34,436 nt of DNA from IMG/VR virus record IMGVR_UViG_3300035034_001636, positions 1-34,436 of that record; one strand, 5' to 3'. Position numbers and translations under genes: made by a program. This DNA comes from a virus. This document shows, one piece after another, positions 1 through 34,436 of the stretch. How positions within the stretch are numbered: the first letter of the stretch is position 1; the number at the start of each line of letters is the position of its first letter. The notes beneath the pieces are model-generated. The model worked only from the letters and a program-made list of their open reading frames with translations. It ran no database searches and was not told where the DNA came from.

Positions 1-1608
1 GTTTTTACCTGTAGATACAGCAGACTCTATGACTCTAAATGTTTTCTGTATTGCAGTTCTAGAGGTGTCAGCTTCATTTCCTAAAGCTGAAGTAGCAGCA
101 CCTAAACCTAAAACACCTTCAGCGGACGCTTCATATATAGATAAGCCTTTTTGTATTTCAGTTGCATTGCTTAATACTTTAGACTCAGTGGTTGCAAAAT
201 TGTTACCTAAAACTGTCATAACTGAGGCTAATCTATCAGCGTTCTCAAAGCTATCTGATGAAACTTCAATGAACTGTGCGAAGTTCTGAACCTGCTCATC
301 TGATATTATGTCAGATGTTAATTTAAGTTTCTCTATAGACTCAGCAAATCTTAAAATGTTTCCAGTCCCCTTAACACCAAGTTGACCTGCTATCTCTGAT
401 GATTTAAGTAAACCATCTACAGAAACACCGTTTAGCCTGTCGCCTAGTTCTACAACTTCTCTACCAAAATTCTTAAGATCATCTCCTGCTATGTTTGTTG
501 TTTTACCAACAGCAATCAACTGTCTATCAAAATCAACGACTGTTTGAAATGAGTCTCTTATAACACCAAATACAACTCTTACACCTTCTACTATTCCTAA
601 TACTGGAAGAAGTTGTTTAATACCAGTAGCAATTGCTTTAAACTGTCCAGGGTAATTTCCTACATTTTCTTGAAACTGATTTGTACTGTTTTTTACTTCT
701 TTTACAGCTTTGTCATATTTCTCAAATGCTCTTACAGACTCTAGGATTTCTTTTTGCTCTTTATTGCTTAGTTTTTCACCTAGAACTAACTTAGCTTGAT
801 ATTCTTGTACTGACTTAAGAGCTTGGTTTCTCTTAAGTGTAAGTCTACCCATAGCAGTTAGACTAGCTTTTATTTCTCTTCTTTCATCTGAAAGAGCTTT
901 CTGCTCCGCTATCTGCGCTCTAGAAGTGCTTTCAGTAACTAATAGTCTTTTCCTTTTTGTTGAAATTAAAGACTTTTCTAGTGCGTCCTGTTCTTTCCAT
1001 ACGTTTATTTGAGTCTTAACTTGCCGTGTTTGCGTTTCTGTAACTTTGTTTTCAGCTGCTAGAGTTTGAAGCTTTTGCCTCGTTAGTCTTTCTTCTGCAT
1101 TGAGTTGATCAACCATTAGCTTTGAATTTCTAAGTGACTGTGATCTTACTCTTTCTTTTTCTAAATTTATTTTCTGAAGTCTAGTTTCTAAATCTGCTTG
1201 CTCTTTAGATGTTTTTATTTGCTGCTGTTTGAGCTGCTCTTTTTTCTTTTCTAGATCTGTAAGCTCTTTAGAAGATTTTATTTTCTTACTCTCTAAATCT
1301 AAAGCAAGTTTGTCTGTTTTTATAGATTGCTGCTTTATTTTCTCAGCAGCTATCGCAGCTTTTTCTCTAGCTTTTATAGCATTTGTAGCTTTATTTATAG
1401 CTAAAGCTTCTTGGTTTTTAGCATTTTTAAAGTCCTCAGTAGTTACAGCTTTTTTAAGTTTGTCATACACATCAAACATTTCTTTTGCTGACTCCTTAAG
1501 AGCTTTATTACTATCTATAGCTTCATTCACATTATTAGCATACTCAGCACCGAACTGTAAAGCGTCGTCTGTGATTAAGTCTTGTCTTGTAATTATACCA
1601 TCAGCCAT
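1..1608 (-). CDS. Tail tape measure protein, N-terminal 536 residues (cut by window edge)
   Basis: An open frame runs from an ATG at 1608 past the left edge with no stop, so only the N-terminal part is here. Roughly residues 60-315 are a Lys/Glu/Gln-rich coiled coil. From about residue 318 (NVGNYPGQF) the sequence changes to alternating helices with Gly-rich turns, including LLKSSEIAGQLGVKGTGN and later an ALGNEAD segment, like the core of TP901-type tape measure proteins. The family sets tail length and is ejected with DNA. The start overlaps the upstream stop by one base (TAATG), suggesting coupled translation. The position after capsid, connector and tail-tube genes supports the call. Confidence 0.88.
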   Translation of the reverse strand, partial: MADGIITRQDLITDDALQFGAEYANNVNEAIDSNKALKESAKEMFDVYDKLKKAVTTEDFKNAKNQEALAINKATNAIKAREKAAIAAEKIKQQSIKTDKLALDLESKKIKSSKELTDLEKKKEQLKQQQIKTSKEQADLETRLQKINLEKERVRSQSLRNSKLMVDQLNAEERLTRQKLQTLAAENKVTETQTRQVKTQINVWKEQDALEKSLISTKRKRLLVTESTSRAQIAEQKALSDERREIKASLTAMGRLTLKRNQALKSVQEYQAKLVLGEKLSNKEQKEILESVRAFEKYDKAVKEVKNSTNQFQENVGNYPGQFKAIATGIKQLLPVLGIVEGVRVVFGVIRDSFQTVVDFDRQLIAVGKTTNIAGDDLKNFGREVVELGDRLNGVSVDGLLKSSEIAGQLGVKGTGNILRFAESIEKLKLTSDIISDEQVQNFAQFIEVSSDSFENADRLASVMTVLGNNFATTESKVLSNATEIQKGLSIYEASAEGVLGLGAATSALGNEADTSRTAIQKTFRVIESAVSTGKN

Positions 1609-2210
1609 TATGTGCGTCTTTTATTACCTTTTTTATTGTTTTCGTTCTGCTTTTTTATCTGCTGTATCTTCTGATCAAATAGCTTTTTAAGCGCGTAGAA
1701 CTGTGTAACTGTTATTTTGTTAGTGTCAAAGTTTAAACCTACTACTGATGAATACCCTAAAATAACTTCATCTATGTTTTGTGCTTTGTCTTTTGAGTCT
1801 TTTTCTTTTTTAGGTAATTTAGCGGCTTGTTCGTTTATCAATAACTGTATTGCTTCAACTTCAACTTCTACCTTATCTAGATCTGTAGTGTAGGATTGCT
1901 CTTTTAATTTAAAACCCTGTGATCTAATTAGGTTTTCTAGATCTAAGTCTCTCTCAAACCTAAGAGCTTGTACTGTTATTTTTATAGCATTGTACTGTGC
2001 TGTATATTTTGTGAACTTTATTAATGTTCCTAAGAGTTTATCTATGTTATTTTCAGGATCCAACTCATTAAAATCCTTTTCTAAAGTCTTCCAGACTTTT
2101 TCTGTATCAAATGCTTCTTTGTTCTCTGTAGAAAGAAGAGTGTAATCTCCAGTCTTCAGTATTTTAAGAAATAATTTTAAAGGTAATTCATCTAAGGATT
2201 TATAAAACAT
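1608..2210 (-). CDS. Protein preceding tape measure; tail assembly chaperone candidate
   Basis: 200 residues, mostly helical and strongly charged, with a Lys/Asn-rich C-terminus (KKQNENNKKGNKR). I recognise no motif. The stop overlaps the tape measure start by one base. The gene directly upstream of a tape measure gene commonly encodes a tail assembly chaperone, so that role is inferred from position only. A Glu/Val-rich segment near residue 113 (KVEVEVEAIQLL) is the most distinctive stretch. Confidence 0.55.
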   Translation of the reverse strand: MFYKSLDELPLKLFLKILKTGDYTLLSTENKEAFDTEKVWKTLEKDFNELDPENNIDKLLGTLIKFTKYTAQYNAIKITVQALRFERDLDLENLIRSQGFKLKEQSYTTDLDKVEVEVEAIQLLINEQAAKLPKKEKDSKDKAQNIDEVILGYSSVVGLNFDTNKITVTQFYALKKLFDQKIQQIKKQNENNKKGNKRRT

Positions 2211-2240
2211 TTTGCCATTGATTTAACACAGCCAACAGTT

Positions 2241-2717
2241 CTAAATACCTAAAGCTTCTCTAGCAACCGATAACATATGTGGTTTTATTTGTTCTTGTAT
2301 CACTGAGAATTTATTTTCTTGTGTGAGACCAAAAAAGCTTTTACTTAATAACCTAACATTTGATAAAATATCATCTAACTTAGGATCTGATGAGCCAAAA
2401 TTGATAAAATCTCTTGATACTTTTGCGAAAATACTTGGAAGAAATATATTTTTATCTTTAAAGTCGTAAGGTTCACCTTCTCCTTTTATTCTACTTGATC
2501 CACCCAACAGTGCATCATTTGTAGTAATAAATTCGGTGGCTCTAGAGTAGTACCCTAGAGGATCACCGAATATATCTACACTTTTTTCAAATATTTGATC
2601 TCTGTTTAGCTCAGCCAAAAGAGGTTCTATTGACTCAACAAAACCAAATAAGAGTTTACTTAGATTTGCTGGAGTCACTGTTTGCGCTTTTCTCAGCTGC
2701 TGGTTTAGTGTCCCCAT
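2241..2717 (-). CDS. Tail-module protein of unknown function
   Basis: 158 residues, helix-rich; phrases such as FVESIEPLLAELNRDQIFEKS and GEGEPYDFKDKN look like a soluble virion-assembly protein, but I cannot name the family. The ATG at 2717 lies inside the end of the upstream 84-residue gene, a 62-base overlap in the +1 frame relative to it. A GTG 13 codons downstream (reading VTPANLSKL) could be a later start. It lies between tail tube and tape measure genes. Either a separate gene or the extension of a frameshifted tail chaperone is possible. Confidence 0.6.
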   Translation of the reverse strand: MGTLNQQLRKAQTVTPANLSKLLFGFVESIEPLLAELNRDQIFEKSVDIFGDPLGYYSRATEFITTNDALLGGSSRIKGEGEPYDFKDKNIFLPSIFAKVSRDFINFGSSDPKLDDILSNVRLLSKSFFGLTQENKFSVIQEQIKPHMLSVAREALGI

Positions 2718-2910
2718 CTTTGTAATTTTTTATCTCTTCTTTTTGTTTAGCATTTACATTTTCACCTGTTACAGCTTTGAATGCATCTGCTAAATCTTTT
2801 CTACCAAATACTTTAAAGTGACTACTCAAGAACTCTTGAAAAGTAGGATTGTAGTCACTTCTAAAAGTAGTATTTTTGAAGCTCTTAGCTTCTTGTTTTT
2901 GCTTTGACAT
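2656..2910 (-). CDS. Small charged protein in the tail module
   Basis: 84 residues: a Lys-rich N-terminus, a middle part that looks folded (FQEFLSSHFKVFGRKDLADAF), and a low-complexity tail rich in Lys, Ser and Asp. No known domain recognised. It begins a few bases after the tail tube gene and overlaps the next gene by 62 bases. The position fits the first member of a tail assembly chaperone pair, whose second product is often made by ribosomal frameshifting; that is only inference here. Confidence 0.6.
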   Translation of the reverse strand: MSKQKQEAKSFKNTTFRSDYNPTFQEFLSSHFKVFGRKDLADAFKAVTGENVNAKQKEEIKNYKDGDTKPAAEKSANSDSSKSK

Positions 2911-2916
2911 ATCTAA

Positions 2917-3804
2917 TTAGATTGTGAAGCTTGCACCTTGATTGTCTTCAAACATTGCTAAAGACTCTACAACAACTTCTGTTAATAGCTTACCTGAAAC
3001 TAGACCTGAAGTTACAAACGTATATAAGTTTGCATCATCTCCATTTCCAACAGTTACACTACTCAAAGCAGAAGTTTGATCGTCTCCGTTCTCTCTTTCT
3101 GCTTTAAAGTTTGCCAATGCTAAACCTGTCTTTTTAACTCCGTCGCAACCAGATGTTACTCTAGCTACAATTGACGTAGCCGTAGGTGTGCCAACGATTT
3201 GAACTTGTAAAGGGTATACACCTTTATAGCCTTCTACATCAAAATCAGGTGTTACAATTGCACCAGAAAGAGTCAACTCTTTAGGGTTTTTGTAAACAAT
3301 ATCAACTACAGTTGATTGAGGATCACCTTCAATAACTGGTTCGATAATGTCACCGACTAAGAAACTAGAAAGAGATTGCCCTTGAACACTTCCATCAGCA
3401 TTTTGAACACCTTTGATGTCTCCATCTGCAGTGAATTCATAAATACGAGTGTAAGAACTACCTTCATAGGATTGTAATGCTCCATGAGAACACAATCCTA
3501 AGTGATGCGTAAATGTTACGCCTTTTCTTGCTTCTTTTGTTTTTACTTTCAAAGTTCTACTTTCAAAGTAAGTAGGTTCAACGTTAGCTAGCGCTGAGCT
3601 CTCTACAGAGAACATAACGACAACATCTTTAGCTTGTTTAGCTGAGTCCCATGCTAATTTGCTTCTAAAAGCTGCTAAGCTTGCAAATTTCTGGTCTTCA
3701 GTTGCTAAAGCGTAACCTACTGTAGGGCCGTACAAACACTGTTTGCCAACTCCTGTATTTAGTGGAGTGTTACTATCTCCACATCTATCTATTACTACAT
3801 TCAT
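2917..3804 (-). CDS. Major tail tube protein (probable)
   Basis: 295 residues, mostly beta-strand-like with many Thr, Val, Gly and Ser and few charged clusters, as expected for a self-assembling tube subunit. Phrases include TRIYEFTADGDIKGVQ and DIIEPVIEGDPQSTVVD. It is the largest gene between connector genes and tape measure, where siphophage major tail proteins sit. I cannot name a Pfam family. An alternative is another beta-rich tail protein. Confidence 0.6.
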   Translation of the reverse strand: MNVVIDRCGDSNTPLNTGVGKQCLYGPTVGYALATEDQKFASLAAFRSKLAWDSAKQAKDVVVMFSVESSALANVEPTYFESRTLKVKTKEARKGVTFTHHLGLCSHGALQSYEGSSYTRIYEFTADGDIKGVQNADGSVQGQSLSSFLVGDIIEPVIEGDPQSTVVDIVYKNPKELTLSGAIVTPDFDVEGYKGVYPLQVQIVGTPTATSIVARVTSGCDGVKKTGLALANFKAERENGDDQTSALSSVTVGNGDDANLYTFVTSGLVSGKLLTEVVVESLAMFEDNQGASFTI

Positions 3805-3817
3805 AGTTTTAGGTTTT

Positions 3818-4345
3818 TTAACACTTATTAATAATATAATTTATGGTACCTACTGCTGCAAAAATGTGATATGGTTGAATGTCTGCATTATTTATAGACT
3901 CTACATTAAATCCTTTTAAAACTGTTTCTAAACCTGTTTCCATTCCTGTTATATTGAATTGACTACGTGGTTCTAAAAGTTCAAAAACTTGTTTCTGTGC
4001 AAAAGCATCTTTTCTCTCACTAGAGCTTGGAAATACTTTTTCTAGATCTAACATAAATACTATTTTTACTTTGGCTTGCATTGTTAGTGCATTCACCAAA
4101 GTGTGTTTATCTTCGACTATAAAGAACATGTTTGACTTGTTCTTTTTATCTACTATGTAAACATCTTCTACATAATCTCTACCACCATCGTTGTATTGAG
4201 GTAGGTAACCGCTTTCTGTTTTGTTTTTATGAATACGGCCATAAGCTTGCATTGGTTTCCAATCTAAAGACTCATACATAAATGTCTGCAATCTTTTTAT
4301 TGGAATGTCTAATCCTACGGGTGTATTTACAACGTTGTTACTCAT
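3818..4345 (-). CDS. Tail terminator or tail completion protein candidate
   Basis: 175 residues. N-terminal phrase NTPVGLDIPIKRLQTFMY, then mixed alpha/beta sequence containing VKIVFMLDLEKVFP and a basic/aromatic stretch. It sits between a head-tail connector candidate and the tail tube gene. That slot in siphophage gene order is usually the tail terminator that caps the tube. The function is inferred from order and size, not from a motif. Confidence 0.5.
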   Translation of the reverse strand: MSNNVVNTPVGLDIPIKRLQTFMYESLDWKPMQAYGRIHKNKTESGYLPQYNDGGRDYVEDVYIVDKKNKSNMFFIVEDKHTLVNALTMQAKVKIVFMLDLEKVFPSSSERKDAFAQKQVFELLEPRSQFNITGMETGLETVLKGFNVESINNADIQPYHIFAAVGTINYIINKC

Positions 4346-4351
4346 TTTATC

Positions 4352-4939
4352 TTACCAACTTGGACCACTTTGAACTGTTGCATTAAATGGAAATATGATT
4401 TTCTGCGCATCTGATACGCTAAAATCAAATTTACTCTGAACACCATAAGAAACTGTCTTACCGTTGTCATTCTTTGCTCCATTCAGTTCCATTTTTAAGA
4501 ACGTGAATGCTTCTCTTACATTTCTCTGTGATAGATTAGTTCTTTTACTAGAGATCATCATATCTAAAGCATCAGCACATACAGCTAAAGCATATGGTTT
4601 TATAAGTAAATTCAATCTCTCATCTATTACAGATGAGTAGTCTTCATTTACCTGGTAATCTACACTCGCATCAAGAACACTCATAAGTGTCTTAATCGCT
4701 GCATCTCTTCTAAGTTTAGTGAAGATAGCTCTAACGCTACTCTGTGCATTATTACATTCTAACAAATTAGCTTCAATAGCATCTAATATTGCATCAGGTG
4801 TTACTAATTTACTAAAACTGTCAAAAATTAAATTAGATGAGCCATTTGTATTAGGCTCATCTAATTGAATTGCACTATCACTCAGTTGGCCAAAACCAAC
4901 TGAGTTAATAAGTAACGATATTGCTTCTTGAGTGTACAT
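4352..4939 (-). CDS. Head-tail connector / adaptor candidate
   Basis: 195 residues, largely helical in the middle (DAILDAIEANLLECNN; INERLNLL-like DERLNLLIKPYAL) with a C-terminal strand-rich tail ending in SGPSW. It directly follows the major capsid gene by 7 bases, the usual location of the head-tail adaptor. The helical bundle with an extended tail fits gp6/gp15-like adaptors in outline. No signature residues were found, so this is positional inference. Confidence 0.5.
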   Translation of the reverse strand: MYTQEAISLLINSVGFGQLSDSAIQLDEPNTNGSSNLIFDSFSKLVTPDAILDAIEANLLECNNAQSSVRAIFTKLRRDAAIKTLMSVLDASVDYQVNEDYSSVIDERLNLLIKPYALAVCADALDMMISSKRTNLSQRNVREAFTFLKMELNGAKNDNGKTVSYGVQSKFDFSVSDAQKIIFPFNATVQSGPSW

Positions 4940-4946
4940 CTACTTC

Positions 4947-6242
4947 TTAAGCTGAGATTAATTCATCTAAGAATATAGCTACACCTTCATCAGAAAGTGA
5001 GTCAATTTTCTTAGCTAAAGTTACATCTTGCTGAGCGATAGTAGCCACTGCGATAGTACTGTCAACTTCTCTAGCTGCATTAATACCATCAACTACTGAT
5101 TGCTTAGTGTAGTTAGTTCCTTCATATGAGAATGTTGCATTACCTTCTGTTTGAGTATCTTCAGAAGCTGTCGCCTCTTCAGTGTCAATAGAATAGATAG
5201 ATGATACATTATCAATTACAGGAACAACTAGCGCTTGAGATGAAGTGAATTCAGCAAATGGCTCATCACTGCTCCATTTCTTCAATAGAATAAACGATCC
5301 AGACTTCTCATATAGAGCGTTGTTACTTTGACGAGTTTCTTCTGCTAAGATACCGTACATCAATTTACCGACATTCAATGTATCTGTCATGATCACAACA
5401 TTTTCAGCCCAAGGTGTAATTGTATATCTCTTACCGTTTTTCTCAACGATAATTCTTCTATCAATTATGATGATCTGCAGTCTGTACTTTCTTAGCATCA
5501 TGGCGTTAACCTGTTCTAAATCTGGTACTGGAATTTGATCACCTACAAAGTTCTGCATAAATGCATATTGCTCTCTAGTTTGTTGATTTGCTGCTAATGC
5601 ATCAAACGTAGACTCGTCCATCATTAAATATCTAGGAGCATCTCCAGCAGCTTTCGCTTCTTTGATCACTCTCTTAATATCGTCGATAGGTTTTGCGTTT
5701 TCAACATCTGACCATTTAGTTTTAGCACCAAACTTATTGGCTGCTTTATACCCATAGTCAACTCTAACACCGGTTCCTACGTTGTTTTCATCATCAATGA
5801 CTGTTACACCAGACGACAAACCTTGTAAAAACATATACTCTAGCTTCTCATGAACACCCATAATGCATTTGACTTCATCATTAAAGATCTTGTCAATAAG
5901 CACCTCAGTACCTACGTTCTTAGCTCTAATAACGTCAACATCACTTAGGTTCTTTTCAGTCATCTGCATTTTCATACCAACTTTAGGTATATCTCCAGAT
6001 GCTTGACCAAAAGTGTCTCTCTTTTTAAGCGGTAGACTTGAGTCTAAAGAGACGATGTCAGCAGCAACAATGTTACTGTTAACTGTCAATGAATTCCACT
6101 TAAGATCTGCGCTTAACTCTTCAGTCAACATGTCTCTATACATGTAAGTGCGCTCTGTCTTCTTACCATTTACTCTCTCTTCGATGGTATTTGCGATTGA
6201 TTTAAACCAATCTTTGAATTGTACAAAAATAGATTGATTCAT
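4947..6242 (-). CDS. Major capsid protein (capsid protein E-like)
   Basis: 431 residues. The order N-arm, then DSSLPLKKRDTFGQASGDIPKVG, then KMQMTEKNLSDVDVIRA, then a central part with a viral-capsid pattern (RYLMMDESTFDALAAN, NAMMLRKYRLQIIIIDRRI) resembles HK97-fold capsid protein E relatives found in Bacteroidota phages. The C-terminal 90 residues are Glu/Thr/Ala-rich (TEEATASEDTQTEG) and may be a separate surface or linker domain. It follows scaffold-like and decoration genes and precedes connector genes, the canonical head-operon order. Confidence 0.85.
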   Translation of the reverse strand: MNQSIFVQFKDWFKSIANTIEERVNGKKTERTYMYRDMLTEELSADLKWNSLTVNSNIVAADIVSLDSSLPLKKRDTFGQASGDIPKVGMKMQMTEKNLSDVDVIRAKNVGTEVLIDKIFNDEVKCIMGVHEKLEYMFLQGLSSGVTVIDDENNVGTGVRVDYGYKAANKFGAKTKWSDVENAKPIDDIKRVIKEAKAAGDAPRYLMMDESTFDALAANQQTREQYAFMQNFVGDQIPVPDLEQVNAMMLRKYRLQIIIIDRRIIVEKNGKRYTITPWAENVVIMTDTLNVGKLMYGILAEETRQSNNALYEKSGSFILLKKWSSDEPFAEFTSSQALVVPVIDNVSSIYSIDTEEATASEDTQTEGNATFSYEGTNYTKQSVVDGINAAREVDSTIAVATIAQQDVTLAKKIDSLSDEGVAIFLDELISA

Positions 6243-6245
6243 AGC

Positions 6246-6644
6246 TTATTCTTTTGTGAAATTAATTAACGGTAATGCTGTTCTTAACGCAGCTAAAATA
6301 CTTGTAGCTGTATAAGGTCCAGCCTCATAATTTACAGAACCACGTATCATACATGATACAAATGGTTTGTTTGTTGCAACTGTACTTACTACAACACCTT
6401 TATAAGAGTGGTTTGCTGGTTTAGCAGCATACGCTTTTCCTGTAATAGGCATTGGTTTTAGTACACCAGTTGCGTCTTCTTCAATAATAACGTGACCTGC
6501 TCTGATTATAGGAGGTGTAAAACCGGTAGTGTCAAGTGTTTTACCACCTGGAATAACTTCTAAGTTTTTGATGATAGTGATACCATCATTCCCATTGTCA
6601 AAATTTTGGCCTTCGTTATTCAAATTCGCGGTAGTTCCCGACAT
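6246..6644 (-). CDS. Head decoration / stabilisation protein candidate
   Basis: 132 residues, Gly/Thr/Ala-rich. The stretch RAGHVIIEEDATGVLKPMPI followed by a strand containing YKGVVVSTVATNKPFVSCMI resembles small beta-rich capsid decoration proteins of the lambda gpD type. The gene is 3 bases from the major capsid gene and lies between it and a scaffold-like gene. The start context is A/T-rich with no Shine-Dalgarno. Confidence rests on composition and position together. Confidence 0.6.
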   Translation of the reverse strand: MSGTTANLNNEGQNFDNGNDGITIIKNLEVIPGGKTLDTTGFTPPIIRAGHVIIEEDATGVLKPMPITGKAYAAKPANHSYKGVVVSTVATNKPFVSCMIRGSVNYEAGPYTATSILAALRTALPLINFTKE

Positions 6645-6668
6645 AATAAAAATAATTTTAGGTTAAAC

Positions 6669-7346
6669 TTAAACTCTCATTTTATCAACAACTTTGTCAA
6701 CTTGCTTTTGCTCAGGCGAACCATCTGCATGGCCTTGACCTGCTCCACCAGCATAACTGTTAGAGTCAGCATTTGACTGTACTAAAGTTGAGTATTCTTC
6801 TTCTAAACCTTTTACCTGATCTTCAAATGATGTTTCAGACTCTAGATTTACTCTGTCTAACCATTTGCTTTGGACTTTCTCATCCATTTTAGAAAGAAGT
6901 TCAGACTTAGAAAATACACTCTTTGCTTGAGCACGTTTTGTGTCAGTAACATTACCATTTTTGATTGTTTCCAATTCAGTGCGAAGAGTCTTATTGTCTT
7001 TCAACATTTTTTTAGCCCAAGCTGGTGCTTCTGCTAACTCTTCATCATCTTCGTCTTCATCAGTTTCGTCTGCTGTTGGTCTACCGCTTAACTTTTCCAA
7101 CTCCTTTTGAACTCTCAGCCTATCGGCTTCTGCTCTTCTTAATTTGTCATCGTCTTTAGCAATCTGCGTAAAGTCAACTAGGTCGTTGTAATCATTAATG
7201 ATAACATCAATTGCTGAGTCATCTGCATCATCTTCTGGTCTTGTAGAAAGTTTGTCCATGAACAAGTCCAACCGTTCTTTTGATAGTGTGCTTTTAGGAA
7301 AAATAACCTTAAAGCGCTCTATCATTTTTACTTTTTTTACTGCCAT
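6669..7346 (-). CDS. Scaffolding protein (probable)
   Basis: Start chosen at the ATG at 7346 (MAVKKVKMIERFKVIF); a longer frame begins at a GTG at 7376, which overlaps a good -7 box, so the shorter 225-residue form is preferred. The N-terminal 60 residues look folded. The rest is a highly charged helical protein with an acidic run (DETDEDEDDEELAE), a coiled-coil stretch and a Gly/Ser-rich tail. That profile and its place upstream of decoration and capsid genes fit a scaffold. It opens the structural operon just after a terminator and promoter. Confidence 0.62.
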   Translation of the reverse strand: MAVKKVKMIERFKVIFPKSTLSKERLDLFMDKLSTRPEDDADDSAIDVIINDYNDLVDFTQIAKDDDKLRRAEADRLRVQKELEKLSGRPTADETDEDEDDEELAEAPAWAKKMLKDNKTLRTELETIKNGNVTDTKRAQAKSVFSKSELLSKMDEKVQSKWLDRVNLESETSFEDQVKGLEEEYSTLVQSNADSNSYAGGAGQGHADGSPEQKQVDKVVDKMRV

Positions 7347-7375
7347 TGTGTTATTGTTTTTTAAAACGTTATTCA

Positions 7376-7430
7376 CAAATTTAAAAATATATTTGAGTTT
7401 TGTTGCATTTTAAGCAACTATTTTTTAAAA
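7376..7430 (-). promoter_or_regulatory. Possible promoter of the structural operon
   Basis: Minus-strand TAAATTTG (7376-7383) matches the Bacteroidota -7 consensus TAnnTTTG and lies about 30 bases upstream of the scaffold ATG. The upstream DNA is AT-rich, but I see no convincing -33 TTG at normal spacing. The terminator just upstream makes a fresh promoter likely. Confidence 0.4.
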
Positions 7431-7439
7431 TATTGGTAT

Positions 7440-7469
7440 GAAAAAAGCCATTCTAATTAAAGAATGGCT
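7440..7469 (-). terminator. Rho-independent terminator
   Basis: A perfect 9-bp stem (AGCCATTCT / AGAATGGCT, 7446-7454 and 7461-7469) with a 6-base loop is followed on the minus strand by six T residues. There is no comparable T run in the plus direction. It ends the transcript carrying the thioredoxin-like and portal/terminase genes and separates it from the capsid operon. Confidence 0.85.
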
Positions 7470-7573
7470 CTAAATCAAATAAAATAACTAACCAATAAAT
7501 CCATAACAACCATGAAAAAACTGTTACAAGTTACGTAAATATAATTTATTTTTTGACAGTAAAAAATAATCTA

Positions 7574-7912
7574 CTAAAAAATATTGGTTTTTACTTTATG
7601 TATTTTGTCTATCAAATAGTCATCAACTGCATTAAAACTGAAAAGCTTGTCTTGTCTAAAATCCATATGACCATCTAAATATATGATACACGTAGGAAGT
7701 GTTTTAATTCTAAGAGCTTCAAAAAGATCTTCATTGACATTCTTACTTATCTTTATGACTTTTATGTTAGAGCCATATCTAAGAGCTAACTCTTTGACTT
7801 TTGAATTAAACAGTGGATTTTCATTTTCAAAAATACTAAACGTACTGTGAAAAAACAATACTACTGGTTTGCCAGGGTGGTCTATGATCTTACCAAATTT
7901 ACTGTTTGTCAT
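7574..7912 (-). CDS. Thioredoxin-fold protein lacking the CxxC active site
   Basis: 112 residues with thioredoxin landmarks: a hydrophobic strand PVVLFFHSTFS where WCGPC would be expected, a second strand KVIKISKNVNEDL, then the cis-Pro loop RIKTLPTCIIYLDG. The redox cysteines are absent from the normal position; the only Cys follows the cis-Pro. It is therefore unlikely to be a classical disulphide reductase. It may be a binding subunit; T7 DNA polymerase uses host thioredoxin that way, but no such role is shown here. It lies between portal and scaffold genes, in a unit with its own promoter and terminator. Confidence 0.65.
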   Translation of the reverse strand: MTNSKFGKIIDHPGKPVVLFFHSTFSIFENENPLFNSKVKELALRYGSNIKVIKISKNVNEDLFEALRIKTLPTCIIYLDGHMDFRQDKLFSFNAVDDYLIDKIHKVKTNIF

Positions 7913-7923
7913 TACTCTTAGAT

Positions 7924-8109
7924 TTATATTTTTGAATTTATGACTATTACTGAAGTATTGCCTAGATGAAAATCTACTTCCATATCTTGGTCTTCAATAT
8001 TAAATAAGGTTTCTCTTCCTTTTGAACAGTTCATTCTCTCTTTATTAACCATTAGGTCGAAGTCAAAATCGAATAATGTTCTTCTTAATTCTTTAATTGT
8101 AGCTTTCAT
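7924..8109 (-). CDS. Small hypothetical protein
   Basis: 61 residues starting MKATIKELRRTLFDFDFD, with a C-terminus that looks like two short beta strands (MEVDFHLGNTSVIVINSKI). No family recognised. It is the first gene after a copy of the conserved promoter element at 8138-8178 and is followed after 11 bases by the thioredoxin-like gene, so the two probably form one short operon. Confidence 0.6.
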   Translation of the reverse strand: MKATIKELRRTLFDFDFDLMVNKERMNCSKGRETLFNIEDQDMEVDFHLGNTSVIVINSKI

Positions 8110-8137
8110 GATATATGTTTTAGTTTGTTTTATACTG

Positions 8138-8178
8138 CTAATTTACAGGATATTATTTAAACTAAAAAATATTTTATG
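8138..8178 (-). promoter_or_regulatory. Conserved phage promoter element, copy 1
   Basis: Minus-strand -7-like box TAAATTAG (8138-8145) with the shared upstream block AAAATATTTTTTAGTTT near 8158-8176, and a 5' UTR containing AAACTAAAACATATAT before the ATG at 8109. The same arrangement recurs upstream of several other minus-strand genes. The -7 box here is one of the weaker matches to TAnnTTTG. Confidence 0.55.
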
Positions 8179-8197
8179 ATTTATTTTAAAAAAAGTT

Positions 8198-9649
8198 TTA
8201 ATCCTCTTCTAAAGTAGATTGATTTTGAGCTTGTCTTGCAGCTATTTCTTGATCTATGTTTATGATCTCTTCATCAATGTCTTCTACTAGATCTAGCATA
8301 TTTATACCTGTTCTTCTACTTATTAAATTAGAGTCTATACCTTTAGATACATAGTTTATTTTCTCACTTATGTCAGACGGTAGAATAGAATTGAAGTGAA
8401 TATCATAATATAGTGATTGGCTTTCATTTCTAAGTCCTGTGTTAGTGGCATTTGTTATTCCAGATATTATTATATTTATACATCTCTCTATGAATACCTT
8501 CGTTGAATTTCTATGAAACTCTGATTTCAACTCTGTTGCTAAAAACATAAGCTTAACAGTTTTCTCTGCTACATTTCCAAGACTCTTAAGCTTCTCTAAA
8601 GATAGATTTGGAACTCCAGATCCATAAGCAATTGCTTCTTCGAGTTTATCTAATTCTAATTTGTTTGACTCAGGTGCTGTTTCTGCTTCTAAAAATCTAA
8701 CATTACCTTTGACTTCATTTCCAGCTTTGTCAAACTTTATTGGAATATTAAAGTGTTTGCCACTCTCTTCTTTAAGTGGCATGTTTGTCACAATACCTTC
8801 TGTGACTAAAATAGGATGGCCAGAGTAGTCATTCGCATCGCCTAATTTAGATAGAGCAACTTCATGTCTGTCTATTGGTGATGCTACTGTGTACCACTGA
8901 GGTTCTTTCTGTGAGTCATAGACTATTGGAATTCTATCAAAACCATGAGCCATTACACCATTTTGATCAGACAGTCTAAGTTCACCACTTTCATCATTTA
9001 GGTAGTATTTGTTTTTAATGTCCCATATCTCAACGTTGTTTATGTTTTTATCATCTGCATTTACTGAAACATATGACCACATAAAAAGAAGCATGTTATC
9101 TTCACCATCGAAGTATGGTGTCATTACGCCTTTTTCATTGTTAAGTACTTTTGCTTTTATTTCTTTTTTCTGTGCTGATAACCCAAGTTTTATAAGTATT
9201 CTATTTAACATAGAAGATTGATCGAGATCTTTTATGTAGAAATTCATAGCTACTTGTGTTTGACTCATCTTGATCACTGTAGACTGTAACAGTTTTGCAT
9301 CAATTCTATTTACTCTCCATATCTGTTTGACTAATTTAGATAGGTTGTTGTCTTCAGATGCTATCACTGATACGGGTTTACCTACTACAAATGTAGCGAG
9401 TGTTTCAACTATGTTCTGCGCATGGTTTAAATATATCTTAACCATCTTAGAGACTTTATTGTCTGCTAGTGATTTGTCAAGTTGAATTCTATCTACTTGA
9501 CCATCTCTTTGATTTCTACCAAAGTCTCTGTATTCTTTTATGTAGTTGTCTATTTTAGATACGTCTTTGCTTTTGAGTTTTATTTTCTCAATAGCAGATT
9601 TAGGATCTGTAGATAGTTGATCTGTTATGGCTTTTACAATATCATCCAT
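8198..9649 (-). CDS. Portal protein (SPP1 gp6-like)
   Basis: 483 residues, the usual portal size. After a helical N-terminus comes the portal-like pattern KMVKIYLNHAQNIVETLATF then VVGKPVSVIASEDN, typical of SPP1 gp6-family portals. Later segments include VTEGIVTNMPLKEESGK and the stem/crown-like region with LEKLKSLGNVAEKTVKLMF. The acidic, Gln-rich C-terminus (EIAARQAQNQSTLEED) is common in portals. It forms the ring through which DNA is packaged. It lies just downstream of terL, as expected. Confidence 0.85.
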   Translation of the reverse strand: MDDIVKAITDQLSTDPKSAIEKIKLKSKDVSKIDNYIKEYRDFGRNQRDGQVDRIQLDKSLADNKVSKMVKIYLNHAQNIVETLATFVVGKPVSVIASEDNNLSKLVKQIWRVNRIDAKLLQSTVIKMSQTQVAMNFYIKDLDQSSMLNRILIKLGLSAQKKEIKAKVLNNEKGVMTPYFDGEDNMLLFMWSYVSVNADDKNINNVEIWDIKNKYYLNDESGELRLSDQNGVMAHGFDRIPIVYDSQKEPQWYTVASPIDRHEVALSKLGDANDYSGHPILVTEGIVTNMPLKEESGKHFNIPIKFDKAGNEVKGNVRFLEAETAPESNKLELDKLEEAIAYGSGVPNLSLEKLKSLGNVAEKTVKLMFLATELKSEFHRNSTKVFIERCINIIISGITNATNTGLRNESQSLYYDIHFNSILPSDISEKINYVSKGIDSNLISRRTGINMLDLVEDIDEEIINIDQEIAARQAQNQSTLEED

Positions 9650-9687
9650 GATGCTTAATTTTGTTTGTCGTAAATATATGAATAATT

Positions 9688-11247
9688 TTAATAGTCTAAT
9701 GCTCTTGATTGATCTTCTGTCATTCCATATGTTTCTAACTCATATTCAACTTCAAACCATTCATTCATAAAGAATGTATCTAGAATATCTGGTGACTCAT
9801 TTTGTAGAATGACTTTCATTTGCTCTTTTGGTATCACTTTTAATTTCCCATCCATATCAACTTTGTCTTTCTTAAAAGCTTTGCGTTCATGGATCATACG
9901 TTGTTTTACAGTCATCTTATCATCGTATCTCATGTTCTGTACTCTCTCACTCACATATGCTTTGTCTTTATTTACTGCAGCACCTGATCTGTATATCAAT
10001 TGAGTCTTTAAATTTTGATAGTTTTCATCTACGTTCATTTCTAAGACTTCATCATAGACTTCTAATGTTTTTCCACCACCGTGAAAAGGAATTGCACCTG
10101 GTAGAAAACCATCTAAATAACCACCTACACCATCAGCATCAAATAGCACCATTCTATTTGGTACTTTGTGCCTCTTCTGCATAGTTTTAATAGCTTCTAA
10201 GACTTCTTTGCCATCAGACTTGTCCATTATGATCATGTCTTCTAAGTTACGCCCTTCAAAATAGGATATGATAAACTTATTAGAACCTTGCAATGCAATG
10301 TCAGCAACTATGCGTTTCTTGTCTCTAGGTAGTTCAAATATGAGTTCAAACATATCATTGAATGCATCAAATTCGTAAATATCTAAATCACTCTTAGAGT
10401 ATTTCCAGTTACTTTCTAATAAAGATCTTCTAGTTGCTTCGTCTTGTGAAAGAAGGTTAGCTAGATACGCTGGATTGATCTTGAGTAGCTCTTGATTTTG
10501 GTATATGGAACCAGATATGAATGTTATTGACTTTACAAAATCTTGAGCTCTTATAGTATTTTCTTTATTTTGACGCTCTGCTTCTTCTTTTGCAGCTTCT
10601 AGCATTTTATCTATGATATGAGAGGCCTTATCAACTACTTCGTCTTCAGTATCGCCCCAAATATAGCTATCGCCAAAGCGTATGAAGTGGCGTATTTTAC
10701 CATCTCTTTCAGGTATTGGAAAACCTGTTTCTTGATCAATCCACCATGAAATAAGTTTAGCCACCCAACTCTCAGGGTCTGGGTTACATGTAGCCCTTAC
10801 ATATGGTTTAACACCACACGTTGATCTGTTTCTAGAAAGCAGATAGAAGAACATAGTTTCTGTGAAATGAGTGAGCTCATCAAAACCTATGAACGGCACT
10901 TGTGCACCTTGCCAATCGAGTTTATTCTTTTCATATTCTAAATGTGAGAACTTAAGCTTTGAACCTTTTGGAAAGTGCCATTCTAATGAGCTCTCTCTTG
11001 GTCTTGCACCTAGATTTGGATAGATCTGCATAGACGTGTCCCATAAACCGCCTTCTAATTTGATCTGTGGCGATGTTCTTCTAAATATGACACCACCAAA
11101 ACCTTTTACACCAGAGTGTCTTAGATACTCTAAAAGTAGCGCAAATGTTTTACCAACACCAGCAGCTGAACCACCTATGACAATATCTGCTGATGAACCT
11201 AAGAAGTTTTCTTGAAAACCAGGTTGAGGTTTTATTGTTTTACCCAT
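9688..11247 (-). CDS. terL: Terminase large subunit
   Basis: 519 residues. Walker A GGSAAGVGKT at residues 25-34, Walker B FIGFDELTHF near 119-128 with D123/E124, and coupling motif ATCNPDP at 152-158 form the packaging ATPase. The C-terminal RNase H-like nuclease domain shows acidic residues in RIVADIALQG (D316) and MVLFDADGVGG (D370/D372). It cuts concatemers and drives DNA into the prohead through the portal encoded next. Its start overlaps the preceding stop by one base. Confidence 0.95.
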   Translation of the reverse strand: MGKTIKPQPGFQENFLGSSADIVIGGSAAGVGKTFALLLEYLRHSGVKGFGGVIFRRTSPQIKLEGGLWDTSMQIYPNLGARPRESSLEWHFPKGSKLKFSHLEYEKNKLDWQGAQVPFIGFDELTHFTETMFFYLLSRNRSTCGVKPYVRATCNPDPESWVAKLISWWIDQETGFPIPERDGKIRHFIRFGDSYIWGDTEDEVVDKASHIIDKMLEAAKEEAERQNKENTIRAQDFVKSITFISGSIYQNQELLKINPAYLANLLSQDEATRRSLLESNWKYSKSDLDIYEFDAFNDMFELIFELPRDKKRIVADIALQGSNKFIISYFEGRNLEDMIIMDKSDGKEVLEAIKTMQKRHKVPNRMVLFDADGVGGYLDGFLPGAIPFHGGGKTLEVYDEVLEMNVDENYQNLKTQLIYRSGAAVNKDKAYVSERVQNMRYDDKMTVKQRMIHERKAFKKDKVDMDGKLKVIPKEQMKVILQNESPDILDTFFMNEWFEVEYELETYGMTEDQSRALDY

Positions 11248-11453
11248 TATCTATGGAATTTACTACATATGTAGTCATGCATACTATTTATAGTTTTAGT
11301 AGCTTCTAACAGTTCTTCGTATGATTTGCGTGTTTCATGCTGTGTTTTATCTAGAGTAACGATGTGAGCTACTTGAGCATCACTGGACAGCTTATTAGCT
11401 ATATACTGAGCTAACGCACTTGATTGCTGTCCAATTATCAATACTTTTTTCAT
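11247..11453 (-). CDS. Small protein between the terminase subunits
   Basis: 68 residues. The N-terminal KVLIIGQQSSALAQYIANKL looks like a beta strand plus glycine-containing loop and helix of a Rossmann- or NTP-binding-like fold, but the protein is too short to be a complete one. The rest is helical. It is tightly packed between terS (3-base gap) and terL (one-base stop/start overlap), so it is co-translated with packaging genes. No function can be assigned. Confidence 0.6.
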   Translation of the reverse strand: MKKVLIIGQQSSALAQYIANKLSSDAQVAHIVTLDKTQHETRKSYEELLEATKTINSMHDYICSKFHR

Positions 11454-11456
11454 GAA

Positions 11457-12017
11457 TTAGTCTCTATTGTTGCTAGGTAATTGATACATTGTAACTTCAG
11501 CAGCTTTCTGTTTGTTGTCTTTCTCATAACCACCTAAGTGCTTCATAAGTTTTTCAATTGCATCTAGCTTATTCATTAGGTTGACTTTCTTTATTTCACC
11601 ATACGGTATCTTTTCATTGCCAATATTAGCGTTGAGAGTTCTAACATCTATAGAGCTGATCATTTGTCTAACTGATTTTGGCATATCGTGTATACTCTTA
11701 AGAGATCCATCTTCTTTGTACATTTCAGCTGGATCGAAGCGTACCATGTTTGCAAGATCTACAACTAACTCATCGATAGTTATTCTATTTCTTTCGATGC
11801 TTTCTTGTTTTAATCTCTCTATCTCATCTTTGATTATTTGCCTATTTGATAACAAATAAGACTTTCTGTACATCACATGTCTTTGCATACCACTTGCGTC
11901 ATACACCCTTTTGTAAGCTTCTGAATAGCTGTGGTATTGCATGTATGCGTGACAAAAAGCTCTTTCTCTACTAGTCAATATTTCATCACCATTCTTGTCT
12001 ATTTTTCTCTTTCCCAT
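11457..12017 (-). CDS. terS: Terminase small subunit
   Basis: 186 residues with the Terminase_2 pattern: LTSRERAFCHAYMQYHSYSEAY near the N-terminus (a DNA-binding helical region), then a helical oligomerisation part and a C-terminal tail (EVTMYQLPSNN). The phrase FDPAEMYKEDGSLKSIHDMP is characteristic of this family. The protein recognises phage DNA and presents it to TerL. It lies two small steps upstream of terL. Confidence 0.88.
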   Translation of the reverse strand: MGKRKIDKNGDEILTSRERAFCHAYMQYHSYSEAYKRVYDASGMQRHVMYRKSYLLSNRQIIKDEIERLKQESIERNRITIDELVVDLANMVRFDPAEMYKEDGSLKSIHDMPKSVRQMISSIDVRTLNANIGNEKIPYGEIKKVNLMNKLDAIEKLMKHLGGYEKDNKQKAAEVTMYQLPSNNRD

Positions 12018-12019
12018 AT

Positions 12020-12304
12020 CTATTTTAGTTTTATGTGTCCTCGTCCTATGAGGTGCAAAATCCTTGCTTTTACTATCCTTCTTTCATTAGCCGAAAGCAT
12101 AGATTTTTTCTCTTCTATTAGCTTAAATTCATCAATTAATTCTCTATACTCGTTCTCTACTTGATCGATTTTATTTTTTATCTTCTCATTTTTCTTTCTG
12201 TAGTTCACATAAATTTTGAAAATAAAAGGTAGTTTATCAAGTATGAAATTCTTAATCTTTCTCATCAAAAATATAACAAATATTTTGATCTCTAGTTTCT
12301 TCAT
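12020..12304 (-). CDS. Small basic, coiled-coil protein upstream of terS
   Basis: 94 residues from ATG 12304, or 81 from ATG 12265 (MRKIKNFILDKLPF). The first 14 residues are hydrophobic and encoded by very AT-rich DNA, so the shorter form is credible. Residues 35-75 form a charged heptad-like helix (KKNEKIKNKIDQVENEYREL), followed by a basic tail with RIVKARILHLIGRGH. No family recognised. It ends two bases before terS and borders non-coding repeat region A. Confidence 0.5.
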   Translation of the reverse strand: MKKLEIKIFVIFLMRKIKNFILDKLPFIFKIYVNYRKKNEKIKNKIDQVENEYRELIDEFKLIEEKKSMLSANERRIVKARILHLIGRGHIKLK

Positions 12305-13053
12305 AAATAAAATTTATTTTTTGTAAATCTACTAATTTTTTCTGGAAACAATAAGAGAAACAAAGGAAACAATGATTGTTTCTCGGTAACTGTTTGGCTA
12401 TCAATTCTATAGGGTCGCCCGAGAAACAATAAAAAAAGCGCATTGTTTCTCATTTAACTGCTTGATTTTCAATAAACTAAAATGTTAATTTATGTTAAAA
12501 AGCATCCAGGGAAACAATAAAAAGGCAGCCTAACCCCCAGCGGCTCCTGGGCAATATACGCGTTTTAGGTAGTATATGGTAATTATCTATATTTTATAAT
12601 ATCAAAGGTTTTATACTTTTATTGTTTCCTTTGTTTCCAGAGCACCTAGGATCACTACCACCGTGACTTCGTTGGAGAAACAATCATTGTTTCTCTTTGT
12701 TTCCTTTGTTTCTCTGCTAAAAATGAGAAACCTCTGCATTACGTTGGTTATCAGTCAACTGCAGAGGTTTCGCAAGTAGCATCATGCAAACTAAAACAAG
12801 CTACCTGCCTAATTGCGAAAGTGTCGCAACATTAGATTTGCGAACTCTCTCATTTCAAAAAAGTAGTTGCGAGACTTTCGCATATGTACTTTTTGCCTGA
12901 AAAAATGTCGCATTTATTCTCATTTTTACTTATTTCTCTTAAAATTGTCTTTTTTAGAGTTAAAAACTCTTGTGCTTTTTGGTCTTATTTTTACACAAAA
13001 TAAGCATATTTTTTACACCTATTTTAGATCTCATTTATAGAGTTAAAAAATAG
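12305..13053. repeat. Non-coding region A: iterons, palindromes and hairpins (origin- or operator-like)
   Basis: No convincing gene. It contains many copies of GAAACAAT/ATTGTTTC. These include arms GAGAAACAAT and ATTGTTTCTC paired around a 10-base spacer near 12421-12452 and around one base near 12675-12695, plus tandem TTTGTTTCC repeats. An AT-rich core (TAATTATCTATATTTTATA, 12580-12598) leads into ATCAAAGG. A 12-bp stem GAAACCTCTGCA / TGCAGAGGTTTC spans 12727-12771. TTGCGA..TCGCAA (12813-12829) and TGCGA-GACTT-TCGCA (12868-12882) are small hairpins. The same elements in the same order occur at 31.8-32.2 kb. The tail (12900-13053) is AT-rich with a CTTATTTT/AAAATAAG stem at 12984-13004. Confidence 0.8.
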
Positions 13054-13263
13054 CTATGAAACATCTTTTTCAAAGAATTCTATTTCGTAATTGTGTTTAA
13101 CTTTTGAGCCTTCTATAATGAACTCTAAAGTGCTTCCAATTATATTTTTGATTTGCAGAAGATCAAACAGTTTTTCCTTATCTATGCGGGTTTGATCTAG
13201 CCTAGCTGCGTGTAGTCCGCCTATGTGATTTGCCACTATGTGCAATGTTGGTTTTTTATTCAT
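13054..13263 (-). CDS. Small hypothetical protein
   Basis: 69 residues: MNKKPTLHIVANHIGGLHA, then a helix with LDQTRIDKEKLFDLLQIKN and a strand-rich end (GSTLEFIIEGSK). Codon use and the A/T-rich start context resemble neighbours. Unknown function. It is the last gene before non-coding region A and the end of the small-gene operon that starts near 14.7 kb. Confidence 0.55.
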   Translation of the reverse strand: MNKKPTLHIVANHIGGLHAARLDQTRIDKEKLFDLLQIKNIIGSTLEFIIEGSKVKHNYEIEFFEKDVS

Positions 13264-13270
13264 TTGTGTA

Positions 13271-13351
13271 TTATATTAGCGTGAAAATAGTTATAGAAAG
13301 CATAACCCAAAACACGAATTTTATGATAGTCCATAGATCTTTAAGCTTCAT
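13271..13351 (-). CDS. Possible 26-residue membrane micropeptide
   Basis: A short ATG frame encodes a peptide with a charged start (MKLKDLW) and then an almost continuous hydrophobic segment (FVFWVMLSITIFTLI) ending in TAA. It overlaps the upstream gene by 11 bases and fills an otherwise empty 77-base gap. Single-helix peptides of this kind occur in phage lysis or superinfection-exclusion loci, but nothing here shows a function. Length alone could be chance. Confidence 0.3.
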   Translation of the reverse strand: MKLKDLWTIIKFVFWVMLSITIFTLI

Positions 13352-13640
13352 CGTACTGTCTTAAGAGTTTAAGAGTTTCGAATGCTTGATATTTAGGCGG
13401 AATATAAACATAGCAATTACTATAGAAAAAAGCTGAAACATTAGCTTCTAGCAGCATGTTTTTCTCTTGATGATTAAGAAATAGTTGGAAACTTATACTA
13501 TTCTTAGACTGCCTTCTTACTACTCTAGAACCACTTCTTAAGAATGCTTCTTCTTTAGAGTCTGCGTATGTGCTGTATTTACAGTATGACCAATCAAATA
13601 GACCATTCACTGTTTTTGCTATTTCACTTCTTGCTGCCAT
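13341..13640 (-). CDS. Hypothetical protein, 99 residues
   Basis: Start chosen at the ATG at 13640 (MAARSEIAKTVNGLFDWSYC) because it overlaps the preceding stop by one base (TAATG), the coupling seen elsewhere in this genome; a longer frame extends 17 codons upstream. The middle part is basic (SGSRVVRRQSKNSISF) and strand-like. It has three Cys residues but no metal-binding spacing. Family not recognised. Confidence 0.55.
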   Translation of the reverse strand: MAARSEIAKTVNGLFDWSYCKYSTYADSKEEAFLRSGSRVVRRQSKNSISFQLFLNHQEKNMLLEANVSAFFYSNCYVYIPPKYQAFETLKLLRQYDEA

Positions 13641-13960
13641 TAGTATTTTACTTTTTTTATCTGTTCTATTATTTCTTTGATAACCTCCCAATCTAAGTTG
13701 TACTGCTTAGAGAGTCTAGTAACTGAGATCCCTCTAGTATTTGCTATATAAATGTCGTATTTCTCTTTGCTAGTTATACCACTTCTTTTGATGTCTTCTA
13801 AGACTTTTATAGAAGTGCTTATGTCACTTATTACAAGGTCTACTTTAAGAATTTCGTCTTTGTTGATCAGTGGAAATGACTGAGCTAAGAGATATTCTTT
13901 TGTCTTAGTGGCATCTCTAAGTGCATCTTGTAAGACTTTTACTGGGTAGAACTTGATCAT
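13640..13960 (-). CDS. Hypothetical protein with C-terminal helix-turn-helix-like segment
   Basis: 106 residues, helical. The last third (ANTRGISVTRLSKQYNLDW followed by a basic helix) reads like a helix-turn-helix of the type that places a helix after a Ser/Thr-x-x-x-Leu turn, suggesting DNA binding; this is weak. The N-terminal part is a Leu/Ile-rich helix. Overlaps the upstream gene by the 4-base ATGA and the downstream by one base, so translation is coupled across three genes. Confidence 0.55.
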   Translation of the reverse strand: MIKFYPVKVLQDALRDATKTKEYLLAQSFPLINKDEILKVDLVISDISTSIKVLEDIKRSGITSKEKYDIYIANTRGISVTRLSKQYNLDWEVIKEIIEQIKKVKY

Positions 13961-14502
13961 ACAACAATTCTAAGATCATGTTTTCTTATAAAAGCGTTAG
14001 CTTTTCTTTTGAATGTATGAGGTGCTTTACATGAGAAGATCACTTCGCCATTGATCTCAATAGTGTATTTTTCTTTGATCAAGTAAAATGCTGCGATATC
14101 ATTGTCATTTTCTAAGTTTATGGATTCACCCAGCTGAAGTAAGTCTACTACTGTACTGTCTATCTCAGTAGATCTAAGTTGCATTGAATTAATAAAACTA
14201 AAGCTGTATATAGACATAGCTTTTTTAAACTCTTTCACTGCGTGTATTTCTTGATCAAACACAGCTTGAAGTTGCGTAACTGCTTGCAGTGTTTTTGATG
14301 TAGCTCTGACAATCTTCTTTAGATCACCAGATCTGCATATCTCAGCTATTTTAATATCGTCTAGCATTTTCTTTTGTGAACGTGTAGCAAACTCATTGAA
14401 AGCAGCTTGAGTAAGCTCTATTTCTATTAGAGCATCATCTACTGATTTACCACTCTTCACAAGTTGAGTAAGCTCATCTAATCGTATGTCTTGAGGTTTC
14501 AT
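13957..14502 (-). CDS. Hypothetical protein, 181 residues
   Basis: Two parts can be seen. A helical N-terminal two-thirds has LVKSGKSVDDALIEIELTQ and a long helix (TSKTLQAVTQLQAVFDQE). The smaller C-terminal part is strand-rich (KYTIEINGEVIFSCKAPHTF) and ends in a basic segment (KRKANAFIRKHDLRIVV). No recognised domain. It is the second gene of an operon led by the conserved promoter at 14765. Confidence 0.55.
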   Translation of the reverse strand: MKPQDIRLDELTQLVKSGKSVDDALIEIELTQAAFNEFATRSQKKMLDDIKIAEICRSGDLKKIVRATSKTLQAVTQLQAVFDQEIHAVKEFKKAMSIYSFSFINSMQLRSTEIDSTVVDLLQLGESINLENDNDIAAFYLIKEKYTIEINGEVIFSCKAPHTFKRKANAFIRKHDLRIVV

Positions 14503-14506
14503 AGTA

Positions 14507-14737
14507 TTATTTATTTAAAAATGCTTTGATTATAGATCTACATTCTAAAACTTCAGACTCATTATTAAAAGTAGTCCAGTTTAAATAAGCTATAAGATCA
14601 ACAGTAGGAATAGCTTCAATGTTATTCTTGATCATGTTTGGTTTTGGTTGAAAATGCTTTACTCCATCTTGAATGTAGTTAAACTTAAAAGAACCAGAGT
14701 TAGAATTGTTTTTTACTACTTGAATTTGAGTTTTCAT
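14507..14737 (-). CDS. Small hypothetical protein, first gene after promoter copy 2
   Basis: 76 residues from ATG 14737 (MKTQIQVVKNNSNSGSFKF). A longer frame using TTG at 14767 would run through the -7 box, so it is rejected. The sequence is polar with an aromatic pair late on (YLNWTTF). The start lies about 28 bases downstream of the conserved TATATTTG box, with the same 5' UTR as copies 1 and 3. Function unknown. Confidence 0.55.
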   Translation of the reverse strand: MKTQIQVVKNNSNSGSFKFNYIQDGVKHFQPKPNMIKNNIEAIPTVDLIAYLNWTTFNNESEVLECRSIIKAFLNK

Positions 14738-14764
14738 AATATATGTTTTAGTTTGTTTGATACT

Positions 14765-14806
14765 CAAATATACACTTTATAAATGAAACTAAAAAATATT
14801 TTATGA
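14765..14806 (-). promoter_or_regulatory. Conserved phage promoter element, copy 2
   Basis: Minus-strand TATATTTG (14765-14772) is an exact TAnnTTTG -7 box. About 15-30 bases upstream lies AAATATTTTTTAGTTTC. Copy 3 near 16.57 kb is nearly identical over about 85 bases, including the 5' UTR TATCAAACAAACTAAAAC. Confidence 0.75.
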
Positions 14807-14824
14807 AAATAATTAAAAAAAGTT

Positions 14825-15091
14825 TTAATCTTCTTGGGGTTTCAGTTTTATAGATCTACAAGGAAAGCCTCTTGTCCATCTACTTGCTCGCATATTTTTA
14901 TTCTTAACTAGTAGTTCAAAAGTTAGGTGTATTGCTTCCATTGTTTTCATGTTCATAATTTGTGCACTACTAAATCGCCAGTCAATGACATCATACTCTT
15001 CAAATGGTGGTTCTTTCATACTGCTAAATAAGCCACCACCTAGTTGTTGTTTTGTACCTATTAAATGTCCTACTTCTATTGGAATTTCCAT
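14825..15091 (-). CDS. Small hypothetical protein
   Basis: 88 residues: MEIPIEVGHLIGTKQQLGGG, a Pro/Glu/Asp segment (MKEPPFEEYDVIDWRF), then a helix with HLTFELLVKNKN and a basic end (RASRWTRGFPCRSIKL). No family recognised. Its ATG lies about 36 bases after the T tract that ends the structured RNA on the same strand. Confidence 0.5.
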   Translation of the reverse strand: MEIPIEVGHLIGTKQQLGGGLFSSMKEPPFEEYDVIDWRFSSAQIMNMKTMEAIHLTFELLVKNKNMRASRWTRGFPCRSIKLKPQED

Positions 15092-15119
15092 ATTTCTATT
15101 TATTATTTTATTTTTTAAA

Positions 15120-15262
15120 AAAAAAACACTGATCTGTTGTCTTCACCGTGCAACGTCTGTCGCTAGCCAGCTATCTGAACGCTCTTCCTCATAGATTTAG
15201 AGTCTATCGACTACGAACCTAGTCTCGGGAGCTTTTAAGGTGTCTGTTTTCCACAGTGTTTT
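15120..15262 (-). ncRNA. Structured non-coding RNA candidate, RNA-1
   Basis: Read on the minus strand, the two ends pair as AAAAACACTG and CAGTGTTTTT, and the right arm continues into a ten-T run like an intrinsic terminator. Nested inside are CACC/GGTG, a hairpin GACTA-GGTTCG-TAGTC, a hairpin ATAGA-CTCTAAA-TCTAT, a GCTC/GAGC pair enclosing both hairpins, and GCGAC-AGAC-GTTGC. The last uses a G-U pair only on the minus strand, favouring that strand. The segment is richer in G+C than its surroundings. It is not a normal tRNA. No Rfam family recognised. Confidence 0.6.
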
Positions 15263-15263
15263 T

Positions 15264-15420
15264 ATTATGAAAGAACACAAACAGGGTGACTGTACTAAAC
15301 TAACTACAATTTGTACGACTGTCATTTTGCATGAATTTACCACAAAGTGGCTGCTGTAGTCATATAGCCTACATACTCAACAGTTAATCGCTTATCTGTG
15401 TTCTTATTTTTTTCTTTAAA
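15264..15420. ncRNA. Second structured non-coding RNA candidate, RNA-2
   Basis: A perfect 9-bp long-range stem AAGAACACA / TGTGTTCTT encloses about 125 bases. Inside are CCAC-TTT-GTGG, TGTAG/CTACA with a 9-base loop, and a TGAC..GTAC / GTAC..GTCA two-part stem. On the plus strand the closing arm is followed by ATTTTTTTC, like a terminator; the minus strand lacks this. The strand is therefore uncertain. It adjoins RNA-1 with only a few bases between them. Confidence 0.4.
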
Positions 15421-15549
15421 AAATAGTTTGCCTTACTATTAATACCTCTAAGAGTCATGCTATTAATGAACAAATCCCCTCGTTCATTGGATCTTATGTT
15501 TAAGAACGTTACTGAAGTAGTAAAAAATCATACAAAATCTACACCAATA
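15421..15549. other. Gene-free spacer with one hairpin
   Basis: Between RNA-2 and the next gene I see no gene longer than 15 codons. A 7-bp stem AATGAAC / GTTCATT (15465-15471 and 15482-15488) with a loop containing CCCC is the clearest structure. CTATTAAT occurs twice, 20-odd bases apart. A TAGATTTTG on the minus strand could be an imperfect -7 box. Confidence 0.4.
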
Positions 15550-15795
15550 TTATATTCTTAAGTCTGCTATTGAGTTCTGAAGTTCTCTTAGTTCTTTAAG
15601 TAGCTCTGTTCTTTTCTCTTTGGATTTTTCTAACATTCTTATGCAAACTCTATTCATTATCTGTGTGCGCTCTTCGTACGTAAATACACACGTAACATTG
15701 TCGTTGAGTGTGCTCATTATTGAGTCTACTGCTGCAGATTTATATTTTTCTTTCTTCTCTAATGAGATTATTCTGTTAAGGTTAAATAGACTCAT
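15550..15795 (-). CDS. Small helical protein
   Basis: 81 residues from ATG 15795 (MSLFNLNRIISLEKKEKYK). A longer TTG-initiated frame overlaps the end of the 53-residue gene upstream and is less likely; the ATG starts two bases after that gene's stop. The C-terminal half is a Lys/Glu/Leu-rich helix (EKSKEKRTELLKELRELQN), probably a coiled coil. It is the last gene before the non-coding RNA region. Function unknown. Confidence 0.55.
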   Translation of the reverse strand: MSLFNLNRIISLEKKEKYKSAAVDSIMSTLNDNVTCVFTYEERTQIMNRVCIRMLEKSKEKRTELLKELRELQNSIADLRI

Positions 15796-15797
15796 GA

Positions 15798-15959
15798 TCA
15801 ATGTGTTTTTACTTCTTCGTCCCAATTTGGAAATCTTCTTATAAATAGTCTTACATCTGCCCTATATAGATCTAATGAAAGTCTTACTATAGATTTTGAG
15901 TGTAGCAGTGGTTTCCATTTTCTATTTAAAATATCGTGCTGCTCTTGTGCTTCTCTCAC
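15798..15959 (-). CDS. 53-residue protein, GTG start
   Basis: A short frame fills the gap between the DenV-type gene and the 81-residue gene. It starts with GTG in a 4-base GTGA overlap with the denV stop and ends TGA two bases before the next ATG, which is classic operon packing. Residues: VREAQEQHDILNRKWKPLL at the start, LYRADVRLFIRRFPNWDEE later. It is basic and amphipathic. No family recognised; the packing is the main evidence. Confidence 0.6.
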   Translation of the reverse strand: MREAQEQHDILNRKWKPLLHSKSIVRLSLDLYRADVRLFIRRFPNWDEEVKTH

Positions 15960-16369
15960 AGTTTCATAGTTTTTAGTTCAACTTTTTCACCTCTGTATCT
16001 TATCACTTTCATAGTAGAAAGCCTCTCGTTTATCCTTTCAACTAACATAGATCTTACTGTGTTATCAGGTTTCCAATCATTTAGAAGATCATCAGGAAGA
16101 TCATGGAAAGCATCGCTGTAGTCTTGAATAGAGAAACCTCTATCTTTACACTCAATGCGAATAGCAGTGTATCTTGTGTACAAATAATAAAGCTTATCAT
16201 AGAAGAACTTTACATGACCTGCACCTAATCTAAAATCATTAGGAATGTCTTCAACTTTTGCTTTTCCAGATATTATACAGTTTGGAATTCTTACTATTTC
16301 TCTGTGTTCAGCTAAAAGCATTTGATCACACAGTTCTGATGGTTGTATTGATGCACTTATTCTAGTCAT
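15956..16369 (-). CDS. denV: Pyrimidine-dimer DNA glycosylase (T4 endonuclease V / DenV family)
   Basis: 137 residues, the same size as T4 endonuclease V. The N-terminus MTRISASIQPSELCDQ matches the family, including Thr2, whose alpha-amino group is the nucleophile. LLAEHREIVRIPN places a Glu (E24) where T4 has catalytic E23, and LGAGHVKFFYDKLYYLY (residues 48-64) is the family's most conserved stretch. The enzyme removes UV-induced cyclobutane pyrimidine dimers and nicks the abasic site, repairing phage DNA. It lies in the same direction as the hypermodification genes and its stop overlaps the next start. Confidence 0.92.
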   Translation of the reverse strand: MTRISASIQPSELCDQMLLAEHREIVRIPNCIISGKAKVEDIPNDFRLGAGHVKFFYDKLYYLYTRYTAIRIECKDRGFSIQDYSDAFHDLPDDLLNDWKPDNTVRSMLVERINERLSTMKVIRYRGEKVELKTMKL

Positions 16370-16392
16370 TGCTCTTAGATTTTATAGCATAA

Positions 16393-16541
16393 TTATGAGT
16401 TTAGAACTATTAGGTTATTTCTTGAAGCATCTCTCAACAACCTTTCTCTATGTGTGCAAAGTTGTTGTGTAGTATAGCAGTTTGTTAAACCTAACTCTAG
16501 TAGTTCTTTTATTGTTTGCTTGTGTTTAAATTAATTGCCAT
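16393..16541 (-). CDS. Small protein possibly made by -1 ribosomal frameshifting
   Basis: An ATG at 16541, at the same distance from a conserved promoter as other first genes, opens a frame of only ten codons (MAINLNTSKQ, stop). That frame contains T-TTA-AAC (16530-16524), the classical -1 slippery heptamer in the right phase. After a -1 shift the frame continues for 43 protein-like residues (KELLELGLTNCYTTQQLC, then HRERLLRDASRNNL) to a TAA at 16393, just before denV. The total would be 49 residues. Alternatives: a frameshifted remnant, an assembly error, or a leader peptide. No strong downstream stimulator is seen. Confidence 0.4.
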
Positions 16542-16568
16542 AATATATGTTTTAGTTTGTTTGATACT

Positions 16569-16610
16569 CAAATATACACAGTATAAACGTAACTAAAAAA
16601 TATTTTATGA
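16569..16610 (-). promoter_or_regulatory. Conserved phage promoter element, copy 3
   Basis: Exact TATATTTG box on the minus strand (16569-16576), with AAATATTTTTTAGTTAC upstream and the same 5' UTR (TATCAAACAAACTAAAAC) as copy 2. It would drive the short frameshift candidate, denV and the small genes after it. Confidence 0.75.
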
Positions 16611-16628
16611 TTTATTTTAAAAAAAGTT

Positions 16629-17429
16629 TCATATCTCTACTTCTTTACCTGTTACAATCCTGTAGATCTCTCTAGTAAGCTTCACGTCATAGACGCCATT
16701 GTGCAGCATTACATCTTCTACATACAATCCTAATTCTTCAGCTACTGTCTTAAGTTTGAAGTTTGGCATTGACACTCTTCTTTCAATGAGGTATTCACAT
16801 GCTAAAACCATAACATCTAATGAGTCTCCCCAAAACCAAGAACCAAAATATGTATCTCCGTTTTGTTCAAACCATCTTCTTAAGAAAACATCATCAAACT
16901 TTCTGTTGTTAAACCCTACTAGATACATTTTATCTTTTCTATCGTATCTATCACAGTATCTCTCTAATATTGATACAAACTCAATATGAGCATCTTTCAT
17001 ATCTTGATATACAAGTATTTCATCTTCTAAAACATTACCTACTAGAAGAGCCTTAGGTTCAATTATTGCTTTTGGGTGTGGTCTTGTTTTAATGTCAAAT
17101 TCTTCTACTATTTCACCATTGAATTCTACAACACCAGCTATTTGGTGTATGCTGTTTTTACGTTCGTCAGTTCCAGTAGTTTCTAGATCATAAAATATTT
17201 TTATGATGTCGTCTCTTGTTTTGAATTTCATAGTTTGTATTTTTTCGTGTAGTTGTGGAAACATTTCCATGTATTTATTCATGTATCTTATTACATGGAT
17301 TGTGAATTTATGTTGAGGTACATCAATGAACTTTTCTTTGAGTCTAACAACAGCTACTCTATAGCCATTTGAGTGATCATAGAGTGTGTTGTTTTCTCTC
17401 GTGTATTTTCCTGACTCAATTAGTTTCAT
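16629..17429 (-). CDS. DnaQ-like 3'-5' exonuclease (DEDDh)
   Basis: 266 residues. The exonuclease begins near residue 67. Exo I is FYDLETTGTDE with D81 and E83. Exo II is VGFNNRKFDDVFL with D179 or D180. Exo III is HNGVYDVKL with H243 and D248, the H-x4-D spacing of the DEDDh class. That makes it a relative of DNA polymerase III epsilon and RNase T. The first 66 residues are an extra domain I do not recognise (RVAVVRLKEKFIDVPQHKF). It overlaps the thymidylate-synthase-like gene by 14 bases, so it belongs to the nucleotide/modification operon and could proofread or degrade host DNA. Confidence 0.85.
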   Translation of the reverse strand: MKLIESGKYTRENNTLYDHSNGYRVAVVRLKEKFIDVPQHKFTIHVIRYMNKYMEMFPQLHEKIQTMKFKTRDDIIKIFYDLETTGTDERKNSIHQIAGVVEFNGEIVEEFDIKTRPHPKAIIEPKALLVGNVLEDEILVYQDMKDAHIEFVSILERYCDRYDRKDKMYLVGFNNRKFDDVFLRRWFEQNGDTYFGSWFWGDSLDVMVLACEYLIERRVSMPNFKLKTVAEELGLYVEDVMLHNGVYDVKLTREIYRIVTGKEVEI

Positions 17430-18087
17430 TCCTGTTTAAAAAGTCATTATACAAGTGCAGATCTGCTGCATAGTGGAAGTATGTACCTGTTTTAAGTTTC
17501 ATCTCTTTTGCTACTAATTTATGCATCTCTGAGAAACAGTATTGATCATTGCAAAAACCAAACCATAGATCATTGGATCTCATCAGAACTGTCATATCTA
17601 GTTTTTCACCACAGTCTGAGACTTCAAAACCTATGTTAAGCGTACATGGTGTATCATGGCGATAGTCTTTCTTTTCTTTACCATCGAAAATGGAAAGCCA
17701 TGCATGTCTAGTCGTAGAGTCGTGTTGTAGCTGAGAAATACATTTTTCAATTTGGTTGTTTCTATTCCACTGCCACCCATAGTTACTGTTGACTATGTTG
17801 TCACCGTTGTGCATTATGTCCCAAATAGGTGCAAACTTTTTTAATTCTTCTACACTTCTATTTTGTGATAAGTACCAATCAAATTCTCTCTTAGCATACT
17901 TGTCATTCCAGTTTCTAAAAGGTGTTTCTATGTGATTGTCTTCTGGTTTCAAAATATAGAAACCTATATTTCTAAGTCTCTTAGTGCCATTTGCTCTTTG
18001 AGTGCCTTCTGAGTTTATCTTATTGTAAAAATAATCAAAGGCATCTTCTGCTGTGTGGAATGTGTTTATGTACGAATGTATGCTCAT
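17416..18087 (-). CDS. Thymidylate synthase superfamily: predicted deoxycytidylate (dCMP) hydroxymethylase
   Basis: 223 residues. SNYGWQW (101-107), DTPCTLNIGF with nucleophile C148, and MRSNDLWFGFCNDQYCF then AADLHLY follow the thymidylate synthase core. From R170 to Y213 it aligns without gaps to E. coli ThyA RSCDVFLGLPFNIASY...GGDTHLY. On that alignment, D181 replaces the Asn (N177) that selects uracil. The same Asn-to-Asp change marks cytosine-specific members such as T4 gp42. H211 and Y213 are kept. It would use methylene-tetrahydrofolate to make 5-hydroxymethyl-dCMP. A dUMP-type enzyme remains possible. It lies beside dUTPase-like, kinase and carbamoyltransferase genes. Confidence 0.8.
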   Translation of the reverse strand: MSIHSYINTFHTAEDAFDYFYNKINSEGTQRANGTKRLRNIGFYILKPEDNHIETPFRNWNDKYAKREFDWYLSQNRSVEELKKFAPIWDIMHNGDNIVNSNYGWQWNRNNQIEKCISQLQHDSTTRHAWLSIFDGKEKKDYRHDTPCTLNIGFEVSDCGEKLDMTVLMRSNDLWFGFCNDQYCFSEMHKLVAKEMKLKTGTYFHYAADLHLYNDFLNRNETN

Positions 18088-18089
18088 AT

Positions 18090-18557
18090 CTAATAACTTC
18101 TTTTTTGTCTGTTTCTGTTCTCTACATTTTTAGCCATGTAGTAGTTGTAAATAGTTTTTGAGTCTAACCCTAAAGACACAGCATAGTTCATAAAGAAATG
18201 TAGTTTGTCTACGAATTCCATTACAAGTTCTTTCTTATCATTTTCAGTGAGATCAGAGAGCTTCATTTGTGAAGCTTTCGGGTGGTCTTTCTTCCATGGC
18301 TTCCAAACAGCATTTCCAATGCCATCATTTATGCCACCTAATGCATCAAACATTTCATGGTCTTCATCGCCTTCTGCGTGTTTGTTCATCAACCAAAAAT
18401 TCTTTATGTCATTAAGTGACATAGTGTCAAAATCGTAGTTGTAAATCTTAGTCTGAGTATCTCTTTGAAGTTCTAAGATGTCACCTAGTGTATCTTTAGA
18501 GTCTTTAAATAGGTCTAGTATTTCTAAACCTGAACAAATGTTGTCTGTGTTTGCCAT
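18090..18557 (-). CDS. Dimeric dUTPase / dCTPase-like all-alpha NTP pyrophosphatase
   Basis: 155 residues, all helical. ILELQRDTQTKI, then HAEGDEDHEMFDALGG with clustered acidic residues, then MEFVDKLHFFMNYAVSLGL (E114, D117) and the end segment YYMAKNVENRNRQ (N144, R148) are the motif set of the dUTPase_2 family, related to MazG and T4 gp56. Such enzymes hydrolyse dUTP and, in T4, dCTP to the monophosphate. Here it would remove canonical dCTP/dUTP and supply monophosphate to the neighbouring hydroxymethylase. It is 2 bases from that gene and 3 from the upstream one. Confidence 0.82.
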   Translation of the reverse strand: MANTDNICSGLEILDLFKDSKDTLGDILELQRDTQTKIYNYDFDTMSLNDIKNFWLMNKHAEGDEDHEMFDALGGINDGIGNAVWKPWKKDHPKASQMKLSDLTENDKKELVMEFVDKLHFFMNYAVSLGLDSKTIYNYYMAKNVENRNRQKRSY

Positions 18558-18560
18558 CTT

Positions 18561-19124
18561 TTATTGTTTTACTATTAATTTTTCTATGTTTACTATGTTT
18601 TGTGCAGTAGAAGCTATCACATGTATTTGTGGCTGCTCACTGTACACTGGATCTATAAAAAACTCTTTTATGAGGTTTATGTCATATAACAATTCGTTTT
18701 TTATGTCAGACGCTCTAAAGAACAGTTTTACAGTGTCTTGAAAATAATGGATGATATTAAGACAACTCGTATTAACTGTATCATCCATGTAGTCTGAAAG
18801 TTTGTCAGCTATTACGACTACACATCTTCTGCTTTTGTCTTTGTTTCTTGAAACTGTTTCAATGATTGATCTAAAATCCATGTCGTTTTTCATCATAGCT
18901 GATACTGTATAAATAGTACCTATTAGATTTGACTGCTCTTCTACATTTGTGAAAGATTTTCTATGTAAGAAACCCTCCATTGATTTTATAGAAATGTCCA
19001 TGTTTGAAAAAGCTTTTCTTTTAGCAAACATGTAGCTGTCTTCTATTTGGTTTATCTGATCAGCTCTGTCTATTCTAAAATAGTAAGAGTCGTCATTGAA
19101 AAGAGGATATTTATATATATTCAT
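18561..19124 (-). CDS. Degenerate thymidylate-synthase-like protein
   Basis: 187 residues. The C-terminal half resembles the thymidylate synthase core: KSRRCVVVIADKL, then NTSCLNIIHYF with C121 in the nucleophile slot, then LFFRASDIKNELLYDINL, which fits the R-S-x-D-x3-G-x3-N pattern with D148 at the Asn177-equivalent position. The Gly is replaced by Glu, and the HLY motif near the end is replaced by IASTAQN, so catalysis as a normal synthase is doubtful. It sits between kinase and dUTPase-like genes. It may be a diverged paralogue of the 17.4-kb gene working as a partner subunit. The fold call is moderate. Confidence 0.5.
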   Translation of the reverse strand: MNIYKYPLFNDDSYYFRIDRADQINQIEDSYMFAKRKAFSNMDISIKSMEGFLHRKSFTNVEEQSNLIGTIYTVSAMMKNDMDFRSIIETVSRNKDKSRRCVVVIADKLSDYMDDTVNTSCLNIIHYFQDTVKLFFRASDIKNELLYDINLIKEFFIDPVYSEQPQIHVIASTAQNIVNIEKLIVKQ

Positions 19125-19126
19125 AA

Positions 19127-19588
19127 CTACATTATTTGAAACAACTGCATGAGTCTTGCCAAGTTGTTTGGATTTACTCTTATTTTATTCATAGAAACAG
19201 CATAAAATATAGCTTCGTACATCTTTCTAGCTGCTAATATTTGATCATATGAAAAAGCTTCATTTCTTTCACTGTCAAAAACGAAGTCTTCTTCTCTGTC
19301 AACGAGTATAAACAAACAGTTTTGACTTTCAAATATCTTTTGAAGTTCTACTGGATTTTTTACTCTGTGCTTTTGGTCTCTAAATAGACTGTATACCATT
19401 TCTGATACAAAGTTTCTATCAGAAATGGTTTTTTTAGGTGTTATATAGTGACTGTGAAAATCAAATTTCTCATCTGGTTTATCAAAGTGAATTATAGGCC
19501 ATCCTAAAGTTTGACTTAGTTTTTCACACAGCTGAGATTTACCTTGCTGATCTGCACCTTCTACTATTATCTTATCTATTTTTATCAT
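19127..19588 (-). CDS. P-loop deoxynucleoside-monophosphate kinase-like protein
   Basis: 153 residues. IIVEGADQQGKSQLCEKL carries the P-loop GADQQGKS at 11-18, and ISDRNFVSEMVYSLF (DR at 57-58) is the substrate/lid signature of thymidylate and deoxynucleoside kinases; LFILVDREEDF follows. It is shorter than typical thymidylate kinase (about 200). In phages with modified bases such kinases act on hydroxymethylated monophosphates (T4 gp1, a different fold) or on hydroxymethyluracil in DNA. The start lies 17 bases inside the end of the carbamoyltransferase gene, so translation is coupled. Confidence 0.75.
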   Translation of the reverse strand: MIKIDKIIVEGADQQGKSQLCEKLSQTLGWPIIHFDKPDEKFDFHSHYITPKKTISDRNFVSEMVYSLFRDQKHRVKNPVELQKIFESQNCLFILVDREEDFVFDSERNEAFSYDQILAARKMYEAIFYAVSMNKIRVNPNNLARLMQLFQIM

Positions 19589-21293
19589 CTAATATCAATA
19601 AATAGGTTTTCTGTTCTACGTCTTTTAGCTTTTGCTTTCTAAAATCAATAACAGCGTCTACACTAGAGCAAACTATGGGGTTGCCGTGAGTATTAAATGA
19701 AGTGTTTATCACACATAGACTGTTCACATTTTCTAGAATGCTAGAAATATTACTCTGTGAACACCTAGAAATAACTTGAGGTCTACCACTAAAGTTAGTA
19801 GTTTTTGGGTATTTATGCATAACGCCTCTGTACTCCATATGCTCAACAGCATCTTCATTAAAATCATCTGTTATTATCATGTATTCGTTTGATCTTATGA
19901 CTCTAGATCTATCTAAATGACTTCTAAATAAATCTATATAATTTTTCTCTAAAAGTACAGGCGCCATAGGCATTACTGTATTTCTACTATTGAGCATGTT
20001 TATATAATCTACATTCTCTTTAGTTGGTAAAGCTAATGTACTTGTGTTACATAAAGCTCTTGGGCCAAATTCTAAATCTCCTTGTATGATATTAACTACC
20101 TTATCTTCGTTGATTAATTGAGCTACTTTAGAGATAAACTCATTAGGTTCAGTAAAATGCATAATTCTAGAGTCTTCTACTTTGTGGTCTAATGATCTCA
20201 CACCGTAGCACAGATCAAAGAACTTAAAATCGCCTATGTATTTTTGGTACATTCCAATTGCTGCACCTTGATCACCAGAAAGAGGCATTACACATATGTC
20301 ACCTTCTATGGTTTTCTTTATTGCATTATTGAGTTTCACATTGTAGAAACAACCGCCAGAGAGAACTATGTTTTTGACATTTAAACTTGATATGAGCTTA
20401 GTCATTATGTTTTCTACACAGTACTGAATGTAGTAACCTATTATGTGTCTTTTGAGATGATTTATTATCTCTTCTGAGCCACTCTGAAGTGTTTTCATAA
20501 CGTTGTCAAACTGTATATTGAATATAGATTCAGCAGTCATTAGAGCTTCTACATCAATGTAGCCTTCGTGTGTTTTCTCCTTCTTCTGTTTAAATATACC
20601 TAGTATTTTCAAATAGTTTTCTATATAAGTGTCAGCTAACTCTTCTATTGTTCTAAGTTGCTGCCTAGAAATATAATCTAGAATGTGAGCTTCATAACCT
20701 AGAAACTTATATTCATCTTGATTTTCTTTCATACCACAGTAAGAACATGCATACTGGTACATCAAACCCATAGAGTTCATGTAGTCATAGTATCTGCTTT
20801 GTAGTTCTAGTTTTCCAGTCTTTGTGTTGTATCTATAGAAAGACATCACCTCTTCGTTGTTACCAAAACCATCTGCTACTAAGAAATGAAAGTCACCTAG
20901 GTTTTTTCTCTCTACTTTTTCTAAGATAAAAGCTAAACTAGAGTAAGCGTGAGCGTCATGATGAGTGAAGTTCTCTGAGAGGTTTACGATTTTCATATCA
21001 TACTTCTTACATAGATTGTTTATGTAAAAATGGTTGAAATACTTATCTGGAAATGAAGATTGATCAAAATTATCAAACCAGTGTGAAATAAATATTCTAG
21101 CTCCGTAAAGCTGAGAGTCGTCTATGTTTTCTATGATCTTATTTATAGAAGACGAAGGAAATGAAGAGTCAGATTTTTTAAGCGTTAGTCTCTCTTCTTC
21201 ATAACCTACTGGCTTGTCTATGCCGTTGAAAAATACAGCACTCGAATTGTGCCCCAATGTAATCATTAAGGCACATTTGTTTTGTTCTTGCAT
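19572..21293 (-). CDS. NodU/CmcH-family carbamoyltransferase
   Basis: 573 residues, full length for the family. GHNSSAVFF (14-22), YEEERLTLKK, HHDAHAYSS (111-119, metal and adenylate site), LSGGCFYNVKLN (311-322), SGDQGAAIG (339-347), EFGPRAL (408-414) and MPMAPVLL (441-448) come in the expected order: Kae1-like domain, then the C-terminal carbamoyl-transfer domain. One departure is CNTST after EFGPRAL, where GNRSI is usual. These enzymes make carbamoyl-adenylate from carbamoyl phosphate and ATP and put the carbamoyl group on a hydroxyl. Next to a hydroxymethylase, the likely acceptor is hydroxymethylated pyrimidine in DNA. Confidence 0.93.
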   Translation of the reverse strand: MQEQNKCALMITLGHNSSAVFFNGIDKPVGYEEERLTLKKSDSSFPSSSINKIIENIDDSQLYGARIFISHWFDNFDQSSFPDKYFNHFYINNLCKKYDMKIVNLSENFTHHDAHAYSSLAFILEKVERKNLGDFHFLVADGFGNNEEVMSFYRYNTKTGKLELQSRYYDYMNSMGLMYQYACSYCGMKENQDEYKFLGYEAHILDYISRQQLRTIEELADTYIENYLKILGIFKQKKEKTHEGYIDVEALMTAESIFNIQFDNVMKTLQSGSEEIINHLKRHIIGYYIQYCVENIMTKLISSLNVKNIVLSGGCFYNVKLNNAIKKTIEGDICVMPLSGDQGAAIGMYQKYIGDFKFFDLCYGVRSLDHKVEDSRIMHFTEPNEFISKVAQLINEDKVVNIIQGDLEFGPRALCNTSTLALPTKENVDYINMLNSRNTVMPMAPVLLEKNYIDLFRSHLDRSRVIRSNEYMIITDDFNEDAVEHMEYRGVMHKYPKTTNFSGRPQVISRCSQSNISSILENVNSLCVINTSFNTHGNPIVCSSVDAVIDFRKQKLKDVEQKTYLLILDDKNR

Positions 21294-21297
21294 GTTT

Positions 21298-21873
21298 TTA
21301 AAGGTTTAAATTTACGTTTGTTATTGCACAGCAGTCTCTCTTAAGAGTCTTGTCATTAAGTATCACATAGTAAACTCTGTCTAAGTTTCTACTCATGGCT
21401 ATACTTCTTATAGTCCCTATGTGTTTTCCTCTTTGAGATCTGTTTTCGTATTGTACTGTTCTACCTATGTTCTTATGAACAGCTTTATATTTCTTTGTTT
21501 GTTTAAATTCAGAAATAAGTCTTTCTCTTTCTAACTGCTTTTCTGTCTTAGGAAGCGTATTGCGTTTTCTTACAGTTTTAACTTCTTTTTTAGTTTCAGG
21601 TTCTTCTAGTTCAATACCTCTTGACTCTAGTAAGAATTTAAGAAGTTTAAGTTGTACACCTTTAGAACCACTTATTTGTTTCTCAGCTTGCTTTGTAGCT
21701 AACTGCTTAATGCTCTTAGCATCAAAAACTTTTACTTCTAAAGTCTCTAAAACTTCTTCAGAAATTCTTTTTATAAATGAGTCGTATGACTCTTTTTCTT
21801 TTGGTTTATGAGATGATCCGTCCTGCAATACGAGTTCGTGATCATTACCTAACGTGTAATACTTAGCTTTCAT
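21298..21873 (-). CDS. Basic protein with possible C-terminal nucleic-acid-binding domain
   Basis: 191 residues. An N-terminal acidic/polar region is followed by a long Lys/Glu helix (about 75-135). The last 60 residues form a strand-rich basic part: KNIGRTVQYENRSQRGKHIG, then RVYYVILNDKTLKRDC. That last part looks like an SH3/KOW-type beta barrel, but this is only a visual impression. It is the first gene after promoter copy 4 and precedes the carbamoyltransferase gene by 4 bases, making it the lead gene of the modification operon. Confidence 0.55.
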   Translation of the reverse strand: MKAKYYTLGNDHELVLQDGSSHKPKEKESYDSFIKRISEEVLETLEVKVFDAKSIKQLATKQAEKQISGSKGVQLKLLKFLLESRGIELEEPETKKEVKTVRKRNTLPKTEKQLERERLISEFKQTKKYKAVHKNIGRTVQYENRSQRGKHIGTIRSIAMSRNLDRVYYVILNDKTLKRDCCAITNVNLNL

Positions 21874-21899
21874 GGTATTTGTTTTTGCTTGTTATGCTG

Positions 21900-21940
21900 C
21901 TAATATAAGGAATTTATTTTAAACCCCAAAATATTTCTTT
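21900..21940 (-). promoter_or_regulatory. Conserved phage promoter element, copy 4 (modification operon)
   Basis: Minus-strand TATATTAG (21900-21907) sits about 27 bases upstream of the ATG at 21873, with GAAATATTTTGGGG upstream in an AT-rich stretch. It is less similar to copies 2 and 3 but has the same geometry, and would drive the modification operon. Confidence 0.55.
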
Positions 21941-21960
21941 AGTTTTTTTTAAAATAAATA

Positions 21961-22359
21961 TTAAAAAGGTACTTCACAATCATCGTATCTCTTATTTGAG
22001 TTGTCTCTGTGCATCTTCATAGAATTATGAGATAGACTTAAAATATGTATATTATAGTAGTAATAACCTACTTTTGGGTTGATCCTATCTATTGAAGCAG
22101 ATCCAGCTTTTTCACCTTTAAGCTCTATATAGTTTGTAGTTCTGCAGAATATTCTAAACTGCCTAAGTGTCAATCCAAATTCTACACCTCTTTTATTTGA
22201 GTTAGACTTTAATACTTGCAATGTGTATTTTTCAATATCATTGCATTTATTGTATCTATGCCTATGTTTACCACAGAACCTGTCTTTTGAAGTATGGTTG
22301 TTTCTACAACCATGAGCTACACATACGGCTTCTTTTCTGTGGGTTACTATTCTAAACAT
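21961..22359 (-). CDS. HNH-type endonuclease-like protein
   Basis: 132 residues. The N-terminal part has Cys and His residues spaced for zinc binding (CVAHGCRNN, then FCGKHRHRY). The C-terminal part, SASIDRINPKVGYYYYNIHI then LSLSHNSMKM, matches the S/T-x-D-R-x(n)-G-Y-x(n)-N-I pattern of HNH/His-Me finger nucleases common in phages. It could be a homing-type or host-DNA-degrading enzyme. Its start overlaps the SNF2 helicase stop by one base. Confidence 0.75.
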   Translation of the reverse strand: MFRIVTHRKEAVCVAHGCRNNHTSKDRFCGKHRHRYNKCNDIEKYTLQVLKSNSNKRGVEFGLTLRQFRIFCRTTNYIELKGEKAGSASIDRINPKVGYYYYNIHILSLSHNSMKMHRDNSNKRYDDCEVPF

Positions 22360-23747
22360 TAATCGAAATTTTTTGCATACCTATCTAACCTAGCTTTGAC
22401 TGCTTTCATTATACCTTCTTGCTTAGCATCTTTTCTAGCGAGAGCTTTCATCACATCAATGTCCATAGTTTTATTGATAACTAAATGGTGTATGATCACA
22501 GGTTTATCTTGACCCTGTCTGTGCAATCTAGCGTTAAGTTGCATGTATAATTCTAATGACCAATTTAACCCAAACCAAACTATGTCACTTCCACCCTGTT
22601 GCAAGTTTAAACCATGACCACCTGAAGCTGGGTGCATTATGAGAACTTGAATTTCGCCTCTATTCCATTGATCAATGTGCTCTGGTTTTTCAAGTTTTAC
22701 TATATTGTATTTCTTTAATCTTTTTTGAATTCTTTCTAAATCATGCCTGTATGTGTAAGCAATCAATACTGGTTTACCATTTGCTGTTTCTACTATCTCT
22801 TCTAAAGCATCAAGTTTTATATTATGTATTTCATGATAGTCTCTATTTTCATCATACACAGCACCGTTTGCAAACTGTAGTAGTTTATTTGAAAGAGAAG
22901 CAGCATTGAGAGCGCTGACTTCTTTTTCGCTCTCTAGTATCTCAAGTATTTTTTCTTTTTCAAAATCATCATACTTTGCTCTTATAGCTTCTGGAAAATC
23001 AAGTCTTATATAGTTGTCTATTCTTTCAGGTAGATCGAGATAGTCTTTAGCTTTCATGCTCATACAGATGTCTTTTATTTTAGAGTGTATCTGCTCATCA
23101 CTTCCTTTATTTAAGTTATAGTTGAAAACTACTTGACCATTTGATTGCCCTGGAGAAAAGTAGTTTTTTCTGTATTCTGTAATTGTTTTGCCAAGCCTTT
23201 CACCTCTGTCTAATAGAAACATCTGTGACCATAAATCAATTAAACCATTTGGTGCAACAGTTCCTGTTAGTATTACCACTCTTTTAAAAGAAGCTTGTAC
23301 TTTCTTAAGAGCTTTAAACCTTAGGGATTTTGCAGACTTAAAACTACTGCTTTCATCTACTATCAACATATCAAAAGGCAGCATAGAACCGCCAAACTGC
23401 CCACACAGCCACACGATGTTATCTCTACCTATTATGTATATGTCGGCTTTAGCTTTAAGCGCTTCTGTGCGTTTCTTTGGGTTTCCTATTATTTTGCTTA
23501 TTCTTAAATGGTTTAAGTGCTCCCACTTATCTATTTCAGCACTCCATACGCTTTCAGCTACTCTTTTAGGTGCAATCACTAAAACTGTATCTATTTCTAA
23601 ATCTTCATACATCAAATAATTTGCTGCAGTAAGAGATGAAACTGTTTTCCCTAATCCCATATCTAAAAAAAGGCCACAATGAGAATTCTCAACTATGTGT
23701 TTTTTAGAGTGCCTCTGATAGTTATGCATGTTTTTTTCACTTAGCAT
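22359..23747 (-). CDS. SNF2-family DNA helicase / translocase
   Basis: 462 residues. Motif I is LDMGLGKTVSSL (GLGKT 31-35), motif Ia is VIAPKRVAESVW, motif II is IVDESSSFK (DESS 131-134) and motif III is LTGTVAPN (161-167). The second RecA domain has LIAYTYRHDLERIQ, then GHGLNLQQG and motif VI NARLHRQGQ (405-413). This is the compact SNF2 helicase found beside VRR-NUC genes in many phage replication modules. It remodels or translocates on DNA during replication or recombination. It overlaps the gene upstream by 11 bases. Confidence 0.93.
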   Translation of the reverse strand: MLSEKNMHNYQRHSKKHIVENSHCGLFLDMGLGKTVSSLTAANYLMYEDLEIDTVLVIAPKRVAESVWSAEIDKWEHLNHLRISKIIGNPKKRTEALKAKADIYIIGRDNIVWLCGQFGGSMLPFDMLIVDESSSFKSAKSLRFKALKKVQASFKRVVILTGTVAPNGLIDLWSQMFLLDRGERLGKTITEYRKNYFSPGQSNGQVVFNYNLNKGSDEQIHSKIKDICMSMKAKDYLDLPERIDNYIRLDFPEAIRAKYDDFEKEKILEILESEKEVSALNAASLSNKLLQFANGAVYDENRDYHEIHNIKLDALEEIVETANGKPVLIAYTYRHDLERIQKRLKKYNIVKLEKPEHIDQWNRGEIQVLIMHPASGGHGLNLQQGGSDIVWFGLNWSLELYMQLNARLHRQGQDKPVIIHHLVINKTMDIDVMKALARKDAKQEGIMKAVKARLDRYAKNFD

Positions 23748-23925
23748 TTTCTGTATAGTTTTTTAATTCTTGTTCTAGGTACTCTTTCTCATAATCATCA
23801 TGAGAAGTACATAGGTATGAATAATGGTTTGGCCTTTCTATTACACCTAGTACTAAGAGCGGTTTACTCTCTGGATCTAAAATGTGAACTACTAGACTTA
23901 ATATTTTAAATTTATTGTTTTTCAT
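23737..23925 (-). CDS. Small hypothetical protein
   Basis: 62 residues: MKNNKFKILSLVVHILDPES, then PLLVLGVIERPNHYSYLCTS and an acidic helical end. Mixed strands and a helix, no recognised motif. It overlaps VRR-NUC upstream by 14 bases and the helicase downstream by 11, so it is certainly inside the operon. Confidence 0.6.
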   Translation of the reverse strand: MKNNKFKILSLVVHILDPESKPLLVLGVIERPNHYSYLCTSHDDYEKEYLEQELKNYTENAK

Positions 23926-24199
23926 TTACAAGTATGTTTTTTATCTGCAATGAAGTATCTACTATGTAGACTTTAAATCCAAGATCTATGAGTTTTTTAT
24001 GTACATAGAGCTGTATCTTTCTAGGTTTTTGTTTTGTTGTTTTTAATTCAATAAAAAATAGACGACCCCCTGGCAACAAGCAAAGCCTATCTGGTAACCC
24101 TGTAAAGTACGTAGTCAGTAGTTTTAAACACAACCCGCCTATTTTCTCTGTTTCTTCTCTAAGCTTTCGCTCTAATATCTTTTCTGACTCTATTTTCAA
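23912..24199 (-). CDS. VRR-NUC domain nuclease
   Basis: 95 residues, a minimal stand-alone VRR-NUC. TGLPDRLCLLPGGRLFFIEL carries the PD-(D/E)xK core with D37 and E51-x-K53 (IELKT), followed by RKIQLYVHKKLIDLGFKVYI with the conserved Gln. Family members cut structured DNA such as branched or Holliday junctions and are commonly encoded beside the SNF2 helicase, as here. It overlaps its upstream neighbour by 41 bases. Confidence 0.9.
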   Translation of the reverse strand: MKIESEKILERKLREETEKIGGLCLKLLTTYFTGLPDRLCLLPGGRLFFIELKTTKQKPRKIQLYVHKKLIDLGFKVYIVDTSLQIKNILVNEKQ

Positions 24200-24533
24200 A
24201 ATCTATGCTATTAAAAAATTCTAAGTAAGAACCACTAAAACCATCCTGTCTAGCTTCTCTAAGTAGTTTCCAAATGTTACATATAATATGAGCTATGCTG
24301 TTGTGTACTTGTGAAACATTGTGCTTACTTGCTACTAACTTTAAAGCTAAATCTACGACTTTTGCTTTTCCATACTCTTCATCTTCTATGTATTTCTTAT
24401 AGCTTCTAACTAAATCTAGTTCATTAACTTTTTTTTCTTCTAACAACCTCTGTAAATTCATTACGCTCTGATGAGCTTTCTTGTAGTCAAATTCTACTGA
24501 GCCTCTGTATTTTCTATCTTCTAGCTCATTCAT
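24159..24533 (-). CDS. Hypothetical helical protein
   Basis: 124 residues, nearly all helix, with a charged N-terminus and a centre with Leu/Lys/Glu repeats (SVMNLQRLLEEKKVNELDLV). The C-terminal part, HIICNIWKLLREARQDGF, is the best conserved-looking segment. No family recognised. Between primase-helicase (2-base gap) and VRR-NUC, with which it overlaps by 41 bases. Confidence 0.6.
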   Translation of the reverse strand: MNELEDRKYRGSVEFDYKKAHQSVMNLQRLLEEKKVNELDLVRSYKKYIEDEEYGKAKVVDLALKLVASKHNVSQVHNSIAHIICNIWKLLREARQDGFSGSYLEFFNSIDFENRVRKDIRAKA

Positions 24534-24535
24534 AC

Positions 24536-26923
24536 CTATGTGAGTTTTCTAGAGTAAAATTTCTGTTTTCCGTAATGTTTAAAAGTTCTAGTAGAAGTGT
24601 TGTATTCCCATTCATCTAAACTTTTCATAATTGCATTTATTTCTCTAGTAGCATACCTATTCATTTTGTCTTTCTCTTTCTCTAAACACTCACACCATAT
24701 TTCTGCTATGCACACGTAGTCTCTTTCTTCTGTGCCTTGAGATAACATGTCCGCTGAAAACTCTTGACGCTCTAGTATATCTCTATCATCCCAGTCTTGC
24801 GGTAGTTTTCTTTCTAAGTAGTTTTCTATTATACCTCTTCTCTCATCAATTTGGCTGTGTTTAACTTGCTCGTTCTCTGCTATTTTCTTAGCATCTTCAC
24901 TTAGAATAGTCTCTTCTTTTTTAGCATACATAGTCATTACTTCTGCCCATATTTGATCTATTTCATCGTCTAAATGTTTCCATACATCTTTTGTTGCTCT
25001 ATCAGCATTTACGTCTATTGGTATAAATCTCCTGTTACCACTTGGGTCGTTAAGAAAATCTTTTTCATTTGTAGTTCCAGCAAAAACGCATTGGCGTTTA
25101 AAAGTCTCAGAAGATCTTGCGTAAGCTGGTCTAAATTGATCCTCTTGTTTTGTTATAAAGTGTTTTACCGCTTCAACTTCTGCTTTTCTAAGACCTGCTA
25201 GTTCTGCCATTTCTATGATCCAAGCTCCCTGTATTTGCTCTAGCGCTTCTTTACCTTGAACTGTCATAAATGTATCTGAAAACCATGGACCACCTAATTT
25301 AGAAAAGAAAGTACTTTTGTTTGTACCTTGATCACCGACTAAAGTCAAAACTAAATCGAACTTACACCCAGGTCTGAAAATTCTATTTACTGCACCAAGT
25401 AACCACTTTCTTATTGCTTCTCTTGTGTAAATGTTATCATCAGCACCAAAATAGTCAATAAGTAATGTATCAACTCTTTTCTCATCATCCCACGTTACTT
25501 CATTCAAATAGTCTTTGATTGGATGAAATGACTGTTTCTGTAGCTCAAGTGAAAGAGAGTCGTCTATTTTGAGAGTCCCTGTCACACCATATATGCTTTC
25601 AATGTAGTTTCTAATTCCTGAATAGTCTACATTTTTTATTGGTTCTGGATTTTGTATTCTCCTCCACGGTAAACTTCTAAATACATAATGCTTATTGTCA
25701 AAATCATTCTGCTTAAATGCCTTTTTTAATCTTGCATCATTTGCTAAAATCATATTTATGTTGTTAGCTGTAGATAAGTAGTTGCCTTTACTGTCAACTT
25801 CTAACTCAGTCATCCAATCTATTTCGTCTTGATCACCATCAACATTATTTGACTCTTCAAAATCATAGTCGCCAAAATCATATTTAGAAGAATTTATGTT
25901 TTCATTTGCTATTGTTTTCTTTATTTTTTTATCTGATCTAGCAAGATCTTCCATAGCTTTGTAGCTATTTGGTTTTGTAGAAGTAGGCGCGTCATTGTCT
26001 AAGTGAGAAAACAAATGCAACCTAACTAGATCAAATGAGTTTGAAAGTTTACCTGAACATGGATCTGTACCATGATGAGAGTAAGCAAACTTGTCATCAT
26101 AAACCATTAGACCCCCAGAAGTACTACCTTTTTTATAAGTATATCTATCATCATAAGCAGTAGCGTCGTATTCTTCTTTTAGAAAAGTATCTATGCTTTC
26201 TGAAATTGAATATGTTCTACAGAATATGCCGACTATGCCTTTTTTTAATTCAGGATCTTCTTGCTTATTTGCTGCACCACCTAACTCATCTAGTTTTTTA
26301 GAAGCTGTAGGCCACAGACTTGTATCTTTCCAATCTATGTATGTGTCTAAGACTTCATCTGCGTCAACCCAAGGACCATCTTGATATTTAAAATAGTAGT
26401 CAATGTCTTTTGGATTTGACTGCCAAAACATCAATCTGTTTGTTTCAAACGTAGTGTTATCAAAGAGATCAATTCCCATATCTCCAGCAATCTTTCTAGA
26501 AATAGCAACATATTCATCTGGTGTTACTTCTCTAGATATTGGAATTATGAGTCTGTATCTAGGATTTGCGTCACAATGTTTATGAGTTGAATGTATTATA
26601 GCAGCATTTCCAAACTGTAGAGTGAAGTCATCCCAAAAATCAAGGTGAGCAAAATCTATGTCAAGAGTCATCAGTTGTCTGTGGACTACATTCTTAGGGC
26701 TTCTTCTACCATTTCTTAGATATGCACCTACATAGCCACCGACGTCTTTTATCTTTCCTTGCTCTGCTTTACTCGCTGATATGAATTCTTTGTATGTCTC
26801 ATTTGTTTTATTTTCTTCTGAAAGTCTTTGCACTAACTGTGAGAAAGTCATTTTTTTATTCTTCCAAACTTTCGAGTTAGCACTCATTCCAACAGCTATG
26901 TCAATCTTACCGTCGTATTTCAT
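24536..26923 (-). CDS. Primase-helicase with VirE-type superfamily 3 ATPase
   Basis: 795 residues. The N-terminal part resembles a primase of the archaeo-eukaryotic type, with QLMTLDIDFAHLDFW (D88, D90) and a later His in IIHSTHKHC. A linker with HHGTDPCSGKLSNSFDLVRL follows. The C-terminal VirE-type ATPase has Walker A LVGDQGTNKSTFF (GDQGTNKS 530-537), Walker B AWIIEMAELAGL and the sensor region FAGTTNEKDFLNDPSGNRRF. It would open the origin and prime synthesis. P4-type relatives also recognise origin iterons, which is relevant to the repeat regions A and B. Adjacent to the DNA polymerase gene. Confidence 0.88.
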   Translation of the reverse strand: MKYDGKIDIAVGMSANSKVWKNKKMTFSQLVQRLSEENKTNETYKEFISASKAEQGKIKDVGGYVGAYLRNGRRSPKNVVHRQLMTLDIDFAHLDFWDDFTLQFGNAAIIHSTHKHCDANPRYRLIIPISREVTPDEYVAISRKIAGDMGIDLFDNTTFETNRLMFWQSNPKDIDYYFKYQDGPWVDADEVLDTYIDWKDTSLWPTASKKLDELGGAANKQEDPELKKGIVGIFCRTYSISESIDTFLKEEYDATAYDDRYTYKKGSTSGGLMVYDDKFAYSHHGTDPCSGKLSNSFDLVRLHLFSHLDNDAPTSTKPNSYKAMEDLARSDKKIKKTIANENINSSKYDFGDYDFEESNNVDGDQDEIDWMTELEVDSKGNYLSTANNINMILANDARLKKAFKQNDFDNKHYVFRSLPWRRIQNPEPIKNVDYSGIRNYIESIYGVTGTLKIDDSLSLELQKQSFHPIKDYLNEVTWDDEKRVDTLLIDYFGADDNIYTREAIRKWLLGAVNRIFRPGCKFDLVLTLVGDQGTNKSTFFSKLGGPWFSDTFMTVQGKEALEQIQGAWIIEMAELAGLRKAEVEAVKHFITKQEDQFRPAYARSSETFKRQCVFAGTTNEKDFLNDPSGNRRFIPIDVNADRATKDVWKHLDDEIDQIWAEVMTMYAKKEETILSEDAKKIAENEQVKHSQIDERRGIIENYLERKLPQDWDDRDILERQEFSADMLSQGTEERDYVCIAEIWCECLEKEKDKMNRYATREINAIMKSLDEWEYNTSTRTFKHYGKQKFYSRKLT

Positions 26924-26926
26924 GTA

Positions 26927-28885
26927 TTAGTCTTTTTTATAGTATCTTGTTATGTACCCATCGGCATTAAGAGGTAGACCTTCTGCCCAATCAATATCTA
27001 AACCCATTATCTCTTCTATGTCTTTCAGCTCTTGATCAGCTATTTCCAGTTTAACTTCGCACACTACTTCATCGTGTACGTGCATAGCTATTGGATAACC
27101 ATATGCATCTAATTTTAACATTGATTGTGCCAACAGATCTCTTGAAATAGCTTGAACAACATTCTCAACTATTTTACCTCCGTATGTATCAATGTGGATC
27201 CACTGTTTTGTCTTTTGATCAACTCCTTTATATGCTACACTTCTTGTTTGGAATTTATTCATAACAAACTTAGGGTCCCAATAAAACAGCTTTCTACCAG
27301 AAGGAAGTTTTATTGTAAGAGCTTCGTCTTCGTATGCGAATTCAACATTTTTAAACTTAGAAACAACTACACTTTGAGAAGATAGAGCTTTTTTCATACA
27401 CCTATCAAAGTTGTCCCAAAGAGCAACAATTTTAGGGTTTGCTTTTCTCCATTTTGTTACTGTGGATTTCATATCATTGTCAGACATACCCATCTCTTCA
27501 CCACCCATTCTCTTCATAGCACCAATTGCACCTTGGTAACCTAAAGCAAGTTCAGCATTTTTACCTCTAGCTCTATATTCTGAGTCTTTTGTAACTTCTT
27601 CTAGTGGGACATTAAACATTCTAGATGCAGATGCTTCATAGATTTTCCCATGTGTTCTAAATACTTCTTCTCTCCACTCTTCACCAGCAAGCCAAGATAG
27701 TACTCTAGCTTCAATTGCGCTAAAATCGGCTACTGCAAATGTATAACCTTCTTTAGCTATAAATGTTGTTCTTATTAGCTGAGATAGTATCTTAGAAATG
27801 TCATCATACAGCATAGATGCAAGATCATAATCACCAGAAGCAATTACTTCTCTAGCATTATCAAGATCTTTTATGTAGTTTCTAGGTAAATTTTGAAGCT
27901 GCACTAATCTTCCAGCCCATCTTCCTGTACGATTTGCACCATAGAACTGAAATAAGCCATGTACTCGCTCATCATCACATACGCAGTTTATCATAGCTTC
28001 GTACTTTTTAGTAGATGACTTAGCTAGTTTCTTCCTCATCTTAAGTACATCACTAACAGGACCAGCACCCGCCTCAGTTATCAAGTCCGAAATGAGATCT
28101 TTTGCAAGTGATTTTATTTCTTTTTGCATTTTGTCACCGATCCAAGATTTAAGCTGTGCTGGACTGTTAGGATTGTCTAAACCTGTTATCTTTTTTACTT
28201 TTGCTTTTATCTCATCTGAAAATTTATTGTCTATCTCAAAAGCATTCTTAGCCATTTTCACGTCTACTTTTATACCTAGATCATTTATTTTTTGATCAAG
28301 TATGTAGTTTATTCTTTCGAAATTTGGAAAATCATATTTCTTAAGCTTTCTATGTATTTCTCTTTCTGCTTCTACATCACCTACGCAGTATTCTTTAAAT
28401 AGATCCCACTTTTCTAAATCATGTTTTGGAAAGTTTCTAACTCTCATGTCATTCGATTTAGTTGGTCTAATTGGACAAGAGAAAAAACGTATGAGCTCTT
28501 TTCCTGAAGTAAGTTTAGATTTGTCTTCTAGTTTCAAAGCTTTAGAAACTTGACCTAATGAAAGAGGTAAACCACAGTATGCAGCTTTTACAGCTGTACA
28601 GTTCCAATCTTCTATGTCTGTTTTTAAACCATAGTTGTTGAAAGCTGTTCTTTCAAAATTAGCATTGTGTGCATGTTTTACTACAGACTTATCTAAAATA
28701 GCTGAAATAAATGTTTTTGGAAGATGTTCACCTTGTGCTAAATCTATGATCTGTATAGGATCATTATCAAAAGCATAGGCCACCATCAGTATTTCAAAAT
28801 CTACAGACTGCATATATTTATATGAGCCAGAAGTTTTTATGTCTATAGAACTGTATGTCTCTATATCAATGTGTAAGTTTTTCAT
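26927..28885 (-). CDS. Family A DNA polymerase with 3'-5' exonuclease
   Basis: 652 residues. Exonuclease: LHIDIETYSS (D7, E9), HAHNANFE, YCVGDVEAE (D170). Polymerase: NRTGRWAGRLVQLQNLPR, motif A VADFSAIEARVL (D387), motif B RARGKNAELALGYQG (K442, Y450), motif C MHVHDEVV (H604-D605-E606). The position aligned with Taq F667 / E. coli F762 is Leu (L446). There is no 5'-nuclease domain. It is the main replicative polymerase candidate, next to the primase-helicase. Confidence 0.95.
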   Translation of the reverse strand: MKNLHIDIETYSSIDIKTSGSYKYMQSVDFEILMVAYAFDNDPIQIIDLAQGEHLPKTFISAILDKSVVKHAHNANFERTAFNNYGLKTDIEDWNCTAVKAAYCGLPLSLGQVSKALKLEDKSKLTSGKELIRFFSCPIRPTKSNDMRVRNFPKHDLEKWDLFKEYCVGDVEAEREIHRKLKKYDFPNFERINYILDQKINDLGIKVDVKMAKNAFEIDNKFSDEIKAKVKKITGLDNPNSPAQLKSWIGDKMQKEIKSLAKDLISDLITEAGAGPVSDVLKMRKKLAKSSTKKYEAMINCVCDDERVHGLFQFYGANRTGRWAGRLVQLQNLPRNYIKDLDNAREVIASGDYDLASMLYDDISKILSQLIRTTFIAKEGYTFAVADFSAIEARVLSWLAGEEWREEVFRTHGKIYEASASRMFNVPLEEVTKDSEYRARGKNAELALGYQGAIGAMKRMGGEEMGMSDNDMKSTVTKWRKANPKIVALWDNFDRCMKKALSSQSVVVSKFKNVEFAYEDEALTIKLPSGRKLFYWDPKFVMNKFQTRSVAYKGVDQKTKQWIHIDTYGGKIVENVVQAISRDLLAQSMLKLDAYGYPIAMHVHDEVVCEVKLEIADQELKDIEEIMGLDIDWAEGLPLNADGYITRYYKKD

Positions 28886-28904
28886 GTGATGCTTGCTTGT
28901 TTTG

Positions 28905-28991
28905 TGAAAAAGAAAGGACTCGAACCTCTAACCTTAGTATCATGTTTTAATGATTGCAATCCCACGCTCTAGCCAATTGAGCTACTTTTCC
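28905..28991 (-). tRNA. tRNA-like gene with an unusual middle (possible Cys, GCA)
   Basis: Reading the minus strand, the acceptor arms GGAAAAG / CTTTTTC, the D arm GCTC-AATTGGCTA-GAGC and the T arm AGAGG-TTCGAGT-CCTTT are all well formed, with discriminator A and no encoded CCA. The 35 bases between D and T arms are not normal. TTGCAAT looks like a GCA (Cys) anticodon loop, but its stem TGGGA/CATTA pairs poorly, and an extra ATCAT-TAAAAC-ATGAT hairpin follows. Total length is 87. It is either a diverged, long-variable-arm tRNA or a decaying one. Confidence 0.65.
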
Positions 28992-28995
28992 ATAT

Positions 28996-29029
28996 AAAAT
29001 AAGCAGTAGATTAAACCACTGCTTATTTT
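28996..29029 (-). terminator. Terminator-like hairpin after the SSB-like gene
   Basis: A perfect 12-bp stem AAAATAAGCAGT / ACTGCTTATTTT with a 10-base loop lies between the DUF2815 gene and the tRNA-like gene. On either strand the closing arm ends in TTTT and is followed by T-rich DNA, so it could work in both directions. It may also separate or help process the tRNA-like transcript. Confidence 0.65.
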
Positions 29030-29049
29030 GTTTTTGATAACTTTACTAT

Positions 29050-29598
29050 TTATAGCAAATCATCATCATCGCCAAAGTCAGACTCTGCAGTCGCTCTGGT
29101 TCCGCCTAGTGGTTCACCGTCTTCTAGTTTTTGAATATTATTCAAGCCTACAGCTACGCCTTTGTTTCCAGAAACGTTGTAAGCATAAAAATTTAAAGAA
29201 GCTCTACCATAACAACCAGAATAGATCTCATCTTGATCAATGATAGCTTGTACACTTTCATCTACAAGACCTGGTTGTCTAGCACTATTTGCGTTAACAA
29301 AGTAACAATCAGCATAAGCTTCATCGTCTTCTCTGTCTTCATCACCATCTCTCAATGGGTTTTTAAAGTTACTTGGGGTTTTACCTCCAAATTTCTTTTC
29401 TTTTCCTTCTTCTAAAGCTTCTTGAATTGCTTCTTGAATTGCTTTAATGGTTTTTTTGTCTGACTTAGGAATGATGATAGAAGCACTATATTTTGCTTCG
29501 GCGTTTTCATCAATTGCTCTAGGTTCAAAAACGTTTAAATAACTAAATCTTACTTTACCGGTAATGACTTTAGTCTTTGATTTTGTTTGTTTTGCCAT
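29050..29598 (-). CDS. DUF2815-family single-stranded DNA-binding protein
   Basis: 182 residues. KTKVITGKVRFSYLNVFEPR, then KYSASIIIPKSDKKTIKAI and a C-terminal OB-like part (GCYGRASLNFYAYNVSGNKG) match DUF2815, an SSB-like family of phages. The acidic tail FGDDDDLL is the usual protein-protein contact tail of phage SSBs. A Glu/Asp-rich insert follows PLRDGDEDREDDE. It is the first gene after promoter copy 5 and belongs with DUF2800, polymerase and primase genes, a set often found together. Confidence 0.88.
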   Translation of the reverse strand: MAKQTKSKTKVITGKVRFSYLNVFEPRAIDENAEAKYSASIIIPKSDKKTIKAIQEAIQEALEEGKEKKFGGKTPSNFKNPLRDGDEDREDDEAYADCYFVNANSARQPGLVDESVQAIIDQDEIYSGCYGRASLNFYAYNVSGNKGVAVGLNNIQKLEDGEPLGGTRATAESDFGDDDDLL

Positions 29599-29632
29599 AG
29601 TAATGGATTTTTAATTATATTTATATTGACTG

Positions 29633-29675
29633 CTAATATACTAATTTAATTCTAACTATAAAAATATTTTTTGTA
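29633..29675 (-). promoter_or_regulatory. Conserved phage promoter element, copy 5
   Basis: Minus-strand TATATTAG (29633-29640) lies about 35 bases upstream of the SSB-like ATG, preceded by AAAAAATATTTTTATAGTT. Same geometry as the other copies. Confidence 0.55.
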
Positions 29676-29698
29676 AATAATTAAAAAATATTTATTGG

Positions 29699-30937
29699 TT
29701 ATATGAGATCATCTTGATCTTCTTCACCAAAATCGTTTTGCACACAAAAATCATCTTCTATGCTGCTTTCTTTATATTCTGGTCTTTTATCAGACTCATG
29801 CACAAGTGTAGGTTTGCCTAGGGGTTTTTCTACAAAGTTTGAAAGTAAAGCATTGAATTTAGGTTTTCCTAAGACTTTTTCAATAGCTGTTATTCCTAAA
29901 AGAGCAGGTTTAGATAGATAGTCATCTTTCTTAATTCTTTTCTTTTTAAGTTCTTTCTCTACTGCTTCTTTGTCTTTCCAAGCTCTATTGCTTCTACCAG
30001 CTACAAGTTTGTGCTCAGGCCAAGATTTACCTTTTATAGCTTCGCTTGTTATATGATCACCGACTGATTTTATCCAACTGAGTATTTTAGGAAACATCTT
30101 ATAGGCTTCTATGAGTTCTTGGTCTGAAAGTGTTTTTATTTCTTCTTTCACATCTGAAAAATCATCTTTAGCTAAAGACATTGCTTCTTGTGCAAGTTTT
30201 GGGCATTTTGGTTTGACTTTACAGAATTTACACCAATCACCTGAGCAAAGTTCACCTTCACCTTTGACAGCCATTTCTGCTTTTGGTTTAACTTCTTCCT
30301 CTGCCCACTTCTTTAAATCATATGCAGAGATGTCCCATGTTGAAATTGAGTCTAGTCTAGGTTGCACAATTGTCAATCTAACAGTTTCTATGTTATACAT
30401 CAGTTCTGCGTCAATGAGCGCTCCTAAACCATAAAGCTTAAGTTGTGGATTTTCTTCTGCAGATACTCTAACACCTTGACCATGTTTGTAGTCTATTACT
30501 TCTAATACTCCGTCTGCTATTATTATATCATCACAAGTTCCAAAACCATTTTCAACGTATGATGAAAAATCAACTTTCTTTTCAATAAAAAGTTCAGCAT
30601 CAGGTGTTCTTCTTTTAGCTTCTGTGAATTGCTCTATGACGTAGTCTACGTGTTTCTGCACGTGTTCTTCCATGTCTTTAGAGTAGAACTCATTTTTCTT
30701 AAGAGGTTCTACTGTCTTGTCATATGCTTCTTTTGTTAGAAGTTTTAATTCTAACATCAAGTTAAGTTCTGCAAACTCATGAGCCAATGTTCCTTCTCTA
30801 GCATACTTAGAGCTAGTGTTTTTTATACCTTCTTCTAAAAGTGGACTAGGTGTACAGTTCATCCACCTAGATGCTCCAGAAGCTGACAACAGCGCATGTT
30901 TTCTTGCGCTGTGATCAATTTTTATAGCTTCTGACAT
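29699..30937 (-). CDS. DUF2800 family PD-(D/E)XK nuclease (Cas4/RecB-like)
   Basis: 412 residues. ALLSASGASRWMNCTPSPLL at the start and YAREGTLAHEFAELNL give the conserved His; DGVLEVIDYKHGQG gives the acidic/Lys active-site pair. ENPQLKLYGLGAL follows, and a Cys set (CSGDWCKFCKVKPKC) near residue 240 may hold an iron-sulphur cluster. This is the pattern of DUF2800, a Cas4/RecB-type exonuclease of phage recombination modules. The C-terminus is acidic (NDFGEEDQDDLI), like SSB tails. It is one base from the upstream gene. Confidence 0.9.
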   Translation of the reverse strand: MSEAIKIDHSARKHALLSASGASRWMNCTPSPLLEEGIKNTSSKYAREGTLAHEFAELNLMLELKLLTKEAYDKTVEPLKKNEFYSKDMEEHVQKHVDYVIEQFTEAKRRTPDAELFIEKKVDFSSYVENGFGTCDDIIIADGVLEVIDYKHGQGVRVSAEENPQLKLYGLGALIDAELMYNIETVRLTIVQPRLDSISTWDISAYDLKKWAEEEVKPKAEMAVKGEGELCSGDWCKFCKVKPKCPKLAQEAMSLAKDDFSDVKEEIKTLSDQELIEAYKMFPKILSWIKSVGDHITSEAIKGKSWPEHKLVAGRSNRAWKDKEAVEKELKKKRIKKDDYLSKPALLGITAIEKVLGKPKFNALLSNFVEKPLGKPTLVHESDKRPEYKESSIEDDFCVQNDFGEEDQDDLI

Positions 30938-30938
30938 A

Positions 30939-31319
30939 CTACAGATCTAATAAGAATTTGTTAAACTCTTCGTAATATTTAGGGTCTAACTTAGTAAGAT
31001 TAGGTGCTTTTAGTTCTTTCAACTTAGCTTTCACATCATCTCTGTGATCTTTTACTTTTGTTGAAAGGTTAGCTCTTACTTCCTCTAAAGTCAATGCTTC
31101 GCTGTCAGCTTCTTCTTTAGGTTCAGCTTTAGGTTCAGCTTTAGGTTCAGCTTTTGCTTCTTCTTTAGGTTCAGCTTTTAACTTTGTTTTTCTTGCTTTA
31201 GCTGGTTTTTCATCTTCAGACAGTTGTGGTAGATTGCTCAAAGAAGTAAGCAGTTCTATGACTTTCGCCATATTTTCCTTGTCTTGTGTTTCAACATTCA
31301 ATTTGATTTCTAAATTCAT
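30939..31319 (-). CDS. Lys/Glu/Ala/Pro-rich protein with a repeat linker
   Basis: 126 residues in three parts. An N-terminal helix (MNLEIKLNVETQDKENMAKV). A linker with repeats of AEPK and EEAK at about residues 51-73. A C-terminal helical domain LTLEEVRANLSTKVKDHRDD then NLTKLDPKYYEEFNKFL, which resembles a small domain at the end of several phage ssDNA-binding or recombination proteins. Its start overlaps the regulator stop by one base. Partner function in replication/recombination is inferred from position. Confidence 0.6.
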   Translation of the reverse strand: MNLEIKLNVETQDKENMAKVIELLTSLSNLPQLSEDEKPAKARKTKLKAEPKEEAKAEPKAEPKAEPKEEADSEALTLEEVRANLSTKVKDHRDDVKAKLKELKAPNLTKLDPKYYEEFNKFLLDL

Positions 31320-31723
31320 TATTTATTGTATTTGGTTATTAATTTATTCAATTCACTGAGGTACTCTTTGAGCGAAATAGTTCTTTTAGAAAGAACTGAC
31401 TCATGGAAAATAGAATTCTTATGATATACTTTAGTTTCCCAAGTAGAGGTATTTAACTCTGCTCTAAAGTCACCATACTCAAAAGTCATCATTGTGTCAT
31501 CTGACTTTAGTTTCCATTTTCCACCTTCAAAAAGTTCGTTGATTGTAATTCCTGTCATTTGAGAAAGACGACTGAGCTGGTTAGTATCTAAAAAAGCTTC
31601 ACCTTTTATAATTCTATCCAACGCAAGTTTTGCGTATTTATTATTTGGAAATAACTCTACAGCTACTTCTTTTACTTCTAAATTATTTCTATCTATAATA
31701 GATTTAAGATCTAGTGTTTTCAT
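31319..31723 (-). CDS. XRE-type helix-turn-helix regulator candidate
   Basis: 134 residues from ATG 31723 (MKTLDLKSIIDRNNLEVKEV). A longer GTG frame runs 66 codons into non-coding repeat region B, gives a Phe/Cys-rich implausible sequence and is rejected. Residues 1-65 look like a lambda-repressor-type fold: KEVAVELFPNNKYAKLAL, then DRIIKGEAFLDTNQLSRLSQ and MTGITINELFEG. The rest is strand-rich. It sits immediately downstream of region B, whose paired GAGAAACAAT/ATTGTTTCTC arms are the right style for operators. Confidence 0.6.
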   Translation of the reverse strand: MKTLDLKSIIDRNNLEVKEVAVELFPNNKYAKLALDRIIKGEAFLDTNQLSRLSQMTGITINELFEGGKWKLKSDDTMMTFEYGDFRAELNTSTWETKVYHKNSIFHESVLSKRTISLKEYLSELNKLITKYNK

Positions 31724-31741
31724 CTTATAAACTTTGTTTTT

Positions 31742-31785
31742 ACAAAAGTGAAAAACATTTTGAAATATAAAAAATATTTTATGAA
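31742..31785 (-). promoter_or_regulatory. Conserved promoter-like element, copy 6
   Basis: The upstream block CATAAAATATTTTTTA is identical to that in copies 1-3; the -7 region CACTTTTG is only a partial match to TAnnTTTG. It lies directly upstream of the XRE-type gene. Confidence 0.4.
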
Positions 31786-31811
31786 AAAAATTAAAAAAAT
31801 TTAATATAAAC

Positions 31812-32195
31812 AGAGAAACAATAGAAAATATGTATTGTTTCTCATTCAACATGTTACATTTCAAACAGTTGCAGCTCAAAAAGTATGCCGGGAAACAAAG
31901 GAAACAATAAATCCAGGACACCCTATAGCGCGTTTATACGTTTCTGGTAGTAATTATCTATATTTTATACTATCAAAGGTTTTAGATATTTATTGTTTCC
32001 TTTGTTTCCAGAGCATGTTAGAGTAGTCACGTACTACTACAGAGAGAGAAACAATCATTGTTTCTCTTTGTTTCCTTTGTTTCCTAAAAGCTACTTTTTA
32101 TGTTTTTAGGGTTGCAGAACTCTCTCATTGCGAGACTTTCGCATGTTTTATTTCTGCAGAACTCTCTCATTGCGAGACTTTCGCAAAACATTTTA
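31812..32195. repeat. Non-coding region B: second copy of the iteron/palindrome/hairpin array
   Basis: No gene. The order of elements matches region A: GAGAAACAAT..ATTGTTTCTC hairpin (31813-31844); GGGAAACAAAGGAAACAAT; the AT-rich core TAATTATCTATATTTTATA then CTATCAAAGGTTTTA; TTTATTGTTTCC then TTTGTTTCCAGAGCA; a nearly identical block of about 35 bases with both palindrome arms (32047-32082); then TGCGA-GACTT-TCGCA hairpins, here twice. It lies between the XRE-type regulator and an unknown early gene, about 19 kb from region A. Confidence 0.8.
32113..32185. repeat. Perfect 31-base direct repeat with hairpins inside region B
   Basis: Two identical 31-base units (32113-32143 and 32155-32185) begin TGCAGAACTCTCTCATT and end in the hairpin TGCGA-GACTT-TCGCA. 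Period is 42 bases. Region A carries one diverged copy in which AACTCTCTCATT and the hairpin are separated by extra bases. Confidence 0.9.
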
Positions 32196-32202
32196 CTGTA
32201 AA

Positions 32203-32694
32203 TTATTTCTTATTTCTCCTCCTAGTTGCACTAGAGTTGTCTATAATTGTTGTTTTTGACACACCACAGTCATTAAATATTTCAATTTTTGTGATCTTTT
32301 TACCTAAAAACATAGTATTTATTATGCCAAAAAGCTTCCATTTTTGTCTCTCCCGTGTAGAAATGTGTATTAAAGTATCTGTGTATTTTCTTTCTAACAC
32401 CTCTACAAAAGCATTTTTGTTTTCAAATATTAGCTTGGCTTTAAAATTAAAACACTTAGTGCTGTCAGAAAAAGGAACTATTAATTTCTCTTTTTGATTT
32501 GATTTTAAATACTCTATTATAGAACCTAAACTGTCTAAAACAATTCTATTATATGTGGTGTCCACTGTACTCACACTCGTAGCTACTATTCTATCAATTC
32601 TAGATAATTTCAAACTATTATTATCTATCTTTTGTTTTAGACCTCTAAGAACGCTTTTGTTATCATTACTTTGCAGCTCTATGAATTCTTTCAT
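32203..32694 (-). CDS. Hypothetical early protein
   Basis: 163 residues, helical N-terminus (KSVLRGLKQKIDNNSLKLSR), a middle with LDSLGSIIEYLKSN, strands (FNFKAKLIFENKNAFVEVL) and a basic Ser/Arg tail (SSATRRRNKK). KITKIEIFNDCGVSKTTI near the end looks like a short helix-turn-helix-like or P-loop-like phrase but lacks support. It reads toward region B and the regulator. Unknown function. Confidence 0.55.
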   Translation of the reverse strand: MKEFIELQSNDNKSVLRGLKQKIDNNSLKLSRIDRIVATSVSTVDTTYNRIVLDSLGSIIEYLKSNQKEKLIVPFSDSTKCFNFKAKLIFENKNAFVEVLERKYTDTLIHISTRERQKWKLFGIINTMFLGKKITKIEIFNDCGVSKTTIIDNSSATRRRNKK

Positions 32695-32746
32695 AGATGA
32701 ATTAGTATCAAATCTGAATTGTATAAGATCATCGTAGTAACTTATA

Positions 32747-32911
32747 TTATATAGTCTCTATAATATTAACACTTCTAAATTTTCTAATTTCAGAATGCAC
32801 AGTACAATCTCTTAACCATGAGTTACCTGCGTTTGTTGCTTTTTGTAAATTGTCATATCCAATTGTTCTTGATACTTCCTTTCCATTTATTAATCTCACC
32901 AATGTTTTCAT
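32747..32911 (-). CDS. 54-residue hypothetical protein
   Basis: MKTLVRLINGKEVSRTIGYD, then a Trp/Cys-containing middle (NSWLRDCTVHSEI) and TAA at 32747. The frame follows an exact TATATTTG promoter box at a normal distance (about 30 bases from the ATG), which makes it more credible than its length suggests. LINGKEVSRTIGYD resembles the first strands of small phage proteins that carry no known function. Confidence 0.55.
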   Translation of the reverse strand: MKTLVRLINGKEVSRTIGYDNLQKATNAGNSWLRDCTVHSEIRKFRSVNIIETI

Positions 32912-32940
32912 AATATTTAGTTTTAGTTTTTTTGTTGGTA

Positions 32941-33002
32941 CAAATATACAAATAAAAATTGTAATAAAAAGTATTATTATAAAAAAGATTGTTGTATATT
33001 TG
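32941..33002. promoter_or_regulatory. Divergent promoter pair
   Basis: TATATTTG occurs on the minus strand at 32941-32948, serving the 54-residue gene, and on the plus strand at 32995-33002, serving the first plus-strand gene (ATG 33021). Both are exact TAnnTTTG boxes in AT-only DNA. This is where the transcription direction changes. Confidence 0.65.
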
Positions 33003-33020
33003 CCTTAAATAAATAGAATT

Positions 33021-33179
33021 ATGAATTTAAAAGAAACTATACTAAAAGATTACCAGTCAATTTATGACTTTAGCAAAAAAAAGAACTTGCAAAATCAAAA
33101 GGTTTACTACTGGTGCAATAAAAACTGGGAAGAATTGACATTTAAAACAAGAAATAAAATAATTGAATTGCTTAAATAG
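33021..33179 (+). CDS. 52-residue plus-strand protein
   Basis: ATG at 33021, 19 bases after a TATATTTG box; TAG at 33177-33179. MNLKETILKDYQSIYDFSKK, then VYYWCNKNWEELTFKTRNK, ending ELLK. Charged and aromatic, no family recognised. It is one of only two plus-strand genes I accept in the window. Its stop is immediately followed by the first attC-like foldback. Confidence 0.6.
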   Translation: MNLKETILKDYQSIYDFSKKKNLQNQKVYYWCNKNWEELTFKTRNKIIELLK

Positions 33180-33180
33180 G

Positions 33181-33275
33181 TAACGGACGAGTGTATGAAA
33201 AGTAGCCCATACACAGGTGTTCGGAATTATTACAAAACTTAATTAGGTTATTTTTTATACACATTGTTATAAACC
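33181..33275 (+). repeat. attC-like foldback element 1
   Basis: Outer TAAC (33181) and GTTA pair, then an unpaired spacer, then GTGTATGAAAAGTAGCC (33191-33207) pairs with GGTTATTTTTTATACAC (33246-33262) over 17 positions, 14 Watson-Crick and 3 G-T. The spacer is longer on the left (GGACGA) than on the right. This R-spacer-L layout, starting right after one stop codon and ending about 10 bases before the next ATG, is like an integron recombination site. A structured RNA element is the alternative. Confidence 0.5.
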
Positions 33276-33282
33276 GTTTATT

Positions 33283-33462
33283 ATGGATTTTCACGAAAGA
33301 AAACAAAAGAGAAAAGAGCATTTTGAGAAATATGAAAAAGGATTGAAAGATAGACCTTGTGGTGCTTGTAATGGAAGTGGTTATTATGACCATAACGGAA
33401 GCCCAAAATGCGGTGCTTGTAATGGCACAGGAAAAGAGAAGTGCAAGTCAAATGGTTTATAA
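33283..33462 (+). CDS. Small zinc-finger protein with two CxxCxGxG motifs
   Basis: 59 residues: a basic helix (MDFHERKQKRKEHFEKYEKG), then CGACNGSGYY (C26, C29) and CGACNGTGKEKC (C43, C46). The paired CxxCxGxG motifs are those of the DnaJ zinc-binding region, giving one bound zinc. Such small stand-alone proteins occur in phages and mobile elements; role unknown. The ATG lies about 8 bases after foldback 1, and the TAA overlaps the start of foldback 2. Confidence 0.75.
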   Translation: MDFHERKQKRKEHFEKYEKGLKDRPCGACNGSGYYDHNGSPKCGACNGTGKEKCKSNGL

Positions 33463-33511
33463 CAATTGTATAAGAGCCGTTATTTTCTATGGCTTTTATA
33501 CACTGTTAGCT
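33460..33511 (+). repeat. attC-like foldback element 2
   Basis: TAACA (33460-33464) pairs with TGTTA; after spacers ATT and AC, GTATAAGAGCC (33468-33478) pairs with GGCTTTTATAC (33491-33501) over 11 positions with one G-T; loop of 12 bases. The ends TAACAATT and GTTAGC resemble classical attC simple-site ends. It also lies between convergent genes and could act as a terminator, but neither side has a T tract. Confidence 0.5.
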
Positions 33512-33512
33512 T

Positions 33513-34103
33513 TTACTTTTTAAACAATTTAGACAAAGGATTAAACACCGTTTTAAGTCTGCTTAATATTTGTGGAAAAAACCAAACACCCACAACAACC
33601 CAAATCCACAAAGGTATCATTTTAATGACCTTTTTAGATTTTTCAGAAACTTCTTCTTCAAAGGTTTTATCCGTTTTGCTTTCGGTATTGGTATTAATTA
33701 ATTGATCGGTGTTAGTTTCTTTTTCTATTGACTTCGTACCCTCGATATAAGCATCAAAAATTAAACGCATTGTTGCTTCGTCATACTTTGCGCTAAAAGA
33801 ATTACCACCGCTACGGTCTGTTATTTTGAAATTACGTAAAGCTTCATTGATACGTTTGTTTGCAATACTATCTGCTGTTTGTAATGAAATACTACTTCTT
33901 TTATCTATTGGTAAGGTTTCTTTTTTGGTTTCAGAAACATTTACATTTTTAATATTAGAGCTGTCTTTTTTAACTTCGGATAATTCGGTAGTTTTTGTAG
34001 TGCGTTCTTTTTGTTCTTGCTTTTTTTTACCAAGGTTGAAAACTGAACAACTGGTGAAAAATAGGATAAAAAACGCTATCGCAAAAAGTATTATTTTTTT
34101 CAT
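33513..34103 (-). CDS. Lipoprotein with C-terminal membrane helix: unimolecular spanin candidate
   Basis: 196 residues. A signal peptide with lipobox FTSC (Cys19, Ser20 after it, compatible with outer-membrane sorting) is followed by a long polar, Lys/Glu/Thr-rich periplasmic part. A membrane helix MIPLWIWVVVGVWFFPQIL near 162-180 and a basic cytoplasmic end complete it. A protein anchored in the outer membrane by lipid and in the inner membrane by its C-terminus is the architecture of unimolecular spanins such as T1 gp11, which fuse the membranes in the last step of lysis. Its start overlaps the upstream stop by ATGA. Confidence 0.65.
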   Translation of the reverse strand: MKKIILFAIAFFILFFTSCSVFNLGKKKQEQKERTTKTTELSEVKKDSSNIKNVNVSETKKETLPIDKRSSISLQTADSIANKRINEALRNFKITDRSGGNSFSAKYDEATMRLIFDAYIEGTKSIEKETNTDQLINTNTESKTDKTFEEEVSEKSKKVIKMIPLWIWVVVGVWFFPQILSRLKTVFNPLSKLFKK

Positions 34104-34436
34104 AACAAAGGTTTGTTTGTTGGTATTAATAACGAGCTAGAATGCACGTTTTCATTAATTATCGTTAGGTTTGGTTTGAGCTTGTCATTAACCAATTGCG
34201 CTATAACTTCTGCTGTCACATTTTCATTATCAATAGCATTAACAATAGCATCTATAACACGTTGACCGTCTGTCTCATTTAAAATAGCAGTTTCAACGGC
34301 TTGCGCTATTGCATTAGCGTCTATATCTGCTTTAAAGTCCTCGGCCACTAATTGCATCGCTGTGACAATTTGCGCAGCTGTAATGTTATTAAGGTTTGAA
34401 ATAGCATTTAATACAGGTGTTAAATTTGCAACTGAA
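34100..34436 (-). CDS. C-terminal part of an unknown protein (cut by right edge)
   Basis: The frame is open to the right edge, so the real start lies outside; the internal Met at 34357 is probably not the start. About 112 residues are visible. Ala/Ile/Asn-rich helical phrases repeat loosely: NNITAAQIVTAMQLVAEDF, ANAIAQAVETAILNETDG, NVTAEVIAQLVNDKLKPN. The pattern suggests short helical repeats of a structural or receptor-binding protein, but that is a guess. It is coupled by ATGA to the spanin candidate, placing it at the end of a late operon. Confidence 0.6.
   Translation of the reverse strand, partial: SVANLTPVLNAISNLNNITAAQIVTAMQLVAEDFKADIDANAIAQAVETAILNETDGQRVIDAIVNAIDNENVTAEVIAQLVNDKLKPNLTIINENVHSSSLLIPTNKPLL

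Follow-up and report, generated by a model that had tools for sequence, protein, structure and literature searches.

Paired intergenic repeat arrays as candidate VapE-read replication origins in a clade of phages

Two intergenic arrays of short repeated sites stand at the heads of the early and late operons of a phage genome and bracket a 19-kb block. Why does one genome carry two such similar elements at these places, and which protein reads them? We compared the two arrays with each other and with their counterparts in related phages, and weighed a role as replication origins against other functions.

Two homologous non-coding arrays in one genome

The window, that is, the whole stretch of DNA that was analysed, corresponds to an IMG/VR virus record 34,436 bases in length; the minus strand carries nearly all its recognised genes. 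Array A (12344-12712) is located upstream of the late operon, which starts with the gene at 12020-12304 and the terminase small subunit (TerS) gene (11457-12017, minus strand), followed by TerL, portal and head proteins. Array B (31813-32084) is located upstream of the replication (early) operon. The first gene of this operon encodes a 133-aa protein with a Cro/CI-type HTH fold (31319-31720, minus strand), and the operon also encodes a DUF2800 nuclease, an ssDNA-binding protein (Enc34-type SSB), an A-family polymerase (PolA), the helicase-primase VapE (24536-26923, minus strand), a VRR-NUC-like protein and an SNF2-like helicase. One array is ~5 kb upstream and the other ~12 kb downstream of VapE. 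Both are intergenic, and the only ORFs that overlap them are small and unconvincing. A GTG-start ORF (31319-31921) extends into array B, but its conserved ATG is at 31720 and array B is therefore non-coding. The arrays had been predicted to be non-coding from the start.

Three further features of the window were noted. A cluster of thymidylate-synthase-like, dUTPase/MazG-like, nucleotide-kinase-like and Nol-like carbamoyltransferase genes (17416-21293) may give rise to a modified DNA base. A tRNA-like gene with an unreadable anticodon (28904-28991) sits between the polymerase and SSB genes, and a similar sequence is found at the same place in Croceibacter phage P2559Y (26702-26772). Leader- or promoter-like repeats of ~35-130 bp, 78-91% alike, occur at 8100, 14735, 16539, 21864, 29654, 31761 and 32904, mostly ahead of genes.

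The two arrays share ordered modules far above chance. GAAACAAT occurs 16 times in the window against 3.4 expected, a count reached in 0 of 100 shuffles, and 15 of the 16 copies fall within the arrays (nine in A, six in B). Likewise, TTTGTTTCC occurs seven times against 0.6 expected, with six of the seven copies within A or B. Alignment of A with B gave 85% over 139 columns (12579-12712 versus 31950-32083, E ~1e-31). Further matching modules lie beyond these columns and the spacers between modules have diverged. The site counts and the alignment thus bear out the original prediction of homologous arrays with one module order and diverged spacers.

In array A, a promoter-proximal cluster of four AAACAA sites (GGAAACAATAAGAGAAACAAAGGAAACAATGATTGTTTCTC, 12344-12384) adjoins the late operon and is followed by an inverted pair, GAGAAACAAT...ATTGTTTCTC (12421-12451). 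A single site, GGAAACAAT (12510-12518, plus strand), forms the right arm of a 104-bp core between inverted sites (12518-12621), and two tandem 9-bp sites, GGAAACAAAGGAAACAAT (12621-12638, minus strand), form its left arm. The outlying cluster (12675-12712) consists of the palindrome GAGAAACAATCATTGTTTCTC and two tandem sites. Array B has the promoter-proximal inverted pair GAGAAACAAT...ATTGTTTCTC (31813-31843), tandem GGAAACAAAGGAAACAAT as right arm (31891-31908, plus strand), an 85-bp core (31908-31992), tandem GGAAACAAAGGAAACAAT as left arm (31992-32009, minus strand), and an outlying palindrome with two tandem sites (32046-32084). The near-identical block, put at about 35 bases beforehand, was measured as 34 nt on the minus strand at 12580-12613 (where the plus strand reads TAATTATCTATATTTTATAATATCAAAGGTTTTA) and 31951-31984. 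In array A it is contained in the 45 nt of the core adjoining the left arm, which are 84% AT. The expectation of an AT-rich core held for the left half only: the whole cores are 65-71% AT versus 67% for the genome and their right halves 51-55%, so that melting would need to start in the left half.

Each array is bordered on its outer side by a second repeat family (12.81-12.88 kb and 32.13-32.19 kb). It comprises two TGCGA-N5-TCGCA palindromes beside array A (at 12814 and 12868; 12814-12882) and two beside array B (at 32129 and 32171; 32129-32185), the latter a 42-bp-spaced direct repeat that includes GAACTCTCTCATTGCGAGACTTTCGCA. The hairpins described earlier are present, but they are the only listed module that is not conserved: none was found at the arrays of any relative read. 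They therefore lie outside the conserved element, and copy A, first delimited as 12349-12905, is reduced to 12344-12712. The palindromes are possibly the operators of another regulator. GC skew, which had been suggested as a check, showed no switch at array A or B; this counts against origin function but is uninformative here, since co-directional genes mask a switch.

The array pair in related phages

A DNA-level search of phage records found no match, since the site sequences diverge, but relatives found through their proteins do carry array pairs. VapE relatives are present in 1079 phage records. A profile of the HTH protein matched 16 viral contigs, which were read whole, and a VapE profile gave 80 loci, from which 22 further contigs were read. 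Two mutually homologous non-coding arrays were found in each of 16 phages including the window, which share a related replication cassette and VapE proteins 50-72% identical; some of the contigs are fragments and some near-duplicates, so that independent lineages are fewer than contigs. In each phage one array is upstream of the replication operon and the other upstream of the terminase operon. Eight of the 16 were found by AAACAA density, which gave exactly two arrays each, before the HTH/replication operon and before TerS, in G002, G005, G008, G009, G010, G011, the window and P2559Y. Seven more (G019, G025, G027, G028, G034, G040 and TCUEAP1) had both arrays at the same two places in a geometry scan that allowed any six-base word and presupposed no sequence; in some contigs the two arrays come up under complementary words. 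The last, Bacteroides phage BF486P2, was found by self-BLAST. By the strictest count, ten real contigs had arrays at two loci versus 0 of 165 dinucleotide-shuffled contigs. Under the strict scan several VapE contigs had a single array and G022, G023, G026, G033, G036 and G037 had no convincing one; variant arrays upstream of the HTH gene were seen by eye in G022, G023 and G033.

Named phages illustrate the pair. P2559Y, whose VapE is 66% identical to that of the window, has one array before the replication operon (23622-23952) and one before TerS (42838 across the record start to base 240); their alignment spans 158 columns at 80%, and their site is TAAACAAT where the window has GAAACAAT. The arrays of BF486P2 (6772-6857 and 30384-30471) are 84% alike, and those of Elizabethkingia phage TCUEAP1 (24843-25160 and 229-383) have TTTGAGACATTTGAGACA in common; both pairs are at the same two places, with sites quite unlike those of the window. 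Dense TGCCATTTTGGCA / TGTCAATATGGCA repeats occupy 29560-29870 of BF486P2 (L059), directly upstream of its late array.

The array pair is kept even where structural genes are unrelated. Terminase, portal and head queries from the window had no matches in the first contig set, whereas late-gene queries of P2559Y, TCUEAP1 and BF type did match, which indicates late modules of unrelated types. That 16 phages with VapE 50-72% identical and structural genes partly unrelated have this pair in matching positions indicates that the duplication is old. Together with the joint change of sites within a genome described below, this agrees with the earlier claim of selection on sites as opposed to a recent duplication.

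Other candidates for comparison were set aside. IMGVR_UViG_3300012031_000039 (G001) is 99.9% identical to the window and thus the same phage, and adds no conservation evidence. Distant TerS relatives (L013-L034) had no comparable array; this TerS family is common to unrelated phages and hence the wrong handle for an array search. No comparable non-coding pair was found in Firmicutes phages with a VapE cassette and no HTH relative (2638A, phiFL4A, phiCDKH02). Dulem virus 37 lies outside the comparison, its terminase upstream region being beyond the stretch read.

Common geometry of the arrays

The arrays follow a common design, in which two head-to-tail sites ~9 bp apart are followed by an AT-rich core and the same sites inverted, with an outlying palindrome. 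Read in the direction of transcription, an array opens with tandem sites and the palindrome AAACAATSATTGTTT. A variable stretch of 50-60 nt leads to two tandem sites, after which come the core, the inverted sites and more sites towards the promoter. When 20 arrays of 12 phages were measured, the spacing of same-orientation neighbours was 8-10 bp in 87 of 99 cases, convergent (palindrome) pairs were spaced 9 bp in 24 cases, and the core between inverted site pairs was 83-106 bp long. Across all relatives the core length is 83-112 bp. Its 45 nt beside the left sites are its most conserved part and have a mean AT content of 88%, and the rest of the core 73%.

The Bacteroidetes promoter box has the consensus TAnnTTTG. 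This box was found on neither strand in any of the 20 array cores, a weak absence because ~2 would be expected by chance, and is present downstream of the core in most arrays. Groups of sites lie 0-60 bp upstream of probable promoters, and this is clearest for the late operon. A TTGATTTKCAA-like motif recurs near the promoter-proximal array end in TCUEAP1 (L060, both arrays) and in many other relatives, for example L062, L063, L064 and L073.

Concerted change of sites within genomes

The site sequence varies among phages (GAAACAAT, TAAACAAT, TAAACCAT, TGAGACA) yet agrees between the two arrays of one phage. In 13 genomes, the base before AAACAA (G or T) in one array correlates with that in the other array of the same genome (r = 0.90; permutation p = 0.0003, which includes the effect of phylogenetic relatedness). 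The first 45 nt of the core have a similarity of 0.84-0.98 between the two arrays of one genome and a mean similarity of 0.69-0.79 to the same array in other phages. P2559Y, G008 and G010, which are closely related, are an exception in that they resemble one another more in some of these comparisons. The simplest cause of this matching would be one trans-acting protein that reads both arrays, maybe with occasional exchange between them.

Co-variation of the sites with VapE

There are two conserved DNA-binding candidates, the HTH protein and VapE. VapE matched the VapE-like_dom family (E = 9e-84), and its ATPase and C-terminal region gave a profile match over 427 positions (E = 1e-92) to PDB 7PDS, which we take to be the SaPI5 PriRep structure. 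In the window the proposed site-binding segment of VapE is the C-terminal winged helix YATREINAIMKSL (residues ~757-769). Among 28 phages with AAACAA sites, residues of this helix are nearly invariant (Y 28/28, T 27/28, R 27/28, N 28/28), and the HTH recognition segment has a mean identity of 47%. The VapE helix is altered in phages with AAACCA sites (SRELNTIV), TGAGACA sites (TRDFTNMM) and BF-type sites (SRGIAEIM), and the lone CACACAA phage has an altered VapE wing. In contrast, the HTH segment of BF486P2 is 53% identical to those of the AAACAA phages despite its different sites, and is no further from them than they are among themselves. Site changes thus appear to track the VapE C-terminal winged helix rather than the HTH protein encoded beside array B, a co-variation that comprises four site changes in a protein conserved overall.

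The HTH protein had been our first hypothesis for the AAACAA reader and was abandoned, as its recognition helix does not follow the site changes. Apart from its Cro/CI-type N-terminal fold it has few recognisable relatives: PDB sequence search and Foldseek gave weak matches, none with E <= 0.001, and a Pfam search gave no significant match. It is kept in array-bearing phages, and one weak match was obtained in other phage records. A scan of GTDB genomes with its profile found no relative and so provided no host or prophage evidence.

The C-terminal domain of SaPI Rep helicases recognises the iteron origin, and that of Cch2 binds its own origin specifically (PMC7581432). These precedents, the homology of VapE to 7PDS and the co-variation favour a helicase-read origin over an operator, and we judge it probable that a single iteron-type replication origin read by VapE is present twice, as A and B.

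Origins or operators

Control of early and late transcription is the main rival to the origin reading. The arrays would then be operators with no origin function, and a regulator, most simply the 133-aa HTH protein, would switch between early and late transcription. Every array is upstream of an operon, which also counts against the origin model, with sites 0-60 bp upstream of likely promoters; inverted site pairs are typical of Cro/CI-like regulators, and the Cro/CI-like HTH protein is nearly confined to array-bearing phages. However, the HTH recognition segment varies widely while AAACAA is constant, and the segment of BF486P2 resembles those of AAACAA phages although its sites differ. Four phages have an additional gene, probably with a promoter of its own, between the array and the HTH gene. 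A promoter requires neither inverted pairs at a fixed 83-106 bp nor an AT-rich block between them, and the lack of TAnnTTTG in the cores points weakly the same way. We therefore regard operators alone as rather unlikely.

A composite element is less likely still. In this case origin function would be combined with autoregulation, and VapE or the HTH protein at promoter-proximal sites would couple initiation to early or late expression. In iteron plasmids, direct repeats serve initiation and inverted repeats autoregulation. Tandem and palindromic sites are both present here, some of them against promoters, and there are two conserved DNA-binding proteins. The sites may also control transcription, by themselves or in addition to acting as an origin, particularly in the promoter-proximal late-operon clusters.

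A role in packaging, partition or site-specific recombination is very improbable: one array adjoins TerS and the two are direct repeats around the 19-kb block, but the second is not near any terminase gene, integrase, resolvase and ParA families are absent from 11 contigs (PF00589 and PF00239, tyrosine and serine recombinases, 0/11, with control genomes positive), and every phage has the bracketed genes in one and the same order, with neither deletions nor inversions apparent.

Relation to known origins and a twin-origin model

The proposed origins most resemble those of SaPI. Two iteron sets flank an AT-rich region in SaPI origins, as Ubeda is said to have reported in 2012, and these origins sit directly downstream of the helicase gene. 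Here too the site sets are symmetric around an AT-rich region, except for the one-sided single site of array A, and a VapE/D5-type helicase with a C-terminal DNA-binding domain is present, but neither array adjoins VapE. As in the SaPI and SCCmec Cch2 iteron origins, a self-loading helicase would read short repeats through its C-terminal domain (PMC7581432), VapE being homologous to 7PDS. These phages differ from both: each genome has two elements, one ahead of the early and one ahead of the late operon, the polymerase is the phage's own, and the site sequence is another. The A-family polymerase and SSB in one operon are reminiscent of the SCCmec CCPol-MP primase.

Two origins in one phage have a precedent in SPP1, and the present case would be a SaPI-type origin present twice. 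SPP1 oriL and oriR are ~13 kb apart, share direct repeats and an AT-rich DUE, and one occupies a long intergenic region; the concatemer switch is proposed to be triggered by fork stalling where gp38 is bound to oriR (PMC6316719). The likeness lies in two elements with common repeats and an AT-rich region in one phage genome. SPP1 differs in using gp38 with the loader gp39 and the DnaB-type gp40, where the helicase here is VapE-type, and in having oriL inside gene 38, where both elements here are intergenic. The clade is analogous to SPP1 and not a member of its type.

Known plasmid iterons are 17-22 bp long. The arrays resemble iteron plasmid origins with Rep autoregulation in having tandem and inverted versions of one site near the early operon, but the unit is 9 bp and no plasmid Rep family was found among the proteins scanned. 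Phage phi29 p4 exemplifies the early/late switch operators of lytic phages, and such operators also lie between early and late operons; here the arrays are far apart, and each has inverted site pairs on either side of an AT-rich core.

In the twin-origin model, each array would be an iteron origin with 9-bp site pairs inverted around an 85-104 bp core and an outlying palindrome. VapE would bind the sites through its C-terminal winged helix, assemble on both sides of the core, melt its AT-rich half and then load itself, after which the phage A-family polymerase and ssDNA-binding protein would copy the genome. One origin would precede the early (replication) operon and the other the late (structural) operon. 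One may act late, for instance as a fork barrier that starts concatemers, as proposed for SPP1 oriR. The original prediction had tied a non-coding function to replication: the modules recur as a conserved pair in relatives and neither region is coding, and from these sequence comparisons we infer VapE binding, core melting and initiation at the arrays.

Implications

We found no description of the origins of VapE-cassette phages in the searchable literature. As a tentative extension, a large Bacteroidetes-type clade may carry two near-identical intergenic iteron origins, read by a self-loading VapE, at the heads of its early and late operons and matched by co-evolution of the helicase DNA-binding domain, the late one perhaps serving as a fork barrier or second-stage origin at which replication changes over to concatemers for packaging. 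If this is true, genome copying in a whole phage group begins at two built-in places. The duplicated, sequence-matched origin at fixed places would allow a direct test of why a phage keeps two, and its sites have a predicted reader in which the specificity residues are open to test. The arrays would also provide short, testable DNA modules for Bacteroidetes replicons.

Follow-up and report, generated by a model that had tools for sequence, protein, structure and literature searches.

Does the gene cluster at positions 17416 to 21293 of a viral contig specify a modified cytosine in phage DNA, and why does it encode a second, incomplete synthase-like protein beside an intact synthase? We analyzed the cluster within the window, the whole stretch of 34,436 nucleotides that makes up IMG/VR record IMGVR_UViG_3300035034_001636. 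The original prediction, made from the sequence alone, placed five adjacent genes of a base hypermodification route here, and all five open reading frames are present as a tightly packed minus-strand operon. These genes and one neighbor are listed below.

CT, 19572..21293, minus strand: NodU/CmcH-type O-carbamoyltransferase, 573 amino acids; predicted 5-hydroxymethylcytosine carbamoyltransferase.
Kinase, 19127..19588, minus strand: P-loop deoxynucleotide monophosphate kinase, 153 amino acids; predicted hydroxymethyl-dCMP (hm-dCMP) kinase.
TS-B, 18561..19124, minus strand: thymidylate-synthase fold without the catalytic Glu, 187 amino acids; predicted non-catalytic partner subunit.
gp56-like dCTPase/dUTPase, 18090..18557, minus strand: all-alpha T4 gp56 homologue, 155 amino acids.
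TS-A, 17416..18087, minus strand: dCMP hydroxymethylase, 223 amino acids; active site complete, with Asp177 and Thr147.
DnaQ-like exonuclease, 16629..17429, minus strand: matches to Pfam RNase_T (1.7e-9) and phrog_192 (DNA polymerase exonuclease subunit; 1.5e-28).

From CT through the kinase, TS-B, and the gp56-like gene to TS-A, successive genes are spaced by -17, 2, 3, and 2 bases, the first value being the overlap of the kinase with the end of CT. The exonuclease gene overlaps TS-A by 14 bases and is likely a co-transcribed neighbor; it has no known modification role. Operons of a similar kind that join a CT, a kinase, and a synthase occur in dozens of phages, Xanthomonas phage Xp15 and Bacteroides phage BF503P2 among them. 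In the neighborhoods of viral contigs, the order CT-kinase-partner-dUTPase-synthase or a close variant was found at about 20 CT loci, and a parallel order, CT-MazG-kinase-synthase-dCMP deaminase, at about 25. With related, identically ordered sets found in many viral contigs, the five-gene set is far beyond chance.

The original prediction named a dUTPase/dCTPase-like enzyme. In a tblastn search of phages, the product of 18090-18557 matched RB32 gp56 and other T4-like dCTP pyrophosphatases (34.5% identity over 97% of its length; E = 5e-19), and it matched phrog_173 at 3.5e-13. The adjacent gene, read as deoxynucleotide kinase-like, encodes a P-loop and a DR motif, and an alignment of its family has invariant G11, G16-K17, D57-R58, and S62. 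Its predicted structure (AF2 pLDDT 86) has a TMK/dNK fold of the YorR/thymidylate-kinase group, with Foldseek matches to YorR (3e-6) and to deoxyadenosine and thymidylate kinases (4e-5). Searching the PDB by sequence returned chance matches only for both proteins. We concluded that both assignments hold.

TS-A matches Pfam Thymidylat_synt (PF00303; 3e-21). Its best PDB matches are the MilA CMP hydroxymethylase and the T4 dCMP hydroxymethylase (5jnh, 1b49, and 5b6d; ~1e-14), and thymidylate synthase structures match less well (2.5e-7 and weaker). The nearest solved structures are thus pyrimidine hydroxymethylases and not thymidylate synthases. The T4 dCMP hydroxymethylase requires Cys148 and Asp179, has Glu60 as its conserved catalytic Glu, and receives Arg123'/Arg124' from the other protomer (PMC6400193). 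The active-site residues of TS-A are E68, W89, Y103, C148, R170, D173, D181, H211, and Y213; they include the nucleophilic Cys (C148), the catalytic Glu (E68), and an Asp at the 177/179 position (D181). TS-A therefore has, besides Cys148, the “cytosine-type residue” attributed to it, an Asp at E. coli position 177, and this complete dCMP-type active site is common to 80 of 80 aligned relatives.

The gene at the head of the operon had been assigned to the NodU/CmcH carbamoyltransferases, and CT has the two-domain architecture of that family across its full length. Carbam_trans_C (PF16861; 2e-28) and Carbam_trans_N (PF02543; 2e-15) both scored above the Pfam thresholds, and phrog_1601 matched at 2e-60. 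CT is 33.8% identical over 551 amino acids to the validated 5hmC carbamoyltransferase of Yang et al. 2021, eLife (PMC8670742; E = 2e-85, 269 bits), whereas it scored 84 bits against the NodU model and 43 bits against TobZ. That paper flags three differential positions, occupied in TobZ by W408/G421/R423; CT has I402, C415, and T417 there, the same residues as the validated enzyme. For this mapping, the 3ven numbering was taken to be shifted by a 6-residue tag, an offset that places the W, G, and R exactly. According to the same paper, the validated enzyme uses 5hmdC and 5hmdCTP, not 5hmdUTP, and double-stranded DNA is a poorer substrate for it than single-stranded DNA or free nucleotide. We considered 5hmU as the modified base and ruled it out: since TS-A has Asp177/Thr147 and the validated relative of CT is inactive on 5hmdUTP, the base is cytosine rather than uracil.

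With gene identities and active-site residues established, a route can be proposed that agrees with the hypermodification route first suggested. The gp56-like enzyme would convert dCTP (and dUTP) to dCMP (dUMP), excluding plain C from DNA; TS-A would add a hydroxymethyl group from methylene-tetrahydrofolate to dCMP; the kinase, and then host NDP kinase, would raise hm-dCMP to hm-dCTP; and CT, using carbamoyl phosphate and ATP, would carbamoylate the hydroxyl, on hm-dCTP or on replicated DNA. We infer each of these reactions in this phage and the extent of replacement. Judging from the genes, the phage very probably replaces the cytosine of its DNA with a carbamoyl-capped form, predicted to be 5-carbamoyloxymethyl-dC (5cmdC). 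The carbamoylated DNA would resist restriction, and protection, as originally proposed, is a plausible candidate function.

The product might instead remain 5-hydroxymethyl-dC, or modification might be partial, if CT were inactive or targeted few bases. CT activity in this phage is a prediction from sequence, and the substrate preference of the validated enzyme would fit such an outcome, but CT retains intact N-terminal motifs (H15, H111/H112/H115, D141, and D341) that do not vary among relatives, and we regard this outcome as improbable. That CT acts on a host surface sugar, in the style of a nodulation factor, or on tRNA, with the nucleotide genes adjoining by chance, is very improbable: the fold family is broad and includes distantly similar cyanophage “Nol-like” carbamoyltransferases, but the nearest characterized relative works on 5hmdC and 5hmdCTP (PMC8670742), CT agrees with it at the three flagged positions, and a dCMP-type synthase adjoins nearly every CT locus recovered in the clade of the window CT. 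We retained 5cmdC as the predicted product.

How much of this is new can be judged against known systems. The enzyme, its 5cmdC product, and the co-occurrence with a synthase are already described in Yang et al. 2021, eLife (PMC8670742), and 5cmdC is thus a published kind of modification. As in the phage contigs considered there, a NodU-type carbamoyltransferase adjoins an Asp177 thymidylate-synthase homologue, and the window CT, at 34% identity, shares the signature residues. Unlike the pathway there, the window has a T4 gp56-like dCTPase rather than MazG, and it adds a neighboring kinase as well as a Glu58-less partner with a synthase fold, for which the consulted parts of that paper showed no counterpart. 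The arrangement was said to mirror T4 gp56-gp42-gp1, and the window indeed has a gp56 homologue, a dCMP hydroxymethylase of the gp42/MilA group, and a dNMP kinase. It differs from the T4 pathway for hydroxymethylcytosine in having a carbamoyltransferase instead of glucosyltransferases, in having TS-B, and in a kinase whose fold is nearest YorR/thymidylate kinase.

Two cultivable phages also carry such operons. Like the window, Xp15 (CT-MazG-kinase-TS-dCMP deaminase) has a CT (35% identical to the window CT), an Asp177 synthase, a kinase, and an upstream helicase, but it has MazG in place of gp56, a dCMP deaminase, and no synthase-fold partner. BF503P2 (OP172671) has the order CT-kinase-partner-dUTPase-TS, with CT (annotated “hypothetical”), TS-A, and helicase 40%, 57%, and 63% identical to those of the window. 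Its dUTPase, however, is trimeric, its kinase is of another family, and its partner protein, annotated as an active dCMP hydroxymethylase, is a synthase homologue of greater length (Glu58 to Leu, W80 to Tyr). The original prediction considered this gene set in a Bacteroidota phage worth testing; the operon itself was confirmed, but it is no first case, given the same operon type in a Bacteroides isolate. TS-B appears to be the new part of the operon, the chemistry itself being already known.

TS-B had been described as a degenerate synthase-like partner. It has no meaningful match in Pfam, NCBIfam, or PHROG and none in the PDB by sequence, with a single or a profile query. Its predicted structure (AF2 pLDDT 89, pTM 0.87) is a thymidylate-synthase fold, with Foldseek matches between 5e-8 and 4e-7 (ThyA, 5e-8; T4 gp42, 3e-7; MilA, TMq up to 0.70). 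Reciprocal profile matches to full synthases are weak (2.6e-5 and 1.2e-4), and hhalign gave an E value of 4e-4. Invariant Tyr72, Arg100, Cys121, Arg137, Asp140, and Asp148 correspond to synthase Y94, R127, C146, R166, D169, and D177. At the position of the catalytic Glu58/60, all members have an invariant Lys35, and an invariant Glu144 occupies the position of synthase Gly173. In the 11-sequence alignment, 20 positions are invariant, many at nucleotide-contacting residues. The catalytic Glu is lost, but TS-B is a conserved protein family rather than a decaying gene.

We recovered this family from IMG/VR with the family alignment as query; a single TS-B sequence found only a near-identical sister contig, and a search of 50,697 isolate-phage records with one family member found no relative. 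TS-B is present in 14 distinct viruses, after the kinase or CT, and CT and a D177-type synthase are present in 14 of 14 (in one, L099, the synthase frame ends at the contig limit, with the Glu58 position outside it). Apart from this truncated frame, each virus thus pairs TS-B, which lacks a catalytic residue, with an intact paralogue, as for a prozyme. Neither TS-B nor CT was found at TS-A-type loci of other viruses (0 of 79), nor TS-B in CT genomes of other types (0 of 30). This co-occurrence is strict in one direction: the Xp15-like (type-1) operons have the full set without any TS-B-like partner, and the CT nearest to that of the window (50% identity) lies in a 24-kb contig, L088, without TS-B. 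TS-B is therefore not always required by the pathway.

Two more lineages lacking Glu58 sit after the kinase in other CT operons, one with Met, Leu, or Ile at that position and the other with Gln. In some contigs with the Gln-type partner, which may be fragments, no intact Asp177 synthase was seen. A quick tree placed the Glu58-less partners in three clades, but three independent origins could not be maintained: a single origin was compatible with the AU tests (p = 0.31 to 0.33).

We propose that TS-B serves the hydroxymethyl-dCMP machinery as a prozyme-like subunit without catalytic activity of its own, a role for which we consider the case evenly balanced; the explanation as a whole, a 5cmdC operon with a non-catalytic TS-B, is probable. 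Having lost the catalytic glutamate, TS-B would retain the cytosine-nucleotide pocket and the two partner-reaching arginines of the family. It would most likely form a heteromer with TS-A, the kinase, or both, and may activate the enzyme or hand on hm-dCMP. Trypanosomatid AdoMetDC and deoxyhypusine synthase similarly retain a dead paralogue alongside the active enzyme (PMC3663545), but in another fold and organism, and with activation proven there and only proposed for TS-B.

TS-B could instead be catalytically active, acting on a cytosine nucleotide by an altered, folate-independent mechanism in which Cys121 adds to C6, the Asp177 equivalent reads cytosine, and the new Lys and Glu stand in for the folate machinery. 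The invariance of Lys35 and Glu144 and the retained nucleophile leave room for such a role: Cys121, Asp148, Arg100, and Arg137 are invariant in a family that diverges to about 30% identity, and so strictly kept a nucleophile is unusual in a pure scaffold. Against this, the type-1 operons and L088 have a full hydroxymethyl-carbamoyl gene set without TS-B, with no step apparently missing, and the other partner lineages lost Glu58 differently, which suggests loss of activity rather than one common new reaction. We consider an active TS-B unlikely. That it is a decaying hydroxymethylase duplicate heading for loss is scarcely credible: the short length of TS-B, its missing catalytic Glu, and its absence from L088 would fit, but its open frame, its invariant positions, and its synteny are conserved, and the family groups as a separate clade (SH-aLRT support 100%).

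If the non-catalytic reading is correct, TS-B would be, as far as we found, the first subunit of prozyme type put forward for an enzyme of the thymidylate synthase family. This Glu58-less protein, which Pfam and PHROGs do not detect and which is retained solely alongside the 5cmdC pathway, would then bear on how phage dNTP pools are driven to full base replacement. To our knowledge, a metagenomic enzyme has produced 5cmdC in vitro, and no isolated phage has been shown to contain it in its DNA; no report of it was found in the open-access literature searched. Operons of this kind are present in Bacteroides fragilis phages that can be cultured (BF503P2 and relatives) and in Xp15, where the prediction is testable.

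A further idea, to which we give very little weight, is that the TS-B Cys attacks C6 of a carbamoylated hm-dC nucleotide, the carbamate leaves, and another nucleophile adds to the exocyclic methylene. 5cmdC would then be an intermediate toward further cytosine hypermodification, a counterpart of the pyrophosphate route to hypermodified thymidine. Separately, we dropped an argument for a heterodimer from paired arginines (His at position 127 in the window TS-A, Arg-Arg in TS-B), since position 127 varies freely among 80 TS-A relatives (Q in 42, R in 27, K in 6, and H in 5).

The five-gene operon claimed in the original prediction was confirmed. Its genes are consecutive on the minus strand, each either a few bases from the next or slightly overlapping it:

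17416-18087, minus strand, dCMP hydroxymethylase (TS-A)
18090-18557, minus strand, homologue of T4 gp56 (dCTPase/dUTPase)
18561-19124, minus strand, synthase-fold protein without the catalytic Glu (TS-B)
19127-19588, minus strand, P-loop dNMP kinase
19572-21293, minus strand, NodU/CmcH carbamoyltransferase (CT)

Phage genes surround the operon (SNF2-type helicase, VapE-like primase/helicase, DNA polymerase A, terminase, portal and capsid), and the window, an IMG/VR virus record of 34,436 bases, matches another IMG/VR contig of this virus at 99.93% identity across 19.6 kb.

Both halves of the NodU/CmcH family were found in CT with Pfam. CT shares 33.8% identity across 551 residues (E 2e-85) with a validated enzyme (PMC8670742); the bit score of this match is 269, versus 84 for NodU and 43 for TobZ. 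According to Yang et al. (2021, PMC8670742), the expressed enzyme converts 5hmdC and 5hmdCTP to 5-carbamoyloxymethylcytosine but does not use 5hmdUTP or 5mdCTP; the same paper names TobZ W408, G421 and R423 as the positions that most strongly set modified-DNA carbamoyltransferases apart from the rest. At these positions, mapped on the inference that the PDB chain numbering is shifted by 6 (the letters W, G and R then fall exactly), the window CT has Ile, Cys and Thr, as does the validated enzyme.

TS-A has Glu68, Trp89, Tyr103, Cys148, Arg170, Asp173, His211 and Tyr213, with Thr at 147 and Asp181 at the E. coli thymidylate synthase 177 position (E. coli numbering is used below for positions such as Glu58 and Asp177). 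Its active-site residues are common to all 80 aligned group members, and its nearest solved structures are MilA and T4 dCMP hydroxymethylase (~1e-14), well above thymidylate synthases. The gp56-like protein is 34.5% identical to T4-type gp56 over 97% of its length, and the kinase contains a P-loop and a DR motif, its predicted fold resembling those of YorR and thymidylate kinase. Given these identities, the set matches T4 gp56-gp42-gp1 with carbamoylation replacing glucosylation, as had been proposed. A pathway to 5-carbamoyloxymethyl-dC is a prediction well supported by homology.

TS-B had no sequence match in Pfam, PHROG, NCBIfam or the PDB. Its AlphaFold2 model (pLDDT 89, pTM 0.87) matched thymidylate synthases, MilA and T4 dCMP hydroxymethylase (E 5e-8 to 4e-7; TM-score to MilA up to 0.70, query-length normalised) and viral synthases (E down to 1.4e-9). 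Weak reciprocal profile matches linked the TS-B profile to a full synthase (2.6e-5) and the synthase profile to TS-B (1.2e-4); profile-profile comparison gave E 4e-4. The family comprises 14 distinct viruses (the window, L089, L090, L091, L092, L097, L099, L100, L101, L103, L104, L105, L156 and L178), all of which carry CT and an Asp177-type synthase homologue; the synthase lies elsewhere in the 179-kb genome of L104, and its frame is truncated in the L099 contig. Neither TS-B nor CT was found in 79 TS-A-type loci of other viruses (30 of these >12 kb), and TS-B was absent from 30 other CT genomes and 50,697 isolate phage records. Among 84,980 prokaryote genomes scanned, only L178 (JAIPJN010000016.1) had TS-B. 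Binned as Patescibacteria, it carries CT, kinase, TS-B, synthase and deaminase, and is probably a phage contig. In three members, the kinase gene immediately preceding TS-B also encodes, at the C-terminal end, a fused domain of the uracil-DNA-glycosylase superfamily (PF03167), which may serve in base editing or proofreading connected with the modified cytosine:

L099, 10149-11423, kinase-PF03167 fusion (PF03167 8e-11)
L104, 9912-11225, kinase-PF03167 fusion (PF03167 1e-8)
L092, 6670-7944, kinase-PF03167 fusion (PF03167 4e-7)

Tyr94, Arg127, Cys146, Arg166, Asp169 and Asp177 are invariant in TS-B, and Arg126 is nearly so. Glu58 is replaced by invariant Lys35, a mapping from sequence alignment with conserved Tyr-x3-Glu/Lys spacing rather than residue-by-residue structural alignment, and Gly173 by invariant Glu144; placement of the C-terminal ribose-contacting His/Tyr pair is uncertain. 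T4 dCMP hydroxymethylase cannot do without Cys148 and Asp179; its Glu60 (equivalent to Glu58) is the conserved folate activator, and phosphate is bound by Arg123/Arg124 of the opposite protomer (PMC6400193); MilA active sites are likewise shared across the dimer (PMC5175136). Judged by these roles, TS-B retains the residues required for cytosine-nucleotide binding and for supplying arginines to a partner subunit, and has lost those required for folate activation.

Two other types of synthase homologue lacking Glu58 adjoin the kinase within CT loci, as far as sampled. The longer type follows the kinase in Bacteroides phage BF503P2 (L001, OP172671.1), L109, L110, L112, L113, L114, L171 and L174; in the members tabulated, Glu58 aligns to Met, Leu or Ile, W80 is Tyr and D169 is mostly Asn. 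A Glu58-to-Gln, D169-to-Glu partner follows the kinase in L094, L095, L096, L116 and L143. Neither type co-occurred with TS-B in the genomes tested. An intact Asp177 synthase is absent from the contigs of some Glu58-to-Gln phages, including L095 and L096, which have an ordinary ThyA with Asn177; the L143 genome does have one. In the L094, L095, L096 and L098 contigs, the Glu58-to-Gln, Asp169-to-Glu homologue stands before CT. GenBank labels both BF503P2 homologues dCMP hydroxymethylase; for BF503P2_00036 (L001 10456-11262; OP172671.1 34973-35779), which lacks a Glu58 equivalent, the active-site residues make that label doubtful.

We favour a reading by analogy with trypanosomatid prozymes, dead paralogues that activate their partners (PMC3663545): TS-B would be a non-catalytic subunit that binds either TS-A or the kinase. 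Counting against a partner role, TS-B is missing between kinase and dUTPase in L088, the nearest relative by CT, and from Xp15-like operons, and some Glu58-to-Gln phages have no intact Asp177 synthase in the contig. Since the nucleophilic Cys is retained, it is possible that TS-B instead has an altered catalytic role.

The neighbourhood survey suggested with the original prediction covered 60 IMG/VR loci with the window's CT clade, mapped with profiles built in the present analysis; a synthase homologue of the Asp177 type is present in almost every one. About 25, including Xp15 and Acinetobacter phages, have the order CT-MazG-kinase-synthase-dCMP deaminase with a single synthase each. Further loci, BF503P2 among them, read CT-kinase-synthase-like partner-dUTPase-synthase; a smaller group has kinase-partner-CT, and in a few loci a short synthase is encoded upstream of CT. 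The layout was already known in outline, since Yang et al. (2021, PMC8670742) report CT together with synthase, pyrophosphohydrolase and deaminase domains; the modification itself and the CT-synthase pairing are already published. The gp56-type version and the conserved Glu58-less partners are undescribed in the published, largely open-access papers searched. The partners, more than the gp56-type operon, are the main novelty.

The module's closest relatives are Bacteroides phages, and the longest terminase matches are to Bacteroides and Phocaeicola phages (~32% identity); both fit the Bacteroidota host guessed originally. A ~91-base dispersed repeat (8108-8198, 14735-14825 and 16539-16629; partial copy 31757-31802) sits directly after minus-strand stop codons and contains, in the minus-strand reading, TATATTTG, which we take to be compatible with the Bacteroidota -7 element TAnnTTTG. 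A T4 denV-like pyrimidine-dimer DNA glycosylase is encoded at 15956-16369 (Pfam Pyr_excise 3e-12; phrog_1183 8e-34), and a tRNA gene (28904-28991; Rfam 47.8 bits), with an odd two-base anticodon according to ARAGORN, is located immediately upstream of the DNA polymerase gene. Two regions ~19.4 kb apart, 12332-12727 and 31813-32015, have direct repeats D3 and D4 in common; the first additionally carries a GTTTCTC/GAGAAAC-type inverted repeat, and this is perhaps an origin or packaging element.
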